Of a DNA stretch of 64,000 nt, positions 1 through 64,000 are shown one piece after another (the stretch's first letter is position 1; every line of letters begins with the position of its first letter). Below the pieces are notes generated by a model. The model was not told where the DNA came from. It made no database searches and saw nothing but the letters and a program-made list of their open reading frames with translations. Location: NCBI RefSeq assembly GCF_028368975.1, contig NZ_JAQNDM010000002.1, forward strand, positions 5,884,425 to 5,948,424, written 5' to 3'. Origin of the DNA: Stigmatella ashevillena. Its GTDB lineage: Bacteria; Myxococcota; Myxococcia; Myxococcales; Myxococcaceae. A program made the translations under genes and the position numbers.

Positions 1-1872
1 GTCTACCGCGCCTCCGGGGGCGGGTACCTGCTGCCGGGGCTCTACAGCCGGGACCCGGGGCTCTACGTGGTGGGCAAGGACGGCGGCAAGCCGCGTCGGC
101 TCTCGAAGGACGGTGAGCAGCCGCACTTCGGCGCAGGCTCGGACCGGGTCTACTTCCTCGTGGTGGAGGGCGGGGAGAAGGAGGACAAGTGGGAGCTGCG
201 CAGCATCGGCCTGGATGGGACCGCGCCGCGCACGCACCTGACCAGCGCGGAGGTCAGCACCTACCGCGTCTCTCCGGACGAGCGCTGGGTGGCGTTCCAG
301 GAAGTCTTCAACGTCTACATCGCCCCGCTGAGCCGGGGGGGCAAGACGGTGGTGGCCAGCAAGGACAGCAAGGCGCTGCCGGTGACGCGGGTGTCCCGCG
401 ACGCGGGGAACTTCCTGCACTGGTCGGGCGACGCGAAGCGTTTGTATTGGGCGCTCGGGCCCGAGCTGTTCTCGCGCGAGCTGAAGGAGGCGTTCTCCTT
501 CGTGGAGGGCGCACCGGAGAAGCTGCCCGAGCCGCCGCAGAAGGGGCTGGAGATTGGCTTCCTGGAGAAGGCGGACGTGCCCACGGGCACGGTGGCGCTC
601 GTGGGCGGACGGATTCTCTCCATGCGCGGGGACGAGATCATCGAGGACGGCGTGGTGGTGGTGAGCGGCAACCGCATCACCGCGGTGGGCAAGTCCGGCC
701 AGGTGCAGGTGCCCTCGGGGGCCAAGGTGGTGGACGTGAGCGGCAAGACGGTGATGCCGGGACTGGTGGATGTGCACTGGCACGGCGCCATGGGCTCAGA
801 GGGCATTCTCCCCGAGCAGAGCTGGGTGCACCTCGCCTCGCTGGCGTTCGGCGTGACGACGCTGCATGACCCGTCCAACAGCTCGGGGGAGATCTTCGCC
901 GCCAGTGAGCTGGGCCGGGCGGGGCTCACCCTCTCGCCGCGCATCTTCTCCACGGGCACCATCCTCTATGGGGCGCAGGGCGTGGGGTACCGCGCGCCCA
1001 TCGAAACGCTGGACGATGCGCGCTCCCACCTGCGGCGGATGAAGGCGTTGGGGGCCTTCAGCGTGAAGAGCTACAACCAGCCGCGGAGGGATCAACGGCA
1101 GAAGGTGCTCCAGGCGGCCCGCGAGCTGGGGATGCTGGTGGTACCGGAGGGCGGCTCGCTCTTCCACCACAACATGACGATGGTGGTGGACGGGCACACG
1201 GGCATAGAGCACTCGCTGCCCGTGGGCCGCGTCTATGCGGACGTGCTCCAGCTCTGGGGCCCGAGCAAGGTGGGCTACACGCCCACGCTGGGCGTGGCGT
1301 ACGGCGGACTCATGGGCGAGGAGTACTGGTACCAGAAGACGAACGTCTGGGAGAACCCGCGTCTGCTGGCCTTCGTGCCCCGGCGGGTGGTGGACGCGGC
1401 GAGTCGGCGCCGCTTGCGCGTGCCGGACGAGGAGTTCAACCACATGCGCGTGGCGAAGGCGGCCAAGGAGCTGAATGACGCGGGGGTGAGCGTGCAGCTC
1501 GGGGCGCATGGCCAGCGCGAGGGGTTGGCGGCCCACTGGGAGCTGTCGATGTTTGGCCAGGGCGGCATGACGCCCCTTCAGGCTCTGCGCGCTGGGACGC
1601 TGGCGGGCGCGGCCTACCTGGGATTGGACAAGGAACTCGGCTCGCTGGAGGTGGGCAAGCTCGCGGATCTGATCGTCCTGGATCGCAACCCGCTGGAGAA
1701 CCTGAGTCACACGGACTCGGTCCGCTACACGATGGTGAACGGACGGCTGTTCGACGCGGCGACGATGAACGAGGAGGGCAATCGCCCCCGCTCGCGCGCG
1801 AAGCTCTTCTTCGAGCAGGAGGGCGGCGAAGCGTGGGCACCCGGGGTGATGCACACGCTCGAAGAGGACTGA
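1..1872 (+). CDS. Amidohydrolase with N-terminal beta-propeller (5' partial)
   Basis: The frame is open from the first base, so the N terminus lies outside the window; 623 residues are visible. About the first 190 residues resemble TolB/WD40-like propeller blades (for example VSPDERWVAFQ). From about residue 200 follows a metal-dependent amidohydrolase fold: the entry strand GRILSMRGDEIIEDGVVV, the HxH metal motif in DVHWH at nt 769-783, a further His in GHTGIEHS, and the closing GKLADLIVLD strand. Propeller-amidohydrolase fusions are common exported hydrolases in myxobacteria. The substrate cannot be read from the sequence. Any signal peptide would be upstream of the window. Confidence 0.88.
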   Translation, partial: VYRASGGGYLLPGLYSRDPGLYVVGKDGGKPRRLSKDGEQPHFGAGSDRVYFLVVEGGEKEDKWELRSIGLDGTAPRTHLTSAEVSTYRVSPDERWVAFQEVFNVYIAPLSRGGKTVVASKDSKALPVTRVSRDAGNFLHWSGDAKRLYWALGPELFSRELKEAFSFVEGAPEKLPEPPQKGLEIGFLEKADVPTGTVALVGGRILSMRGDEIIEDGVVVVSGNRITAVGKSGQVQVPSGAKVVDVSGKTVMPGLVDVHWHGAMGSEGILPEQSWVHLASLAFGVTTLHDPSNSSGEIFAASELGRAGLTLSPRIFSTGTILYGAQGVGYRAPIETLDDARSHLRRMKALGAFSVKSYNQPRRDQRQKVLQAARELGMLVVPEGGSLFHHNMTMVVDGHTGIEHSLPVGRVYADVLQLWGPSKVGYTPTLGVAYGGLMGEEYWYQKTNVWENPRLLAFVPRRVVDAASRRRLRVPDEEFNHMRVAKAAKELNDAGVSVQLGAHGQREGLAAHWELSMFGQGGMTPLQALRAGTLAGAAYLGLDKELGSLEVGKLADLIVLDRNPLENLSHTDSVRYTMVNGRLFDAATMNEEGNRPRSRAKLFFEQEGGEAWAPGVMHTLEED

Positions 1873-2000
1873 GAAAGGGGGGTTCCCGGATGAACACCCC
1901 CCCCCAGCCTTGGGGTAACAGTCAAAGCCGCTCTGCTCGAATAGTTTGACAATCGCGGTGTGCATCGGGCTGAGCCACTGGCACCGTCCGGGAGAGGCAC

Positions 2001-3431
2001 ATGACGATGCAGGGGTGGAGTGGCAGGGGGCTCTGTGTCCTGGGGGCGGTCTGGGGGTTGGGAGCGTGTGCGGAGTCCGCCTCCGAGGAGCTGGAGGGGC
2101 CGCTCGCCCGCATGGAGCAGGCCTCGCTGCTCCCGGGGCCCCTGGCGCGCTGGGCACGCCAGAGCCATGGCGCGGAGAACGAGGCCTCGCAGGCCGTCGC
2201 GGTGGACCGGTCCGGCAACATCGTCATGGCGGGCCATTACACCGGGGCCACCGCGAACGTCGGGGGGGCGGTCTTCCCCCCACCCCTGGGGCCTCAAGGC
2301 ACGCGCGCCTTTCTGGCCCGGTACGCGCCGGATGGCACGCACCGGGGCTCTCAAAGCTACGGCCACACCTCCCGTCCGCCGGGAGTCAGTTCCTTGAGCA
2401 CCCAGTTCTCGGATGTCGCCGTGGATCTCTCGGGGCGCATCACCGTGCTGGGCCTGGGCTCTCTGGGCACGGACGTGGGCGGAGGAGGCATGCCCGCGGG
2501 CTCCTTCCTGGTCCACTATGGTGCCAACGGGGAGTACCAGTGGGCCCGTCCTCTCAAGGGGACGCTCACCCCTGGCAGCAGCATCACCGTCGATGTGGAG
2601 GGGAACATCCTGCTCGCGGGCTCCTTCTCCGGCTCCGTGGACTTGGGTGTCGGCAGCGCGAGGACTTCGCCCACGCAGGCGTCCTTCATCGCCAAGTACG
2701 CCCCGGATGGCCGGTGGCTGTGGGACCGCGTCTTCGCCCAGGCCCACGCCAGCCACTTCGGGGATGTCACGACGGACAACCAGGGCAACGTCTACGTCTC
2801 GGGCTTCTTCACCCAGACGGGCCCGTTCGGGGGCGAGGTGTTGAGTCGGCCTCCCGGTCAGACAGGGCCTGTCATCGCCCGGTACACGGCCGCCGGCGAG
2901 CACGTCTGGTCGGAGTCTCTCCGGGAGTTGGACGGCGGCGCGGAGTTTCGCGGCATCGCGGTCCAAGGGGCCCGGCTGCTCGTCACCGGCGGGTTCTCCG
3001 GGAGCTTCTCCTTTGGCCGCGACACGCTCTCTTCCCTGGGAGGGCAGCAAGGGTTGCTCCTCGCGTACCATCGGGACGGAGGCGAGCTGTGGGCCAAGCA
3101 ACTGGGCTCCTCGGGGTGGGACGTGCAGATCGATCCCCGGGACGATGCGATGGTGGTGGGGTTCGCCGAGCCCGGGAATGATCTGGGCATGGGCCCCTTG
3201 CCGCCCGAGTCCTCGCGGTACCTGTTCTTGACGAAGGTGGATCGCGCCCAGGGCAACCAGCGTTGGGTGAGTACGTTCGACGCGGAGGGCATCGTCCAGG
3301 TGAACAAGCTGGCGGCGAGCCAGGAAGGCGAGAGCATCGTCTCGGGCACCCTCTCCGGGCCCGCGGACTTCGGCACGGGTCTGCTCACGCCTGACAAGAC
3401 CGCCGCCTTTCTTTTCCGGCTCCGGCAGTGA
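2001..3431 (+). CDS. Beta-propeller (SBBP-like) lipoprotein
   Basis: This is a 476-residue protein. The N-terminal hydrophobic stretch ends in the lipobox LGAC (Cys23), so it should be a lipidated envelope protein. The rest is a series of repeats of the kind DxxGNIVMAGHYTG or DNQGNVYVSGFFTQTG, alternating with ARYAPDG segments, as in SBBP beta-propeller proteins. The ATG at 2001 follows a GGGAGAGG ribosome-binding site. No catalytic motif is visible; a structural or binding role at the cell surface is inferred. It is transcribed alone, 130 bp after the amidohydrolase. Confidence 0.8.
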   Translation: MTMQGWSGRGLCVLGAVWGLGACAESASEELEGPLARMEQASLLPGPLARWARQSHGAENEASQAVAVDRSGNIVMAGHYTGATANVGGAVFPPPLGPQGTRAFLARYAPDGTHRGSQSYGHTSRPPGVSSLSTQFSDVAVDLSGRITVLGLGSLGTDVGGGGMPAGSFLVHYGANGEYQWARPLKGTLTPGSSITVDVEGNILLAGSFSGSVDLGVGSARTSPTQASFIAKYAPDGRWLWDRVFAQAHASHFGDVTTDNQGNVYVSGFFTQTGPFGGEVLSRPPGQTGPVIARYTAAGEHVWSESLRELDGGAEFRGIAVQGARLLVTGGFSGSFSFGRDTLSSLGGQQGLLLAYHRDGGELWAKQLGSSGWDVQIDPRDDAMVVGFAEPGNDLGMGPLPPESSRYLFLTKVDRAQGNQRWVSTFDAEGIVQVNKLAASQEGESIVSGTLSGPADFGTGLLTPDKTAAFLFRLRQ

Positions 3432-3507
3432 GGCCCTGCGGGGTGGGAAACGCTTGCGGGGAGTCGGCCGAGGGCTGAGAGTGCGGTGATTCCTCCGGAG
3501 GGCTCCC

Positions 3508-4944
3508 GTGCTCGTGTCCACCTTCCTGCTTCCGTCCAGCCTGCTGCTTCAGCTCATGACGGCCACGCCTCCCGCTCCTCTCCCTGTGCCCAAGGCCGCC
3601 TCTCCGGTGGCCGCGTCGCTCCCGGTGGCGGAGCGGCTCGTGGGCGCGGCGCTCACCGAGGGGCATGCCTGGAGCCGCCTCGCGGAGCTCACGGATGGCG
3701 TGGGGGCCCGGTTGTCGGGCTCCGAGGGGGCCGAGGCCGCGGTGCAGTGGGCCCTTCGCGCCTTCAAGGCAGATGGGGTGAAGGCGTGGCTGGAGCCCGT
3801 CAAGGTGCCGCACTGGGTGCGCGGGGAGGAGCATGCGGAGCTGCTCTCCTCGGAGCGCTTCCGGGGCCGACCGCTGAGTGTGATGGCGCTGGGGGGGAGC
3901 GGGGCGACGCCTCCGGAGGGCGTCACCGGAGAGGTGGTGGAGGTGCGCTCGCTCGAGGAGTTGGGCGCGCTCGGGAACCGGGTGAAGGGCCGCATTGTCC
4001 TCTTTGGCCACACCATGCAGAAGCCCGAGGACTATGGGCGCTTTGCCTCGCTGCGCGCCCGAGGCCCGGCGGCGGCGGCCAAGGCGGGGGCAGTGGCGGC
4101 GCTGGTGCGCTCGCTGGCCACCGCGTCGCTGGCCACGCCGCACACGGGGGCCACCCGTTTCGAGGAGGGAGATCCGCGCATCCCCGCCGCCTCCGTGACG
4201 GTGGAGGACGCGGAGCTGCTCAGCCGCCTCGTCGCGGCGGGAGGCCCGGTGCGGGTGAAGCTGGTGCTCGGATGCCAGGAACTGCCGGAGGTGGACTCCT
4301 TTAATGTGGTGGCCGAGGTGAAGGGCCGCGAGAAGCCCCAGGAGGTGGTGCTGCTCGGGGCCCACCTGGACTCGTGGGACGTGGGCACGGGCGCGCACGA
4401 TGACGGCGCGGGGGTGGTGATGGTGATGGAGGCCGCGCGGCTGCTGGTCAAACAGAAGGCCGCGCCGCGGCGCACGGTGCGGGTGGTGCTCTTCATGAAT
4501 GAGGAGAACGGCTTGAGGGGTGCGCGGGCCTACGCCGAGGCGCATGCCGCCGAGCTGTCCCGCCACGTGGCGGCGCTGGAGATGGATGCGGGCGGCGGAC
4601 GGCCGGTGGGGGTGTCGCTGCGGGCTGGGCCAAGCGCTGGAGACAAGGTGCAGCCCTGGTTGAGCCCGCTGCGGGCGGTGGGAGCAGGAGCGCTTGTGGA
4701 AGGGGAGGCGGGGGGCGCGGACCTGTCGCCGTTGATTCCCGCGCAGGTGCCCTTCTTCGGTGTGAAGCAGGACGTGTCGCGCTACTTCGATGTGCACCAC
4801 ACGCACGCCGACACGCTGGACAAGGTGGACCCGGAGGCGCTGGCGCAGAGCACGGCCGCGGTGACGTGGATGGCCTACGTGATGGCGGAAATGCCCGAGA
4901 CGCTGCCCCGACCGGAGGTCCCCACCAAGCCCCTGGGCCACTGA
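3508..4944 (+). CDS. M28-family zinc aminopeptidase, exported
   Basis: The 478-residue protein starts at a GTG with CGGAGGG seven bases upstream. A hydrophobic N terminus suggests export. A protease-associated (PA) insert lies around residues 130-245 (GRIVLFGH region). The catalytic domain carries all M28 metal ligands in order: GAHLDSWD (His), GAHDDGAG (bridging Asp), NEENG (catalytic and metal Glu), MDAGGG (Asp) and HHTHADT (last His). Relatives are di-zinc aminopeptidases or carboxypeptidases acting on secreted peptides, here probably in predation or nutrient scavenging. It stands alone, followed by a GC-rich hairpin. Confidence 0.9.
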   Translation: MLVSTFLLPSSLLLQLMTATPPAPLPVPKAASPVAASLPVAERLVGAALTEGHAWSRLAELTDGVGARLSGSEGAEAAVQWALRAFKADGVKAWLEPVKVPHWVRGEEHAELLSSERFRGRPLSVMALGGSGATPPEGVTGEVVEVRSLEELGALGNRVKGRIVLFGHTMQKPEDYGRFASLRARGPAAAAKAGAVAALVRSLATASLATPHTGATRFEEGDPRIPAASVTVEDAELLSRLVAAGGPVRVKLVLGCQELPEVDSFNVVAEVKGREKPQEVVLLGAHLDSWDVGTGAHDDGAGVVMVMEAARLLVKQKAAPRRTVRVVLFMNEENGLRGARAYAEAHAAELSRHVAALEMDAGGGRPVGVSLRAGPSAGDKVQPWLSPLRAVGAGALVEGEAGGADLSPLIPAQVPFFGVKQDVSRYFDVHHTHADTLDKVDPEALAQSTAAVTWMAYVMAEMPETLPRPEVPTKPLGH

Positions 4945-4949
4945 GCAGA

Positions 4950-4970
4950 CAGGCGCCCAGGGGGCGCCTG
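4950..4970 (+). terminator. Hairpin after the M28 peptidase gene
   Basis: A perfect 9-bp stem (CAGGCGCCC / GGGCGCCTG) with a 3-base loop starts six bases after the stop codon. There is no U-tract, so it is either a Rho-independent terminator of the U-poor GC-rich kind or a 3'-end stabiliser. Confidence 0.5.
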
Positions 4971-4980
4971 GAGAATCACC

Positions 4981-5059
4981 CAATTATGTCGATAATCGGT
5001 GAGATGAGGCAGCATATATCCTGCTTCATCACTCGAAGGGCGGTATATCGACATAATTG
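4981..5059. promoter_or_regulatory. Nested palindromic operator/promoter of the solitary AbiEi-like gene
   Basis: CAATTATGTCGATA (4981-4994) is repeated exactly in inverted orientation as TATCGACATAATTG (5046-5059). The right arm ends on the first base of the GTG start codon. Inside lies a second imperfect dyad, GATGAGGCAG / CTGCTTCATC, around an AT-rich centre (CATATATC) that could hold a -10 element. No Shine-Dalgarno sequence is seen before the start. AbiEi antitoxins are known to bind inverted repeats in their own promoters, so autoregulation is the natural inference. Confidence 0.6.
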
Positions 5060-6171
5060 TGAGCTTCGAGGCGGCGACCCTCCGTGACGGTTTCTGGAAG
5101 AGCCTCCCTTCGTTGCCCCGAGGGGTGGAGCTGGCTCGTCAGGACTCGCTGGTGGTCTCCCAGCATGGGCCCGGTGGGCAGGCTGTTTACGATCTGGCCC
5201 GGGTCTTGGTGCCGCAGGGGAGTGTGCCGGTGTTGGTGGCCTATCGGGCGCCTCTGGTGCCTGCGCTCGTGCCCCAACTGCGTAGACGGCTCTTGGAACT
5301 CGACGAGGATCTGAGGTTGCGTGCCTCCGCTGGACGGGGGCTGCCCGTGCCGCGCATTCCGATGATCGTCACGGACTCGGCCAGTGCGGGGGTGATCAGC
5401 GCTTGCGAGCGGGAGGATGTGGCCCTGGTGGATCTGCGAGGCACCCTGTTGCTGCGCTCTGAGGGCATCTTCGTCCGGGTCGTGGGACAGACTCCAGTTC
5501 AGCGGCGCTCTCGCGCACCAGTGTTCCATGGGAAGGGCTGTCGGCTGGTCAGAACCCTTCTGACCGCACCGGAGCAGATCCGGACCGCGCGGGAGCTCTC
5601 GGAGCAAGCGCAGACAAGTTACGCCTATACCCACGGAGTGCTCACGCAGCTCGAGCAAGATGGGTACTTGGTCCGTGCTTCCCGGAACACGGGCTTCCGA
5701 GTCCGTGACGCGGTGGGGCTCTTACGGGCTTGGGTGGAGAGTGGGGAGAAGACGGCCGTGGCCGCCGAGGGCTTCCATGCGCCTTCCACGATGCCCGAGA
5801 CGCTGCGGAGCGGTTACAAGGCGCTCGAAGAGCAGGGGATTCACTGCATCTTCACCTTGGCGAGTGGCCTGTTGCCGGAGGAGCGGTTTGTCTCGGGTCT
5901 GCCTCATGGGCTTTACCTGACGGGCTCCATCGAGCCTGTCGTCCAGGCATTGGAGCTCCGGCGGTTGACCCCGCATAATTTCTGGGTGTTGAGGCCCGAG
6001 GTCGCGGCGGAGACCGGCGTGGGAGGGGTGTATTCCTCGCCGCGCGCCTTGCCTCACGGTCCCGGTGTTTCGCTGCCGCAGCTGGCCGTGGATTTCCAGC
6101 ACAGTGGAGGTCGTGGAAAAGAGCAGGCGGAGGCCCTGGTCGAGCGCTTCGCCAGAGACTTGCCGCTCTGA
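5059..6171 (+). CDS. Solitary AbiEi-like winged-helix regulator (type IV antitoxin-like)
   Basis: This is a 370-residue protein. A central winged-helix segment (about residues 170-225; TARELSEQAQ then GVLTQLEQDGYLVRA) is followed by a C-terminal AbiEi-like half. The N-terminal 130 residues match in layout the nuclease-fold region of the protein at 22745-23812, including the strand VALVDLRGTLLL against VSWIDLAGNAHL. The ExK of that protein is absent here, so any nuclease activity is probably lost. No nucleotidyltransferase gene follows; the next gene is a carbonic-anhydrase-like protein. It may be an orphan antitoxin or an adapted regulator. The start abuts a 14-bp inverted repeat and may be leaderless. 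Confidence 0.65.
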   Translation: MSFEAATLRDGFWKSLPSLPRGVELARQDSLVVSQHGPGGQAVYDLARVLVPQGSVPVLVAYRAPLVPALVPQLRRRLLELDEDLRLRASAGRGLPVPRIPMIVTDSASAGVISACEREDVALVDLRGTLLLRSEGIFVRVVGQTPVQRRSRAPVFHGKGCRLVRTLLTAPEQIRTARELSEQAQTSYAYTHGVLTQLEQDGYLVRASRNTGFRVRDAVGLLRAWVESGEKTAVAAEGFHAPSTMPETLRSGYKALEEQGIHCIFTLASGLLPEERFVSGLPHGLYLTGSIEPVVQALELRRLTPHNFWVLRPEVAAETGVGGVYSSPRALPHGPGVSLPQLAVDFQHSGGRGKEQAEALVERFARDLPL

Positions 6172-6233
6172 CCGGGGCGATGAATGACGGAACTCGACTC
6201 TAATTTTTTTGAAGCGCCGCCTAGGCTGGGCCC

Positions 6234-6689
6234 ATGGTCAAACCCTTCATTGCCCAAGTCCCTTACTCGGAAGACCATCCCCACGTTTTGGCCATCTACT
6301 GCTCGGACGGACGTTTCACGGACGCCGTGGAAGAACTGGCGAGCCACCTGGGCCATGAGCGCATCGACACCCTCACCCTCCCGGGTGGCCCTGGCCTGCT
6401 GAACCGGTGGTCGGCGGACTATCTGGAGAGCGACATGGTCACCCGTGCCGCGCGCTTCCTCATTCAGGGACACGACATCCAGGAGGTGTTGCTGTTGGCC
6501 CATGCGGGGTGCGGCTACTACCGCGTCCGTCACGGCGCCCTGGGGCCGGAGTATGTCGCGGAGCAGCAGATCAAAGACCTGAAGGATGCCGCCCGCGAGC
6601 TGACCCAGGCCTATCCTGGCCTCACCGTGCACACCTACTTCGTCCGCCCGCACGGCAAGCAGATCCACTTCGAGCTGGTGGACCCGTAG
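6234..6689 (+). CDS. Beta-carbonic-anhydrase-like protein
   Basis: This is a compact 151-residue protein. It has the beta-carbonic anhydrase zinc signature: CSDGR near residue 23 (zinc Cys plus the Asp-Arg dyad of CxDxR) and HAGC (His-x-x-Cys) in the middle. It is shorter than classical enzymes (about 200-220 residues) and lacks the usual N-terminal helical arm. Hydration of CO2 is possible, but the short form may have another zinc role. It is transcribed alone. The ATG at 6234 is the only sensible start. Confidence 0.72.
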   Translation: MVKPFIAQVPYSEDHPHVLAIYCSDGRFTDAVEELASHLGHERIDTLTLPGGPGLLNRWSADYLESDMVTRAARFLIQGHDIQEVLLLAHAGCGYYRVRHGALGPEYVAEQQIKDLKDAARELTQAYPGLTVHTYFVRPHGKQIHFELVDP

Positions 6690-6705
6690 CCCGCGCCCGG
6701 CCGAC

Positions 6706-7902
6706 TCACTTCGCGGCGGGGCTGCCCGCTTCGACCTGGAAGAGCACCCACTTCTCGGCGGCGCTGTGGTCCACGAGGTAGACGCGGCCCGGCTCGAACG
6801 GGAATTCGTAGGGCACCGCGAACGTCACGTTGGCCGGATCCACGGTGACATAGTCCTCCAGTTTCCCCTGGCCGAGTGAGGCGAGCCGCGTGGGCTGGGT
6901 GGCGAACTTCAGCCGGCTTCCTCCGGGCCGGGGCTGCAAGAAGAACGTGTCGCCCTTCATCGCGGGATCGGCCTTGAAGGATTGCCCCTCGCTCAGCTGT
7001 GACTCGCGCACCTGAGCGTTCTGGAAGGGAGGCGGCGTGCTCGACAGGACGTAGCGCACGCGCAGTCGGCTCGGCTTCGCCAGGCGAATCTCTCCCACGT
7101 CCTGGGTCGTGCCCGCCGCGACGGTGAGGGCCTGACTCTGCGGCTCATGGCCCGGCGCCTTGAACCAGAGCTCGTACCGTGCGGGGCGCGGCGTGAGCCC
7201 TCCGAGCAGGAAGCTCCCGTCCTTCTGAAGCTTCACCTCGACCCGCGCGCCAGGACGGGCGGGCTCTCCCTTGCTCAGGGCGGTGGTGACCTCCCCGGGG
7301 ATGATGAAGGCGTAGACCTGGAGAGGGACCTTCGGGTCCGTGGCCACCACCCGGCCCTTCACCGCGCCCGCCTTCTCCGGGGGCAGCGGATGCAGGGAGA
7401 TTGCCCCCACATGGATGACGTCCTTCTGGGGGAACTCCAGCGGGGAGATGCCCACGGCCTCGTAGCCATGCAGGCGCAACTGCAAGAGCTGCTTCGAGTC
7501 CTCCAGGAGCGTGACGAACCATCCGTCCTCCAGGCTCGTTCCCGGCGCGAGCAACTGGTCGAGCTTGCCCGCGCCTCCGGCGATGACGGCACGGCCCGCC
7601 ACCACCTGGCCCTTGCCCCGCTTCTGCTTCTCCGCTTTCGCCGCATTGGCCGCGTTGAGCAGGCGCTGCGCGGTGGCGACCTTGCCTGCCTTGCGCAGCT
7701 GGGTGAGGGCCTCGTCGAACGGAACCGGGGTGGCGGTCTTCTCGGACTTCGGCAGGGGAAGCCGGTTCTCCCGGGGCGCCGCCAGCAGCCGGGGCGGGGC
7801 CATTGGATTGGAAGGGGCGGGGGGGGCCGGTGCGGCGGCCAGGACGGCGGGGGCCAGGGACAAGGCCAGGAGCAGGGCAACGCGGGGGGGCAGAAGGCTC
7901 AT
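6706..7902 (-). CDS. Exported protein with carboxypeptidase-regulatory-like domains
   Basis: The 398-residue protein starts with MSLLPPRVALLLALSLAP, a cleavable signal peptide, at 7902; the frame stays open further upstream without a credible start. Two stretches (around PEKAGAVKGRVVA and VKLQKDGSFLLGGLTP) look like transthyretin/Ig-like carboxypeptidase-regulatory domains. No catalytic motif is visible. It is divergent from the lipoprotein gene at 7996 across 93 bp. The function is unknown; an envelope or extracellular location is likely. Confidence 0.65.
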   Translation of the reverse strand: MSLLPPRVALLLALSLAPAVLAAAPAPPAPSNPMAPPRLLAAPRENRLPLPKSEKTATPVPFDEALTQLRKAGKVATAQRLLNAANAAKAEKQKRGKGQVVAGRAVIAGGAGKLDQLLAPGTSLEDGWFVTLLEDSKQLLQLRLHGYEAVGISPLEFPQKDVIHVGAISLHPLPPEKAGAVKGRVVATDPKVPLQVYAFIIPGEVTTALSKGEPARPGARVEVKLQKDGSFLLGGLTPRPARYELWFKAPGHEPQSQALTVAAGTTQDVGEIRLAKPSRLRVRYVLSSTPPPFQNAQVRESQLSEGQSFKADPAMKGDTFFLQPRPGGSRLKFATQPTRLASLGQGKLEDYVTVDPANVTFAVPYEFPFEPGRVYLVDHSAAEKWVLFQVEAGSPAAK

Positions 7903-7995
7903 CGCCCTCCAGCGTATCCGAGCGGTGTGCCGAGGGAAGCGGGCTTGGGCGCTTCCCATCCGGCGGGGACATGGCAGGCTGGGCGGGTGAGGCCC

Positions 7996-8454
7996 ATGAC
8001 CCGCGCGGTGTTGGTGGTGTTGCCGGTGTTGCTCGCCGTGGGGTGTTCTCGCCCCCTCACCTCCGAGGCCCTGGCCCTCCAGTACGAGCCCCCCTCGGGG
8101 GTGAAGTTCGCGTCCGAGGAGGCAGGGCCCCCCGCCGTGGCCCACTTCGAAGGCGGGCTGGAGCTGCGCTCGGTCCCGGGCACGGCCCTCACGCTGGAGA
8201 CGCCTGCCGAGGAGGTGTTCCGCCTTGCGGGGATGCCGCTGCCCGGGAAGGCCGTGCAGCAGGCCCAGGGAACGCTCCCCGCGGGGGCAGTGGCGCGCTA
8301 CGAATTCCTGAAGGGAAATGTGCGCACGCTGGTCTACGTCCTGCCGCGTCCGGACCGGTTCGTGCTCATCACCTTCAGCGCCCCCGAGCAGGATTACGGG
8401 CCGCGCTCCTCGCGGGTGGAGCGCTCGCTGTCGACGCTGAAATTGTTGCGCTGA
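7996..8454 (+). CDS. Small lipoprotein of unknown function
   Basis: This is a 152-residue protein with a short signal and lipobox (MTRAVLVVLPVLLAVGC). The mature part is a single small domain without known motifs. An in-frame GTG at 7987 is an alternative start. It is divergent from the exported gene on the other strand and 109 bp upstream of the DUF4091 gene. Confidence 0.65.
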   Translation: MTRAVLVVLPVLLAVGCSRPLTSEALALQYEPPSGVKFASEEAGPPAVAHFEGGLELRSVPGTALTLETPAEEVFRLAGMPLPGKAVQQAQGTLPAGAVARYEFLKGNVRTLVYVLPRPDRFVLITFSAPEQDYGPRSSRVERSLSTLKLLR

Positions 8455-8563
8455 GGGGAATGTCACGCCAGGGCCCGGATGCAGCAGCCGGGTATCCAGG
8501 CGCTCGCTGGGTAGGAGGTGCCCGGCGGGAAGCAACCTGGAACGTTCCCCCGTTGACAGCTCC

Positions 8564-10525
8564 ATGCACCTCAAGCCTCTGCTGGTCCTGTTGCCGTGGT
8601 TGATGGCACTTCCCGCCGCCGCGGCGCGTCCCGCCGTCTGGGGCGAGAGTGCGATGGTGAAGGTCCGGCCGAACCTGGCGCCGCGCGCCCGGCCTGAACT
8701 CCAGCTCACGGCGGCCCGCAACGAGTTCGTCTCCTTCCAGGTGGCGTTGCACGGGGGGAGCACCGGGCTGAATGGGGTGCGGGCGAAGCTGAATGGCTTC
8801 GTGGGCCCCACGAGCATCTCGGGCCCGGATGTGACGCTGTACCGCGTGGCCTATCTGACGACGGTCCGGCCCTCGGTCCCAGGGACGCCGGTGGGGCCCT
8901 GGCCGGATGGGCTGGTGCCGGATGTGGACGAGATTGCCGGCGAGAGCCGCAGGGCCTTTCCCTTCGATGTTCCCGCGAACGAGGCCCGTGCCATCTGGGT
9001 GGATGTGCATGTGCCCGTGGACGCGCCTCCCGGGCAGTACCGGGGCACGGTGGAAGTGACGTCCTCGGCAGGCGCTCCTTCGAAAGTGGCCGTGCGGCTG
9101 ACGGTGGTGGACGCGACGCTGCCCAGCACCCCCTCGTTGACCACGGCCTTCCTGGTGTGGCCTCCGCACGTGTGCAACGCGCACACGGGCAGCCCGGACT
9201 GTCCGGTGGCGAAGCAGGAGGAGCTGCTGGCGCGCTACCATCGCATGGCGCTCGAGCACCGGGTGTCGCTCTCCAGCGGCTTTCCGCGCGTGCCCCAGGC
9301 GTGGAGCCACTTCGAAACGGTGTGGGGTCCGTTCCTGGACGGCACGGCGCAGACGCGGCTGCCCGGCGCGCGGCTGACGAGCTTCCAGTACGTGGGCGAG
9401 CGCACGGCGGAGGGGCTCACGGACTTCACGGCCGGGGCCGAGGCGCGGGGCTGGCTGTCGCGGGCGTATGACTTCGTGGGAGATGAGCCGCCCTATGGCA
9501 TTCCGTTCGCGGAGCTGCGCCAGAACGCGGAGCTGACACGGCAGGTGGCGCCGGAGCTGCGCACGATGGTGACGACGAACTCGCGGGAGCTGGCCAAGTA
9601 CGGCCTGGAGGGCCTCATCGACGTGGCGGCGCCCGTGGTGAACCACATGGATGGGACGGCGCCTCCGTTTCAGGGAGATCAACGGGCCACCTACAATGAC
9701 TTCCTCTCGCTGCCGGGCCGGGAGCTGTGGCTCTACCAGAGCTGCATGAGCCACGGGTGCGCGTACGGGACGAACGCGCCGGAGAACCAGCCGGGGGCAG
9801 GGTGGCCCTCCTATATGGTGGACCGCTCGGCGGCGAAGGCGCGGGCGATGGAGTGGGTGTCGTTCCTGGAAGGCGCCTCGGGCGAGCTGTACTACCAGAC
9901 GGTGGGCATGCTGGCGTCGGCGTGGACGGACCAGTTCCGCTTCAACGGCAATGGGGATGGGACGCTGTTCTACCCAGGAACGCCCGCGGCCATTGGCGGC
10001 GCCACGGATGTGCCGGTGGCCTCCATCCGGTTGAAGCTCATCCGGATGGGCGTGCAGGACTACGAATGGCTTCAGGCGGTGAGCGATGCAGGGGACCCGG
10101 AGTTCGCACGCCGGGTGGCCCGCCAGCTCATCCCCTCGGCCTCGAAGGTGCCGGACGATGGCGAGGCATTCGAGCGCGCCCGGCGCTCGCTCGTTGCGCG
10201 CTACCTGAAGCTGACCGGAGCGCCCGCGCTCCCGCCGGAGGAGACCTCGTCGCCAGACACCGAAGTTCCTCCCCCGCCCAGCACCGAAACGCCCGCGCCC
10301 CCAACCGGGACGGAGCCTCCGGCGGAAGAGGCGTCTCTTCCAGAGCCTCCCTTCGCCAGCGATCCCACCTCTTCCGTGGGGCCTGAAACGGAGGCGGAGG
10401 CGGCTGCGGGATGCAGCACGGGGGGGACGACGGGAGCGGTGGGGGGCGTACTCCTGATGATGGCGTGGCTGCTGACCGAGCGGCGCCGGGTTCCCGTGCG
10501 GAGCCGGGCACCTCGCAGGCGATGA
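8564..10525 (+). CDS. DUF4091 glycosidase-like surface protein with MYXO-CTERM-like tail
   Basis: This is a 653-residue protein. A signal peptide (cleavage near AAAARP) precedes an N-terminal beta-sandwich with AARNEFVSFQVAL, typical of DUF4091/GH123-like proteins. A long barrel region follows (DFVGDEPPYG, LWLYQSCMSHGC, GDGTLFYPG). Residues about 545-605 are a Pro/Glu/Thr-rich linker. The C terminus is GCSTGGTTGAVGG, a transmembrane helix and an Arg-rich end, the tripartite layout of MYXO-CTERM sorting signals. The protein is therefore probably displayed on the cell surface after processing at the Gly-Cys motif. Polysaccharide binding or hydrolysis is inferred from the family only. Confidence 0.82.
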   Translation: MHLKPLLVLLPWLMALPAAAARPAVWGESAMVKVRPNLAPRARPELQLTAARNEFVSFQVALHGGSTGLNGVRAKLNGFVGPTSISGPDVTLYRVAYLTTVRPSVPGTPVGPWPDGLVPDVDEIAGESRRAFPFDVPANEARAIWVDVHVPVDAPPGQYRGTVEVTSSAGAPSKVAVRLTVVDATLPSTPSLTTAFLVWPPHVCNAHTGSPDCPVAKQEELLARYHRMALEHRVSLSSGFPRVPQAWSHFETVWGPFLDGTAQTRLPGARLTSFQYVGERTAEGLTDFTAGAEARGWLSRAYDFVGDEPPYGIPFAELRQNAELTRQVAPELRTMVTTNSRELAKYGLEGLIDVAAPVVNHMDGTAPPFQGDQRATYNDFLSLPGRELWLYQSCMSHGCAYGTNAPENQPGAGWPSYMVDRSAAKARAMEWVSFLEGASGELYYQTVGMLASAWTDQFRFNGNGDGTLFYPGTPAAIGGATDVPVASIRLKLIRMGVQDYEWLQAVSDAGDPEFARRVARQLIPSASKVPDDGEAFERARRSLVARYLKLTGAPALPPEETSSPDTEVPPPPSTETPAPPTGTEPPAEEASLPEPPFASDPTSSVGPETEAEAAAGCSTGGTTGAVGGVLLMMAWLLTERRRVPVRSRAPRRR

Positions 10526-10561
10526 GCGCGCCTGCCAGGGGGGCGTGATAGAGGCGGCGCC

Positions 10562-11089
10562 ATGAGCGGAATGGACAGCGTGGGCCGGGCACTCATCCGT
10601 GAGGCGCGGCCCGAGGACGATGTCGCCATTGGCGAACTGCTGGTTGACGCGTATGTGACGCAATACGCGAAGAAGCTGCCCGAGGTGGTCTACACCGACG
10701 AGCGCAAGCGCGCCTTGCGCGAGGTGGCGGCCAAGCGCGAGGTGGCCGCGGTGCTGGTGGCCGAAGTGGACGGAGAGGTGGCGGGGACAGTGGCGCTCTT
10801 CGCGCCCGGCGCGCCAGGCTCCGAGGCGTGGCTGCCGGAGGCGGCGGACCTGAGGCACCTGGCCACGGCGGTCCGCTACCATGGCCAGGGTCTGGCCAAG
10901 CCCTTGTTGGATGCGGCCGAGGCGCTGGCGCGCGAGTGGGGCGTGAAGGCCGTGTGCCTGCACGTGCGCCGGGGTGTGACTGGCGTGGCGCGCATGTACC
11001 AGCGGCGGGGCTACGTGCGGACACCCGAAGGCGATCTGGACACGCCCACGGTCTTCCTCGAGGCCTATGTCCTGCGGCTCGCGGCGTGA
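10562..11089 (+). CDS. GNAT-family N-acetyltransferase
   Basis: This is a 175-residue single GNAT domain. The acetyl-CoA binding motif A is read as RYHGQGLAKPLL with the following helix (DAAEALAREWG), and the C-terminal part GVARMYQRRGYVRT is the usual strand-5/motif B end. The substrate cannot be assigned. It is a free-standing gene 36 bp after the DUF4091 gene and convergent with a small membrane-protein gene. Confidence 0.85.
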   Translation: MSGMDSVGRALIREARPEDDVAIGELLVDAYVTQYAKKLPEVVYTDERKRALREVAAKREVAAVLVAEVDGEVAGTVALFAPGAPGSEAWLPEAADLRHLATAVRYHGQGLAKPLLDAAEALAREWGVKAVCLHVRRGVTGVARMYQRRGYVRTPEGDLDTPTVFLEAYVLRLAA

Positions 11090-11101
11090 GGCCCGCGCGG
11101 C

Positions 11102-11503
11102 TCAGCGCCGCAGGGCGGTGGCCGTCAGCGCGAGTCCACCCACCAGCAGGAAGGCGGCGCCCAGGAGGCCGAAGAGGAGCGGCAGGAGCCACAGGTTGAG
11201 GAAGTTATTGATGCGCACCTCCTGGGGGTTGGCAGGATTGAAGAGCAGGGGGACCTGCGCTCCTTCCCGGTAGCGGGGCGGGTTGGAGCCTACCGGAGAG
11301 ATGACCTCGTGTTGGGTGCCCTCCGGGGTCCGGTAGCGCAGCACCGGGTAGTAGGTGCTCTTCCGGTTGCGATGGCGCGAGTGATTGCCCACCACCTCGG
11401 CCTGGGTCTCGTGTGCCTGCGCGAGGAAGCGCCGGGTACGCGCGAGTGTGACCAAGCAGATCACCCCCATTGCGACGCCTGCGGCCAAGAAGATGAACCC
11501 CAT
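11102..11503 (-). CDS. DUF3592-like membrane protein
   Basis: This is a 133-residue protein with one transmembrane helix near each end (FIFLAAGVAMGVICLVTL and LWLLPLLFGLLGAAFLLVGG). The middle has the DUF3592 pattern: TQAEVVGN, YYPVLRYRTPEG, then GAQVPLLFNPANPQEVRIN. The family is widespread and of unknown function. The ATG at 11503 begins the first helix; upstream extension would add non-conserved residues. Confidence 0.78.
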   Translation of the reverse strand: MGFIFLAAGVAMGVICLVTLARTRRFLAQAHETQAEVVGNHSRHRNRKSTYYPVLRYRTPEGTQHEVISPVGSNPPRYREGAQVPLLFNPANPQEVRINNFLNLWLLPLLFGLLGAAFLLVGGLALTATALRR

Positions 11504-11566
11504 GATGCCCGCCCTGCAGTGACTTCGTGGAGGGACCAGGAGAGCCCAGGTGTCCGCCTCGCGCAA

Positions 11567-12187
11567 ATGAACAGCACTCGCTTGACTGGCGGAGCCCACG
11601 CGCTGACGCTGGCTGCCATGGTGGAGAAGCTCGTCTTTGATTACGCGATCGAAGGCCTCTTCCTTCGGGGGCTCGCGGGACAGGTGACGCAGCGGCTGAA
11701 GGAGCGGCTGCGAGAAGGGGGGATCGACCTGGACCAGAAGCTGCTCCCCGCCTACTCCTTCAATACGTGGCTGCGGTGTCTGGAGATGACGGTGGCCGAG
11801 CTGTTCCCGGCGCTGCCCGAGCCGGATGCCTGGCGGCTGCTGGGCGAGTTCATGGTGAAGGGCTACCAGGAGACCCCCACGGGGGCCGCCATGCTCACGC
11901 TGTTGACGGCGCTGGGGCCGCACCAGCGGCTGGCGCGTTTGCAGAAGAGCCTTCGCTCGGGCAACAACTATACCCTCACGCGGCTCAAGACGGTGGCGCC
12001 CACGGTGGTGGAAGTGTGGGTGAATGACTCGAGCAGCACGCGCTATTTCGTGCAGGGGCTCATCTTCGCGGGAATGCTCATGGACCGGGTGCCGAGCCTC
12101 ACCGTGGACATCCTGGACTGTGATGCGGAGGGCACCACGTATCGCATTGCGTGGCGGGAGTCCCGGAAGAAAGGGCTGTACCGATGA
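11567..12187 (+). CDS. DUF2378 family protein (TIGR02265, myxobacterial)
   Basis: This is a 206-residue protein with the features of the myxobacterial DUF2378 paralogue family: VFDYAIEGLFLRGL near the N terminus, then VKGYQETPTGAAM, and the C-terminal TRYFVQGLIFAGM with the end strand TYRIAWR. It is a soluble protein of unknown function whose family is restricted almost entirely to Myxococcota. The stop codon overlaps the next start (ATGA), so the two genes are translationally coupled. Confidence 0.85.
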   Translation: MNSTRLTGGAHALTLAAMVEKLVFDYAIEGLFLRGLAGQVTQRLKERLREGGIDLDQKLLPAYSFNTWLRCLEMTVAELFPALPEPDAWRLLGEFMVKGYQETPTGAAMLTLLTALGPHQRLARLQKSLRSGNNYTLTRLKTVAPTVVEVWVNDSSSTRYFVQGLIFAGMLMDRVPSLTVDILDCDAEGTTYRIAWRESRKKGLYR

Positions 12188-12645
12188 TTCGAAAGGACTA
12201 CCTCGAGCGTCTCATCGAGCAGTTCGCCGCCGCGTTCGCCGCCCTCCTGAAGAAGCGCCGCGAGCAGGGCCCGGAAGCGGCCCAGCAGCTCCTGCGCGAC
12301 ACGGCGCTGGATCTGCTGGGAATGGAATACAGCGCATTGACGATGGCGGACGCAGCCTCCACGGCCCGGTTGCTGGGCCACCCCACCCGCGTCCTCTGCC
12401 TGGCCCGGCTGGTCGCGGAGGAGGGCGAGGGGCTTCAGGAGCAAGGGCAGGGGGCGCGCGCTGCACTGCGTTGGGGGTTGGCGCTGGAACTCTTTCTGGA
12501 GGCGCGGGAGCTGGGCGGAAGGCTGGAGGGCGAGGACGCAAGGGTTTTGGGTGCATTGAAGGCCCGGATCGAGCCCTCACAACTCTCCGAGCGCTATCAG
12601 CAGGCGCTGGCGCGCGCGGAGGACGAGACCCCCGCTGCATCCTGA
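12184..12645 (+). CDS. Small helical protein coupled to DUF2378 (DUF6483-like)
   Basis: This is a 153-residue, predicted all-helical protein starting with MIRKDYLERLIEQF, which resembles the DUF6483 N terminus. It has no enzymatic motif. Its ATG overlaps the stop of the DUF2378 gene by four bases, which suggests that the two proteins act together. The family assignment is from memory of the N-terminal pattern and is tentative. Confidence 0.6.
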   Translation: MIRKDYLERLIEQFAAAFAALLKKRREQGPEAAQQLLRDTALDLLGMEYSALTMADAASTARLLGHPTRVLCLARLVAEEGEGLQEQGQGARAALRWGLALELFLEARELGGRLEGEDARVLGALKARIEPSQLSERYQQALARAEDETPAAS

Positions 12646-12782
12646 ACATCCGAAGGCCGCCGGGTTGGTTGGCGGACAGCCATCGGCCCAGGTGGGAACC
12701 GGGGGGTGTTGTGGTTTCGCCATGCGCCCCTGATAGGATCCTGACTTTCCACGTTTCCAGGGCGCACTCTGGAGGGTTTCCC

Positions 12783-14267
12783 ATGTCCTTCGTGCAACTT
12801 CCCGACAGTCCCGTTCTCTGCCGCAACCTCGTCGGTGGAGAGTGGGTTTCCCCCGTGGGCGCCGCGACGCTCGACGTGCGCAGTCCCTACACCGGAGGCG
12901 TGATCGGCCGCGTGCCCCTCACCCCCTCGGCGGGAGTTGCCCCCATCGTCGAAGCCGCGAAGAAGGCCGCCGTGGGCTGGCAAGCCATCGGCCTGCGCGA
13001 GCGCACCGCGCACCTGTCCCGCTTCCGAGCGTTGCTGGAGAAGAACCTGGAGCGCTTGGCCCACCTCGCCGCCAGTGAGGCGGGCAAGACGGTGGCCGAG
13101 GCCCGCGCGGGGCTCCTCAAGGGGCTCGAGGTGTGTGACTTCTCCCTCTCGCTCCAGAACCTGGACACGGGCGGCGCGATGGAAGTGAGCCGCGGGGTGA
13201 CGTGCGAGTTCCGCCGCGAGCCCCTGGGGGTCGTCGCCGGCATCACCCCCTTCAACTTCCCGGCCATGGTGCCGATGTGGATGCTCCCCACGGCGCTCAT
13301 CGTGGGCAACGCCTTCATCCTCAAGCCCTCGGAGAAGGTGCCGATCACCGCGTGTGCCCTGGGCGAGCTGCTGCTCGAGGCGGGGCTTCCTCCCGGCGTC
13401 TTCTCCCTGCTTCACGGCGGCAAGGAGGCCGTGCAGGGGCTGCTGGAGCACCCGGATGTCCAGGCGGTGGGCTTCGTCGGCTCGTCCGCGGTGGCCCGGC
13501 GCGTGTACGCGGAAGGGGCCGCGCGCGGCAAGCGCGTGCTGGCCCTGGGCGGCGCGAAGAACCACCTCATCGTCGTTCCAGACGCGGATCCGGATCTCAC
13601 CCCGCAGGCCGTGTTGGACTCGTTCACCGGGTGCGCGGGCCAGCGCTGCATGGCCGCCAGCGTGCTGGTGGCCGTGGGCAATGTGCAGCCCCTCATTGAC
13701 GAGGTGGCGCGCCGCGCGGCCGCGCTGCAGGTCGGGCCGGGCATGGGCGCCCTCATCGACCGGGCGAGCCAAGAGCGGCTGGAGACGGCCATCGCCCGCG
13801 CCGAGTCCGAGGGTGCGCGCGTGTTGGTGGATGGGCGCGGCAAGAAGCCCCAGGGGGCCACCTGGGCCGGTGGCAACTGGCTGGGGCCCACGATCCTCGA
13901 CAACGTCCGCCCGGACATGGAGGCAGCGCAGCGGGAGCTGTTCGGCCCGTTGATCTCCATCGTCCGCGTGCCCACGCTGTCGGCGGCGCTGGAGCTGGAG
14001 GCCGCCTCGCCCTACGGCAACGCCGCCTCCATCTTCACCACCAACGGCGCGGTGGCCCAGCACGTGGTGGAGAGCGCCCGCGCGGGCATGGTGGGCGTCA
14101 ATGTGGGGGTGCCCGTGCCCCGCGAGCCTTTCTCTTTCGGCGGCATCAACGAGTCCCGCTTCGGCCATGGCGACATCACGGGCCCCGGCGGCGTCGAGTT
14201 CTGGAGCCAGACCAAGAAGGTGACGCGCAAGTGGACGGCGCGCACCGATGGCTCGTGGATGAGCTGA
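12783..14267 (+). CDS. mmsA: (Methyl)malonate-semialdehyde dehydrogenase, CoA-acylating
   Basis: This is a 494-residue aldehyde dehydrogenase superfamily protein of the MmsA type. Visible marks are TPFNFPAMVPMWMLPTAL, LKPSEKVP, FVGSSAVARRVY, the catalytic Cys in GCAGQRCMA, and the end motif PREPFSFGGINESRFG. MmsA enzymes convert malonate or methylmalonate semialdehyde with CoA to acetyl- or propionyl-CoA. It is the first gene of the uracil-catabolism cluster, 61 bp before Urc1. The C3 carbon of uracil leaves the URC pathway as 3-hydroxypropionate or malonate semialdehyde, so an MmsA here could carry that carbon to acetyl-CoA (inference). Confidence 0.88.
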   Translation: MSFVQLPDSPVLCRNLVGGEWVSPVGAATLDVRSPYTGGVIGRVPLTPSAGVAPIVEAAKKAAVGWQAIGLRERTAHLSRFRALLEKNLERLAHLAASEAGKTVAEARAGLLKGLEVCDFSLSLQNLDTGGAMEVSRGVTCEFRREPLGVVAGITPFNFPAMVPMWMLPTALIVGNAFILKPSEKVPITACALGELLLEAGLPPGVFSLLHGGKEAVQGLLEHPDVQAVGFVGSSAVARRVYAEGAARGKRVLALGGAKNHLIVVPDADPDLTPQAVLDSFTGCAGQRCMAASVLVAVGNVQPLIDEVARRAAALQVGPGMGALIDRASQERLETAIARAESEGARVLVDGRGKKPQGATWAGGNWLGPTILDNVRPDMEAAQRELFGPLISIVRVPTLSAALELEAASPYGNAASIFTTNGAVAQHVVESARAGMVGVNVGVPVPREPFSFGGINESRFGHGDITGPGGVEFWSQTKKVTRKWTARTDGSWMS

Positions 14268-14328
14268 AGCCCTCTTGCTTTCCCGCAGTTCCCTCGCGCC
14301 CATGCGCACCTGAAGGAGGGCGTCGTCG

Positions 14329-15582
14329 ATGCCCGAAAAGAAGCCGGTCAATCACATCCGCCTCACCTCTCATCCGGACAGCGACTCGCAAGCCACGCGG
14401 CTGGTCTGGGGGGAGGCGGAACCTTTGCGCCGAGGCCCCGTGGTGGCCACGCTCACCGAGACCGCGCACCGCAACGTCATTGGCACGCATGCAGGCTCCT
14501 ACGCCATCTACCGCGCGCTGGCCGTCGCCGCGGGCAGCCTGCCGCAGGACCACCGCGCCGACCTGACGAACACCTCGCCCGCGGAGCAGATTGGCCCCTT
14601 CCCGTCGTGGAAGGATCCCGAGCGCATCGTCTCCATGGATCCCTGGGGAGCGGTGGCCCCGCAGGTGTTCCGCGCCTATGTGGACCAGGGCGTGGACATC
14701 CGGCCCACCATCGCCATCACCCGCGCGCACATGAACATGCCGGAGCTGCGCGATGCCATCACCGCCGGGCGCCTCATTCCGGATGGCCACCACCTGACGG
14801 CCAATGGGGACGTGAAGGTGACGAAGGCAGCGGTGGAGCCGGTGTGGCACCTGCCCGGCATCGCCAAGCGCTTCGGACTGACGGAGAGCGCGCTGCGCCG
14901 CGGCCTCTTCGAGCACACCGGCGGCATGTTCCCGGAGCTCATCACCCGGCCGGACCTGCACGTCTTCCTGCCGCCCATTGGCGGACTCACCATCTACTTC
15001 TTCGGAAAGATGGAGACGATCTCCGACCCCAACGTGCCGCTGGCGGTCCGCGTGCACGATGAGTGCAATGGCTCGGACGTGTTCGGCAGCGACATCTGCA
15101 CGTGCCGGCCGTACCTGGCGCACGGCGTCGAGGAGTGCGTGCGCACGGCGCAAGCCGGCGGCGCGGGAGTCATCGTCTACTCGCGCAAGGAGGGCCGCGC
15201 GCTGGGCGAGGTGACCAAGTTCCTCGTGTACAACGCGCGCAAGCGCCAGGAGGGCGGAGACTCGGCGGCCACCTACTTCCACCGCACCGAGTGCGTGGCG
15301 GGCGTGCAGGACATGCGCTTCCAGGAGCTGATGCCGGACGCGCTGCACTGGATGGGCATCACCCGGATCCACCGCTTCGTGTCCATGAGCGACATGAAGT
15401 ACAACGCCATCACCCGCTCGGGCATCGAGATCGTCGAGCGCGTCCCCATCCCCGATGGGCTCGTCCCCGCGGACGCCCAGGTGGAGATGGAGGCCAAGAA
15501 GGCGGCCGGGTATTACACGCCGGGCAAGGTGGCCAACACCCAGGAGCTCCAGCAGGTGAAGGGACGGGACCTGGATGCCTGA
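14329..15582 (+). CDS. Urc1-type GTP-cyclohydrolase-II-like protein (uracil catabolism)
   Basis: This is a 417-residue protein with a good GAAGGAGGG ribosome-binding site. The C-terminal half is a GTP cyclohydrolase II fold: the zinc ligands are in HDECNGSDVFGSDICTC and the catalytic region is VIVYSRKEGRALGE. The extra N-terminal 200 residues (TETAHRNVIGTHAGSY and so on) mark the Urc1 subgroup rather than RibA of riboflavin synthesis. Urc1 is required for the ribosylated uracil degradation route described in the yeast Lachancea kluyveri, where it is thought to open the pyrimidine ring of a uridine nucleotide. It overlaps the next gene by 8 bp. Confidence 0.88.
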   Translation: MPEKKPVNHIRLTSHPDSDSQATRLVWGEAEPLRRGPVVATLTETAHRNVIGTHAGSYAIYRALAVAAGSLPQDHRADLTNTSPAEQIGPFPSWKDPERIVSMDPWGAVAPQVFRAYVDQGVDIRPTIAITRAHMNMPELRDAITAGRLIPDGHHLTANGDVKVTKAAVEPVWHLPGIAKRFGLTESALRRGLFEHTGGMFPELITRPDLHVFLPPIGGLTIYFFGKMETISDPNVPLAVRVHDECNGSDVFGSDICTCRPYLAHGVEECVRTAQAGGAGVIVYSRKEGRALGEVTKFLVYNARKRQEGGDSAATYFHRTECVAGVQDMRFQELMPDALHWMGITRIHRFVSMSDMKYNAITRSGIEIVERVPIPDGLVPADAQVEMEAKKAAGYYTPGKVANTQELQQVKGRDLDA

Positions 15583-16765
15583 AGCCTCCGCCGCCGTCAG
15601 GTACCTGAAGAGCCCGCTCGCCGTCCGCGAGCGCTGCCACCGGTTGTTGGAGTTGGGGCGGGCGGACCGGCTGCCCCACTTCCGGGTGCGGATGGAGCAG
15701 CTGCCTGCGGTGGCGGACTACGTGCTGAAGGTGACGCGCGAGGCGTACCCCACGCTGGACATCCCCGTGCACAGCCGCTGGGGACACTTCGACGTGGGCG
15801 GCGTGGCGCGCAACGCGGAGCTGGACGCGAGGCTGGCCGGGCTGCCTCGCGCGGAGCGAGCGCGGGCGAAGCTGGACCTGGTCATCACCAGCGTCCTGCT
15901 GGACGCGGGCAGTGGGCCGCGCTGGAAATACCAGGAGGCCGGGGGAGGGCAGTACGCGCGCTCGGAGGGGCTGGCGGTGGCCAGCTTCCGGATGTTCCTG
16001 GCGGGCGCCTTCTCCTCGGATCCGCGCCAGCCGCTGCGCGCGGACGCGGCGGGCCTCACCGGGCTCACGCGCGAGGCGCTGGCGCGCGGGTTTCAAGTCA
16101 CCGACGCCAATCCCCTGGAGGGGGTGGAGGGACGGCTGGCGCTGCTCCAAGGCCTGGGGCGGGTGCTGCCGCGGCCCGGGGCCCTGTATGACGCGCTGTC
16201 GCCTCTCGGTGGGACGGTGCGGGCCTCGGAGGTGCTGGGCCTGGTGCTGGACCGGCTCGGCCCCATCTGGCCGGGCCGCATCACCCTGGAAGGGGTGAAC
16301 CTGGGCGATGTGTGGCCGCACTCCAGCCTGGGACCGGCCGGGAGCGCGGACGGGCTGGTGCCTTTCCACAAGTTATCCCAGTGGCTGACGTACTCGCTGC
16401 TGGAGCCGCTGGCCGAGGGCGGGGTGGAGGTGACGCACCTGGATGAGCTCACCGGGCTGCCCGAGTACCGCAATGGCGGGCTGCTGGTGGACCTGGGGCT
16501 GCTGGTGCCCCGGGACGGGCGGCTGCTGGAGGAGGCCTTCCTTCCAGGCTCCGAGCCCATCGTCGAGTGGCGGGCGCTCACCGTGGCGCTGCTGGACGAG
16601 GTGGCGGGGCGGGTGCGGCAGACCCTGGGGCGGACACCCGGAGAGCTGCCGCTGGCCAAGGTGCTCCAGGGAGGCACCTGGAGTGCGGGGCGGCGCATCG
16701 CCGCGGAGAAGCGCCCCGGGGGCATCCCGCCCATTCGCATCGAGAGCGACGGAACGGTCTTCTAA
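15575..16765 (+). CDS. Urc4 family protein (DUF1688)
   Basis: This is a 396-residue protein. It begins ASAAVRYLKSPLAVRERC and contains IPVHSRWGHFDVGG, WKYQEAGGG, FHKLSQWLTYSLLEP and LPEYRNGGLLVDLG, the characteristic blocks of DUF1688 / URC4-urg3 proteins. The biochemical role is unsettled; genetically the family is needed for growth on uracil through the URC route. The ATG overlaps the end of the Urc1 gene (ATGCCTGA), showing translational coupling. Confidence 0.88.
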   Translation: MPEASAAVRYLKSPLAVRERCHRLLELGRADRLPHFRVRMEQLPAVADYVLKVTREAYPTLDIPVHSRWGHFDVGGVARNAELDARLAGLPRAERARAKLDLVITSVLLDAGSGPRWKYQEAGGGQYARSEGLAVASFRMFLAGAFSSDPRQPLRADAAGLTGLTREALARGFQVTDANPLEGVEGRLALLQGLGRVLPRPGALYDALSPLGGTVRASEVLGLVLDRLGPIWPGRITLEGVNLGDVWPHSSLGPAGSADGLVPFHKLSQWLTYSLLEPLAEGGVEVTHLDELTGLPEYRNGGLLVDLGLLVPRDGRLLEEAFLPGSEPIVEWRALTVALLDEVAGRVRQTLGRTPGELPLAKVLQGGTWSAGRRIAAEKRPGGIPPIRIESDGTVF

Positions 16766-16822
16766 GTCACGCCCAGGGCGCTATGAAGGAGCCTGGGCCT
16801 CGTATCCGAAGGAGATGGGCAA

Positions 16823-17464
16823 GTGAGTCAGGACTTCCCGAACTGTACCGTGGTGGATCACCCGCTGGTGAAGCACAAGCTGACGCTGATGCGGCGGGTG
16901 GAGACGAGCACGGCGAGCTTCCGCGCGCTGCTGCAGGAGATCTCGCAATTGCTGGCGTACGAGGCGATGCGGGATTTGAAGTTGCGCGACGAGACCATCC
17001 AGACGCCGCTGGCGACGATGGAAGCGCCGGTGCTGGACGGCAAGAAGCTGGTGCTGGTGGCCATCCTCCGCGCGGGCCAGGGCATCCTGGACGGCATGCT
17101 GCAACTCGTCCCATCGGCGCGCGTCGGGCACATCGGCATGTACCGGGACCCCGAGACGCTGATGGCGGTGGAGTACTACTACAGGGTTCCCGGACAGCTC
17201 ACGGACCGTGACGTGATTGTCTGTGATCCGATGCTGGCCACGGGCAACTCGGCAATTGCTGCGCTCAGCCGCATCAAGAACAGCAAGCCAGGGAGCTTGC
17301 GGTTCGTGTGCTTGCTGGCGTGTCCCGAGGGGCTCGCGAACCTGCGTGAGCACCACCCGGATGTGCACGTGTATACAGCGGCCATCGACGAGCGGCTCAA
17401 CGAGCAAGGCTACATCCTGCCGGGCCTCGGAGATGCAGGGGACCGGCTCTTCGGCACGAAGTAG
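16823..17464 (+). CDS. upp: Uracil phosphoribosyltransferase (Urc6 role)
   Basis: This is a 213-residue enzyme, the standard Upp length. The start is a GTG with AAGGAG upstream. The PRPP-binding loop [14 protein letters not shown] and the uracil-binding C terminus [15 protein letters not shown] are intact, as is [17 protein letters not shown]. It makes UMP from uracil and PRPP. As last gene of the cluster with Urc1 and Urc4 it probably primes uracil for degradation as well as salvage. It is 57 bp downstream of urc4 in the same orientation. Confidence 0.95.
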
Positions 17465-17562
17465 CGGGTATCGGACCCGGCCCTGTCCCAAGGTCGTACC
17501 GGCCTTTGAAAACAGCCCATGGATGCTTTCCCTCCCGCTGTTCACCAGCAGAGGAAAGCACC

Positions 17563-18855
17563 ATGTTCCAGCCCCATATCAGCAAGCAGCAAGAGGATGT
17601 CTTCGCGCTCGCGGTCTTCGCGAATCTGTCGGATGGACTGCGCAGGAGCACCGAACCCGGCTGCGACATCGAGGAGAGGACGCTTGGAGCGCTCAACCGA
17701 GCACTCGTGAAGGCCAAACCGTTCATCGGTGGCTGGAACGTCGTGTGGGGCCCGAGTGTGTACCTGTTCAACTCGAGCGTGTTCGCCGTCAACACGATGT
17801 ATGTCGCGCAGAGCACCCTGGATCCGTCGCAGTACGTCGTCGCGATCGCGGGGACCAATATGACGTCGGTGTTCGACTGGATGGCCGAGGAGCTCCTCGT
17901 GGCCTTGCAGGTGCCCTGGAGCGGCGGGGCCGAGGCCTCCGGGGCCAAGATTGCCCTGGGGATCGCCAGCGGCTTGACGGTCCTTCAGGAGATGACGCCC
18001 TCGGGCCACCGGCCCGGGGCGGGCAAGACGCTGGCCGAGTTCCTGAAAACGCTCACCGATGCGAAGGTGAAGATCGATGTGACAGGCTTTGGGCTCGGTG
18101 GCGCGCTGGCCTCGACGGTGGCACTGTGGCTTGCCGACACGAAGGGCGTGCCGGGACATTGGGATCCCCAGGACAACGCTCAGCTCACCTGTCTGTCATT
18201 GGCGGCCCCGAGCGCGGGCAATGGCGCCTTCGCCGCCTACGCGGACCAGAAGCGGGGCCTCAAGATGGTCCGCTTCGCCAACGACCTGGACATTGTTACG
18301 CAGGCGTGGAGCGCGTCCTCGCTGGCGAAGATGGCCACGCTCTACAGCCCCATCATTCCCGGGACGGAGCCCATCCGGGCGCTGGTGGGGATGGCGGAGC
18401 AGACCACGCGGAAGGGGGACTACACCCAGGTCCAGGCCTTGGCGCCCCCGCTGATGGGGAGGGTGAAATACAACGAAGGGTTCATCACGGTGCCGCCCAG
18501 TCCGGGGGGACACTTCGTCGACTTCATCAAGCAGGTGGGCTACCAGCACATCGTCCCCTATTTCGACTGGTTCCATTTCAATCCGGGGTGGATGGAGGCG
18601 CTTCCTCCGGCATTCGAGGAGGACTCTCGTGCGCTGTTCGCGGAGCTGGCGCCAGGGGTCCGCCGCGCCCTGAAGGCGGCAGGAGTGCAACCGCCGGCGG
18701 AGCTTCCGGGGAAGAACGAGGGGGAGGGCCTGCGCACGCTCCAGGCGGGCCGCGAGTTGTACCCGGTGCCTCGGAGTGCCGAAGGGCCGGAAGCCGAGAA
18801 CCTCGTGAATGTCCTGGCCGCGGCGCTCAAGCGGCACGCGGCACACCGGAACTGA
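17563..18855 (+). CDS. Class-3-lipase-fold protein with the nucleophile serine replaced
   Basis: This is a 430-residue protein with AGAGGAAAG before the ATG at 17563. The fold follows fungal-type (class 3) lipases: the strand YVVAIAGTNMTSVFDW, the nucleophile elbow, the segment LSLAAPSAGN, and the Asp region FANDLDIVTQ. The elbow reads TGFGLGGALAS where active enzymes have GHSLGGA, so Ser is Gly and ordinary hydrolysis should be impossible. No signal peptide is seen. Fragments of its 3' end recur at 19995-20060 and 22438-22598, so this gene family has been copied and lost nearby. It might be a binding protein, or an immunity or toxin component; this is inference. Confidence 0.72.
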   Translation: MFQPHISKQQEDVFALAVFANLSDGLRRSTEPGCDIEERTLGALNRALVKAKPFIGGWNVVWGPSVYLFNSSVFAVNTMYVAQSTLDPSQYVVAIAGTNMTSVFDWMAEELLVALQVPWSGGAEASGAKIALGIASGLTVLQEMTPSGHRPGAGKTLAEFLKTLTDAKVKIDVTGFGLGGALASTVALWLADTKGVPGHWDPQDNAQLTCLSLAAPSAGNGAFAAYADQKRGLKMVRFANDLDIVTQAWSASSLAKMATLYSPIIPGTEPIRALVGMAEQTTRKGDYTQVQALAPPLMGRVKYNEGFITVPPSPGGHFVDFIKQVGYQHIVPYFDWFHFNPGWMEALPPAFEEDSRALFAELAPGVRRALKAAGVQPPAELPGKNEGEGLRTLQAGRELYPVPRSAEGPEAENLVNVLAAALKRHAAHRN

Positions 18856-18858
18856 GGC

Positions 18859-18872
18859 AGGGGCGTGCCCCT
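18859..18872 (+). terminator. Short hairpin after the lipase-like gene
   Basis: A 6-bp stem AGGGGC / GCCCCT with a minimal loop starts four bases after the stop codon. It sits between two convergent genes. No U-tract is present, so the call is weak. Confidence 0.3.
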
Positions 18873-18905
18873 CCGTGTAGGGGGCTATCGGAAGGCAGAG
18901 GCCTT

Positions 18906-19868
18906 CTACCGTTGGGTACGACCTTTGTGAGTCTTCGTGCGTCGGCCGGGTTTGCCGGCTTTGCGCACCGAGGGCTTGGGCGGGGACTCGGGCGCGAAGA
19001 GTTCCTGGACGGACTGCATCGTCACCGCCTTGCGCAGCCAGAGTTTGAGCTGCGGCAAGTCCGTGCACGCCAGGATGCGCTGCCGCGCCTCCGCATCCAC
19101 AGAGAGGCCCCTGGCATCGAGCACCTCGAGCAGGGCTGCCCGCTCTCCCTCTTGGAGCCCTTCCTCACGCCCCTTCTCAAGCCCTTGGGCAACGTACTTG
19201 CGCGCGAACTCGCTCTGATACTCGTAGTGGCCACTCTGCAAGAGCGCCTCCAAGGCGTGACGGGCTGCCTCGTTGAGGGAGGACAGGGTCAGGTCAACGT
19301 AGAGGCGGATGCGCTCGGCATCAAGCCCCTCCACGGCGGCCAGGACGGTGTGTGCGATGGCCGCCCCCACCTCTGCGTGCCCATGCGCCATGGCGGACAA
19401 CACCGCCAGCTCCGGGTCACGGCGGGCTGCCTGCTCGTCGGTGAGCACGGGGATGGCGTCGGGCCCGGCGACCAGGGGACGGAGGATGAAGCCGGGATGA
19501 CCCAGTTCGATGGGTTGGGCGCACCAGCGGGCCACCGAGGCGTCCGGTGCCACGACCAGCAAGGCGGTGGGACATCCCACGCGTGAGCGAAGGCTGGTGA
19601 GGTAGAGGGGCCAGGTCTTGCGCTTGTCCTCATCGCGGGCCAGTTGGACCTCCACGACGATGGCGAAGACGGGCTTGCCCTCCAGGAGGAGCACGACGAG
19701 GTCCGCTCGGTACTCCGTGGGAACGACCTCGGTGAGTTCCGCGGACTCGACACGCGCTTCGGACCAAGGGGGCAGGCTGAAGCCGAGCGCGTCACGGAGC
19801 AGCTCGGGCGCAAGCGAGGGGCGGTGACGGAACAGCAGCAAGAGCCCTTCGTGCTGCATCGAAGCCAT
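18906..19868 (-). CDS. PD-(D/E)XK-like (Rpn/transposase-nuclease type) protein
   Basis: This is a 320-residue protein. The N-terminal 120 residues resemble the nuclease core of Rpn-family proteins: RADLVVLL (Asp) followed by AIVVEVQLARDEDKRK, giving D...ExQ in place of the usual ExK. A helical, Glu-rich region ends in KYVAQGLEKGREEGLQEGE, typical of the C-terminal tails of this family. The last 30 residues are Lys/Arg-rich. Such proteins are common, highly duplicated and mobile in myxobacteria. Activity is uncertain because the lysine is replaced by glutamine. Confidence 0.7.
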   Translation of the reverse strand: MASMQHEGLLLLFRHRPSLAPELLRDALGFSLPPWSEARVESAELTEVVPTEYRADLVVLLLEGKPVFAIVVEVQLARDEDKRKTWPLYLTSLRSRVGCPTALLVVAPDASVARWCAQPIELGHPGFILRPLVAGPDAIPVLTDEQAARRDPELAVLSAMAHGHAEVGAAIAHTVLAAVEGLDAERIRLYVDLTLSSLNEAARHALEALLQSGHYEYQSEFARKYVAQGLEKGREEGLQEGERAALLEVLDARGLSVDAEARQRILACTDLPQLKLWLRKAVTMQSVQELFAPESPPKPSVRKAGKPGRRTKTHKGRTQR

Positions 19869-19900
19869 GGAGGAAGCCTAGAGAGGGCCTCCGACAGTGC

Positions 19901-19989
19901 GAGGGTACTCCGTCAGCACCCAGGCCCGCCACGGGACGGGTTCGGCTCCCACCTCCTTGCGTCCGGCGTACGCCGCGCACCGCTGGGCC
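19901..19989 (-). repeat. Relic copy of the 3' end of the 242-residue gene
   Basis: These 89 bases match 21669-21757, the 3' part of the neighbouring minus-strand gene, with only four differences and no gaps. The frame has no start, so this is a pseudogene fragment. It joins directly onto a fragment of the lipase-like gene at 19995, which marks a deletion junction. Confidence 0.85.
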
Positions 19990-19994
19990 GTCGA

Positions 19995-20060
19995 AAGCCG
20001 AGAACCTCGTGAATGTCCTGGCCGCGGCGCTCAAGCGGCACGCGGCGCAGCGAAACTGAG
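19995..20060 (+). repeat. Relic copy of the 3' end of the lipase-like gene
   Basis: These 66 bases match 18791-18856 including the stop codon, with three differences near the end. Only the last 21 codons of the lipase-like gene are left. Together with the preceding relic it shows that a module holding both genes once stood here. Confidence 0.85.
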
Positions 20061-20111
20061 GAAGGGGGCAGGGGCTTCCGTGATAAAAACCAAGAGGGTT
20101 CTCTTTGAAAG

Positions 20112-20130
20112 GCCCTCCCGGCGGGAGGGC
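20112..20130. terminator. GC-rich hairpin between relics and the Cys-rich lipoprotein gene
   Basis: A perfect 8-bp stem GCCCTCCC / GGGAGGGC with a 3-base loop lies 24 bp before the next start codon. It may terminate transcription from the left or sit in the leader of the lipoprotein gene. Without a U-tract its role is open. Confidence 0.4.
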
Positions 20131-20153
20131 TCCCACCCGTCAGTACGAGCCCT

Positions 20154-20656
20154 ATGCCTCAGACAGGTCCGTTTAGCAGCCGATCCCGTGCGCTCGTTCT
20201 GGGTGCGGCTGCCTTCGAGGGCTTGCTCGCGTCAAGCTGCACGACGGGGGGCATTCCATCGCGGGCCGTCCCACCTACTTGACCCAGTCGGCCACCACGG
20301 ACTGTCAGCCCGGGGACTCCTCGTGGGGCTGCTGCATCAAGAAGTTTTCCCTCACGCCGATGGAGAGTTGCGGTGCTACCGCAGTGGAAGTGGCCGAAGT
20401 GCTCAACGGCGTAAAAGCCCTCAACGAAGCTTCGCAGCCTGCGGTGAATGAAGCAGCGGAAGCAGAGGGAGGGAAGGACGCAGTGGGGGAGGGCGATGAC
20501 CCAGACAATGGGTGGAGGCAGCACTGCAAGGATACCTATGTCGCCTGCAAGGACCAGAAGGGCTGGGTGGGCAACTGCTATGCTTGCTTCCGGTACTGCG
20601 AAGGGCAGCGGCAATGGCCGTTCCATCTCTGCACCCGAAGCGGAAAGGTGCGCTGA
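20154..20656 (+). pseudogene. Cys-rich myxobacterial lipoprotein, frame interrupted at a G6 run
   Basis: An ATG at 20154 opens a lipoprotein-like N terminus (signal helix, then LLASSC) that stops at 20277. The conserved remainder continues in the -1 frame from about 20250: GRPTYLTQSATTDCQPG, WGCCIKKFSLTP, ESCGAT, and the Cys-rich end YACFRYCEGQRQWPF. Adding one G to the six-G run at 20246-20251 restores one continuous 167-residue protein. The codons around the run read ACG GGG GGC, the heptamer G-GGG-GGC, so ribosomal -1 slippage is also formally possible. A TTG at 20279 could start a short cytoplasmic form of 125 residues. The family occurs beside DUSAM or immunity-like genes in myxobacteria. 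The next gene overlaps (TGATG). Confidence 0.6.
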
Positions 20657-21024
20657 TGAAAGAGCAACACGATTGGGACAAGGTTCTGGAGTGGGAGACG
20701 CGCCTCGATCAAGGCGAGGCGCTTGTCCTCACCCCAGACGTTGCGGACCTGATCCGGCGTGTCGCGCGAGAGGTGGCCCTGTCCGAGCAGGAGGCACAAA
20801 GGGCGTTGGTTACTCCCGCCGATGCCGCCATGCTCATTCGGGGAATCTGCCGCCGAATTCGCGAGGGCTCGCGGCGCCTGATGGGTGCCATTTCCGAAGC
20901 CAACCGACGCATGGAGGCGGGTGATACCGCCGGAGCACGGAAGATTCTGGAGGATGTGCTCTCTGTCGAGAGCGTGCCCCTCTACCGGCAGCACGCGGAA
21001 GCGGAGCTGAGCTACTTGGAATAG
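20656..21024 (+). CDS. DUSAM domain protein (DUF2379)
   Basis: This is a 122-residue protein matching the DUSAM domain, a unit of unknown function known from Stigmatella aurantiaca and Myxococcus. It begins WDKVLEWETRLDQGEALVL and ends with EGSRRLMGAI, the segment RMEAGDTAGARKILEDVLSV and PLYRQHAEAEL. The ATG overlaps the stop of the Cys-rich lipoprotein frame by one base (TGATG), so the two are co-translated. A role as cytoplasmic partner or immunity-like protein of the lipoprotein is inferred from this pairing only. Confidence 0.82.
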   Translation: MKEQHDWDKVLEWETRLDQGEALVLTPDVADLIRRVAREVALSEQEAQRALVTPADAAMLIRGICRRIREGSRRLMGAISEANRRMEAGDTAGARKILEDVLSVESVPLYRQHAEAELSYLE

Positions 21025-21638
21025 CTTGTTGACGCCCTCCTTGAGCGGAAGCACGCGCAGTCACTTTGCGGGCACCGTCTTTTTCTCAGAGAGGCCCCTC
21101 GTTTCCCACCGCTGCGCTGCCTCTCCCATCTTGAAGTTATCCTCGATCGAACCACTTCACGCACAAACGCAGCCTGTGTCTTAGGGCGCGCTTCTGCTGA
21201 GAGGTGGCTGTAGAGTTGGTGGTAATCCAGCACGGCACAATGCTCGTAATACTGCTTGAGCGAGATGCGACCGAGCCGGTACTTGATCCACACCTCAATC
21301 GTCCTCGCGTAGTGCTGGAGCGTGCGATCGTTCCGGATGAGGCCCACGAGTGTAACGGTCCCCCCGAAGATGACGCTCCCGGCGAGAGCCCCAAGTGCCA
21401 CGAGTAACCCCATGGGGACTGCGGGCAGTCCGATGAAGTCCCTGAGAATCACTCGTGGGAGTGTCGGGAAGGCGTACAAGAGCGCTGTACCAAACACGCC
21501 TCCCGCCAGGAAAGAGCGGGCTCCTCTCCTTGCCGCAAACCGGAGGCTCAGCTCCTGGAGCAGAGTGCCCTGCTTCTGTCCATCGGAGGGCACCGTGCTT
21601 GCTTCGACGTGCGGAACTGGCAGTGCCTCAGAAGGCAT
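21012..21638 (-). CDS. Hypothetical membrane protein
   Basis: This is a 208-residue protein with two transmembrane helices (FLAGGVFGTALLYAFPTL and GLLVALGALAGSVIFGG) followed by a soluble, basic C-terminal part. It resembles no family I know. Its 3' end overlaps the DUSAM gene by 13 bp in convergent orientation. The start at 21638 is the first ATG; no strong ribosome-binding site is seen. The codon pattern is plausible but less biased than in the core genes, in line with accessory DNA. Confidence 0.5.
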   Translation of the reverse strand: MPSEALPVPHVEASTVPSDGQKQGTLLQELSLRFAARRGARSFLAGGVFGTALLYAFPTLPRVILRDFIGLPAVPMGLLVALGALAGSVIFGGTVTLVGLIRNDRTLQHYARTIEVWIKYRLGRISLKQYYEHCAVLDYHQLYSHLSAEARPKTQAAFVREVVRSRITSRWERQRSGGKRGASLRKRRCPQSDCACFRSRRASTSYSK

Positions 21639-21651
21639 CCCAATGAGCGCA

Positions 21652-22380
21652 TTACAATGCCGCGAAGGGAGGGTACTCCGTCAGCACCCAGGCCCGCCAC
21701 GGGACGGGTTCCGCGCCCACCTCCTCGCGCCCGGCGTACGCCGCGCACCGCTGGGCCAGGGCATGGTCATCGAACAGGCCGTGCGCGTTCGGCTGGGCGC
21801 TCAGCTTCTGTGCGAACACGCGCGCCAGGCCGTTGCACAGGGACGAGTGCAAGGTCCCGCCAACCTCCAGCCCGAGCACCTCCGAGCCCAGGCTCAGGCC
21901 GCCTTCCCGCGGTGGGAGGTGCAGTGCGAGGCACCGACGCAGCCCCAGCTCGCCCTCTCCAGGCGTCGGCTCCGTCTGACGCAGGAGGACATCGGCGTCT
22001 TCGCTGGAGAGTGCCAGGCCGAGAATGCAGGCATCACTGTCCTCGGGGACGAAGGTGGCACAGAACTCCCGTGCTCCTTCGAGGGTCTGGAAGAGGTTGG
22101 GCCATAGGAAGTCCTCGTCGAATCGTTGCGTCACCCAGTCCATGAGCTCGGCGAGCCGACCGGGTGGAATCCCGAAACGCGAGGCGGCTTCGCATCGCTC
22201 CGCCTCGTCGCAGCGGACCCACGCCAGGGCCCACGTGTCCGGAGCGATCTGGGCGAGGCATCCCGAGGCAGTCCGGATCACCGGCGGAAGGAGGCTCGCA
22301 TCCATGAAGGCCGTGCGGTCCACCGGGCGGGCAACGAGGTAGCCCGCGGACACCCGAAGAGAATTGTCAGAGCGCGTCAT
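21652..22380 (-). CDS. Accessory-island protein of unknown function (242 aa)
   Basis: I do not recognise this soluble protein of 242 residues. It begins MTRSDNSLRVSAGYLVARPV and is rich in Cys and acidic residues. The ATG at 22380 is preferred over one two codons upstream because similarity with the relic at 24671-24737 ends just past it. Parts of the gene recur at 19901-19989 (3' end) and 24671-24737 (5' end). In each place the flanking sequence is relic or island DNA. A partner or immunity role toward the lipase-like protein is possible, since relics of both are joined, but is not shown. Confidence 0.65.
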   Translation of the reverse strand: MTRSDNSLRVSAGYLVARPVDRTAFMDASLLPPVIRTASGCLAQIAPDTWALAWVRCDEAERCEAASRFGIPPGRLAELMDWVTQRFDEDFLWPNLFQTLEGAREFCATFVPEDSDACILGLALSSEDADVLLRQTEPTPGEGELGLRRCLALHLPPREGGLSLGSEVLGLEVGGTLHSSLCNGLARVFAQKLSAQPNAHGLFDDHALAQRCAAYAGREEVGAEPVPWRAWVLTEYPPFAAL

Positions 22381-22437
22381 GGACATGAGCAGACGGCTTC
22401 GTCCCGATGGGTCTGACCCATGCCCGAATTCGCCGCC

Positions 22438-22598
22438 ACATCGTCCCCTATTTCGACTGAGTCCATTTCAATCCGGGGTGGATGGAGGCGCTTCCTCCGG
22501 CATTCGAAGAGGACTCTCGTGCGCTGTTCGCGGAGCTGGCCCCGGACCCGGTGCCTCGGAGTGCCGAAGCCGGAAGCCGAGAACCTCGTGAATGTCCC
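22438..22598 (+). repeat. Relic of the lipase-like gene with internal deletion and nonsense codon
   Basis: The segment matches 18548-18650 and then 18767-18824 of the lipase-like gene; the 116 bases between are missing. A Trp codon of the parent has become TGA (GACTGAGTC against GACTGGTTC). It is therefore a dead fragment. The whole stretch 22381-22744 holds only this relic and the AT-rich leader of the AbiE-like operon. Confidence 0.85.
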
Positions 22599-22744
22599 GG
22601 CCTCTTACTTAAAGGGCGAGTCTTCACCAAGCAGTAAAAGGGCTCATTTAGTGAAGCCAAGGCCAATAAACCATTGAAATCTGGTGCTCTGTAAGCCAGC
22701 TTCATTAAAAGAGCCTGCTTTACTTGCGAGTGAAGATTGGGGTA

Positions 22745-23812
22745 ATGAGTGAAGGGGCTATGGAGCAGGCACTCGGGAGTGAAGCGCTTGGCGTGTTGGT
22801 GGACATCCTGGAGAAGCCCCTGCGTCTCATCAGAGACTCCTCCAGCGGAGGTTTTTCTGCCCAACGACATGTCGACCTCATCCTTGAGAGCGACCAGCAC
22901 TTGTTTCTGGTGGAGTGCAAGAGTTCCGCGAGTGTCCGCAGCATTGAGGCAGGAATCGAGCAGCTGAAAAGAGAGCGCTCGTACGTCAGCTACAAGCCAG
23001 CCCTTCCTGTCATTGCTGTGCCTTTCATGGGGGAAGTGGGCAAGCAGCTCTGCCGGTCGGCTTCCGTCTCATGGATTGATCTCGCGGGTAACGCCCATCT
23101 CCGGGGACCGCAGCTCCACATCCGCATTGAAGGACGCCCCAATCGGCATCGTAAACCAGGTCGCCCCAGCAATGTCTTCGCACCCAAGAGTGCCCGGGTG
23201 ACGCGGCGATTGCTGTTGGAGCCCACCCGGGCCTTCCGTCAGCGGGAACTCGCCCAGGAGACAGGGCTGGGGGAAGGATTCGTCAGCCGCATTGTCCGGC
23301 AACTGGAGACCGAGGGTCTTCTCTCACGAGAGCAGGGGGCCATTCGGGTCAAGAACCCCGGGCTGCTTTTGGATGCTTGGAGGGAGGCGTACTCGTTCAG
23401 CCACCATCACATTGTTCGAGGCCACATCCCGGCGCGATCACCTCAGATCCTGCTGAGTTCGCTCGCTGACTCGCTTCGAGAGCGGTCGATCCTCTATGCC
23501 GCCACGGGGCCTGCGTCCGCGTGGCTCCATGCGAAGTTCGCAGGGTTCCGAGTCGTAACGATTTTCCTCAAGGATATTGCCTTACTCTCCGCGAGCTCCT
23601 TGCTCAATTTCCGGCCGGAGGAGCGAGGCTCCAACGTCTGGATGATCGTTCCCGATGATTTAGGCGTCTTCGATGGGGCCGTAGACCTCGAAGGGATTCG
23701 TTGTGCCAGCGCTGTCCAGACCTACCTGGATCTGCTCGCCATGCCCGAAAGGGCGCAAGAGGCAGCGGATGAGTTACGTCAGAAGCGATTGTCCTGGAGC
23801 CTGCATGGCTGA
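22745..23812 (+). CDS. AbiEi-like antitoxin with N-terminal PD-(D/E)XK-type domain
   Basis: This protein of about 355 residues has in order: a restriction-endonuclease-like domain with RHVDLILES (Asp) and FLVECKSSASV (ExK), a winged helix (about residues 160-220; RQRELAQETGLGEGFVSRI and VRQLETEGLLSRE), and an AbiEi-type C-terminal half. Proteins of this architecture are the antitoxin partners of AbiEii nucleotidyltransferases in type IV toxin-antitoxin systems. The intact D...ExK suggests that the domain may still cut DNA, unlike the paralogue at 5059. Several starts are possible (TTG 22724, GTG 22730, ATG 22745). It overlaps the toxin gene by 8 bp. The leader is AT-rich compared with the surroundings. 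Confidence 0.72.
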   Translation: MSEGAMEQALGSEALGVLVDILEKPLRLIRDSSSGGFSAQRHVDLILESDQHLFLVECKSSASVRSIEAGIEQLKRERSYVSYKPALPVIAVPFMGEVGKQLCRSASVSWIDLAGNAHLRGPQLHIRIEGRPNRHRKPGRPSNVFAPKSARVTRRLLLEPTRAFRQRELAQETGLGEGFVSRIVRQLETEGLLSREQGAIRVKNPGLLLDAWREAYSFSHHHIVRGHIPARSPQILLSSLADSLRERSILYAATGPASAWLHAKFAGFRVVTIFLKDIALLSASSLLNFRPEERGSNVWMIVPDDLGVFDGAVDLEGIRCASAVQTYLDLLAMPERAQEAADELRQKRLSWSLHG

Positions 23813-24652
23813 GAAGCCCCAGACGCGCGCAGGTTATCCGGCTGATCTGGCCGAACTCGCTCGAGCCACCTGTCTCTATGTGGCGACCATTCTGGGCGAT
23901 CTCATCGAGGAGATAACAGTTGTCGGTGGACTCGTTCCCTCTCTGCTCATCTCCGCGGGAGATGCAGATGATTCAGTGGAAGCGCACGTCGGAACCCTGG
24001 ACCTGGACCTTGGCCTGTCGATCACGGTGTTCGATGAGTCGCGCTATCAGGAGATCGCTGAGCGGCTGAGGGGCGCGGGCTTCACTCAGGCCCCGAATGC
24101 GAAGGGACGGCTTTCTCGCCAGACGTGGAGCATTGATACCACTCAGGGGCGGATGACGCTGGACTTCCTGATCCCCCCACGCTCCCGACGGACCAGCCCG
24201 GCAAGCTGCGTGACCTTGAGGGGGACTTCGCAGCCATCATCATGCCGGGGCTCCATCTGGCGTTCATGGATCGCCAACGTGTGGACCTGAGCGGCATCAC
24301 GATCCGGCAAGAACGCGCCCAGCGCAGCATCTGGGTATGCGGCGCGGGTGCCTTCATCATCCTCAAAGCGCTGGCGTTCAAATTTCGGGGAACCCACAAG
24401 GACGCCTACGATCTGTTCTACGTCCTCAAGTATTTCGGACGAGGCGTGGAGGACGTTGTCCAACGGACTCGGCCTCTCTTGCAGGACAATTATTGCGTCG
24501 AGGCACTCGCACTTCTGCGCCGGGATTTTTCGACCCACGATTCCCTCGGCCCGAGAAGGGTCGCGCACTTCCTCAGGGGAGCTCCTGCCGACGACATTCA
24601 GGCCGACGTCGTCAGCTTCGTGAGTCTGTTCCTGGAGAGACTCGAGAGGTAA
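23805..24652 (+). pseudogene. AbiEii-type nucleotidyltransferase toxin, frameshifted at a C6 run
   Basis: The frame from ATG 23805 encodes the nucleotidyltransferase core: ITVVGGLVPSLLIS, then TLDLDLGLS (the DxD). After DFLIPP it leaves the conserved frame and ends at 24290. The -1 frame continues the family sequence to 24652, including KALAFKFRGTHKDAYDLFYV, the AbiEii/type IV toxin signature. One extra C in the six-C run at 24173-24178 would restore a 282-residue enzyme. The codons read ATC CCC CCA, giving the heptamer C-CCC-CCA. Inactivation, a sequencing error or programmed -1 slippage are all possible. AbiEii toxins transfer nucleotides to tRNA or similar targets. Confidence 0.7.
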
Positions 24653-24670
24653 GAGACTGTTTTGTCAGTA

Positions 24671-24737
24671 CGGTCCACCGGGCGGGCAACGAGGTAGCCC
24701 GCAGGAACCCGAAGGGAATTGTCAGGGCGCGTCATGG
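24671..24737 (-). repeat. Relic copy of the 5' end of the 242-residue gene
   Basis: The 67 bases match 22316-22382 with a handful of substitutions and no gaps, including the start codon. The reading frame fails soon after. This relic marks the right border of the island; the next gene is the GH43 protein. Confidence 0.82.
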
Positions 24738-24826
24738 CCTGGGTTGGACGCCTTCGCGTCGATTCGTCTGACCGTGTCATGGGTTCTCCGCTTTTCTTGG
24801 TAAAGGGAGAGTTCTAGAGTGACTGG

Positions 24827-24840
24827 TGTGAGCGCTCACA
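24827..24840. promoter_or_regulatory. LacI-family operator upstream of the GH43 gene
   Basis: TGTGAGCGCTCACA is a perfect 14-bp palindrome, nearly the symmetric ideal lac operator core, and lies 34 bp before the GTG start of a secreted carbohydrate-active protein. LacI-family regulators bind such central-CG palindromes. No LacI-type gene is in the window, so the regulator would act in trans. Confidence 0.6.
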
Positions 24841-24874
24841 TGACGCTCCGCGCAATGCTCTGGAAGGGGTTCTC

Positions 24875-26323
24875 GTGAACATGACGAAGCGAATGATGCT
24901 GCTTGGAATCTGCGTTCTGCCTCTGGCGGCCATGGCCTCCGTCACCGTGTCGGGCCCCAGCGTTGCCGCCACGAGCGTGACGATCAACAACGGACCGGTC
25001 TGGTACGACACGACGGGTGGAACGATTCAGGCCCACGGAGGTTCCGTCATCAAGGTGGGCGCCACGTACTATTGGATTGGCGAAGACAAGATCCACAACG
25101 CGGCGTCGTTCAAGAATGTCGTGTGTTACTCCTCGCCCGATTTGAAGAACTGGAAGTGGATCAGCTATCCGCTGAAGCCGAGTTCTCATGCGGAGCTGGC
25201 GAGCAGCAAGATCGAGCGGCCCAAGGTCATCTACAACGCGACGACCGGCAAGTACGTCATGTGGATGCATTACGAGAACGCCGCGGACTACTCCCTGGGC
25301 CGCGTTGCCGTCGCCTCCAGCACCTCGGTCTGCGGCAGCTACACGTACCACGGCAGCTTCCGGCCGCTCGGCTACGAGTCCAGGGACATGACGGTGTTCA
25401 AGGATGACGACGGCAGCGCCTACCTGATGTCCGCTTCGAACTCCGGGACGGGAACGAACGGCTCCCTCGCCTCTTTCAAGCTGACGAGCGACTACTTGAA
25501 CGTCTCGACGTTCCTGGGCTGGGTGGCCGAGAATGGGCACCGCGAGGCCCCCGCGATCGCCAAGCAGGGCGGACGGTATTTCCTGATTACCTCGGGGGCC
25601 TCTGGCTGGTACCCGAACCAGGCGAAATATCTGACGGCGACCTCGATGAACGGACCGTGGTCGGCCGCACAGAACCTGGGCAACACCTCGACGTTCTATT
25701 CGCAGTCCGCCTTCATCCTGCCCGTGCAGGGCACGGCCGCGACGACCTACCTCTATATGGGCGACCGCTGGAACTCGAGCTTGCTCGGAGACTCCCGCTA
25801 CATCTGGTTGCCGCTGACCCTGAACGGCGCGAACGGAACCGCTTCCCTGGAGTGGCGCAGCAGTTGGAGCCTCGATGCCGAGACCGGGACTGTGTCGTCT
25901 CCGAGCCTCGTCAACCATGCGCTGGGTAAACCGGCGACGGCCAGCTCCACGGCTTCCGGTTTTGCCGCGAGCCGGGCGAACGACGGGAACTATCAGGCCG
26001 AGTGGAAGGCGTCCGGCGTCACCTGGCCCTCGTGGTGGCAGGTGGATCTCGGCGCGGCCCGCAGCATCCAGGAGGTCAATGTCTCGTGGTTTTTGTACAA
26101 CGGCTCGGAGGCCTATTACCAATACCGGATCGAATACAGCTCGAACGGCACGAGCTGGGTGACGATCGACCGGACCTCGAACAAGACGTATGGGTTCACG
26201 ACGGATGCGGTGAACTTCAGTGCCCGCTATGTCCGCATCGTGCTCGTCAACGCGGTGCTGTGGAACAATCCGAACAACTGGTACACGCCCATCCTCTATG
26301 AGGTTCAATTGCTCGGAACCTGA
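24875..26323 (+). CDS. Secreted GH43-like glycosidase with F5/8 type C (discoidin) domain
   Basis: This is a 482-residue protein with a signal peptide. Residues about 35-335 form a five-bladed propeller of GH43 type: QAHGGSVIKVGATYYWIGED, SSKIERPKVIYN, YESRDMTVFKDDDGSAYL and HREAPAIAKQGGRYFLI. This pattern is closest to exo-beta-galactosidase-like GH43 members. Residues about 345-482 are a discoidin/CBM32 domain (ALGKPATASS, WWQVDLGAARSIQEV, SARYVRIVLV). The enzyme probably binds and trims plant or microbial polysaccharide outside the cell. GTG at 24875 fits best with GGAAGGGG upstream. A lac-operator-like palindrome precedes it. Confidence 0.85.
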   Translation: MNMTKRMMLLGICVLPLAAMASVTVSGPSVAATSVTINNGPVWYDTTGGTIQAHGGSVIKVGATYYWIGEDKIHNAASFKNVVCYSSPDLKNWKWISYPLKPSSHAELASSKIERPKVIYNATTGKYVMWMHYENAADYSLGRVAVASSTSVCGSYTYHGSFRPLGYESRDMTVFKDDDGSAYLMSASNSGTGTNGSLASFKLTSDYLNVSTFLGWVAENGHREAPAIAKQGGRYFLITSGASGWYPNQAKYLTATSMNGPWSAAQNLGNTSTFYSQSAFILPVQGTAATTYLYMGDRWNSSLLGDSRYIWLPLTLNGANGTASLEWRSSWSLDAETGTVSSPSLVNHALGKPATASSTASGFAASRANDGNYQAEWKASGVTWPSWWQVDLGAARSIQEVNVSWFLYNGSEAYYQYRIEYSSNGTSWVTIDRTSNKTYGFTTDAVNFSARYVRIVLVNAVLWNNPNNWYTPILYEVQLLGT

Positions 26324-26384
26324 GAATCCTCCCTCAACGGGGGACTGTCGCCGCGGACGGGCAAGGATTGCTACGCTGACCGGC

Positions 26385-27704
26385 GTGTTCTTGTCCGTCC
26401 TTCTGTTGGCCCCCCTGGTGTACGCCGCGCCTCCGGCACCCGCGCGGGTCGAGCTCGTCTTTGGCGGGGATGTGATTTCCCATGGAGACGTCCAGCGGAC
26501 GGCGGCGGATCATGCGCGGAGGGCAGGGCCCCAGCAGAAGGGCGTGCCCATGCCTTCGCTCAACCATGACGGGTGGGATCAGCTCTTCGGGCCCATCGCC
26601 GATGTCCTGCGCACCGCGGACGTGGCGGTGGTGAACCTGGAGACGCCCATCACGGACAACAAGAAGGCGGTGACGAGGCAGCTCCTCTTCAATGCGCCGT
26701 CGGCGCTGGCCCAGGCGCTCGCCGCGGCGGGGGTGGGGCTCGTCTCCACGGGCAACAACCACGCTCGGGATCAGCACCTGACGGGCATGGTGGAGACCCT
26801 CCGGCATTTGGACGCAGCGGGGATCCGGCACGTGGGAACGGGGGCGTCGCGCGAGGAGGCTTGGGAGCCCGTGGTGATGGAGGTCCGGGGCGTGCGGCTG
26901 GGGTTTGTGTCCTTCACCCGGCTGATCAATGGCTTCTCCAACCCGGTGCAGCCCACGCTTCCTCACGTGGCCTTGGTTCCCTACGAGCGGCTCGGGCGCC
27001 TGTCCGGTGTGGAGGCACTCCTGGAGCGGGTGCGCCGGGCGGCGAGCCAGTGTGATGTGCTCATGGTGCTGGTGCACTGGGGGGCCGAGTACCATGAGCA
27101 GCCCCTTCCAGAGGATGCGGCGTTGGCCCGGGCGCTCATCGATGCGGGGGCCGGGGCGGTGGTGGGGCACCACCCGCATGTGCTGCAACCGCTGGAGGCG
27201 TACACCACGAAGGAGGGGCGGCGGGGCCTCATCGCCTACTCCCTGGGCAATCTGGTGGCGAACCAGGGCCGGTTCTATGCGCATGCGCCGCGCGGTTCTG
27301 GCAAGGCGGGAAACACCCGGGACTCGATGCTGCTGCGGGTCTCCTGGCTTCGGCGCGAGCCCGGTGGGCCGGTCCAGTTGGAGGAAGTGGCGGCAATGCC
27401 GGTGTGGATCGAAAACAACGCGCGCACGCGCAAGCGCAAGCAGCGCCGCTTCATTCAGCCGGTCCTCATCGACCGCGAGGTGGCGGCCCTGGAAGAGCGG
27501 CTGGCGGCGTTGAATGCGCCGCTGCCCCTGGAGAAGGAAGCGGCAAAGACGCGCAAGGGGCTGGAACAGCGGCTGGCGCTGATGAAATCCCGGCGGGAGA
27601 TCATCCTGAAGCGGGTGCCCGAAGGTTTCGGGGTGGCCTCTCCTGAACTGCGCTGGCGGAACCCACCCGGGGCTGAGCGAGTCGCCGCGCAATCCAGCCC
27701 TTGA
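26385..27704 (+). CDS. CapA/PgsA-family exported metallophosphatase-like protein
   Basis: This protein of about 439 residues has a signal peptide (MFLSVLLLAPLVYAAPP). It carries the CapA motifs in order: VFGGDVISHGDV, VVNLETPIT, STGNNHARD, VHWGAEYHEQP, VVGHHPHVLQP and AYSLGNLV. CapA relatives serve poly-gamma-glutamate or capsule export, and the fold is that of calcineurin-like phosphoesterases. The C-terminal 90 residues are a charged, probably coiled helix. The GTG at 26385 begins the signal peptide; no strong ribosome-binding site is visible, so the start is less certain than the product. Confidence 0.83.
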   Translation: MFLSVLLLAPLVYAAPPAPARVELVFGGDVISHGDVQRTAADHARRAGPQQKGVPMPSLNHDGWDQLFGPIADVLRTADVAVVNLETPITDNKKAVTRQLLFNAPSALAQALAAAGVGLVSTGNNHARDQHLTGMVETLRHLDAAGIRHVGTGASREEAWEPVVMEVRGVRLGFVSFTRLINGFSNPVQPTLPHVALVPYERLGRLSGVEALLERVRRAASQCDVLMVLVHWGAEYHEQPLPEDAALARALIDAGAGAVVGHHPHVLQPLEAYTTKEGRRGLIAYSLGNLVANQGRFYAHAPRGSGKAGNTRDSMLLRVSWLRREPGGPVQLEEVAAMPVWIENNARTRKRKQRRFIQPVLIDREVAALEERLAALNAPLPLEKEAAKTRKGLEQRLALMKSRREIILKRVPEGFGVASPELRWRNPPGAERVAAQSSP

Positions 27705-27786
27705 GTCTGGCAGGGCCCGAGACGTGTTGGACGAGAGGCTGCTCCGTGCCCTCATCCTCCGGGCCGACCTGCGCGTTTTGAAGGGC

Positions 27787-30207
27787 TCAGTCGTGGCGGA
27801 GCGGGAGGGTGCGGTACTCCGGCGCGCGGAGGATCTCCTCCTCGGTGAAGGCCACGTCCCGCCACTGCTTGTTGGAGAAGAGGGGGAGCTGATCCCGGAA
27901 GCGGGGGGAGGTGCTGTCGCCCTGCTGCCCGAGCGTGAGCAGGGCCCGGGCGCGAACTCCGCCTCCCTCCACGAACTCCATGGCCATGAGGAAGCTGGTG
28001 CCGTTGTTGATGACATACCCCTGGCTCGTCAGGCCCGAGCGGCCGTTGAGCACGGTGGCGCGCGGCGTGGGCGGCTCGAGCGAGCTGTTGAGGGCGTTGC
28101 TGTAGCTGACGACATTGGCCACGCCTTCCTGTCCCAGGCCGCCGTGCAGCGGAACTCGCTGCCCCGCGCGGAGGGCGTACTGGACCTGTCCCAGCGGTGT
28201 GTTCACCTCGATGCCGGCTTTCCGCAGCATCAGAACCGCGGCGGCGAGCCGGTCGAGCACCGGATCCGGACCGCTGGTGGGCGCGGGCGTCAAGGTGTTG
28301 GGGGTCGTCACCGGAGCCGCCGCGGAGAAGGGCGTGGCGAAGAGTGTGCCCGCCTGGGTCAGCACGTCCAGACCGAAGGTGTCGAGGAACTCGCGCCAGA
28401 GCGGAGGACCCACGGACTCCAGGTCGAAGCGTCCATCCCATGCGGCCAAGGCCGCGCAGGCCTGGGTGAGATCCACGGCCACCCCTTCGGCGGTGCCGCT
28501 CGGGTGCGCCTGGCAGCGCTGCACCACCGCCTCGCGCAGCAGCTCAGCCGAGAGGCCTCGGTTGCTGAGGACGGCCTCCTGCACCTCCTCCAGGGTGAAG
28601 AGGCCATCCGCGCCCGAGGCGCCGCCTTCGCGCACCTCGGACAGCGTCACCGCGTTCATGCGCGTGCGCAGCGAGCGCGCGGTCCGTTCTCCGCCGTGCA
28701 GCGGGGAGAAGCCCTCGAGGGTGACGGTGGGGTGGATGAGCCAGTGGTTGTCATTGGCGTTGAAGACGAGATCCCTGCGCGCCAACCGGGGCATGCTCGC
28801 GGTGGGCAGCAGGCCGGGGCTGCGGGAGCCCGGCGCCACCTGCCACTCATCACGTGACGTGCTGCCATCCAACAACACGATGCTCGAGCGGATCAACGCG
28901 GACTGGAGCGAGCCGGGGCGGGCCACTTCTTGCTGCCAGGCCTGGAGGGTGGGCAGGCCCAGGTTGGGCGTGGCCGCTGCGTCCGCGTACCAGACCGAGC
29001 CTTCGGCATCGGTGGCCATCGTGTGCACCCAAGGAATGCCCTGCGCGGTGTCGACGGCCTGCTGGAACTCCGCCATGCTGCGGGCCTGCGCCATGGCCAA
29101 GTACTGGGTGAGGATGGCCTCGTTGTCGAGGTTGGCATCCCGGTAGGTGAGGGCCAGGTTCTCGGTCCAGCCAATGCCAGGCAGGGAGATGATGGGGCCG
29201 TAGTGGCTGCTGTAGTAGGTCCGAGTGACGTCCTGCAGCGAGCCGTCCGGTTGGCGCACCTGGAGGGTGATGGCTCGCGCGGTCATCGCCCGCTCCTGTC
29301 CGTCGTAGAGGTAGGCGGTGGGCTTTCCGGGCACGGTTTTCAGGGCGTAGGCCGTGAAGCGGGCGCTTTCGGACACGGTGTGCGTCCACGCCACCTGGGG
29401 GTTGAAGCCGATGAGGATGACGGGGGCGCCCATCAGGGTGGCACCGTAGATATCCAACTGGCCTGGGACGGTGAGGTGACTCTCCCAGAGGCGGAACTCC
29501 CCCTCCCAGGGGAAGTGGGGGTTGGCCAGCAGCATGCCGCGTCCGCCCGCGGAGCGCTCCGTGCCCAAGGCCCAGCCGTTGCTGCCGAGGCTCTCGGGAG
29601 GGGACACGGCCAGGGGGGCTTGATGGGGCAACCATTGCACGCCCGGACCGCTGGGAGGCTGGGCCGCGGCGATGGCCCCCACCAACTGCACGCTGCTGAA
29701 GGCCACGGCGAAGTGGCGCTGCCAGGCCAGCAGGTCCACGGGGGAGATGGGGGTCAACCAAGGCTGGCCGGCGCAGGGCAGGCTCGCCGCGTCCGGCTCG
29801 CTCAGGAAGGCGTTGAATCCGGCCGCGTAGCCCTCGTTCAGCTCCTTCTCCTCCGCGGGCAGGCGGGTGAGTGAGTCCTGGGCTCGGCCGAGCAGATCCA
29901 ACACCCGGAAGGCGAAGTCCGTGGTGAGGTGGATGTCGCCGGGGCCCGGGCCCAAGTAGCGCGCGCGCTCGCCGCGAATCTTGATGATCTGGTCGGCCAG
30001 GGCGCAGGCACGGTCACGCGCCAGGGCATAGCCCTGACCGAAGCCCGCGCTGCCCAGATCCTTGGCCAGGATGTGGGGGATTCCGTACTGCGTGTAGCGC
30101 AGCTCGGCCTCATAGCGCGAGGACGGCGGAAGGTTGATCTGGGCATCGTCGGAGCAGCTGACGAGGGCCACGAGGGTGACAAGCGGCAGCAGGCGCAAGC
30201 GGTTCAT
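27787..30207 (-). CDS. Penicillin-acylase-family lipoprotein (Ntn hydrolase)
   Basis: This is an 806-residue protein. The signal ends in the lipobox LVSC. The alpha chain contains YGIPHILAKD and the acylase pattern GQGYALARDRACALADQ. The N-terminal nucleophile of the beta chain is the Ser in SLGSNGWALG near residue 210, followed by LLANPHFPWEGEF. Such precursors mature by self-cleavage before that Ser. The family covers beta-lactam acylases, quorum-signal acylases and aculeacin-type enzymes; the substrate is unknown. The ATG at 30207 has GGAGGAG five bases upstream. Its 3' end faces the CapA-like gene. Confidence 0.88.
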   Translation of the reverse strand: MNRLRLLPLVTLVALVSCSDDAQINLPPSSRYEAELRYTQYGIPHILAKDLGSAGFGQGYALARDRACALADQIIKIRGERARYLGPGPGDIHLTTDFAFRVLDLLGRAQDSLTRLPAEEKELNEGYAAGFNAFLSEPDAASLPCAGQPWLTPISPVDLLAWQRHFAVAFSSVQLVGAIAAAQPPSGPGVQWLPHQAPLAVSPPESLGSNGWALGTERSAGGRGMLLANPHFPWEGEFRLWESHLTVPGQLDIYGATLMGAPVILIGFNPQVAWTHTVSESARFTAYALKTVPGKPTAYLYDGQERAMTARAITLQVRQPDGSLQDVTRTYYSSHYGPIISLPGIGWTENLALTYRDANLDNEAILTQYLAMAQARSMAEFQQAVDTAQGIPWVHTMATDAEGSVWYADAAATPNLGLPTLQAWQQEVARPGSLQSALIRSSIVLLDGSTSRDEWQVAPGSRSPGLLPTASMPRLARRDLVFNANDNHWLIHPTVTLEGFSPLHGGERTARSLRTRMNAVTLSEVREGGASGADGLFTLEEVQEAVLSNRGLSAELLREAVVQRCQAHPSGTAEGVAVDLTQACAALAAWDGRFDLESVGPPLWREFLDTFGLDVLTQAGTLFATPFSAAAPVTTPNTLTPAPTSGPDPVLDRLAAAVLMLRKAGIEVNTPLGQVQYALRAGQRVPLHGGLGQEGVANVVSYSNALNSSLEPPTPRATVLNGRSGLTSQGYVINNGTSFLMAMEFVEGGGVRARALLTLGQQGDSTSPRFRDQLPLFSNKQWRDVAFTEEEILRAPEYRTLPLRHD

Positions 30208-30322
30208 GGGCATCTCCTCCAAGGGTGCCCAGTGTGGCGGTACCGGAGTTGGGGCTCAAGGGAGCCCCTCGTGAGGCGAGCCCTTAACGCGTCGTGTTGG
30301 GGGACTTCCGGTTCACTGTTCC

Positions 30323-33300
30323 TCATCCGAGGCCGGGTTGATGCAGGCTCCCGGATGGCGCCTCCTGCCGCAGTGGCCAGAGCAGGTGGGCCATGTTCAT
30401 GTAGAGCGTGCCCAGGCTGTGCAGATCCTCGGAACTCAACTCGGTGGCGATGCGCAGGACACTTCCAGAAGAGAGTTCGGCATGGGCGGCGAGCTTGGAC
30501 CGGAGGCGTGCTTGCATGGGTTCGGGAACCGCGTTGGAGACGTGCCGCTTGGTGAGCACGTCATCGTACAGATGAGCCCATTCCAGGAGCTGCCGCTGGA
30601 GTTCCTTCCGGAGCTTCTCTCTTGGGCCGAAGACCTGCAGGCACATTTGAAACAGCTCCGAGCCGGCTTCGGGCTGGGCGCTGGCGAAGAGGGGAGCGCC
30701 CGCGGCCCTCCAGAGGATGTCCCACGTCGGAGCTGCGTGCTCCTGCGCGAAGAGCCCGCAGGCGGTGAGGTAGCTCTGCATCGAGTCGTGGAAGAAGCGG
30801 ACCTCAGAAGGAACCTGTCCCGGTCTGGGAGCCGTGTCATTGGGGACGAGCACCCCGGCCCTCAGGAGCCTCTGCATGGGCTCCTGCTCTGGCGCGTTCC
30901 GGTAGCGGAGGGAGCGGATGCCATTGACCCAGTAGGTTCGGAGGCAGAGCTGGCTGCTCCACGCCAGCAATTGTGAGTCCTCCTCGCTCGTGACCGCGCC
31001 CTGTTGCCGGAGCAGGCCCCGGAAAGCCGCTTCATAGAGTTCGGCGATGCCGCGGACCCCCGGGTCTCCGCCGAACAAGAGGGCCAACCGCACCAGGATG
31101 GGCAGGTAGGTGCCGTCGGCCCCCCGGCAGGCCCGCAGGATGTTCTGGCTCCGCGTGCCGGTGCTCCCAGGCGCATAGGCTGAGATGAACCGGTCGAGCG
31201 TCTGCTCATCCATGCGATTGGGCTCCACGTGCAGCCAGCCCGCGGAGTGCTCGATGGCGTGCCGGAACCCCAGGTGCGGCCGGGATGTGAGCAGCAGCCT
31301 CACGGAGGCCCCATGCCTGGAGTCGATGAATGCCTGGAGGGCCTCCGGAGTGAGCGAGGACTCCGTGAGCCCATCCATGACCAGAACGCAGTCTCCCCCG
31401 TGCAACAGCATCTCGTGGAGTTCGCTCGTGAGTGGCGTCGCCTCCAGTGCCCGGTATGCGGCCGCCTCCAGGCTCGTGGCCCGGGGATCACAGAGCACGG
31501 GGAGGGGCCTCGAAGGGTTCTCCTCGAACGCGAGGAGCATCCGTCGCACGACCTCTCGCAGGAGAGCGCTCTTGCCCCGCCCGCCGGGAGATTCGATGAG
31601 GACGTTCCCACTCTGCGCTCCAAGAGGTTGGATGAGGAAGCGGCAGATCTGCTCCTCTGGCTGCGAAAAGAGGTGATGGGGGGAGGAGGCGTGGGCCGGT
31701 TCTGGCCCGCCGGGCATGCTGGGATTCACTCCCCCCTCGCGGAGGCTCACCGGCATGGAGACGAACCGCTCGTCATTCGCTTGGCTGCGCCACGTCTCCA
31801 GCTTCCGCCGGACATGCGCGACATAGTCGCCGAAGACACGGCGGCGGGTGGCGGGCAGGTTGAGCGCCAGGGGCACCAGCCACTGGAACGGCTTGGTCGG
31901 CGCCAGGAGGCGGAACATCGCTGGGGAGAAGGCGCCCACGGCCAGACAGAGGATCATCTCGGCGAAGAACACGCCCACGAAGACGGGGAGGTGGATCCTC
32001 AAGTCACGCGCCATGCCGGCCAGGGCGAGCCCGCTGCCCCCGATGATATTCACCAGCCAGCTCACGAAGGGACCCCAGCGCCTCGTCAGGCGCTGAGGGG
32101 GCAGGAACACCATGGGGAGGATGAGGAACAGGGTCGCTACAAGACAGGCCACCGCCGTCCGGAACCAGACCTGCTCCCGGAATGGCGCATGGAAAGGAAC
32201 GTTCCGGACGGTCAGCCGCGTTTCGGTCCCGAAGTCGTCCTGGTACTTGAAGACGATGTCGTAGGTTCGCTCCCGGAGCGAAGGGCCGGTGACATACCAG
32301 TTGAGCCGGGGGCTCGGTGCGCCGGGTTCAAAGCTCCGGGTGACCGAGGCCGCCGGGCTCTGGGGGGTATGGGGATCCCAGAGGGTGACTTGCAGGAGCC
32401 CGCCGGTCCCGGCCGCGTGGGCCAGTCCCGGCCAGTTCAAGGTGAGGCCCCCTGCTTCATCCGCGCGGAGCGGGGCCCGGACGTTGAGCGTTCCTTGAAG
32501 CGAGGCATTCCGCCCCTTTTCGATTTTCAAGGTGCCCCCCTCGAGTGCCAGGGCCGCGCCCACGATGGACCGGTGGACATAGGCAAAGCTGGCGGAGCTG
32601 GTCTGAATCCAACCGTTCTCTCCATTCGGTGCGGGAAAGACGTCATTGAGGTCCGTGGCTCTCGATACCAGGTGTGTCTCCAGGTATCGGTCCTTGCTCA
32701 GGAAGGTGAAGTAAAGGTTGCCATCTGTTTCGGATTGAAACCAAGCCCTCTGGCCGTTCGTCTCCACCATGAGCTTGCGGATTCCCGGCCTTTTCGTGAG
32801 CGGAATCATCCGGATCGAGCCCTCTGCTGGCTGCAAATGAAGAGCGCGGCTTGTCCAGACAAGGAGCCCGTCGCTGGATCCGATAGGAAAAGTGATGAGT
32901 GAGTCGAAGCTTCCCTCTCCGGATTCGGACAGAGGCAGGAGGCCTTTGCTTCCAGCGATGAGCCTTCCTGTGCCATCCAACAGGTATGTGTCTCCCTCAC
33001 GGGTCAATACCCATACATGGCCAGGGCGGGGCACCGTGACGAGCACCCCCAGTTTGAGGAAGAGAGGCCCCTTCGGAAGCAGTTGCCGTCCCTGGGGATC
33101 GATGAGGTAGAGCCCTCCAGACCCGCCTGTCTCGGGGCGGGTGGCCCCCGTCACCCACAAGCGCGACCCATCAGGCTCCGGGACGATCTGGCGAACCGCC
33201 TCCCCATTCAGCAGAGGAATGGGTTTGGCTCCTGGCCCGGCCATGGCGTTGACGGAATAGAGCCGCCTGGCTCTCCGGGCATCCGGTTGGGGGGAAGGCC

Positions 33301-34126
33301 TGGCCATCACCCAGGCATGTGTTCCGGTCGAGCTTGGCACGACCCTCAGCAGTTCCTCTGCTTCCAGCAACGGCCCCCTGACAGGAACCGCTGCCTGGGC
33401 ATCGATGAAGAAGAGGGAGGTGCTCGTCTTGAGCCAGGCCCTCTGGTCACCTCTCAGCGGGACGACCTGCCAGGACGTTGCATCCGTGCCGCTGGGGATT
33501 CCCAGCTTGTCGAGGGAGACGACAGGCTTGAGACCTCCTTCGGGATCGGCGAGGCCCAGCATATCCGAGCCCGAATGGCTGAAGACGACCCAGAGGGAAG
33601 GATGGGTGTCCGAGTCCTGTGGCAAGACCGCATTGGGGTACACGTCGAAGGGCGAATCGGAAGACTGCTCTCTCAGACAGGTGATCCGATCCGCCTGAAG
33701 GACTGTGTGGCCTTCGACCCGTCCGCGAAGGGCTTCCACGAGCACGAGATGGGTTTTCGCTTTCGTCCCCGCCTGATGGGGAGATTGGGTGATAACCCAG
33801 GCTCGGCCCATGCGATCGGTTTGGATCAGCTCCGAGATCTGGTTTCCAGGTGCGAGCCAGGCCCCCGGTGCGTGGGTGCGTCTTCCTTCTCCATCGACGA
33901 CATAGACGCTCTCTGATTCCGTTACCCAGGTCTGCCACCCGTCGCTGAAGGGGTTGAGACGCGCCTTGGTCTTCGCCACGGGAACCGGCCAGAAGGTGCT
34001 GCCCCCCACTTCCAGATGCGTCTCCGCTGAGTCCCGGCCATACGTTATCAGACAGCACAGGACCAAGAGGCAAAGGAGGGCCAGCCTTGAGGGAGTGCTC
34101 CCCGTTCTGCGTGAATTCCCGAGCAC
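30323..34126 (-). CDS. Membrane-anchored NACHT NTPase with extracytoplasmic beta-propeller-like domain
   Basis: This is a very long protein of 1267 residues. A signal anchor (LALLCLLVLCCLITYG) leads to about 600 residues of propeller-like repeats (for example GGSGGLYLIDPQGRQ, RVWVLTREG-type strands) and an Ig-like segment. Three or four transmembrane helices lie at about residues 655-735. The C-terminal 530 residues look cytoplasmic: a NACHT/STAND NTPase with Walker A SPGGRGKSALL near residue 848, Walker B CVLVMDGLTES near 915 and LLLTSRPH as sensor, then helical repeats. The layout suggests that an outside ligand controls an inside NTPase. The GTG at 34126 has AGGAGG five bases before it. 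No effector domain is recognisable. Confidence 0.78.
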   Translation of the reverse strand: MLGNSRRTGSTPSRLALLCLLVLCCLITYGRDSAETHLEVGGSTFWPVPVAKTKARLNPFSDGWQTWVTESESVYVVDGEGRRTHAPGAWLAPGNQISELIQTDRMGRAWVITQSPHQAGTKAKTHLVLVEALRGRVEGHTVLQADRITCLREQSSDSPFDVYPNAVLPQDSDTHPSLWVVFSHSGSDMLGLADPEGGLKPVVSLDKLGIPSGTDATSWQVVPLRGDQRAWLKTSTSLFFIDAQAAVPVRGPLLEAEELLRVVPSSTGTHAWVMARPSPQPDARRARRLYSVNAMAGPGAKPIPLLNGEAVRQIVPEPDGSRLWVTGATRPETGGSGGLYLIDPQGRQLLPKGPLFLKLGVLVTVPRPGHVWVLTREGDTYLLDGTGRLIAGSKGLLPLSESGEGSFDSLITFPIGSSDGLLVWTSRALHLQPAEGSIRMIPLTKRPGIRKLMVETNGQRAWFQSETDGNLYFTFLSKDRYLETHLVSRATDLNDVFPAPNGENGWIQTSSASFAYVHRSIVGAALALEGGTLKIEKGRNASLQGTLNVRAPLRADEAGGLTLNWPGLAHAAGTGGLLQVTLWDPHTPQSPAASVTRSFEPGAPSPRLNWYVTGPSLRERTYDIVFKYQDDFGTETRLTVRNVPFHAPFREQVWFRTAVACLVATLFLILPMVFLPPQRLTRRWGPFVSWLVNIIGGSGLALAGMARDLRIHLPVFVGVFFAEMILCLAVGAFSPAMFRLLAPTKPFQWLVPLALNLPATRRRVFGDYVAHVRRKLETWRSQANDERFVSMPVSLREGGVNPSMPGGPEPAHASSPHHLFSQPEEQICRFLIQPLGAQSGNVLIESPGGRGKSALLREVVRRMLLAFEENPSRPLPVLCDPRATSLEAAAYRALEATPLTSELHEMLLHGGDCVLVMDGLTESSLTPEALQAFIDSRHGASVRLLLTSRPHLGFRHAIEHSAGWLHVEPNRMDEQTLDRFISAYAPGSTGTRSQNILRACRGADGTYLPILVRLALLFGGDPGVRGIAELYEAAFRGLLRQQGAVTSEEDSQLLAWSSQLCLRTYWVNGIRSLRYRNAPEQEPMQRLLRAGVLVPNDTAPRPGQVPSEVRFFHDSMQSYLTACGLFAQEHAAPTWDILWRAAGAPLFASAQPEAGSELFQMCLQVFGPREKLRKELQRQLLEWAHLYDDVLTKRHVSNAVPEPMQARLRSKLAAHAELSSGSVLRIATELSSEDLHSLGTLYMNMAHLLWPLRQEAPSGSLHQPGLG

Positions 34127-34333
34127 CAAGGCCTCCTCTCGCCGTCCCCCTTGCCCAGGAGAAACATTCGCATTCCTTCTCTGTCGACCAAGTCGCGCCT
34201 ACGTGATGTCTACGGCGAGATAGCCTGGAGGCACTCTGGACTTAGACATCAGCGCTTGTTCGAGAGCCATGGGCTGACAACCTTACAACTCCCAGCCGGG
34301 GGCTTGAGTGAGGAGGGCTGGACAGGGGAAGGC

Positions 34334-34903
34334 ATGCACTTTCTGGTCAAGATGGCATGGATCTCCGTGCCCATGATTGCTTGTCTGGCGTGTGGCAGTG
34401 GCCGGGACAAGATGAGAGGCAACGCTGGGGCGGACCCAACCACGAAAGAAGCCAGGAACACGGCCTCTCTACGCGAAGGCGCTTCGGCGCAGCGGTTCCC
34501 AGAGGATTCGCGGTTCAATGAGCAATGGCTGATCGGAGATTGCTCCCGGTGCTACGTGGAACTCTGGAGCCCAGAAGATCCCATGGTTCGGTCCCGCATC
34601 TGTGGCGCCATTTCTGGCAAAGCGTCGCAAGGCGTGGATGATACAGGGGAGAAGCCGCCGCTATGCTGTGGCCTACCCTGTGGCAACTGTGCAAGACCAG
34701 AAAAAGCTGGGGCAAAGGATTGGAAAAGGTACATTCTGGGAGTGGGGCCAGATGCAACGGTGCAGTTCGAAAGGAAGGAGGCCCGTGTGAAGAAAAGCGG
34801 GCCTCTGGAGTTCCCCGTCGAAGAGTTGGGGCTGGACTCACCGTTTCCCTTGCGGATTTCCTGCCGAGTCAGAGCTTTTACGAGCGAAGGCGCTCCCCGG
34901 TGA
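34334..34903 (+). CDS. Small Cys-rich lipoprotein of unknown function
   Basis: This is a 189-residue protein. The N terminus MHFLVKMAWISVPMIACLAC ends in a plausible lipobox. The mature part has several Cys clusters (CSRCYVELW, LCCGLPCGNC), suggesting disulfides outside the cytoplasm. I do not recognise the family. The start at 34334 follows AGGGGAAGG. The 3' end overlaps the convergent ClC gene by 66 bp. It is divergent from the NACHT protein across about 200 bp in which I see no clear site. Confidence 0.6.
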   Translation: MHFLVKMAWISVPMIACLACGSGRDKMRGNAGADPTTKEARNTASLREGASAQRFPEDSRFNEQWLIGDCSRCYVELWSPEDPMVRSRICGAISGKASQGVDDTGEKPPLCCGLPCGNCARPEKAGAKDWKRYILGVGPDATVQFERKEARVKKSGPLEFPVEELGLDSPFPLRISCRVRAFTSEGAPR

Positions 34904-36160
34904 TTCGCCCGGCAGCTCCCGCAGGGGGACAAGCTTTCCCAGCAGGGGCCCCCCGTACTTGAGCCGGGCGATGCGCTGCGCGGGGTAGATGCCACGGTGG
35001 CCCGTGAGCAGGTAGGCCAGGGTGGCGACGATGGCCACGTGGGGCAGCACGCTGGCGCCCACCAGCTCCACGGCCATGATGGTCAGCGCCAGGGGCGTGT
35101 TGGCCGCGGCGGCGAAGAGGGCTGCCATGCCCACCGCTGCTCCCAGGTCCAGCGGTAGCCCCAGCACCCGCGCCAGCACGTTGCCGAGTGCCGCGCCGAT
35201 GAAGAACAAGGGCGTCACCTCTCCGCCCAGGAAGCCCGCTCCCAGTGTCACCGCCGTGAAGAGCAGTTTCCACGCGAAGGCAGCCTCGGGAAGTGCCGGG
35301 TCCACGAAGGCGCGCACCAGCGTCGGCACGCCCAAGCCCAGGTACATGTCCGTCCCCACCAGTTTCCACAGCCCCACCACCGCGAGCCCTCCCACCGCCA
35401 TGCGCAGTGGCAACGCGGGGAGGCGCCCCTCCAGCAGCTTCTTCAGCCGGTGCGTCCCCTCCACGAAGACAACCGCCACTGCCGCCACGGCGAGGGCGAA
35501 CACCACCCATTTTGCCAGCACGCCTCCTGTCAGGGGCAGAACGCCGGGCGCCGGGTAGGCGGTGTGCACGATGCCCAACCCCCGGGTTGTCAGATCGCCC
35601 ACCACCGCGGCCACGAGCGCCGGCAGCAGGGCCTCGTAGCCCAGGCGACCCACGACGAGCACCTCCAGGCTGAACACGGCGCCTGCGATGGGGGTGCCAA
35701 ACACCGAACCAAAGCCACCGGCGATGCCCGCGGCGAGCAGCTCGCGCCGTGTGTCCGCGGAGACGCGGAAGCGGTGCGCGATGGCATCCGCCAGACTGCC
35801 TCCCATCTGGACCGCGGTGCCCTCCCGTCCCGCGCTGCCGCCAAACAGGTGCGTGAGCACGGTGCCCAGCAGCACCAGGGGGGCCATGCGCAGCGGAATC
35901 TGCCGGTCCGTCTCGTGCACTGTGTCCAGGACGAGATTGTTCCCCCCCCGAATGGACGAGCCCCACCTCGCGTAGAGCGCGCCCACCGCGAGCCCGGCCA
36001 CCGGCAGCGCATAGACGAGGAGCGGCATTCGCTCCCGCAGGGCCGTGGCTTCGTCGAGCAGGAAGAGAAACACCGCGGAGGCCACGCCGCAGACGGCTCC
36101 CACCAGGGCTCCCAGCACTCCCCACTGTGCCAGAGCACGGAGACTTTCACGTGGGCTCAT
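34838..36160 (-). CDS. ClC-family chloride channel/transporter
   Basis: This protein of about 440 residues has ten or more hydrophobic helices. The gating-glutamate motif is present as GSAGREGTAVQMGG. The late motif reads GGEVTPLFFIGAALGN. The first selectivity segment reads GSSIRGGNN instead of GSGIP, as in the SycA-like branch of prokaryotic ClC proteins. No CBS domain follows. The ATG at 36160 is chosen; a GTG three codons upstream is also possible. Anion exchange coupled to protons is the likely role, with the ion specificity open. Confidence 0.87.
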   Translation of the reverse strand: MSPRESLRALAQWGVLGALVGAVCGVASAVFLFLLDEATALRERMPLLVYALPVAGLAVGALYARWGSSIRGGNNLVLDTVHETDRQIPLRMAPLVLLGTVLTHLFGGSAGREGTAVQMGGSLADAIAHRFRVSADTRRELLAAGIAGGFGSVFGTPIAGAVFSLEVLVVGRLGYEALLPALVAAVVGDLTTRGLGIVHTAYPAPGVLPLTGGVLAKWVVFALAVAAVAVVFVEGTHRLKKLLEGRLPALPLRMAVGGLAVVGLWKLVGTDMYLGLGVPTLVRAFVDPALPEAAFAWKLLFTAVTLGAGFLGGEVTPLFFIGAALGNVLARVLGLPLDLGAAVGMAALFAAAANTPLALTIMAVELVGASVLPHVAIVATLAYLLTGHRGIYPAQRIARLKYGGPLLGKLVPLRELPGESPGSAFARKSSDSAGNPQGKR

Positions 36161-36313
36161 GGAGGGCACTGTACATCTCGCATGGGTGTTCTCCGGGGCT
36201 CTGTTTCATGGCGGCCAGTTTTCAGGGCTCGCACCTGGAGGGCTGCTCCCGAGAAGTGATTCCCGGTGACACCTCCATTAGGGCTTTCGCCCTAGCCATG
36301 GAGAGCATGTCCG

Positions 36314-37804
36314 ATGGTGATCCCGCGCTTTCCCCTGTTCCTGCTGCTCTGTGCCACGTCGTGTCTGCCTCCCGAGGAGGAAGACTTCTGGAGGGAGGAA
36401 CTCCCGCAGCATGAGTCCGGGCCCCTGTCCCCCCGCGGGAGGCCCTGCGTGAGCACTCCCGTGCTGCTGGCGGACTTGTCCCCAAGTGCCACGGGTTCGT
36501 TGCCTCGTGAGCTGGTGGCTGGCAATGGCATCCTCTTCTTCACCGCGGACGATGGGGCGCATGGGCGCGAGCTCTGGAAGAGCCACGGCTTCGGGGATGC
36601 CACGGGCCCTGGCGCCTTCCTGGTGAAGGACCTTCGGCCTGGGGCCTCCACCTCCAATCCGCGCCGGCTCACGATGGCGGGCAGCCAGCTCTTCTTCACC
36701 GCGGATGATGGGGTGCATGGACGCGAGCTGTGGGTCTCCGACGGCACCCCTGCGGGCACCCGGATGGTGAAAGACATCTGGCCCGGCGCCTATGGCGCTT
36801 CGCCCGACCAGCTGCTGGCCTTTGGCCCGCTTGTCTATTTCGCCGCGAACGATGGGCAGAACGGAATCGAGCTGTGGCGCAGCGATGGGACGGAGACGGG
36901 CACCTTCCTGGTGAGTGACCTCTATCCTGGCGACGACGTCTACTCGCCGGGGGCGCCGGGCAGCTCGAGCCCGCGCCGGCTGACCCGTGTCGGCGATGCG
37001 CTCTTCTTCGTGGCCAACGTCAATGATGAGGTGTTCATCTGGCGCAGTCTGGGGTTGTCCAGCGCCACGTCTGTCTTCTCAGGCCCCGAGGACAACTTCC
37101 TCTCCGCCTTCACCGCGGCGGATTCGAAGCTCTTCTTCCTGCACGACAATGACGAGGGCGAGGCCAGTCTGTGGTGCTCCCATGGCACCGTCTCCGAGCA
37201 ACTGCGTTTCTTCCCCGGTCTCTACCCGCATGATCTCACGGCACTCGGGGGCAAGATTTTCTTCAGCGCCGGGGGCGGCGAGCCCGAGTTCTGGGGCGAG
37301 CCCGAGGGCGAGGAGCTGTGGGTCAGTGATGGCACGTCCCATGGCACCTTCCGGGTGAAGGACATCTGGCCCGGCCCGGACAGCTCGGCGCCGAGCGCCA
37401 TCAAGGCGCTGGAGGGGAAGCTCTACTTCGCCGCGAGTGATGCGCTCCACGGCCGGGAGTTGTGGAGCAGCGATGGCACCGCCAAGGGGACCCTGTTGTT
37501 GAGTGATTTGGCGCCGGGCCCCTGGGACTCGGCGCCGGAGAACCTGACCCCCGCCGCCGGGTTGCTCTTCTTCTCGGCGGACACCCCGGGCCGAGGCCGG
37601 GAGCCCTGGGTGAGCAATGGCACGGAGGTCGGAACGATGGCCTTGCAGGAGATCGCTCCGGGCAACGAGGCGTCGGATCCGCAAGGGTTTGTCCGCCTGG
37701 GCTGGGACGTCTTCTTCACCGCCCAGCATCCGCTCCATGGCACGGAGATCTGGGGGGTGACGGTTCGCCCGGGAGTCCGGTGCGATGTCCACGACGACCA
37801 GTGA
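36314..37804 (+). CDS. ELWxxDGT repeat lipoprotein
   Basis: This is a 496-residue lipoprotein (lipobox CATSC). About eight repeats each contain GRELWVSDGTPAGT-like and KLYFAASD-like strands (HGRELWKS, GIELWRSDGTETGT, GEELWVSDGTSHGT, HGRELWSSDGTAKGT), the hallmark of ELWxxDGT repeat proteins, thought to form a beta-propeller. The family is abundant in myxobacteria and of unknown function. It is convergent with the retron reverse transcriptase, with three bases between the stop codons. Confidence 0.85.
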   Translation: MVIPRFPLFLLLCATSCLPPEEEDFWREELPQHESGPLSPRGRPCVSTPVLLADLSPSATGSLPRELVAGNGILFFTADDGAHGRELWKSHGFGDATGPGAFLVKDLRPGASTSNPRRLTMAGSQLFFTADDGVHGRELWVSDGTPAGTRMVKDIWPGAYGASPDQLLAFGPLVYFAANDGQNGIELWRSDGTETGTFLVSDLYPGDDVYSPGAPGSSSPRRLTRVGDALFFVANVNDEVFIWRSLGLSSATSVFSGPEDNFLSAFTAADSKLFFLHDNDEGEASLWCSHGTVSEQLRFFPGLYPHDLTALGGKIFFSAGGGEPEFWGEPEGEELWVSDGTSHGTFRVKDIWPGPDSSAPSAIKALEGKLYFAASDALHGRELWSSDGTAKGTLLLSDLAPGPWDSAPENLTPAAGLLFFSADTPGRGREPWVSNGTEVGTMALQEIAPGNEASDPQGFVRLGWDVFFTAQHPLHGTEIWGVTVRPGVRCDVHDDQ

Positions 37805-37807
37805 GGT

Positions 37808-39235
37808 TCAGCGGGCCTGACGCTTCTCCAGGGCCTCCAGCCGCCGCAGGAAGGCGCGGCCCTTGTCCGCATCCGTCATGTGGAGGAAGGCCGCGAGCCC
37901 CTTGAGTTGCTCCAGCGTCTCTCCCTCGGGGCCGGGCTTGCCCTGCTCCCGGTTGTGGATCGCCGCGCGCAGCCGCCGCACCACATCCCGGGGGACCCGG
38001 GCACCGGGAGCGCCCTCGGGGGCCTCGTTCACCACGAGCCCCGTCACCCGCTGCCGGCTGCCCTTGCGCTGCACCCGCGTCTTGTCCGGGTGCAACGTGA
38101 AGCCCTCGGCCTCCAGCACGCCCTTCACCCGCGCCAGGAGCAGCGCCACCGGTGCATCCGCCTGCCGGGGCTCCTTCGCCCGCCGCCAGGAGAACGTCAT
38201 GTCATCCGCGTAGCGCGTGTAGGTGAAGCCCAGCCGCTTCGACAGCGCCGAGAGCCGCTTGTCCAGCCGCAGGCACAGCGCATTCGTCAGCGCCGGAGAG
38301 GTGGGCGCCCCCTGGGGCAGGGCCCGGGGGCCCTTGGCCACGTACAGCGTCTCGCCCCGGAACCGCACCACCTCGCGCGGTGCCTCGGTGGAGAGCAGCG
38401 CCAGGAGGGTCGCCAGGTTCTCCGGAAGTCCTCCCTTGCGCAGCAGCCCCTTCACCCGGGGCCACGTCACGGAAGGGAAGAAGTCCTTCACATCCACCTT
38501 CACCACCACGTCCGCGCCCCGGTGCGCCAGCGCGTTGGTGAGGATGGAGCGCCCCGCCACGAAGCCGTGCGCGGCCCCGTGCACGGGCAGCCGCTCCACC
38601 ACGTTCGCCAGCACCCAGCGCTGCACGGCCTTGAGTTCCCGCTTCGGCGCGGTGAGCGTCCGCTTGCCGCCGTCCCGCTTCGGAATCTCCCACGTCTGGT
38701 AGTGCGTGCCCGTGTCCACCTCGCGGTGGAAGGAGAACCAGCGCAGGCGCGACACGGAGATGCCCAGCGCCTTCGCCAGTGCTTCGGCCGAGTCCAACCC
38801 CTCCGGCAAGCCGTTGGCCTTGGCCCGCTCCTCGCGCTCGGCCACGTCGAACTTGTCCGGCCCTCCGGTCTCGTCCCAGTGCACCCCCACGCCCAGGTGG
38901 TGGATGTGCGTGGCCTTCCAGGCCTCCCACGCCAGGCGCTTCTGCGCGCGGCGCTCGGTGGCCTCGGCCTTCTTCTTCTCCTTCCAGGCCGACTTCTGCT
39001 TGTCGCTGAGCGACTCGAAGTCCACCTCTTCCGCCGCGACGCCCTTGGCCACCAGCTGTTGCCGCACCCAGGCGTCCGTGCCGCCTGCCTCTTCGATGGC
39101 CTTCCACCGCAGGCGCAGCGCCTCGTGGTGGGCGCGGCGGGCCTCCTGCTTCGCGGCATCGGGGCGGGTGGGGGCGGGCGCCTCGGCGGAGACGGGGGGC
39201 GCGGCGGGGACGTGTGACTCCAGCTTGGCGGTCAT
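37808..39235 (-). CDS. ret: Retron reverse transcriptase, Mx162/Sa163 type
   Basis: This is a 475-residue protein. The reverse transcriptase core has the catalytic YADD at about residues 342-345 (TRYADDMTFS), the palm Asp in VVKVDVKDFFPSVTW, the block GPRALPQGAPTSPALTNALC and the retron-specific C-terminal RVTGLVVN. The N-terminal 165 residues are a charged helical extension (SAWKEKKKAEATERRAQKR), as in the Myxococcus xanthus Mx162 and Stigmatella Sa163 enzymes. CAGGAGC precedes the ATG. It makes the branched RNA-DNA molecule msDNA from the RNA encoded at 39297-39572. No effector gene follows it; the next gene is convergent. Confidence 0.94.
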   Translation of the reverse strand: MTAKLESHVPAAPPVSAEAPAPTRPDAAKQEARRAHHEALRLRWKAIEEAGGTDAWVRQQLVAKGVAAEEVDFESLSDKQKSAWKEKKKAEATERRAQKRLAWEAWKATHIHHLGVGVHWDETGGPDKFDVAEREERAKANGLPEGLDSAEALAKALGISVSRLRWFSFHREVDTGTHYQTWEIPKRDGGKRTLTAPKRELKAVQRWVLANVVERLPVHGAAHGFVAGRSILTNALAHRGADVVVKVDVKDFFPSVTWPRVKGLLRKGGLPENLATLLALLSTEAPREVVRFRGETLYVAKGPRALPQGAPTSPALTNALCLRLDKRLSALSKRLGFTYTRYADDMTFSWRRAKEPRQADAPVALLLARVKGVLEAEGFTLHPDKTRVQRKGSRQRVTGLVVNEAPEGAPGARVPRDVVRRLRAAIHNREQGKPGPEGETLEQLKGLAAFLHMTDADKGRAFLRRLEALEKRQAR

Positions 39236-39296
39236 GACGGCTCCTGGCGCCGGTGAGCAAGGTGGGGGGGGCGAGGCGGGAGCAGGGCGACGGAGC

Positions 39297-39572
39297 GCGA
39301 GCGGTCGAGGGAGGCCCTAAGGCACCACCTTCTCACCAGGGGCACGGTAGCCTCACCGGCTCTCCCCTCCGGTGAGTACCTCACCGGCCGGGGAAACGGC
39401 GGTTGCGTCGTTGGTTCAGCTCCCCGGCCGGTGAGGTACTCACCGGAGGGAAGAGAGCCAAGAACAGGCTACCTTGCGGAGAATGTCCTGCAATTCAACC
39501 AGAGCGGCGCAACGCCGCTCCTGCGCTCGAGGCGCTGAGGCTGATGGCTTGGGACCTCTCTCGGTCGCTCGC
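39297..39572 (-). ncRNA. msr-msd: Retron msr-msd RNA (template and primer of msDNA)
   Basis: The region lies directly upstream of the reverse transcriptase gene and has the parts of a retron RNA, transcribed on the minus strand. The outer inverted repeat a1/a2 is at 39547-39572 and 39297-39322 (about 20 of 26 positions pair). The msd hairpin is a perfect 30-bp stem, 39365-39394 with 39421-39450, with a 26-base loop, extended by 6 bp below an internal loop. GGTAGCC (39346-39352) and GGCTACC (39467-39473) close its base. In the msr part there is an 8-bp stem GAGCGGCG / CGCCGCTC at 39502-39520. The size between a2 and the msr stems fits a msDNA near 163 bases. The exact branching G is not assigned. 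Confidence 0.85.
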
Positions 39573-39641
39573 ACGAATGTCTGTCGTTCCGTCGCACCTG
39601 CCTTTTCCGCCGCGCTCCCGCAGCCCCGTGACTTCCGTGTT

Positions 39642-41480
39642 CTACATCATTGAAGCGGCCGCATCGATATATCCCTCTGCGGCCAGAGACTCCAGGCGCG
39701 TGAAGTAGGCCGTGCGCGCCTCGGCGTCCGTGTCGAACCAGAGCTTCTGCCGACGGGACTCTCCCTGGCGCGGGCCCCACTCCACGGCCACCACTTTCCC
39801 ATCCAATGAGACGCGGTACACCTGCTCCTGGCCGGAGGCCTCGCGCCGCACGTAGGAGCGCGTCTCCGCGTGGATGAGCTGGCGGCCCTCGGGGGTTTGA
39901 CGCAGTGCTTCTTGTTCCGCGCGGTGGCGGGACTGGACGAGCCGAAGCGCCATCATGTGCTCGCACGGGCCCTCGCGCAGCCCCGAGCGCCGGAAGTGGG
40001 GGCAGCCACAGCTCGCCTCCCGCACGCGGCCCTCCAGGTCCAGGGTGAAGGAGGGGAAGAAGCTGCGGACGGCCTCCCGGTCCACCACCTCGCCGTGGAT
40101 GCGGGTGCCTTCGCCCACCACCTCGTGCACCTTCGTCACCTTCACCTCGCCCGCGCCCGGCCCGCCGTCGCCGAGCAGCCGGTGCGCCCGGGCCTCGCGC
40201 TCATTGCCGTAGCGCAGCGCCGCCTCGTCCACCGGGGTGGGCATCAGCTCGCGCGGCCGGTACGTCTCGTGGGCGATGTCATAGAGGATGTGCCCCCGGA
40301 GGCATTCGAGCTGCAACGCCGCGCGCACCGCGTCCTTCGGGGGGCCGGCCTCCGCCGCGAGCTTCTCGAAGGGCAGGGGGCCCTCGGTGCGCAGCCGCTG
40401 GCGCAGTTTCTCCGGGAGCCCCTCCGGCACCGCGCGCGGCATCAGCACGTCGAAGGCGGCGGCGCTGGACCAGCCGCTCTCCGTCCACCCAGTAAGGGCC
40501 AGCGTCAGCGTGGCCTCGCCCAGGTCCACGGCCCAGAACACCGGGAGCCCCGGGCCCAGGAGCCGCACCCGCACGCTCTTCGCGTGGGGCAGAAGCCGGG
40601 CCAGGGCGATGAGCCGCTGCCGGCCGAAGGTGCGCACCACCGCGGGCACCGTGCCCGTGTACACCGAGGCGTGGCACTCCAGCACCAGCTCCCACGGTTC
40701 GATGACCAGCCGGGGCGGCGCGCCCGGGACGAGCTCGAAGCGCAGCGCGCGGGGGGCCGCCTTGGCCTTCCGGGTGCGCAGCGCGAACAGCAGGTTGTAC
40801 AAGTCGATGGGGGCCAGCGTGCAGGTGCTCGCCGGGAGCGTGGCGGCGGACTGCACCTGGAGGAAGCCGCGCAGCCACGCGTGGGGGACTTCCACGCTGC
40901 GGGGCGCCCGGGCCTCGCGGGCCGGCAGCGCCACGTGCGCCTCCAGGGACAGCGGCACATAGGTGCGCAGCCGGTCCACCTTGGCCATCAGGTCCTTGGG
41001 CACGTCCAGGAAGGTGGAGCCGTGCGCGGCCTCGCGGCCCTCGAACAGGGCGCTGTCGAAGGCCAGGCGCGCATAGGCGCTCTCGTCGCGGGAGAAGACC
41101 TCCAGGGACACCTGATCCGGGTCCACCGTGAGGACGGGATCCAACACCGTGTCCTTCTGCTCCTCGGTTTGCAGCGAGGCATCCAGGAAGGCCTTCTGGG
41201 CCTCCCAGATCTGCGCAGTGGCGCGCTTGCCCTGCTTCATGAGGTAGGCCAGGTATGCCGTGCGGTCCCGGCCCCGGTAGCGCAAGTCGCTGTTGAGAAT
41301 GCCGAGGGTGGCGGCCAGTGCATCCCGGAAGAGGGCGGGCTCGCGGACACGGCCGCGCACGCCCACGGTGCCGCGGGAGCCCTCCAGGGCCAGCAGCACG
41401 CGCGAGGCGTCCGGGCGGGTGTCCACGTCACTCGCGGTGGCGTAGCGCAGCTCGACGGGGTGGCGGGTGGCGGAGGTCAC
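39642..41480 (-). CDS. SWIM zinc-finger protein
   Basis: This is a 612-residue soluble protein. The SWIM motif CxCxnCxH is read as SCGCPHFRRSGLREGPCEHM at about residues 495-515. The N-terminal 400 residues contain ELRYATASDVDTRPDASRV and many beta strands, with a helical segment before the zinc finger. SWIM proteins of this size are recurrent partners of MoxR-ATPase/vWA and HEAT-repeat proteins in bacterial operons (YehQ-like). The GTG start overlaps the stop of the giant WD40-HEAT gene (GTGA). A 70-bp gap separates its end from the retron RNA. Nucleic-acid or protein binding is inferred from the zinc finger. Confidence 0.8.
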   Translation of the reverse strand: MTSATRHPVELRYATASDVDTRPDASRVLLALEGSRGTVGVRGRVREPALFRDALAATLGILNSDLRYRGRDRTAYLAYLMKQGKRATAQIWEAQKAFLDASLQTEEQKDTVLDPVLTVDPDQVSLEVFSRDESAYARLAFDSALFEGREAAHGSTFLDVPKDLMAKVDRLRTYVPLSLEAHVALPAREARAPRSVEVPHAWLRGFLQVQSAATLPASTCTLAPIDLYNLLFALRTRKAKAAPRALRFELVPGAPPRLVIEPWELVLECHASVYTGTVPAVVRTFGRQRLIALARLLPHAKSVRVRLLGPGLPVFWAVDLGEATLTLALTGWTESGWSSAAAFDVLMPRAVPEGLPEKLRQRLRTEGPLPFEKLAAEAGPPKDAVRAALQLECLRGHILYDIAHETYRPRELMPTPVDEAALRYGNEREARAHRLLGDGGPGAGEVKVTKVHEVVGEGTRIHGEVVDREAVRSFFPSFTLDLEGRVREASCGCPHFRRSGLREGPCEHMMALRLVQSRHRAEQEALRQTPEGRQLIHAETRSYVRREASGQEQVYRVSLDGKVVAVEWGPRQGESRRQKLWFDTDAEARTAYFTRLESLAAEGYIDAAASMM

Positions 41481-44400
41481 GAGGCAGTTCCTTCCTTGCG
41501 GTTGCGAGCCAGGGCCCGGCGTGCACGTTGGTGGGCGCGCCAGGCTGCTTTGCGAAGCGCCTCGGGCTGAGCCTTGTCGAAGGCGAGGCCCTGGAGCAGG
41601 TTCGCCGCGCCCTCATCGCCCATGCGCCCGAGCGCGGCCAGGGCGTCTTGTTTCACTGCGGGGGTGCTGCCGCCGGTGGCCAGCGGACGCAACGGCTCCC
41701 ACTGGTGCGAGGCCAGCAACGTGGGCAGCGCCGCCCTGCGCCCTTCCGAGGTCGCGAGGGGCTCGGGGGTGCGCAGCCCCGCGGCCAGGGGGCCCACGGC
41801 CACCGGATCGAACGGCTTCACCGCGAGTGCCCAGTCCGTGCGCTCCGGCGCCAACCGGGCCAGGGCGGCGGCGGCGGCGGAACGCACCCGCGCGTCGGTA
41901 TCCGTCAGCGCAATGCGCAGGGCTTCGGCCGCCGAGGTGCGCTCCTTCGCAGTGGCCAGGGCGGGTTGAGCGCCGGCCTCCGCCGTGCCCAGGGTGCTCA
42001 GGGTGCGCGCGGCCTCCTGGCGCACCGTCGCGGGGGCTCCGGCCTCACCTCCTTGGAGGATGGCGTGGGCCCCGGTGGCCAGCGGCGCTGTTCCCAACCG
42101 TGCGCCTGCCCAGAGCAGCCGCTGCCAGGCGCTGGTGAGCGGGGGGCGCTTGGCCCCGGGAGCCGCGGCCCACTCGGCGGCGGTGCGACGCTCGGCCGCG
42201 GCCAGCGCACCTTGCAGGGTGGAGGCATGGGCGGGGGACAGCGGGGCCCGGGGCTCGCCCGTCCACGTGCCGATGACCTGGGCGGCCTCTTCGCGGGCGC
42301 GGGGCTCTGCGTGAGCGAGCAGCACGGCCAGCTCCGGCACGGGCAGTCCGCCACGCCGGGCAATGCCCCGGCGGATGCGCTGCCGCAGCGCCTCGTCCTT
42401 CAGCGTGGCCAGGTGGGGCACGAGCTGCGCGGGCTCGGCCTCGTCCGCCAGGTACGCGGCAGCGGGCTGGGAGATGTCCGGATGGCGGCTCATCACCGCG
42501 AGGAACTCCACCCTCACCCGGTCCTTCGGGAAGAGGGTGTCGAGCGCCTTGCGGGCCTCCTGCCGCAGCAGGCCGTCCTGCGTGTCGAGCACCCGGGCCA
42601 GGGTGGGCTCGGCCTCGAGCGCTCCCAGCTTGCCCAACTCGGCCGCGGCGGTGAGACGCACCGAGGACGCGGTGGTGTCATCGGTGAGCAACGCCTCCAG
42701 CTTCGCGCGGACCCGCTCCCCGCCGATGAAGCGCAAGCCGCGCACGCCGGCCTGCTGCTGCTCGAGGCTTCCCGCCTCCAGCGCGGCGGCTTCCACCTTC
42801 TCCTCGAGGCGCTTGCGGTCCTCGCCTTCGGGGAGCTTCGCGGCCAGACGCCCCAGCCCCTCGACGGCGGCCACCACCATGGAGGGCTCGGCGGGGGCCT
42901 CCGCGGTGCCGCCTCCGGCCACCGCCTCCAACTCGGCCAGGGCCCGCGCATCGCCCAGCGTGCCGAGCGCCAGCAGGGCCCGCTCGCGATCGCCGGGCTC
43001 GCCCGCGCGCGCGTACAGCAGCAAGGGCCGCAGCGCGCTGGGCAATCCCTTGGAGGCCACGGCCTCGGCGGCCGGCAGCATCAGCTCCCGGGCCCCGGCG
43101 CGCAGCACTTCCTCGATGGGCTCCACCTTCGCGCCCTCGTGCACGACGCGCCAGGAGTAGTGCGCCACCGCCTCGCGGCGCACCGTCACATCCCGGTCCG
43201 GGAAGAGGCTCAACAGCAGGGCGTCCTGGCCCACGTCGGCGCCGGGCGCCAACTCGCGGGGAACGGCCTGGCGCACGGCCACATCCGGAGAGCGGGCCGC
43301 GGCGCGCAGGAAGCGCACCGCCAGCGCCATGTCGCGCTTCTTCAAGTCGCGGGGGCCCTGGGCAGAGGGCTTCACGTTCCGGTCCGCCACACCGATGGCG
43401 GCGGTGATGCAGGCCAGCCGCACGGAGGGGGCTTCGTCCTCCAGCACCTGCTGGGCCAGCACCTCCACCGCCTCTGGGAGCAGGGTGCGCCCCAGGGCCT
43501 TCACGAGGGCCGTCCGCTCGTCCGGGCCCGGCGCGGCGCGAAGCCGGCTGGCGAGGGCGGCCACGGCGGCGGGGGAGGCGAGCCGCGTCAGGGCTTCCAG
43601 GGCGCGCGCGGCGGTGGGGGCATTCTCCGAGCGCAGGAAGGTGCTCAGCACCTCCACGGTCCGGTCATCCTTGCGCCACGCGAGCAGCTCGGCGGCCCGC
43701 ATCCGCAGGTCCTCGTGTTCGCTGGCCATGGCCCGTCCCAGGGCCTCGGTGACGCGGGCATCGTTGGCCCCCGCCAGCCGCTCGATGACCCCCACGCGCA
43801 GATCCGCGTGCTCGCTGGAGAGGGCGGCCAGCAGGGGCTCCAAGCTGCCCTTGGGGCTGAGCTTCTCGAGCAGCTCGAAGGCGTACCGGCGCACCTCGGG
43901 CAGCGGCGAGTTGAGGGCGGCGGTGATGCGGGGCCGGGCGGCATCTCCGCGCGTGGCCAGGGTGTCCAGCGCGGCCCGGGCCACGTCCTGGGAGAGCGAG
44001 GCCAGGGCGAGCGCCAGGGGCTCATCGGAGCCCGCGGGGTACAGCTCCTGGAGGCCCGCGAGCGCCGCCTTGCGCACGAGCTGGTGCGGATCCTCGAGGG
44101 CGCGCAGGAGCGCGGCCACGGCGGCGGGCCGTCCCGCGAAGCCCTCCTGGGTGAGCTTCACCACGCGGTCCACGGAGTCCCGCCGCACCCGGTGGCCTTC
44201 GTCGCCCTCGGTGGACACCTGGCGCAGCAGGCCCACGTAGGCACCGAAGGCGAGCCGCCGCAGGTGCTGCCGCTCCACGGAGGCGAGGGCCTCGGCGGAA
44301 GGGGCCGCCTCCTTGCCAGAGGAGGTGCCGGTGGAGAAGAGGCGGCGCAGCCACCGCTTCGCGGGCTTGTCCGTGTCGGGCCCGGGGCGGGGCGTCGTCT

Positions 44401-47400
44401 CCGGCTTCCAGGGCGCATCCAGCGAGTGCAGGAGCGCCACCTTCTGGGCCTCGCGGAAATACTCGACGGGCTTGTGGCGGAGGTTCAGCACCTGGGCGGC
44501 GGCGTAGCGCTGCTCGGAGACATCGCTGGCGAGCGCTTCGGCCAGCTTCACCATGCGGCGGGGGCGCTCCTCCTCGGCGGGCCACTCCTTCATGTCACCG
44601 GCCTTCTCTGGCCGGGGCGGCATCAGCACCTCCACGAGGTGCGCGAGGAAGGCCTCTGGCTCGGCCCGCAGCTCCAGGGCGCGCGCGGCGGCGTAGCGCA
44701 CCTCGGCCCGGGCGCTGGACAGGGCGCTGGTGAGCAGATCCGGCGGCTCGCCACGGCGCGAGGCGCGCAAGTCCCGGGCGAGGATGATGGCGAACACCCG
44801 CTCCTGCACCTCCCGGTGGGAGTCCTCCAGGCCGTGGAGCATGCCCCCCTCGCCCGAGGCACCGAGGGCGGCGAAGGAGAGGAGGGCGCCCAGCCGGACG
44901 GGCAGGTGCTCATGGCGCAGCGTTCCGGTGAGCACGGGCAGGGCGCGCACGTCTCCCAGGCGCGCGAGGCCATCGGCCGCCCAGGAGCGCACCGCCACCA
45001 TCGAGTGGCCCAACGCATCCAACAAGGCCCCCTCGTCCCCCCGGCGGCTGGCGGTGGCGAGGCCTCGGGCGCCCTGCTCCTTCACCTCGTTCTGCTCGTG
45101 CTGGAGCAGGGTCGTATAAAAGGAGAGCAGTCGGCGCGAGCCCAGCGTGGCCAGGGCGCTGGCGGCGCGGGCCCGCAGCGGGAGGAGGAGCTGCGGTGGG
45201 TAGCGACGCTCCAGCTCCTTGTCCGTGAGGAGGGAGCGCATGGGCTCGATGATGTCTTCGGCGCCCCGCGCGGCGAGCAGCTCCGCGGCGCGGACCTGGA
45301 GGGACAGGGTGGCGGAGAGGAGGCCTGCGAGCAGCGGGCCGTTCTCATCCCGCACGAGCGTGTCCAGGGTTTCGAGGGCCTGCGTGTGGACGGTAGGGGC
45401 CTCATCCTGGATGAGCTTGAGCAGGGGCGAGCGCAGGGGACCCACCGGGGCCTCCGCGGCGCCCTTCGCCGCGAGGGTCCGCAGCGAAGCGTGCGCCGTG
45501 CCGAGCGCGGCGAGGTAGGGCTCGGGCTGCTGTTTGCCCACGCGCTTCACCCAGGCCTCGTAGGCGGCGGTGGCCACGCCCGCGTCCCGGTCCTTCACGG
45601 TCTCCTTGAGCCGGTCGAGCGCCCAGGCTTCCTGGCTCCGCTGGGCCAACACTTCGACGGCGCGCAGGCGCAGGTCCGGGAAACGGCCGGCCAGGGCGCG
45701 GTCCAAGGCCTTCTCGGGGGCCTTCTCGTTCCAGGCCCAGAGGGTGCGGAAGGCCTCGTCCCGAACCTTGCTGGACTCGTCCTCCAGCGCGTTGCCGAGC
45801 AGGGTCTCGGCCCCTCCGAGACGGTGCGCGGGGGTGCCCAGCTCCACCAGCCGGGCCAGTCCGCGCACGCGCACGTCCTCGAAGGAGGAGCGCAGGGCGG
45901 CTTCCGTGCTGGACAGGGGCGTCTCCGCGTCCAGGGCCACCACGGCCTCGAAGGCGGCGGCCCGCACATCCGCCTGCTCGTCGTCGAGCATCCACACCAG
46001 CCGCTCGCGGCCCCGGGGATCCTTCAGCACCTGGAGCGCGAAGGCGGCGAACCGGCGGATGGCGGCGTCCGGCTCGCGGGAGAGTTGCAGCAGGGCGCCC
46101 AGGGCGCGCGTGTCACCGAGGTAGGCCAGCGCCTGGGCGCCGAGCGCCGCGGTGTCCGGGGTGCGGCACGCCATGGCGGCCAGCAGCGGCTCCAGGTCCG
46201 CCTCGGTGAGCTCCGCCCCGGCCTGTCCCACGCCGGGGAGCTGGGCCCTCGCGGCCTGGGCCTCGGCGTTGGAGACGGGCTTGTCCTTGTCCGGAGTGGC
46301 CTGGGCCGAAGGCGTCCGGGACAGGCGGGCCAGCCTGCGGCCCACGTCGAGCCCCGAGCGGACGAAGTCTGGATCCAGCTTCTCCAGGGCCTGGGCGAGC
46401 GCGCGGCGCTCCATCACGCGCAACAGGAAGGCGATGTGGCGCACGTCGGCGTTCGCATCGTCCAGGGAGCGGGCCACCAGGGGCTGGAGCGAAGCGGAGC
46501 CGAGCTGCCCGGCCCAGGCCGCGCGCAGCAGCACCTCGGTCTTGAGGGGAGCGGGGCCTCGTTCGAAGGCCGTCCGAAGGGGCTCGGTGCTGCCTTCGGG
46601 GGAGGCCTGGGTGAGGGCGTCCAGGGCGGCGAGCCCCACGGAAGGATCCGGATCCGAGAGCTTGCCGGCGATGAGGCCGGGCACCAGGGGAGAGGAGCCC
46701 GCGAGCGCGGCGAGCCGCCGCAGACCTGCGGCCCGCATGTCCGCGTGGCGCGACTCGAGCGCGGCGCGCGGGGCGGCCAGGGGGGATTCCTCCAGTGTGG
46801 CCAGGGCCTCCAGCGCGGCGGCGCGGACGGCGGGAAACTCATCCTCGAGCCGCTCGCGCAGCTTGGGGCGGGCGCCGGTCCGGCCCTTCGCGGCCAGCTC
46901 GGAGGCGGCCAGCGCGCGCACCGCGGCGTCGCGGTCCGAGGAGAGCACCTGGAGGACGAAGCTCAGGGCTTCGGGCTCTTCCAGTGCGGCGGCCTCGCGG
47001 ACGGCGGCCTCGCGGCGGGGACGGCCCTCCTCCAGGGCATCGTTCAGGGCATCGATGCCGTGGGCGTAGCTGAGCCGCTCGTCCGTGGGGGTGCCGTCAG
47101 GGGCCACGGTGATGCGGAGCACCTTGCGCAGGTCTCCGCCGGTGAAGGCATGGCCCAGGACCGTCTTGGCCTGACGGGGGTTGGCGGGGGGCGCGAAGAC
47201 GAGCGCATGCAGCGGCTTGCTGCCGCCATCGAAGCTGCGGGGTTTGCGGCGCTCGTCCAGGCGCCACACCTTCACTTGGCCATCGGCCCCGGCGGTCCAG
47301 AAGCGGTCCTTGGCCTCCTGGCCGGGCTCGGCTGCGGGGGTGGGCGGGAAGAGCAGGGCGAGCACGGGGCCTGCATGGCCAGAGTCCTTGTCCCCGCGCG

Positions 47401-48037
47401 TCTCGAATTCCACGGCGCCGGCGAGGTACCAGATGCGGATGCGGCCATCGTCTCCCGCGGACACGAGTCGGCCATCCCGGGGGGTGAAGGCGAGGGCGCG
47501 CACGGGGCCGTCATGGCCGGGCATGTCACGCTGGGCGCTGGAGGCGAGGGTGAAGGAACGGACGACGGCGTCATCACCCGCGCAGGCGACGGTGGCGTGG
47601 TTCGGAGCGACAGCGACGGCGCGCAGCGGCTGGGCGGAGGCCTGCCATTCCTGGAGCTTCGAGCCGGACGCCAGGGCCCAGGCCCGCAGGGCGCCATCCA
47701 TGCCCACGGAGTAGAGGCGCTGGCCGTTGAGGCCGAGGGCCAGGGCGGTGCAGCCGCCAGGGTGGGCTCCGGCCAGCTCGAGTTCCTGCGTGCCATCGCC
47801 GAGGGCGCCCACGCGCACGGTGCCATCCGCGCCGGCAGCCACCCAGCGCTCGCCGGCGAGCGCCAGGGCGAGGATGGCAGAGGGAAGCTCCACGCTCCAC
47901 AGCACCTTGTTGGCGGCGAAGTCGTACGCGGTGAGCTTGCTGGCGGAGGTGGCGCGCGTGCCGCCCACGAGGAGCACCCGGCCGTTGGCCGCGAGCGCCC
48001 GTACCTTCTCGATGTTGCCGATGGCGAGGTTGGCCAT
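41477..48037 (-). CDS. Giant WD40-HEAT repeat protein
   Basis: This is a 2186-residue protein. Residues 1 to about 330 are WD40 blades (HDGPVRALAFTPRDGRLVSA then GDDGRIRIWYL). The remaining 1800 residues are a continuous array of HEAT-like helical pairs (for example EEPEALSFVLQVLSSDRDAA, DVRAAAFEAVVALD, GDARALPVLTGTL), forming a very long superhelical scaffold. No catalytic domain or membrane segment is seen. The gene is the first of a minus-strand operon and its end overlaps the SWIM gene by four bases. A scaffold or sensor role is the natural reading. The 186 bp upstream separate it from the divergent JAMM gene. Confidence 0.85.
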   Translation of the reverse strand: MANLAIGNIEKVRALAANGRVLLVGGTRATSASKLTAYDFAANKVLWSVELPSAILALALAGERWVAAGADGTVRVGALGDGTQELELAGAHPGGCTALALGLNGQRLYSVGMDGALRAWALASGSKLQEWQASAQPLRAVAVAPNHATVACAGDDAVVRSFTLASSAQRDMPGHDGPVRALAFTPRDGRLVSAGDDGRIRIWYLAGAVEFETRGDKDSGHAGPVLALLFPPTPAAEPGQEAKDRFWTAGADGQVKVWRLDERRKPRSFDGGSKPLHALVFAPPANPRQAKTVLGHAFTGGDLRKVLRITVAPDGTPTDERLSYAHGIDALNDALEEGRPRREAAVREAAALEEPEALSFVLQVLSSDRDAAVRALAASELAAKGRTGARPKLRERLEDEFPAVRAAALEALATLEESPLAAPRAALESRHADMRAAGLRRLAALAGSSPLVPGLIAGKLSDPDPSVGLAALDALTQASPEGSTEPLRTAFERGPAPLKTEVLLRAAWAGQLGSASLQPLVARSLDDANADVRHIAFLLRVMERRALAQALEKLDPDFVRSGLDVGRRLARLSRTPSAQATPDKDKPVSNAEAQAARAQLPGVGQAGAELTEADLEPLLAAMACRTPDTAALGAQALAYLGDTRALGALLQLSREPDAAIRRFAAFALQVLKDPRGRERLVWMLDDEQADVRAAAFEAVVALDAETPLSSTEAALRSSFEDVRVRGLARLVELGTPAHRLGGAETLLGNALEDESSKVRDEAFRTLWAWNEKAPEKALDRALAGRFPDLRLRAVEVLAQRSQEAWALDRLKETVKDRDAGVATAAYEAWVKRVGKQQPEPYLAALGTAHASLRTLAAKGAAEAPVGPLRSPLLKLIQDEAPTVHTQALETLDTLVRDENGPLLAGLLSATLSLQVRAAELLAARGAEDIIEPMRSLLTDKELERRYPPQLLLPLRARAASALATLGSRRLLSFYTTLLQHEQNEVKEQGARGLATASRRGDEGALLDALGHSMVAVRSWAADGLARLGDVRALPVLTGTLRHEHLPVRLGALLSFAALGASGEGGMLHGLEDSHREVQERVFAIILARDLRASRRGEPPDLLTSALSSARAEVRYAAARALELRAEPEAFLAHLVEVLMPPRPEKAGDMKEWPAEEERPRRMVKLAEALASDVSEQRYAAAQVLNLRHKPVEYFREAQKVALLHSLDAPWKPETTPRPGPDTDKPAKRWLRRLFSTGTSSGKEAAPSAEALASVERQHLRRLAFGAYVGLLRQVSTEGDEGHRVRRDSVDRVVKLTQEGFAGRPAAVAALLRALEDPHQLVRKAALAGLQELYPAGSDEPLALALASLSQDVARAALDTLATRGDAARPRITAALNSPLPEVRRYAFELLEKLSPKGSLEPLLAALSSEHADLRVGVIERLAGANDARVTEALGRAMASEHEDLRMRAAELLAWRKDDRTVEVLSTFLRSENAPTAARALEALTRLASPAAVAALASRLRAAPGPDERTALVKALGRTLLPEAVEVLAQQVLEDEAPSVRLACITAAIGVADRNVKPSAQGPRDLKKRDMALAVRFLRAAARSPDVAVRQAVPRELAPGADVGQDALLLSLFPDRDVTVRREAVAHYSWRVVHEGAKVEPIEEVLRAGARELMLPAAEAVASKGLPSALRPLLLYARAGEPGDRERALLALGTLGDARALAELEAVAGGGTAEAPAEPSMVVAAVEGLGRLAAKLPEGEDRKRLEEKVEAAALEAGSLEQQQAGVRGLRFIGGERVRAKLEALLTDDTTASSVRLTAAAELGKLGALEAEPTLARVLDTQDGLLRQEARKALDTLFPKDRVRVEFLAVMSRHPDISQPAAAYLADEAEPAQLVPHLATLKDEALRQRIRRGIARRGGLPVPELAVLLAHAEPRAREEAAQVIGTWTGEPRAPLSPAHASTLQGALAAAERRTAAEWAAAPGAKRPPLTSAWQRLLWAGARLGTAPLATGAHAILQGGEAGAPATVRQEAARTLSTLGTAEAGAQPALATAKERTSAAEALRIALTDTDARVRSAAAAALARLAPERTDWALAVKPFDPVAVGPLAAGLRTPEPLATSEGRRAALPTLLASHQWEPLRPLATGGSTPAVKQDALAALGRMGDEGAANLLQGLAFDKAQPEALRKAAWRAHQRARRALARNRKEGTAS

Positions 48038-48223
48038 GTCGCTCTGAAGCCTCCGGTGCGGCGAGGGTGCGGTGCGTGATGCCGCACTCCGGGTGACTCA
48101 TGGCACACTGCGCGGTGCCAAGGAGCCGCCGGTTTAGCACAGGCCCTTAGGCGGAAGGGGCAGCAGATGAGGGACGGCTTTTACGAACATTTCAAGGAAG
48201 ACAGCTCTCTGTGCTAGAAAGTC

Positions 48224-48880
48224 GTGACGTTGAGGAGGGAGGCTGGAGGGTCATGCAGAGACATCGTTGGGCGCTCGGGTTGCGGCTCTTTTCCTGGGAT
48301 GTGCCCTGCGCCAGGGCGCAAGCCAGAGCCCGTCTTCGCCATGAAGGAGGATGGTGCGGTTTGGGTTAAAGGTCCCTGGGAAGAGATCCACCCCTCGGCG
48401 GACGTGGATGAAGTCATTGATCAGCTTTGTCCCATCATTACGCAGCTCCCGCTCGCGACGGCCCGGGACCATGGCCAAGAGTACTGCGGCGTTCTCTACT
48501 GGATGCCGGATGGCAAGTCTTACGCGAGTCATGCGTCATCGCTGGGGAAGGTGCTGACGCTGGGACCTTCGCGAAAGAAGACCTGCCGCGTTCCAGTGGA
48601 AGTCCGTGATGACCGGGGGAAGGCCCATCTTCGTGCTGACTTTCACAGTCATCCCTGGCGGCCGTCACCCATTTCGCCAGAGGACATGTTCGCGAAGAAT
48701 CAGGTTTTTTCGATTCGCATTCAGTTCGATGCCGGGTGCCGTGTGCTCAAGTACCTTCCGTTTCGAGAGGAAAATCGTCCGGGAGAGTTGTACGAGCGCC
48801 AAGGCCAGAAGTGGCGTCTTGTCGGCGTCGTGAAGCCTGAGAACAAGGCGATTGGAAAAGTGACGGAGGTGGCGCCATGA
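48224..48880 (+). CDS. JAMM (JAB/MPN-type) metalloprotease-like protein
   Basis: The conserved domain runs from MKEDGAVWVKGPWEE (ATG at 48341) to the end. It has a complete JAMM motif: Glu in GQEYCGVLYW, then DFHSHP followed by ten residues to the Asp of SPED (HxHx10D). Relatives are zinc isopeptidases or proteases. The true start is unclear: GTG 48224, ATG 48299 and ATG 48341 are in frame. A lipoprotein-like signal (MQRHRWALGLR from 48253, then LFLGCA) can be read only in the other two frames, so the signal peptide may have been lost by frameshift. The next lipoprotein gene overlaps by four bases. Confidence 0.72.
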   Translation: MTLRREAGGSCRDIVGRSGCGSFPGMCPAPGRKPEPVFAMKEDGAVWVKGPWEEIHPSADVDEVIDQLCPIITQLPLATARDHGQEYCGVLYWMPDGKSYASHASSLGKVLTLGPSRKKTCRVPVEVRDDRGKAHLRADFHSHPWRPSPISPEDMFAKNQVFSIRIQFDAGCRVLKYLPFREENRPGELYERQGQKWRLVGVVKPENKAIGKVTEVAP

Positions 48881-49305
48881 GCGGCCGGTGGGCTGTGTGG
48901 GTCAGTTTGTTTTCGCTTCTCCTCACGTCGTGTGCGCTTTTGAAAAAGCCGCCGCGTCCCGCGTATGCCGCGCCAGAAGAGGCTGCGGCGGTGGAGTTTC
49001 CGCTCACGGTTCCCGAAAAAACCACGAACCTGGACGGGGTCACCCTTCGTGCCATCAATCTTGCGTTGGAGGATTTCTTGCCCTGGGATCGGGAGCCTCC
49101 CAGAGACGCCTCCCGCGAAGATGTCTGCTTCTACCAGAGGGATTCCTACGACGTCATGGCTTGGCCAGGACGGGAGCATCAGGTCTTGGTGAGCATCTCC
49201 CTCCGGCCGGAGACATGCGATCGCAGCCCTTCACCCCTGCTGGATGTGGGGGCTCGTTATGCAGTGGATACCCAAGCGTGGCGCATCTTGGCTGTTCAAC
49301 GATAG
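48877..49305 (+). CDS. Small lipoprotein coupled to the JAMM protein
   Basis: This is a 142-residue protein with signal and lipobox WVSLFSLLLTSC. The mature domain has no recognised family (LALEDFLPWDREPP, RETCDRSPS-like end). It overlaps the JAMM gene by ATGA, so the two are made together. It may be the partner or inhibitor of the JAMM protein in the envelope (inference). Confidence 0.7.
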   Translation: MSGRWAVWVSLFSLLLTSCALLKKPPRPAYAAPEEAAAVEFPLTVPEKTTNLDGVTLRAINLALEDFLPWDREPPRDASREDVCFYQRDSYDVMAWPGREHQVLVSISLRPETCDRSPSPLLDVGARYAVDTQAWRILAVQR

Positions 49306-49329
49306 GAACAACCTGAGGAGAACTCTGGC

Positions 49330-50571
49330 GTGCAGACAATCAGAAGTGTTGTGACGGGTGTGGCCTCCTTCCTGGCGGTCCTGTCCTCGGTGGGCGTTTC
49401 GCCGGACGCTTCGGCCCTGCCACTGACCGGCGTGTACCGGGGCGAGGTCTACTCTCAGCCCAACACCGTCAACGCGTACTCCACGTGGCTCGGCTACAAC
49501 GTCACCCTGGGCCAGGGCCATCAGGCCAAGGACAGCTGGGCCAACATCGAGAATCCCACATGGCAGCTCCAGTCCTGGGGCAACTGGGTTCGCGCCCAGC
49601 CGGGCCGGAGGCTCAACTACTCGGTTTCCATGTTCCCCAGCGGGCAGGGCTCGCTGGCCGAGTGCGCACAGGGGCTCTACGACTTCCGCTTCAAGGCGCT
49701 CGCGAACAACATGGCCTCCTACGGCCTTCAGAACAGCATCCTCCGTCTGGGCTGGGAGTTCAGCGGCAGCTGGATGCCGTGGTACTCCGGCGGCGGGCGA
49801 CAAGCGAACTTCGCGGCCTGCTTCCGCCGCATCGTGACGGCCATGCGCACCGCCCAGCCTGCCGCGGGCTTCCAGTTCGACTGGAACCCCAACTACGACA
49901 TTGCCTCCAGCGACCTGGCGGCCACCTATCCCGGGGATGCGTATGTCGATTACATCGGCCTGGACATGTACGACCAGGGCTGGAACGGCCTCTACCCGGT
50001 TCCGGCGGGCTGTACGGGCTCATGCGAGCTGGGCCGTTGGCAGACCGTCTGGAACAACCAGTTCGCGCCCGCGCTGACCCAGTTCCGCACCTTCGCGCAA
50101 TCCCATGGCAAGCCGCTGTCGATTCCGGAGTGGGGCGTGAACGACGCCCTCACCACGGGCGGCGGGGATGACACCCATTACGTGAAGCAGATGCTGGCGT
50201 TCATTTTCGATCCCGCCAACAACGTGGCGTACCACTCGTATTTCGATGTCCAGGCCGGAGATGGCCACCACCAGCTCTCCAATGTGGACAACGCGGGCGG
50301 CAACACCTTCCGGACGGAGTTCCCCAACGCGGCCGCCGTCTTCAAGAACCACTACGCGGGCCTGAACGCTTCGGTCTCGGCGAGCAAAGCCACGGTGAGC
50401 CCCGCCACGGTGACGCGGGGCTCAAGCTTCCAGGTGGCCGGGTCGGTGACCTCTTCGGCGGCCACCACCGTGGTGGTGAAGTATGAGATTCGCTCCACCA
50501 CCACCCTGGCGCTGTCGGACTGGTCGAAGACCTTGCTCTACCGGAACGACACCCTCTTCACCGCGAACTGA
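49330..50571 (+). CDS. Secreted GH26-like endoglycanase, C-terminal domain truncated
   Basis: This is a 413-residue protein with a signal peptide. The catalytic domain (about 30-335) is GH26/mannanase-like: the acid-base Glu in LGWEFSGSWMPWY, the nucleophile Glu in LSIPEWGVNDA, and YIGLDMYDQGW. After it an Ig-like/CBM segment begins (KATVSPATVTRGSSFQVAGS) and stops abruptly at DTLFTAN, about half a domain short. The stop lies against a convergent lipoprotein gene that is itself truncated. The GTG start has GAGGAGA upstream. It probably degrades plant or microbial beta-mannan-type polymers. Confidence 0.82.
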   Translation: MQTIRSVVTGVASFLAVLSSVGVSPDASALPLTGVYRGEVYSQPNTVNAYSTWLGYNVTLGQGHQAKDSWANIENPTWQLQSWGNWVRAQPGRRLNYSVSMFPSGQGSLAECAQGLYDFRFKALANNMASYGLQNSILRLGWEFSGSWMPWYSGGGRQANFAACFRRIVTAMRTAQPAAGFQFDWNPNYDIASSDLAATYPGDAYVDYIGLDMYDQGWNGLYPVPAGCTGSCELGRWQTVWNNQFAPALTQFRTFAQSHGKPLSIPEWGVNDALTTGGGDDTHYVKQMLAFIFDPANNVAYHSYFDVQAGDGHHQLSNVDNAGGNTFRTEFPNAAAVFKNHYAGLNASVSASKATVSPATVTRGSSFQVAGSVTSSAATTVVVKYEIRSTTTLALSDWSKTLLYRNDTLFTAN

Positions 50572-51493
50572 CGGGCGGCATGGCCATGGCGGCCGGGGTG
50601 AGTTCCAGGTGGAGGCCCTTCTCGGTGAGGCCGATGGATCGCACTCCCCCCGTGGCCGCTGTCCCCAGGTGAAAGCCTGCCTGGGTCTTGGCCGCCAGGA
50701 CTGCCTGGGGGAAGCCGGGCAGCCGGGGGCCCTTGGTGGCCATGGCCGTCCGGCCGCCGAGAGCCGTCAGGGCCACCAGGACGAGGACGCGTGTTCCATT
50801 GTCGCCCAACACCTCCCCGAAGCGGCGCCCCGCCTTCTCCAACTCCTCGAAGGAGCGGGCCTTCGTGGCTGCTTCCGTGAGAGGCCCCCAGGCCCTCACC
50901 AGCGCCCACACCGTGTCCGTGCCCAGGTAGGCCACCAGGTAGGCGGAGATCGCGATGGCGATGCCCTGGGTGACGGGCCGGGGCGCAGTCAGGTGTTCCA
51001 TGTACGCCCCCAGCGCGGAGGTAAGCATGGACTTGAGGGCGATGGGGTTGACGGATTCCTGGGAGGCCTCGGGGGTGTCCTTCCAGGCCGCGTCCCACGC
51101 GAAAGACAAGGCGATCTCCCGCCGGGCCCGCGCATCCAGGATGAAGCCATGGCCCAGCAAAGACAGACAGTCCTCGGGGCTCTCCTGGCGCTTGCACCAG
51201 GGCTGGTAGGTGGGGGCCCGGCCCGCGGTCATGGGGGCGGGGAGAGGCTCCCACGATGTGAGGACGACGCGCTCCTCCAACGGCTCGCGATGCAACGGCA
51301 GGGACATGTTCAGGAGCAGCTCGGTGACCGCCCGTGCGAAATCGTCCGGGCGAATCTCCACGGGTCTCGCGTCAGCAGGCGGGGTGAAGACGTGCGACTG
51401 GCCCCTCCCGGTGTCCAGACGCACGATTCGGGGGGTGGCGCAGCCCGCCACGAGCATCCCCAACATCAGCAATGTCCACCCTTGCAGTCTCAT
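50558..51493 (-). CDS. Lipoprotein delivery module of an AHH-type toxin, toxin domain missing
   Basis: This is a 311-residue lipoprotein (lipobox VAGC). It is a clear paralogue of residues 1 to about 330 of the AHH toxin at 61958: RIVRLDTG/RVVRLEVG, WCKRQESPEDCLSLL/WCERKGQSEDCLRLL, AYLGTDTVWALV/AYLGVDTVWRLL, then GEVLGDNGTR/GEVLGENAAR. Both contain a hydrophobic helical middle. Similarity ends at the common LTPAAMAM/LAPNALAM, where this protein stops and the toxin continues with its nuclease. It may be a disarmed toxin or a competitor for delivery. GGAGGGG precedes the ATG. Confidence 0.8.
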   Translation of the reverse strand: MRLQGWTLLMLGMLVAGCATPRIVRLDTGRGQSHVFTPPADARPVEIRPDDFARAVTELLLNMSLPLHREPLEERVVLTSWEPLPAPMTAGRAPTYQPWCKRQESPEDCLSLLGHGFILDARARREIALSFAWDAAWKDTPEASQESVNPIALKSMLTSALGAYMEHLTAPRPVTQGIAIAISAYLVAYLGTDTVWALVRAWGPLTEAATKARSFEELEKAGRRFGEVLGDNGTRVLVLVALTALGGRTAMATKGPRLPGFPQAVLAAKTQAGFHLGTAATGGVRSIGLTEKGLHLELTPAAMAMPPVSSR

Positions 51494-51599
51494 GCCATCC
51501 CCTCCGTGTGGCGGTCTGTCTCCAATGACAGAGGGACGAAAAATACAGGGCGGATCTGACGTTTCAGAAAGCAGGTTTCCGGTCCGGAGCGGGGCTGTC

Positions 51600-53696
51600 C
51601 TAACCCTGGGAGGGGGCCACGCGGGTACGGCACCGCACTTCGGCGGCGCGCGCTTGCATCGCCTCCTTGGTTCGGCCCGCCTGCTCCATGAGAAGCGCCG
51701 CGCGCGCGTAGTGGTCCGCGGCTTGCTCCAAGGGGAGCACCTGCTCCTCCGAGCGCGCTGCCGCGAGCAGGTGTGGCAAGGCACGCTCCACCGCGCCTGC
51801 CTCCAGCCAGTGGTGCGCCAGGACGAGGGGCGGTGCGCGCTCGTTCTCGAACACCGTGGCGAGCCGCCCATGCAGCGTCCGCGCGGCGGCGGGCAGGAGG
51901 CTGGCGAGGACGGCTTCCCGCACCAGATCATGGCTGAAGCGCTCGCCCATCAGGACCTGGGCGGTTTCGAGCTCTGCCAGCGCGATGTGGACGGGGCTGA
52001 CGGACACCTGGAGCACCTCGGGGACGAGCGCGGCCTTGAAGTGGGCCCCCGCCAGGGCGGCGAGCTGGGCGCTCTGCAAGGCCAGCGGCGAGAGGTGCTC
52101 CAGGCGGCGCCGGATGAGGGGGCCCACGCGGCCGGGGGGAGGCAGGCGGCTGGGCCAGTCCTGGGCGAGCGCGTCCGTTTCGATCAAGTGCTTGAGCGTC
52201 TCGACGATGTAGAGCGGGTTGCCACCGGTGTACCGGGACAGGGCCTCGGCATGGCGCTCGGCGCCCGGCAGCTCCAGGCCCGCCAGCAATTGCCTCACCT
52301 CTTCGGGACCGAGCGGACCCAGCTCGATGATGCGCGCCCACCCTTCGTCCACGAGCTGATGGATGTAGGTCTGCGCGTAGGGGGGAAGTTCCCCGCGCCG
52401 GTAACAATCCATGAAGCGCGGCCCCGGGGCGCCCCGCTCGCCGGCCTCGGACAGGCGGCTGATGGCATACGTGAAGGCCTTGGCGCTGGCCTTGTCCCAG
52501 TACTGCACGTCATCCGCGATGCTGAGGGTCTCGTGCTGGTGCAGTAGCCGGATTGCCTCCACCTGCGCATCGTAGAAGCGCAGCATGCTGGACTCGGAGT
52601 CCAGGGGAAGCAGCGGGCGGGGGCTTCCCAACTCCGGGAGAATGCGCGACAGCTCGTCGCGGACCCACTCCGGCAGCTTTACCTCGGGCCAGCGCGCCAT
52701 CTGCGTCCGGAAGGCGCGGGCCTCCGAGGCGAAGGGGATGTCCTGGTCCCCGGCGCGTCCTTCGATGCGCCCCCAGCGTCCCTGGGTGTTGGCGAATTCC
52801 TCGGCCAGGCGGGATTTGCCGGTGCCGGGCTCTCCGGAGATGAACAGCATCTGGCCCGTGCGCCACCCCTCCTCGAGCTGGCGCCAGGCGGCCTCCCGGC
52901 CTGCCAGCACCGGAGGCCGCAGCACGGACAGGGGCAGCGCCGCGCGGGGCAGGGCCGGCGCGTGGGGCAGCTGGGTGCCCCGCTCGATTTGCCGCACCAG
53001 CGCCAACGTGTCCGGCATGGGCGTCACCCCCAGCTCCCGGGCGAGCACGGAGCGCAGCCGCTCGAAGGCCGTGAGGGCGGCGCCGCGATCCCCTTGCAGA
53101 TAGTGCAGGCGGATGAGGTGGCTCCCGGCCTGCTCGGACTCGGGCTCGTGCTGAACCCAGGCCTGCGCCAGGGCGAGGGCCGCCGTCCAATTCCCCTGGG
53201 CCGTGTGGCGCTCGATTTCGGCCTCGCGCGCCTTGCGCACCCACCCCTCCACCGCGGAGCGGGCGCCGTCCAGCCAGCGCGCCAACTCGGGGCAATCATC
53301 GAAGTCGAAGCCCGCCAGCAGGGCGCTGCCCCCTTCGGGAGACAGGGCTTCGAGGACGTGAGCGTGTTGCCGGGCCAGGGCGGCGGCCTTCATCCGCGCG
53401 GCGTCCAGCGCCAGGGAAGCGTTCAGGGCCAGGCGCTCGGCGTCCGCCTCTACCCACTCCCCCCCCCCGCTCGTCAGGCGCAGGCGGCGCAGCAACTGGC
53501 GCATGTTGTTGCGCACGGTGGCGGCGGGCGAGTCCGGCCACAGCAGGCTGGCCAGCGGAAACTTGGGCGAGGGCCCCTCCAGCCCGAGGTAGGCCAGCAG
53601 CGCCGCCGCCCGCCGCTCCAGCCTCAGCCGCTGGCCATCGGGGCCCCACACCTGGGCCAGCCCCAGCACCTGGGCCCTCCAATTCACGTCGGCCAC
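51600..53696 (-). CDS. AfsR/SARP-like transcriptional regulator with BTAD and ATPase domains
   Basis: This is a 698-residue protein. The N terminus is an OmpR-like winged helix (RAAALLAYLGLEG; TVRNNMRQLLRRLR), followed by a BTAD helical domain (about 100-245; YLQGDRGAALTAFERLRSVL, ARELGVTPMPDTLALV). An AAA/STAND ATPase follows, with Walker A FISGEPGTGKSRLAEE near residue 290 and the segment SIADDVQYWDKAS as degenerate Walker B. The C-terminal part is TPR-like. SARP-type regulators switch on secondary metabolism or secretion genes in response to nucleotide binding. The GTG start has GGGAGGAG upstream. The divergent neighbour 100 bp away is a small secreted Cys-rich peptide, a possible target. 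Confidence 0.83.
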   Translation of the reverse strand: MADVNWRAQVLGLAQVWGPDGQRLRLERRAAALLAYLGLEGPSPKFPLASLLWPDSPAATVRNNMRQLLRRLRLTSGGGEWVEADAERLALNASLALDAARMKAAALARQHAHVLEALSPEGGSALLAGFDFDDCPELARWLDGARSAVEGWVRKAREAEIERHTAQGNWTAALALAQAWVQHEPESEQAGSHLIRLHYLQGDRGAALTAFERLRSVLARELGVTPMPDTLALVRQIERGTQLPHAPALPRAALPLSVLRPPVLAGREAAWRQLEEGWRTGQMLFISGEPGTGKSRLAEEFANTQGRWGRIEGRAGDQDIPFASEARAFRTQMARWPEVKLPEWVRDELSRILPELGSPRPLLPLDSESSMLRFYDAQVEAIRLLHQHETLSIADDVQYWDKASAKAFTYAISRLSEAGERGAPGPRFMDCYRRGELPPYAQTYIHQLVDEGWARIIELGPLGPEEVRQLLAGLELPGAERHAEALSRYTGGNPLYIVETLKHLIETDALAQDWPSRLPPPGRVGPLIRRRLEHLSPLALQSAQLAALAGAHFKAALVPEVLQVSVSPVHIALAELETAQVLMGERFSHDLVREAVLASLLPAAARTLHGRLATVFENERAPPLVLAHHWLEAGAVERALPHLLAAARSEEQVLPLEQAADHYARAALLMEQAGRTKEAMQARAAEVRCRTRVAPSQG

Positions 53697-53798
53697 CCGG
53701 CTCCTCCCTCGTCACGCCCCCATCACCCTGGACGCGTATGGACGTCCGTGGGGCAGCAAACCCCGATCCAAGCAGGACTACCCACCCAGGAGTTGAAA

Positions 53799-54089
53799 AT
53801 GAAGCGCATGTTGCTCGTGGTCATGATGGCATTCAGCTTTGGCGCGGCCCACGCTGGTGAGAAGCAGGCTCCCGAGGTGAACCTGGCTCCCATGGAGGCG
53901 TGCCAGGCGACGCAGCCTCTGGTGACTCCGGCGCAGCCGAGGGACTCCTCCGCGGAGGCCCTGACGTGCTCCCGCACGCCGTGCGTCGTCTGTTACAGCA
54001 AGATCCGGCAGTGCAGGGCGGGCTGCGCCAGCGGCGACACCGAATGCCTCGCCAATTGTGAGTACGAGTGCCAGTACTGCTGTTACTGA
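53799..54089 (+). CDS. Small secreted Cys-rich peptide
   Basis: This is a 96-residue precursor. The signal peptide MKRMLLVVMMAFSFGAAHA should be cleaved before GEK. Eleven Cys residues are in the mature part, ten of them in the last 40 residues (TCSRTPCVVCYSKIRQC, then CEYECQYCCY at the very end). This is the pattern of a disulfide-rich secreted peptide. AGGAG stands six bases before the ATG. I recognise no family. It shares the intergenic region with the SARP-like regulator and is followed by a strong hairpin. Confidence 0.7.
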   Translation: MKRMLLVVMMAFSFGAAHAGEKQAPEVNLAPMEACQATQPLVTPAQPRDSSAEALTCSRTPCVVCYSKIRQCRAGCASGDTECLANCEYECQYCCY

Positions 54090-54120
54090 GCCTCGCGCAT
54101 GCTGAGCGGCTGCAATCCCT

Positions 54121-54157
54121 GGCACCTGCCCCGTGCGCCCTGCACAGGGCGGGTGCC
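54121..54157 (+). terminator. Two-tier hairpin after the Cys-rich peptide gene
   Basis: GGCACC (54121-54126) pairs with GGTGCC (54152-54157) and encloses a second stem CGCCCTG / CAGGGCG. The position between two small genes fits a terminator or attenuator. The following GTCTTCCCC is only moderately pyrimidine-rich. Confidence 0.45.
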
Positions 54158-54280
54158 GTCTTCCCCGTGAAAGCCGGAAAAAGAGTGAAAGGCGACAGGT
54201 CTCCGACACGGGAGGGTCATATCGCCCTGGCCGACAGGCGGCGGATAGTGCTGACGCCTCACGGCAGACAGGAGCAGCAC

Positions 54281-54544
54281 ATGAAGACGAACACGAAGAA
54301 GGGCGGGACGATGGGATTCCGGCAGGCGGCCGTTGTCCTGGCGTTCCTGGGGGCCAGCTCGGTTCTGGCCAATACCCCGGGCAGTGTTTCGCTGAGCTCC
54401 GAGGCGGCAGTCCCCGTCGAAGAAATCGTTCTCGTCTCCAAGGCGGACGCTCCGCCCAAGCCGCAGGGGGAGAATTGCCTGGGAGGGCTCCTGGTCGGCC
54501 TGCCCACGGAGCTCCTGGGAAACCTGCTGCTCGGCGGACTGTGA
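54281..54544 (+). CDS. Small secreted peptide, hydrophobic C terminus
   Basis: This is an 87-residue precursor with signal peptide (VVLAFLGASSVLA, cleavage before NTP). The mature part is about 55 residues with a single Cys and ends in CLGGLLVGLPTELLGNLLLGGL-like hydrophobic repeats (LLGN, LLLGGL). AGGAG lies seven bases before the ATG. I know no family. It follows the Cys-rich peptide in the same direction after a hairpin and may be co-regulated with it. Confidence 0.6.
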   Translation: MKTNTKKGGTMGFRQAAVVLAFLGASSVLANTPGSVSLSSEAAVPVEEIVLVSKADAPPKPQGENCLGGLLVGLPTELLGNLLLGGL

Positions 54545-54615
54545 GCCGTTCAGCGCCGATCCGCTGACCTCATGCGCGCTGACTCGGGGGGGAGCGCGCG
54601 GGGGGTCGGACCGGA

Positions 54616-55857
54616 TCAACCGGCGAAGAAGGCCCACAGCAGATGGCCCAGCGAGGCGGCCACGATGGCCGCTGCCGCCGCGCCTCCGGCGAAGATCTGC
54701 TTCGGGTAGCGGTCTACCCGCCGCAGGGTCTCGTGGAGGCCTCGCTTGAGCAGCGTGCGCTCGCAGCGCACCTCGATGCGGCCCTCCATGAGGCCGCGCA
54801 ACGCATCCATCATCGCGTCGGCCGACTGGTACCGCTGCGCCGGGTCCTTCGCGAAGCCCTTGTGGAGGAACCACACATACTCCGCGGGCACGGGGGACTG
54901 CGGGATGCCGCGGGAGGTCTGCACGGGGGGGGTGACGCTCTCCACGCCCTGGAGCACCTCGGCCAGCGACTCGCGGCCGTCAAGGTAGTGCTTCAGGTAG
55001 AGGAACTCGTCGAAGAGCACCGTCAGGCTGTAGGTGTCGCTGCGGACGTCCACGGCCTCGTGCTTGCCCTGGGCCTGCTCGGGGGACATGTAGAGCGGGG
55101 TTCCCACCAACGTGCCCGCCTGGGTCTTCATGAAGAAGGATTTGCGCACGTCCCGGGGGGCTTCCGGCTCCGCGACATGCGCCACGGTGTCCTGGCTGTG
55201 GATGCGCCGGGCCAGGCCCCAGTCCACCACGGTCACCTCGCCATAGGCGCCGACCATGATGTTGGCGGGCTTGAGGTCTCGGTGGATGAAGCCCTTGCGG
55301 TGCGCGTACGCCAGCGCGTTGAGCACCCCGAGGAAGATCTGCGCCCGGACGGGGATGGGGAAGCGCGCGTGCGCGGCGGGGTCTCCCGCGCGCAGCCGGG
55401 TGATGATGGACTCGAGCGTCTCGCCCTGGAGGTGCTTCATCACGAAGTAGTACCGGCCCTGGGCGTCGACACCGACGTCATGCACCGGGACGATGTTCGG
55501 GTGGTCGAGCTGCCCGACGGTGCGGATTTCCTCCACGAAGCGCAGCACGTGGTCGACGCCGGACGCTTCCGCCAGGCGCTTGAGGGCCACCTTGCGCTCG
55601 ATGTCGTGGTCCTGGAGCAGCACCACTTCGCCCATGCCTCCGTGCCCGAGGGGTTGCAGCTCCTCGAAACGTTCCCGGTCGATGGGCACCATGCTGGGGC
55701 GCTCGCCAATCCACTCGACCCGAGGAAGCACGGTGGCGCGGCGGCTGGTGGCCAGGACGTTGGGGGCGGGCAAGGGCTCTGAAGGCCCCCCCGTCCGGGA
55801 CGAGGGCAGGGTGGCATCCAGGGCGGCGGTGGGGACGTGATGGAGCGTGTCCGGCAT
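54616..55857 (-). CDS. Ser/Thr protein kinase with C-terminal membrane anchor
   Basis: This is a 413-residue protein. The kinase domain (about residues 65-345) has GHGGMGEVVLL, KVALKRLAE (catalytic Lys), HRDLKPANIM, VVDWGLA (DWG in place of DFG) and GTPLYMSPEQA, all intact and typical of bacterial eukaryote-like kinases. The C-terminal end has one transmembrane helix (GGAAAAAIVAASLGHLLWAF) and only five or six residues after it, so no external sensor domain is present. Myxobacteria hold many such kinases in developmental signalling. The target is unknown. The ATG at 55857 is preferred over an upstream frame extension. Confidence 0.9.
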   Translation of the reverse strand: MPDTLHHVPTAALDATLPSSRTGGPSEPLPAPNVLATSRRATVLPRVEWIGERPSMVPIDRERFEELQPLGHGGMGEVVLLQDHDIERKVALKRLAEASGVDHVLRFVEEIRTVGQLDHPNIVPVHDVGVDAQGRYYFVMKHLQGETLESIITRLRAGDPAAHARFPIPVRAQIFLGVLNALAYAHRKGFIHRDLKPANIMVGAYGEVTVVDWGLARRIHSQDTVAHVAEPEAPRDVRKSFFMKTQAGTLVGTPLYMSPEQAQGKHEAVDVRSDTYSLTVLFDEFLYLKHYLDGRESLAEVLQGVESVTPPVQTSRGIPQSPVPAEYVWFLHKGFAKDPAQRYQSADAMMDALRGLMEGRIEVRCERTLLKRGLHETLRRVDRYPKQIFAGGAAAAAIVAASLGHLLWAFFAG

Positions 55858-55957
55858 GGTGGCCGTTGATAACAGGCACCGGCCCTTCACGCTGTCCTGT
55901 CTGCTCCCCAGCCAACCTTCCGCTTGCCTCCCTTCTTACCGGGGATTTCCGGGCGGC

Positions 55958-56422
55958 TCACCGCGCGGCGCGCTGGATGGCTTTGCGGATGCGGCAGTAG
56001 GTGCCGCAGCGGCACACGTTCTCGCTCATGGCCGCGTCGATGGCCTCCACGGTGGGGTGCGGGTTCTGCTGGAGAAACGCCACCGCGGTCATGATCTGCC
56101 CGGGTTGGCAGAACCCGCACTGGGCGACGTCCTCGTCGATCCAGGCCTGTTGAACGGGGTGGAGCGTTTCGCCTCCCAGCCCTTCACCCAGTCCTTCAAT
56201 GGTGGTGACCTGATGGCCCGCCACCCCGCTGACGGGCTGGATGCAGGGACGGAAGGCGTTGCCGTCGAGGTGGCTGGTGCACGCGCCACACACACCCACC
56301 CCGCAGCCATACTTGGGCCCTGTCACCCGCAGCATGTCTCGCAGCACCCACAGCAAGGGCATGTCCGCGGGGGCCTCGACCGACACGGTCTTGCCATTGA
56401 GGGTGAAGGAATAGACCGGCAT
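55958..56422 (-). CDS. Ior-type molybdenum hydroxylase, [2Fe-2S] small subunit
   Basis: This is a 154-residue protein. The plant-type [2Fe-2S] cluster has [16 protein letters not shown] and the second cluster has [11 protein letters not shown] and [10 protein letters not shown]. This is the layout of the small subunit of isoquinoline 1-oxidoreductase and related aldehyde dehydrogenases. It passes electrons from the molybdopterin subunit encoded directly upstream, with a 2-bp gap. The terminal electron acceptor is not in the window. Confidence 0.92.
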
Positions 56423-56424
56423 GG

Positions 56425-58578
56425 TCAGGCTCCGGGGTCGAGGATGGGAAAGCGGGTGGGCAGGGTGCCCGTGGCCCGGGCCAGGGCATTGGCCAGGGCG
56501 GCGGCGGCGGTGGGGTAGCCGAGCTCACCCACTCCGCCCACGCGGTCATCCGACCGGACGAGGTGGACCTGTATCTCGGCGGGAACGTGCTTCATCCGCA
56601 GCCACCGGTAGTCGGCGAAGCTGCCCTCCCGCACCGCCCCTGCGTCGATGTGCAACCCGGCGCTCAGCGTGGTGGACATCGCGTCGACGGTGGCACCCTG
56701 GAGCTGGTTCTCGATGCTCTTGGGGTTGATGGGCAGGCCGACATCCGCGGCGATGACGGCGCGCACCACCCGAGGCACCTCGCCCGTCACGTCCACCTCG
56801 ACGAGGTGGGCGATGGCGCTGTCCCACTCCTCGTGCACGGCCACGCCCTGGGCGACGCCGGGTGGCAGTGCCCGGCCCCATGCGCCTTCGAGCACCACCT
56901 TGTTCAGCACGGCCTTGAGCCGATTCGAGGTGAGGAAGGCGCGCCGCAGCTCGACCGGATCCCTCTCGAGTCCCCGCGCGAGGTGGTCGACGAACAGCTC
57001 GTTGGCCACGGCCACCTGGCTGCTGAACACGGAGCGGAACGAGGCGGTGGGAATGGGCAGGGGCACTTCGTGCAGGTGCTGCAGGGGTAGCAGCCCGAAG
57101 CGGTAGGGCAGGTGCTGCGTCAGCTCGAAGAACAACGCGCTGGTCACCTCCGGCAGCACCCTGCCGATGAGCGAGGTGACGGCATCCCCGAAGCCGTGGG
57201 TGAGCTCCAACGTGGGGATGGCCGAGCGGTGGTGCCAGCCGAGGATGCTCCCGCCCGGCCCCAGGAACGCGTGGAGCCGGTGGTGGCTCGCGGGCCGGTA
57301 ACGGCCGTGCCGCATGTCGTCGTTCCGGGTCCACATCAGCTTCACCGGCCGCCCGAGCCCCCGGGACACCTGCGCGGCCTCTACCGCGGCCTCGGGAAAG
57401 AACCGCCGGCCAAACCCGCCCCCGGCCCGCACGGTGTGCACCGTCACCCGCTGCGGCGTGAGCGCCCAGCCGAGCGCCTGGGCCACTTCACGCTGGGTGA
57501 ATTTCGGATCCTGGGCGCCGGACCAGATCTCCGCGTGCTCTCCGGAGACGTGGGCCACGCAGCACTGGGTCTCCATGGGGGCGTGCGCGAGGTAGGGAAA
57601 GTCGAAGCGCGCTTCCAGGGTTCGCACCGTGAGCAGGGGGGGGAGCACGGGGCCGCTCACGGCCTCGCGCAGCCGCGCCCGGATGTCCGCGTCGGACAGG
57701 TGGCTGGCCGGTCCTGGATTCCAGAGGATGTCCAGGGCGTCCCGGGCCGCGAGCGCCTGGGCGAAGTTCTGGGCGGCGACCGCCATGCCCGAGGGCAGCG
57801 GGAGCACGCCGAGCACGCCGGGCATCGCCACCGCCGCCGAGGCATCGAAGGACTGGACGGAGCCCCGCAGCGTGGGAGGCCGGGCCACCACCGCGGCCAC
57901 GGCGTCGGGGATGTCCAGATCGAGCGTGTAGCGGGCCGCTCCCGTGACGATGTCCCGGGCGTCGATGCGGCCGGTGGGGCGGCCCACCACCGTGTATTGC
58001 TCCACCGGCTTGGGCTGGGCGGAGACCTCGGGCAGCCACACGCCGGCGGCCTCCTGCGCCAGCGCGCCATAGCCCAGCTTCCGGCCATCTGGGGCGAGCA
58101 CCTCGCCGTGGGCGGTGGAGAGCGTCCGCGCGGGCAGGTGCCAGCGGTGGGAGGCGGCGGTGACCAGCCGGGCCCGGGCTCCCGCTGCGGCGGCGCGCAG
58201 GGGCGCCGCGAGGTAGCGCATCGTTGACGACAGGCCGGTGAGCTGGATGAGCCAGCCTGGGCTCGCATCGGCGGTGTGCACGTCCACGCTTCCCAGGTCT
58301 GCGTCGAGCTCCTCCGCGACGAGCATCGCCACGCCCGTGGTGATGCCCTGGCCCATCTCGGTGCGGGGCAACGTCGCGGTGATGCGCCCATCGGTCCGGA
58401 TGGCGATGTAGAGATCAAACGATGTCTCGCCTGCGGGCGGGGTCGCGTCCGCGGGCGGAGCATCGAGGCCCAGCCGCGCCGCGACCACCAGCGTGGGCGA
58501 GGCCACCACCCAGATCAGGAGTTGACGGCGATCCATCCCCAGCGGCGTGCCCGTCTCTGGCTTCTTCGAGTCCCCCAT
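56425..58578 (-). CDS. Ior-type molybdenum hydroxylase, molybdopterin-binding large subunit
   Basis: This is a 717-residue protein. The N terminus has a twin-arginine signal ([20 protein letters not shown]), so the folded complex should be exported to the periplasm, with the small subunit carried along. Family blocks seen are [47 protein letters not shown], then [16 protein letters not shown] and GVGELGYP near the end (GE as active-site Glu). Substrates in the family are N-heterocycles and aldehydes. The gene order large-small on the minus strand with 2 bp between shows a single operon. It is divergent from the alpha/beta hydrolase gene by 43 bp. Confidence 0.9.
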
Positions 58579-58621
58579 GGGTGGATCATGCCACAGGTGT
58601 CGCGCTAGAGAGACCGGAGCG

Positions 58622-59485
58622 ATGGCGCGTTTTCTCCAGAGGATGAAGCGGATGGTGTGGGTGATGGCAGCCGTATTGGCCGGGGCGTATGGGCTGCTCG
58701 GGGGGCTGGTGTTCTTCCAGCAGCGGCGCTTCCTCTTTCCCGCGCCGCCTGGGGCGCGCGAGCCCTCGCTGCCCGGCGCCACCCTGCTGCGGCTCCCCGG
58801 ACCCGAGGGCTCCACGGTCTACGCGCTGCACGTGCCCGCGCCCGCCGGGGCTCCCACGGTGGTGCACTTCCATGGCAACGGGGAGCAACTCGCGGACGCG
58901 GAGTGGCTGGCGCAACAGGTCCAGGAGTCCGGGCTGGGGTTCTACGCGGTCGAATACCCCGGCTATGGGCTCGCCCGGGGGCGCGAGCCTTCCGAGCAGG
59001 GCCTCTATGCCGCCGCCGAAGTGGCCCTGGAGCACCTGCACCGGGAACTGGGCGTGGCCCGGGAGCGCACGGTGCTCCAGGGGCAATCGCTCGGCTCGGG
59101 CGTGGCGGTGGAGATGGCGAGGCGGGGCCAGGGCGCGCGGCTGGTGCTCATCACCCCGTACACCTCCATCCCGGATGTGGGGGCGAGGCTCTTTCCCTGG
59201 CTTCCCGTGCGCCTGCTCGTGAGGGATGCGTTCGACAGCGCCTCGAAGGCGCCCGGGTTGGCACTGCCGGTGTTCATCCTCCACGGGACACGGGATGAGG
59301 TGATTCCCGTGGACATGGGCGTGCGGCTGGGGACGTTGTTTCCGCAGGCCACCGTGCGTCTGCGCGAGGGAATGCACCACAACGACGTGCTCTCCGAGCC
59401 GGTGGCCCTCGCGGAGCTGCTGCGGTTCGCGGCCGGAGTGGCGGGGCGCGAATCCCCAGAGGACACCTACCCGCGGGAGCGCTGA
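58622..59485 (+). CDS. Membrane-anchored alpha/beta hydrolase (BEM46-like)
   Basis: This is a 287-residue protein with an N-terminal membrane helix (VWVMAAVLAGAYGLLGGLVF). The hydrolase fold shows VVHFHGNGEQ (oxyanion loop), EYPGYGLARG, the nucleophile Ser in LQGQSLGSGVAV, the Asp in LHGTRDEVIP and the His in GMHHNDV. This matches the BEM46/ABHD family, with unknown lipid or peptide esterase activity. Its 3' end overlaps the convergent serB by 19 bp. Confidence 0.87.
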   Translation: MARFLQRMKRMVWVMAAVLAGAYGLLGGLVFFQQRRFLFPAPPGAREPSLPGATLLRLPGPEGSTVYALHVPAPAGAPTVVHFHGNGEQLADAEWLAQQVQESGLGFYAVEYPGYGLARGREPSEQGLYAAAEVALEHLHRELGVARERTVLQGQSLGSGVAVEMARRGQGARLVLITPYTSIPDVGARLFPWLPVRLLVRDAFDSASKAPGLALPVFILHGTRDEVIPVDMGVRLGTLFPQATVRLREGMHHNDVLSEPVALAELLRFAAGVAGRESPEDTYPRER

Positions 59486-60708
59486 TTCTCCCGCGCTCCG
59501 GGCAGGTGCACGCGCACCTCCTGGAGTTCGCGGCCGGTGAGCCCCAGCAGGTAGAGGATGGTGTCCAGGCCGCCAGAGGAGATGGAGGTGTCGGCTGCCT
59601 GGCGCAGCTTCCGCTTGGCGCGGAAAGCGATGCCCAGCCCGGCGCGCTCCAGCATCAACAAGTCATTGGCGCCATCGCCCACGGCGATGACCTGGTCCAG
59701 GAGGATGCCCTCCGCCTCGGCGATGCTCTCCAGCAGCTCCGCCTTGCGCTTGGCGTTGACGATGGGCCCCAGCGTGCGGCCGGTGAGCTTGCCTTCCGCC
59801 TCCTCCAGCATGTTGGAGTGGGCGTAGTCGATGCCCAGCCGGTTCTTGAGCGCCTCGGCCGCCACGGAGAAGCCTCCGCTGATGATGGCCGTGCGGTAGC
59901 CGAGCCGCTTGAGCACGGGGATGAGTGTCTCCGCACCCTCGGTGAGCGGCAGGGTGGAGGCCAAGTCTCTCAACACCCGCGCATCCAGCCCCTTGAGCAA
60001 CGCCACGCGCTGGCGGAGCGACTCGTCGTAGTCCATGTCCCCCTGCATCGCGCGCTCGGTGATGCGCGCCACCTGATCTCCCACGCCGTGGACGCGCGCC
60101 AACTCGTCGATGACCTCGATGCGGATGAGCGTGGAGTCCATGTCCATCACCACCAGCCGCTTGCTGCGCCGGTAGAGGCTCTCGCGCTGCAACGCCACAT
60201 CAAAGGTGTTGGAGGTCATCGACAGCTCCAGCAGCGCGCGCTTGAGCTCCTCGGGGTCCCTGCCCAGGGGCAGGGAGATGTGAAACTCCACGGAGCCCAG
60301 CTCCGCTTCCGTCAGGCGCTGGATGCGCTCGATGTTGGCATCGTGCTGGGCCAGACACTCGGACACCGCGTGCAGCTCGCGCGCCCCCAGGATGCGGCTC
60401 ACCACGGTGACGACGTGGCGGTTGGGCGGGGGAAGGGGCTTGCCCTCGGGCACCGGCACCGATTGGAACTCCAACGACACGCCCAGCTCATGGGCCGCGA
60501 AGAGCAGCTCCTTGAGCACGTCTCCCTTCTCGGGCAGACGCACCAGAAAGCACAGGGTGAGGCGGTCCTGCACGACGACTTGCTCGATGTCGAGCAGCGT
60601 GGCCCCGGCGTTCGCGAGCAGGCCCGTCAATCGGGAGGCGATGCCCGGGTGGTCCCGTCCAATGACGGTGAGAAGGACAGGCTCTTGAGGCGTGAGGTGG
60701 GAAGGCAT
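59467..60708 (-). CDS. serB: Phosphoserine phosphatase with N-terminal ACT domains
   Basis: This is a 413-residue protein. Two ACT domains (about 10-85 and 95-170; TVIGRDHPGIASRLTGLLA begins the first) precede a HAD phosphatase with DMDSTLIRIEVIDELA (the DxD nucleophile), the Ser/Lys region IISGGFSVAAEALKN and the GDGANDLLML magnesium site. It carries out the last step of L-serine synthesis; ACT domains probably give amino-acid feedback. The length agrees with the ACT-containing SerB group. Confidence 0.95.
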   Translation of the reverse strand: MPSHLTPQEPVLLTVIGRDHPGIASRLTGLLANAGATLLDIEQVVVQDRLTLCFLVRLPEKGDVLKELLFAAHELGVSLEFQSVPVPEGKPLPPPNRHVVTVVSRILGARELHAVSECLAQHDANIERIQRLTEAELGSVEFHISLPLGRDPEELKRALLELSMTSNTFDVALQRESLYRRSKRLVVMDMDSTLIRIEVIDELARVHGVGDQVARITERAMQGDMDYDESLRQRVALLKGLDARVLRDLASTLPLTEGAETLIPVLKRLGYRTAIISGGFSVAAEALKNRLGIDYAHSNMLEEAEGKLTGRTLGPIVNAKRKAELLESIAEAEGILLDQVIAVGDGANDLLMLERAGLGIAFRAKRKLRQAADTSISSGGLDTILYLLGLTGRELQEVRVHLPGARENQRSRG

Positions 60709-60776
60709 GGGCCGAGATTCTAATGCGAGCCAGGTTCCGGTGATTCTCCAAAAGGTGAACGTGTTAGACGTTGGGA

Positions 60777-61949
60777 ATGTCCATGGTCTCGCGAAGCCAT
60801 TCTGTCTTCTTTGTCATCCTGGCGATGCTCCTGGCATGTAAGAGCCAGAAAGAGGAGCCAGCGGGTGTGAACAAAACCACGTCCGCGCCCACACCGGCCC
60901 CAGCCGCGGCGGAGAAACCCCGCATCGGACTGGTGCTGGGGCTGGGAGGCCGGGGGGACCAAGCGTTCAATGACTCGGCGCTGCGGGGCCTGGAGCTGTG
61001 GGCCGGGGGCCTGAAGTCCGTGGGGACCTCCTACCAGGAAGCCTCGGCGCAGGAGGTCCAGGACTCGCTCGGGCCAGAGCTGGCCCAGCGCAAGCCGCCC
61101 CTGACGCCCCTGGGCATCACCCCGGTGGTCATCCAGAGCCAGGTGGCGGAGGACTACGAGCCCAACCTGCGGCTCCTGGTGGACCAGGACGTGTCGCTCG
61201 CGCTCGCGGTGGGGTTCATGCTGGAGGGAGCGGTGGAGACGGTGGCCGCGAAGAGCCCCGGCACGCATTTCCTGCTCGTGGACAGTCCGCTGATCAATGA
61301 GAAGGGCGAGGTGTACACGTTGCCCAACGTGCGCACGGTGGTCTATCGAAGCGAGGAGGGGTGCTTCCTCGCAGGGGCGCTGGCGGGGCTCGTCAGCCAG
61401 GGGGGAAAGATTGGGTTCGTGGGCGGGATGGAGATTCCGCTCGTCAAACAGTTCGAGGCGGGCTTCCGGGCCGGTGTGGCGGCCACGAATCCGAAGGCCA
61501 CGGTGGTGGCCAGCTACACGGGGAGCTTCACGAACTTCGCGCTTGGCAAGCAGGTGGGGCAGGACTTGGTGACGAAGGGCATGGACGTCATCTTCGCGGC
61601 GGCGGGGGTGGATGGGCTGGGGGCGATCCAGGCCGTGAAGGAGGCCCGGGACGCGGGCCGGACGGTCTATGTGATGGGCGTGGACTCGGATCAGTTCCAC
61701 CTGGCGCCGAAGGCGATGCTGACCACGGTGTTGAAGCGGGTGGACCTGGCCGTCTACGAGGCGGTGAGAGACCAGCTCCAGGGACGATTCCAGGGAGGCA
61801 GTCAGGTGCTGGGGTTGAAGGAGGGCGGCGTGGGCCTGGCGCCGGTGCGGCTGGACTTCCCTGGCAAGGAAGAGGCCCTGCGGAAGGTGGAGGCGCTGAA
61901 GGCTCAGATCATCGCTGGAGAGATTCAGGTTCCTGCCGCGGGCCAATGA
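60777..61949 (+). CDS. BMP-family (PnrA-like) substrate-binding lipoprotein
   Basis: This is a lipoprotein of about 390 residues (lipobox MLLAC). The mature part matches basic membrane protein/PnrA nucleoside-binding proteins: IGLVLGLGGRGDQAFNDSA, GFMLEGAVETVA, LLVDSPL, GCFLAGALAGLVSQGGKIGFVGG, then the ligand-site Asp in VYVMGVDSDQFHL. Such proteins serve ABC importers of nucleosides; no permease or ATPase gene is adjacent, so the transporter must be elsewhere or the protein is a receptor. Starts at TTG 60771, ATG 60777 and ATG 60783 are possible. Its stop overlaps an ATG at 61946 of the next frame. Confidence 0.87.
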   Translation: MSMVSRSHSVFFVILAMLLACKSQKEEPAGVNKTTSAPTPAPAAAEKPRIGLVLGLGGRGDQAFNDSALRGLELWAGGLKSVGTSYQEASAQEVQDSLGPELAQRKPPLTPLGITPVVIQSQVAEDYEPNLRLLVDQDVSLALAVGFMLEGAVETVAAKSPGTHFLLVDSPLINEKGEVYTLPNVRTVVYRSEEGCFLAGALAGLVSQGGKIGFVGGMEIPLVKQFEAGFRAGVAATNPKATVVASYTGSFTNFALGKQVGQDLVTKGMDVIFAAAGVDGLGAIQAVKEARDAGRTVYVMGVDSDQFHLAPKAMLTTVLKRVDLAVYEAVRDQLQGRFQGGSQVLGLKEGGVGLAPVRLDFPGKEEALRKVEALKAQIIAGEIQVPAAGQ

Positions 61950-61957
61950 GTCCACGG

Positions 61958-63316
61958 ATGAAAATGAGGATGCAGCTCGGAGTGCTCCCGCTGTTGCTCA
62001 GCGTGCTTGCTGGGTGCGGCACCTCTGGAAGGGTTGTGCGCTTGGAGGTGGGCCAAGACGAGATCGTCGTCTTGGCGCCACGCAGCCCTGTGGAAAGGGT
62101 GGAACTGGACGAGCACGAGTTTGAGGAGGCTGTGAGGGAACTCGTCCAGGACGTGCGGCCCTCCTCCAATCCGCTGCGCGAAGCACGGCATCTTCTCGGC
62201 GTCCCAGCACGAAACGGGATGTACCTCTATGAAGGCAGCAGTCGGCGGCTGCTGCCCGTCAGTGACGACGAGGATGCGGATGGCCTTCGCTTGTTGGCGT
62301 CATCCTCGGACGAGAAGGTGACTCGTGCCTACAGCCGGTGGTGTGAACGCAAGGGGCAGTCCGAAGACTGCTTGAGGTTGCTGAAGGAAGGGCCTCTGCT
62401 GGCGAGCGATGGCAAGTATGCGTTGGCCACGGCGATCGCCATGGGCTCGGTGTGGCCGGAGACAGCCAGAGCCCTCAAGAACATGGCGGATCCTCAAGCC
62501 CTTTTGGCCACGGTGACGGCCTCCATCAGCATGTACATGCTGCTCTGGACTCTGCCCGAACCGGTGAGCAAGGGGATTGCGGCTCTTCTGACAGCCACCG
62601 TGATTGCTTACTTGGGAGTGGATACGGTGTGGCGCCTGCTGGATGGATGGGTGGTCCTGGTTCGCAAAGTGGATCAAGCCACGACCTTCGAGCAGCTCAG
62701 CGAGGCGGGTGAGCAGTACGGTGAGGTGTTGGGAGAGAATGCCGCACGCATCTTCATCATGCTGGCCACGGCGGCCATTGGAAGCACGGCTGGCCTGGGG
62801 ACGAAGGCGTTGGGATTGCCTGGCTCGGCACAGGCAGCGCTGGCCGTTGAGGCGCAGGCAGGCTACCAGTACGCGGCCATTAGCAGTGTCAAGTCAGTGG
62901 TGATGACGTCCGAGGGCTTTACCCTCGCACTTGCCCCCAACGCACTTGCCATGTCGGGCAGGGGAATGGGGAGCGGTCACCAGCGCAGAAGGCGGCACCA
63001 CCTCGCAACGGATAAGAACAGTGTCTCCACGGCACGCGGCGGGCCTTGGACGCCGAAATTCGAAAAGATTTTCGCCAAGGCAGGCATGGAACTGAAGGAC
63101 CCTGAAAACGTCGTGCCCATCAAGGGGCATCGAGGGCCTCACCCCCAGGAATACCACGAGCGGGTTCACGAGCGCCTCTACGATGCAACGCGGCATTGCC
63201 GCAAGGTTTCTGAGTGCAAGGAGGCACTGACGGCCGCGCTCAGAAGACTGGCCAAGGAGGTCATGACCGAGGGCTCGGAGTTGAACCAGCTTGTCACGAA
63301 AAGCTCTCAGCCCTAG
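61958..63316 (+). CDS. AHH-nuclease toxin lipoprotein (polymorphic toxin)
   Basis: This protein of about 452 residues has a lipoprotein signal (VLPLLLSVLAGC). Residues about 20-325 form the delivery region also seen at 50558-51493, with a hydrophobic helical middle (VTASISMYMLLWTLPEP). The C-terminal 125 residues are an AHH-type HNH nuclease: KFEKIFAKAGMELKDPENV, then GHRGPHPQEYHERVHERL with the conserved His residues. It is followed 9 bp later by its Imm11 gene. Myxobacterial lipoprotein toxins of this kind are exchanged between kin cells through outer-membrane fusion; whether this one uses that route is inference. ATGs at 61946, 61958, 61964 and 61970 compete. Confidence 0.85.
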   Translation: MKMRMQLGVLPLLLSVLAGCGTSGRVVRLEVGQDEIVVLAPRSPVERVELDEHEFEEAVRELVQDVRPSSNPLREARHLLGVPARNGMYLYEGSSRRLLPVSDDEDADGLRLLASSSDEKVTRAYSRWCERKGQSEDCLRLLKEGPLLASDGKYALATAIAMGSVWPETARALKNMADPQALLATVTASISMYMLLWTLPEPVSKGIAALLTATVIAYLGVDTVWRLLDGWVVLVRKVDQATTFEQLSEAGEQYGEVLGENAARIFIMLATAAIGSTAGLGTKALGLPGSAQAALAVEAQAGYQYAAISSVKSVVMTSEGFTLALAPNALAMSGRGMGSGHQRRRRHHLATDKNSVSTARGGPWTPKFEKIFAKAGMELKDPENVVPIKGHRGPHPQEYHERVHERLYDATRHCRKVSECKEALTAALRRLAKEVMTEGSELNQLVTKSSQP

Positions 63317-63325
63317 AGGTCTCTC

Positions 63326-63892
63326 ATGCCCAAGCGCTTCTTCAGGTTGAAGGAGGATGTCCATGCCCCAGGCCGTTGGCACTTGGGGGATCCTGTCGAC
63401 AGCCGGGGTCGAGAGGTAGATGAGCCAAGGGCTTTCAATGAAGGACGCCCGGTCCATGTCGATGGGCGTCTGAGGGTTCCTATTGAGCATGCGGGCAAGT
63501 CGCTGGATTTTTCCCTGACGGCCTTGAGCGTTCCCATTGTCCACGTCAAGGTGGCGACGCTCCTGGCGGAGCACGCTCCCAGTGATACCCAGTTTTTCCC
63601 CGTGGACATCAAAGGCTGTCCGGATCAGTACCTGATCTGCGTAGCCACGAAGCTCATTCGCTGCATTGACGAGAAGGCGTCCAAAGTGCAGTTCTGGATG
63701 CCAGAGGATGGGTTGCCCGAGAAGGTTGGGCAGTACTACGCCGTCGACCACATGCGCATCGATCTCGCGCGAGTCAGTGACGTCCAAGTGTTTCGCACGG
63801 AGGGCTGGCCTCTTGCGCTTATCGTCTCTGAGGACATCAAGACCGGCTTGGACCGCCTAGGGGCTACGGGCGTGAAGTTCGAGGAAGTCTAA
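63326..63892 (+). CDS. Imm11-family immunity protein
   Basis: This is a 188-residue soluble protein matching the Imm11 (MXAN_0049-type, DUF1629) family: MPKRFFRLKEDVHAPGRW at the start, CIDEKASKVQFW, EKVGQYYAVDHMRID and the end block VFRTEGWPLALIVSEDIKTG with GATGVKFEEV. Members neutralise the toxin encoded upstream, here the AHH nuclease 9 bp away in the same direction. The whole domain is intact. Confidence 0.9.
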   Translation: MPKRFFRLKEDVHAPGRWHLGDPVDSRGREVDEPRAFNEGRPVHVDGRLRVPIEHAGKSLDFSLTALSVPIVHVKVATLLAEHAPSDTQFFPVDIKGCPDQYLICVATKLIRCIDEKASKVQFWMPEDGLPEKVGQYYAVDHMRIDLARVSDVQVFRTEGWPLALIVSEDIKTGLDRLGATGVKFEEV

Positions 63893-63983
63893 ACTAGGTG
63901 CGTGAAGTCTCCATACTGGGCACCAAGCTCAACAAGCTGGTACCCAGGCTGATCTTCTCGAAAGCGGGAGAGCAGGTGAGCTG

Positions 63984-64000
63984 ATGAGGCCGCGCGCATC
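63984..64000 (+). CDS. Possible start of the next gene (3' partial)
   Basis: An ATG at 63984 overlaps the TGA of a 28-codon open frame (63898-63984), forming TGATG. Only five codons are visible before the window ends, so no identity can be given. A gene in the same direction after the toxin/immunity pair would be expected. Confidence 0.25.

What the first reader, a model, noticed from the sequence alone, without database searches (positions are those of the whole stretch)
22745..24652. AbiE-like pair whose antitoxin carries an intact PD-(D/E)XK-type motif and whose toxin is frameshifted
The antitoxin-like protein has D...ExK (VDLIL, VECKS) before its winged helix, so it could be a nuclease-regulator fusion. 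The toxin's conserved frame changes by -1 exactly at a C6 run read as ATC CCC CCA. A toxin that is only made by slippage would be an unusual control; plain inactivation is the conservative view.
Basis: partly seen in the sequence, partly recalled or inferred. Interest (0 to 1): 0.62.

Follow-up and report, generated by a model that had tools for sequence, protein, structure and literature searches.

The report
AbiE-type toxin-antitoxin pair, toxin frameshifted
This is a known kind of bacterial growth-control gene pair (AbiE toxin-antitoxin) whose toxin gene carries a private one-base frameshift, so it is probably dead; the only unusual part is that the antitoxin begins with a domain shaped like a DNA-cutting enzyme, a family-wide feature that I did not find described.

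Summary
Both observations are real. (1) Window 22745-23812 is an AbiEi_2/COG4861-type antitoxin. Its N-terminal ~95 residues are predicted with high confidence as a PD-(D/E)XK nuclease core, closest to NucS/EndoMS, Holliday-junction resolvases and restriction enzymes. D44, E57 and K59 align with the D...ExK of Hjc. The full triad is present in 42 of 78 relatives but was lost repeatedly: the fold is general, catalysis optional or vestigial. A winged helix and an NTase-like antitoxin domain follow, as known for AbiEi. (2) The AbiEii-type toxin (23805-24652) shifts frame once, at a C6 run. The nearest relative reads C7 and is open; no other relative has such a run, and no RNA structure stands out. 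Programmed slippage is not supported. In 400 kb of the same assembly, 233 coding C/G runs of 6-8 keep frame, so this is an isolated, recent lesion, likely a real mutation; a single-site error is not excluded. The pair, with a conserved four-half-site operator over the start codon, is a ~1.95-kb cassette in a ~2.5-kb stretch absent from three congeners. Verdict: known kind of system; the untested nuclease fold is the only novel lead.

The parts
22700..22754 (.). Operator-like array of four half-sites CTTCATT / CTTTACT / AGTGAAG / AGTGAAG (22700-22706, 22718-22724, 22729-22735, 22748-22754) over the antitoxin start codon
   Evidence: Start spacing 18-11-19 here, 18-11-18 in L002 and L021; family-wide upstream palindromes in 35 of 79 loci against about 4 expected
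22745..23812 (+). Antitoxin/autorepressor gene, AbiEi_2 (COG4861) type, 355 aa
   Evidence: ORF; AbiEi_2 in 58 of 78 relatives; conserved order with the toxin gene
22745..23134 (+). N-terminal PD-(D/E)XK-fold domain (residues 1-130; core 3-92); D44 22874-22876, E57 22913-22915, K59 22919-22921
   Evidence: Model pLDDT 91.9, alpha-beta-beta-beta-alpha-beta order; Foldseek to NucS, EndoMS, Hjc-like, R.BspD6I and viral nucleases; Hjc by profile
23177..23353 (+). Winged helix-turn-helix (residues about 145-203)
   Evidence: HTH_Crp_2 and MarR matches; IclR/MarR structures
23357..23794 (+). C-terminal NTase-like antitoxin domain (residues about 205-350)
   Evidence: Foldseek to TM1012, LnuA, ANT(2'')-Ia and MenT1; same entries as reported for AbiEi in PMC7319586
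23805..24290 (+). Toxin gene as it reads: N-terminal part of an AbiEii-type nucleotidyltransferase (GG, TxDxD and D120 motifs), then out of frame to a stop at 24288-24290
   Evidence: alignment with intact relatives
24173..24178 (+). C6 run where the reading frame changes
24179..24652 (+). Rest of the toxin in the -1 frame, with the K and KDAYD motifs
22700..24653 (.). Cassette (operator plus two genes) shared with G033, 77% identical, inside a stretch missing from congeners

Best explanation
A horizontally acquired AbiE-type toxin-antitoxin cassette of the COG4861-COG4849 kind (AbiEi_2 + AbiEii). The antitoxin has three domains: a PD-(D/E)XK-fold domain, a winged helix, and an NTase-like antitoxin domain. 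It most likely binds the four-half-site operator over its own start codon and represses the operon. By analogy with MenAT/AbiE it neutralises the NTase toxin through the C-terminal domain. In this strain a recent one-base loss in a C run cuts the toxin before its K...KDxxD motif, so the toxin is probably inactive and the antitoxin persists as a repressor. Shown here: gene pair, predicted fold, operator-like sites, frameshift, insertion. Inferred: repression, antitoxicity, loss of toxicity. Unknown: whether D44/E57/K59 cut anything.
For: Family assignment of both genes; conserved gene order; folds; conserved operator-like sites; the relative with C7 is open and no conserved slippery site exists; the HMM finds one lesion here and none at homopolymers in 400 kb; the rest of the toxin evolves as in intact relatives, so the lesion is recent; three congeners lack the stretch; toxins are broken in 12 other relatives.
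Against: P0001 alone is below the AbiEi_2 cut-off (13 against 21 bits). The lesion rests on one assembly without reads. Toxicity, repression and neutralisation are untested for this subfamily here. D, E and K stand out as conserved in most relatives, which a mere binding fold does not need.
Confidence: 0.75

Rival explanations
1. The frameshift is a single sequencing or assembly error and the toxin gene is intact in the organism.
For: C runs are classic error sites; the nearest relative has one C more; both toxin halves are under normal purifying selection.
Against: No homopolymer-linked frameshift in 400 kb of the same assembly with 233 coding C/G runs of 6-8 in frame, detector power 113/153.
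Confidence: 0.3
2. The full toxin is made at a low level by ribosomal or transcriptional slippage on the C6 run, as a control of the toxin dose.
For: The run C CCC CCA allows a -1 slip and the downstream frame is open to the true stop with normal constraint.
Against: L002 and the other intact relatives read in one frame; no other relative has a run of six or more; downstream RNA z-score -0.48; no Shine-Dalgarno-like stimulator is seen upstream (sequence).
Confidence: 0.04
3. The N-terminal domain is an active PD-(D/E)XK nuclease, so the antitoxin is also a DNA-cutting effector or processes DNA at its operator.
For: Fold; D, E and K among the best conserved residues of the domain; full triad in 42 of 78; QxxxY mostly together with the triad; plasmid relatives keep D...(D/E)xK and QLRxY.
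Against: The triad has been lost at least 9 and up to 18 times with the gene pair kept; losses not detectably coupled (low power); the window protein lacks the Y of QxxxY.
Confidence: 0.2
4. The N-terminal PD-(D/E)XK fold is a vestigial nuclease that now only helps the winged helix bind its long operator or couples the antitoxin to DNA damage.
For: Repeated loss of the triad with retention of the domain; a long operator with four half-sites; solitary paralogue 5059-6171 without the triad and without a toxin.
Against: Better-than-neighbour conservation of D/E/K in the majority.
Confidence: 0.6

Closest known systems
AbiE, COG4861-COG4849 branch (AbiEi_2 PF09952 + AbiEii PF08843; M. tuberculosis Rv0837c/MenA2 is listed as COG4861 in PMC7319586)
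   Same: Gene order, families, NTase toxin motifs, winged helix, NTase-like antitoxin domain, upstream palindromes
   Different: Here the toxin is frameshifted; an N-terminal PD-(D/E)XK fold precedes the winged helix and was not described for this branch in the papers searched
AbiE of Streptococcus agalactiae (COG5340 AbiEi + COG2253 AbiEii)
   Same: Two-gene order, autorepressing wHTH antitoxin with an adenylyltransferase-like C-terminal domain, NTase toxin (PMC3985639, PMC7319586)
   Different: AbiEi there has two domains and no nuclease-like domain; COG5340 and COG4861 share no sequence identity (PMC3985639)
MenAT1/MenAT3 of M. tuberculosis
   Same: Toxin fold and an S/T two residues before the first catalytic D; antitoxin-induced auto-phosphorylation is a possible mode (PMC11375011)
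   Different: Antitoxins of other families; mechanism not tested here
Archaeal Holliday-junction resolvase Hjc/Hje and NucS/EndoMS
   Same: PD-(D/E)XK core; D and ExK align
   Different: Not fused to a wHTH antitoxin; sequence similarity marginal; no activity shown here

Membership tests
AbiE type (AbiEi_2-AbiEii) toxin-antitoxin | Toxin is a DUF1814/AbiEii NTase with GG, TxDxD and K...KDxxD motifs | tested here: met
   AbiEii in 32 of 61 relatives; motifs invariant in A4 and present across the two halves; MenT folds
AbiE type (AbiEi_2-AbiEii) toxin-antitoxin | Antitoxin with wHTH and AbiEi antitoxin domain encoded just upstream | tested here: met
   P0001 itself is below the AbiEi_2 cut-off, its family is above it
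AbiE type (AbiEi_2-AbiEii) toxin-antitoxin | Autorepression through inverted repeats in the promoter | tested here: inconclusive
   Conserved repeats present; binding not testable here
AbiE type (AbiEi_2-AbiEii) toxin-antitoxin | Toxin stops growth and antitoxin rescues | not testable with these tools
   Needs a kill/rescue assay
AbiE type (AbiEi_2-AbiEii) toxin-antitoxin | Intact toxin gene | tested here: not met
   Frame change at 24173-24178; this copy counts as a decayed member
PD-(D/E)XK nuclease superfamily | Alpha-beta-beta-beta-alpha-beta core | tested here: met
PD-(D/E)XK nuclease superfamily | D at the second strand and (D/E)xK in the third | tested here: met
   D44, E57, K59; lost in 36 of 78 relatives
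PD-(D/E)XK nuclease superfamily | Metal-dependent phosphodiester cleavage | not testable with these tools
   Needs a biochemical assay
Programmed -1 frameshifting gene | Slippery heptamer conserved among relatives | tested here: not met
   Relatives read in one frame; no other run of six or more
Programmed -1 frameshifting gene | Downstream stimulatory RNA structure | tested here: not met
   z -0.48, 63 of 200 shuffles fold at least as well; pseudoknots not tested

The most novel reading that the evidence does not exclude
COG4861-type AbiE antitoxins with an intact D...ExK are active nucleases, so a toxin-antitoxin repressor doubles as a DNA-cutting defence effector; this strain, with its toxin broken, would keep only the nuclease-repressor half.
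Probability: 0.2. Interest if true: 0.72.

Novelty: new member of a known kind. Interest (0 to 1): 0.36.

Why it matters
AbiE is described as the fourth most abundant phage-defence system (PMC11375011), yet its COG4861 antitoxins are little studied. If their N-terminal domain is a nuclease, the antitoxin would not be a passive neutraliser. Because natural relatives with intact and with lost triads exist side by side, the question can be tested directly. The frameshift itself teaches little beyond ordinary decay of a toxin gene.

Tried and rejected
Programmed frameshifting: rejected (no conserved site, no structure). Assembly-wide homopolymer error: no sign of it in 400 kb; a first run of the detector had penalties that made direct switches impossible and is void. 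Common origin of the antitoxin C-terminal domain and the toxin by profile comparison: no match. Coupled loss of D, E and K by independent pairs: too few pairs to tell. Phage-borne close relatives: none in the phage records, two in viral contigs. Pfam Hjc in the same genome at E <= 0.001: none. One search used a made-up 60-mer by mistake and its empty result means nothing. Literature for an N-terminal nuclease fold in AbiEi_2/COG4861: nothing found in the open-access library, which is no proof of absence.

Full report
What is there. Window 22745-23812 (+) encodes a 355-aa protein and 23805-24652 (+) a second gene that overlaps it by 8 nt. The host is a myxobacterium: the window is bases 5884425-5948424 of a 10.0-Mb contig (header), and same-family relatives include a genome that also appears as an Archangiaceae MAG, with Corallococcus next.

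The pair. The family scan of 78 antitoxin relatives gives winged-helix families in nearly all and AbiEi_2 in 58 (best 3.2e-11); of 61 toxin relatives 32 match AbiEii (best 2.3e-7). P0001 alone stays below the AbiEi_2 cut-off. An intact toxin directly follows the antitoxin in 63 of 83 loci. NCBI-annotated plasmid relatives at about 30-33% identity carry the names AbiEi antitoxin and AbiEii/AbiGii toxin; one lies next to a DUF4297 anti-phage-associated protein. Dy et al. 2014 (PMC3985639) already noted COG4861-COG4849 pairs. The toxin model (relative L002, pLDDT 92.5) matches MenT1 and MenT3/TglT in the PDB. Its T64 stands two residues before D66, as S78 does before D80 in MenT3 (peptide printed in PMC7205606). 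A MenAT-like neutralisation by antitoxin-induced auto-phosphorylation (PMC11375011) is therefore possible; this is inference.

The N-terminal domain. AlphaFold2 with 78 relatives gives pLDDT 91.9. Residues 3-92 run helix-strand-strand-strand-helix-strand, the PD-(D/E)XK core, with D44 just before the second strand and E57/K59 at the end of the third. Foldseek finds NucS (2vld), EndoMS, an Hjc-like resolvase and R.BspD6I in the PDB (best E 1.9e-3, none below 0.001), and phage restriction endonucleases and resolvases in BFVD. By sequence alone, a profile of the N-terminal domain ranks the archaeal resolvases 1gef and 1ob8 first and second of 177,635 PDB sequences, with D and ExK aligned, although at E 0.24 and 0.58. 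That profile was built from the 42 triad-bearing relatives, so the alignment of those residues is partly expected. Pfam Hjc matches the window domain at E 0.0088, below its cut-off, and about half of the 20 weak Pfam families in this set are PD-(D/E)XK families. Several weak lines agree with one strong fold prediction.

Is it a working nuclease? D is present in 66, E or D in 63 and K in 53 of 78; the whole triad in 42. In an otherwise fast-evolving domain these three are among the best conserved positions, and a RecB-like QxxxY appears in 11 relatives, 10 of them with the triad. Against that, the triad changed state 9-18 times on the tree, and losses of D, E and K are not detectably coupled once kinship is counted (low power). 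I judge a DNA-handling role likely and catalysis open. The C-terminal domain matches adenylyltransferases 4fo1 and 5kqj, the same entries that S. agalactiae AbiEi gave in DALI (PMC7319586), so that part is known AbiEi anatomy.

The operator. Over the antitoxin start lie four half-sites of the type CTTYAYT/AGTGAAG with start spacing 18-11-19; L002 and L021 have 18-11-18. An upstream palindrome in the top 5% of shuffles occurs in 35 of 79 family loci, about 4 expected (simple base shuffles). This supports autorepression, the known habit of AbiEi.

The frameshift. The toxin frame changes by -1 at C6 (24173-24178). L002 has C7 and L021 has no run; both are open. No other relative has a run of six or more. 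The downstream RNA is not unusually structured. Both halves evolve under purifying selection as in intact relatives (dN/dS 0.15 and 0.24, against 0.17 and 0.25 between the intact ones), so the lesion is very recent, or an error. A codon-usage HMM finds it as the only frameshift in the window and none at a homopolymer in 400 kb of the same assembly, where 233 coding C/G runs of 6-8 keep frame; it detects 113 of 153 simulated losses. The assembly is thus not generally faulty, but with thousands of such runs in the genome a single error remains possible. The truncated product lacks the K...KDxxD motif, which I equate with the motif IV needed for AbiEii toxicity in Dy et al. 2014, so it should be inactive (inference). 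Toxins are broken in 12 other relatives, mostly metagenome-assembled genomes in which errors may also contribute. No second copy of the toxin was found in this genome.

The insertion. In G001, G004 and G005 the gene at 21652-22386 lies next to the gene that starts at 24875 (with a deletion in that gene in G005), so about 2.5 kb are extra in the window. A 106-nt direct repeat (82%) flanks the extra stretch. The stretch shared with G033 is 22700-24653: operator plus two genes. A mobile cassette is the simplest reading; the mechanism was not determined.

Verdict. The locus is a new member of a known kind with a recently broken toxin. The PD-(D/E)XK fold of COG4861 antitoxins, undescribed in what I could search, is the point worth a bench test.

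Noticed in passing
window 5059-6171 (+): Solitary AbiEi_2-like paralogue (28% identity, triad lost) with no toxin gene beside it; similar solitary genes occur in other genomes of the family (L013, L015, L016, L017), as if domesticated.
   Followed up: partly
window 22313-22418 and 24668-24773: 106-nt direct repeat, 82% identical, a second and diverged copy of the 5' end of gene 21652-22386, flanking the inserted stretch.
   Followed up: partly
window 18547-18819, 19901-19989, 21669-21757, 22437-22602: Repeated fragments of neighbouring genes upstream of the pair: the region looks like a locally duplicating gene array that also varies among congeners.
   Followed up: no
L159 (G005:C1:177000-181500): The counterpart of window gene 24875-26323 has lost an internal stretch in G005 (window 25404-25747 missing) while it is whole in G001 and G004.
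   Followed up: no
L038 and L077: A second antitoxin-like gene lies about 2-3 kb downstream of the first in these metagenome loci.
   Followed up: no
L163-L166 (plasmids of Variovorax, Sphingobium, Mesorhizobium, Cupriavidus): Plasmid relatives keep D...(D/E)xK, and all but Sphingobium's exact form keep Q-L-R-x-Y, a RecB-like signature, in annotated AbiEi antitoxins; possibly better candidates for a nuclease assay than the window protein.
   Followed up: partly
L004, L024, L028, L040, L042, L047, L048, L057, L063, L074, L090, L100: Toxin genes broken or truncated beside an intact antitoxin in 12 relatives, mostly metagenome-assembled genomes.
   Followed up: partly
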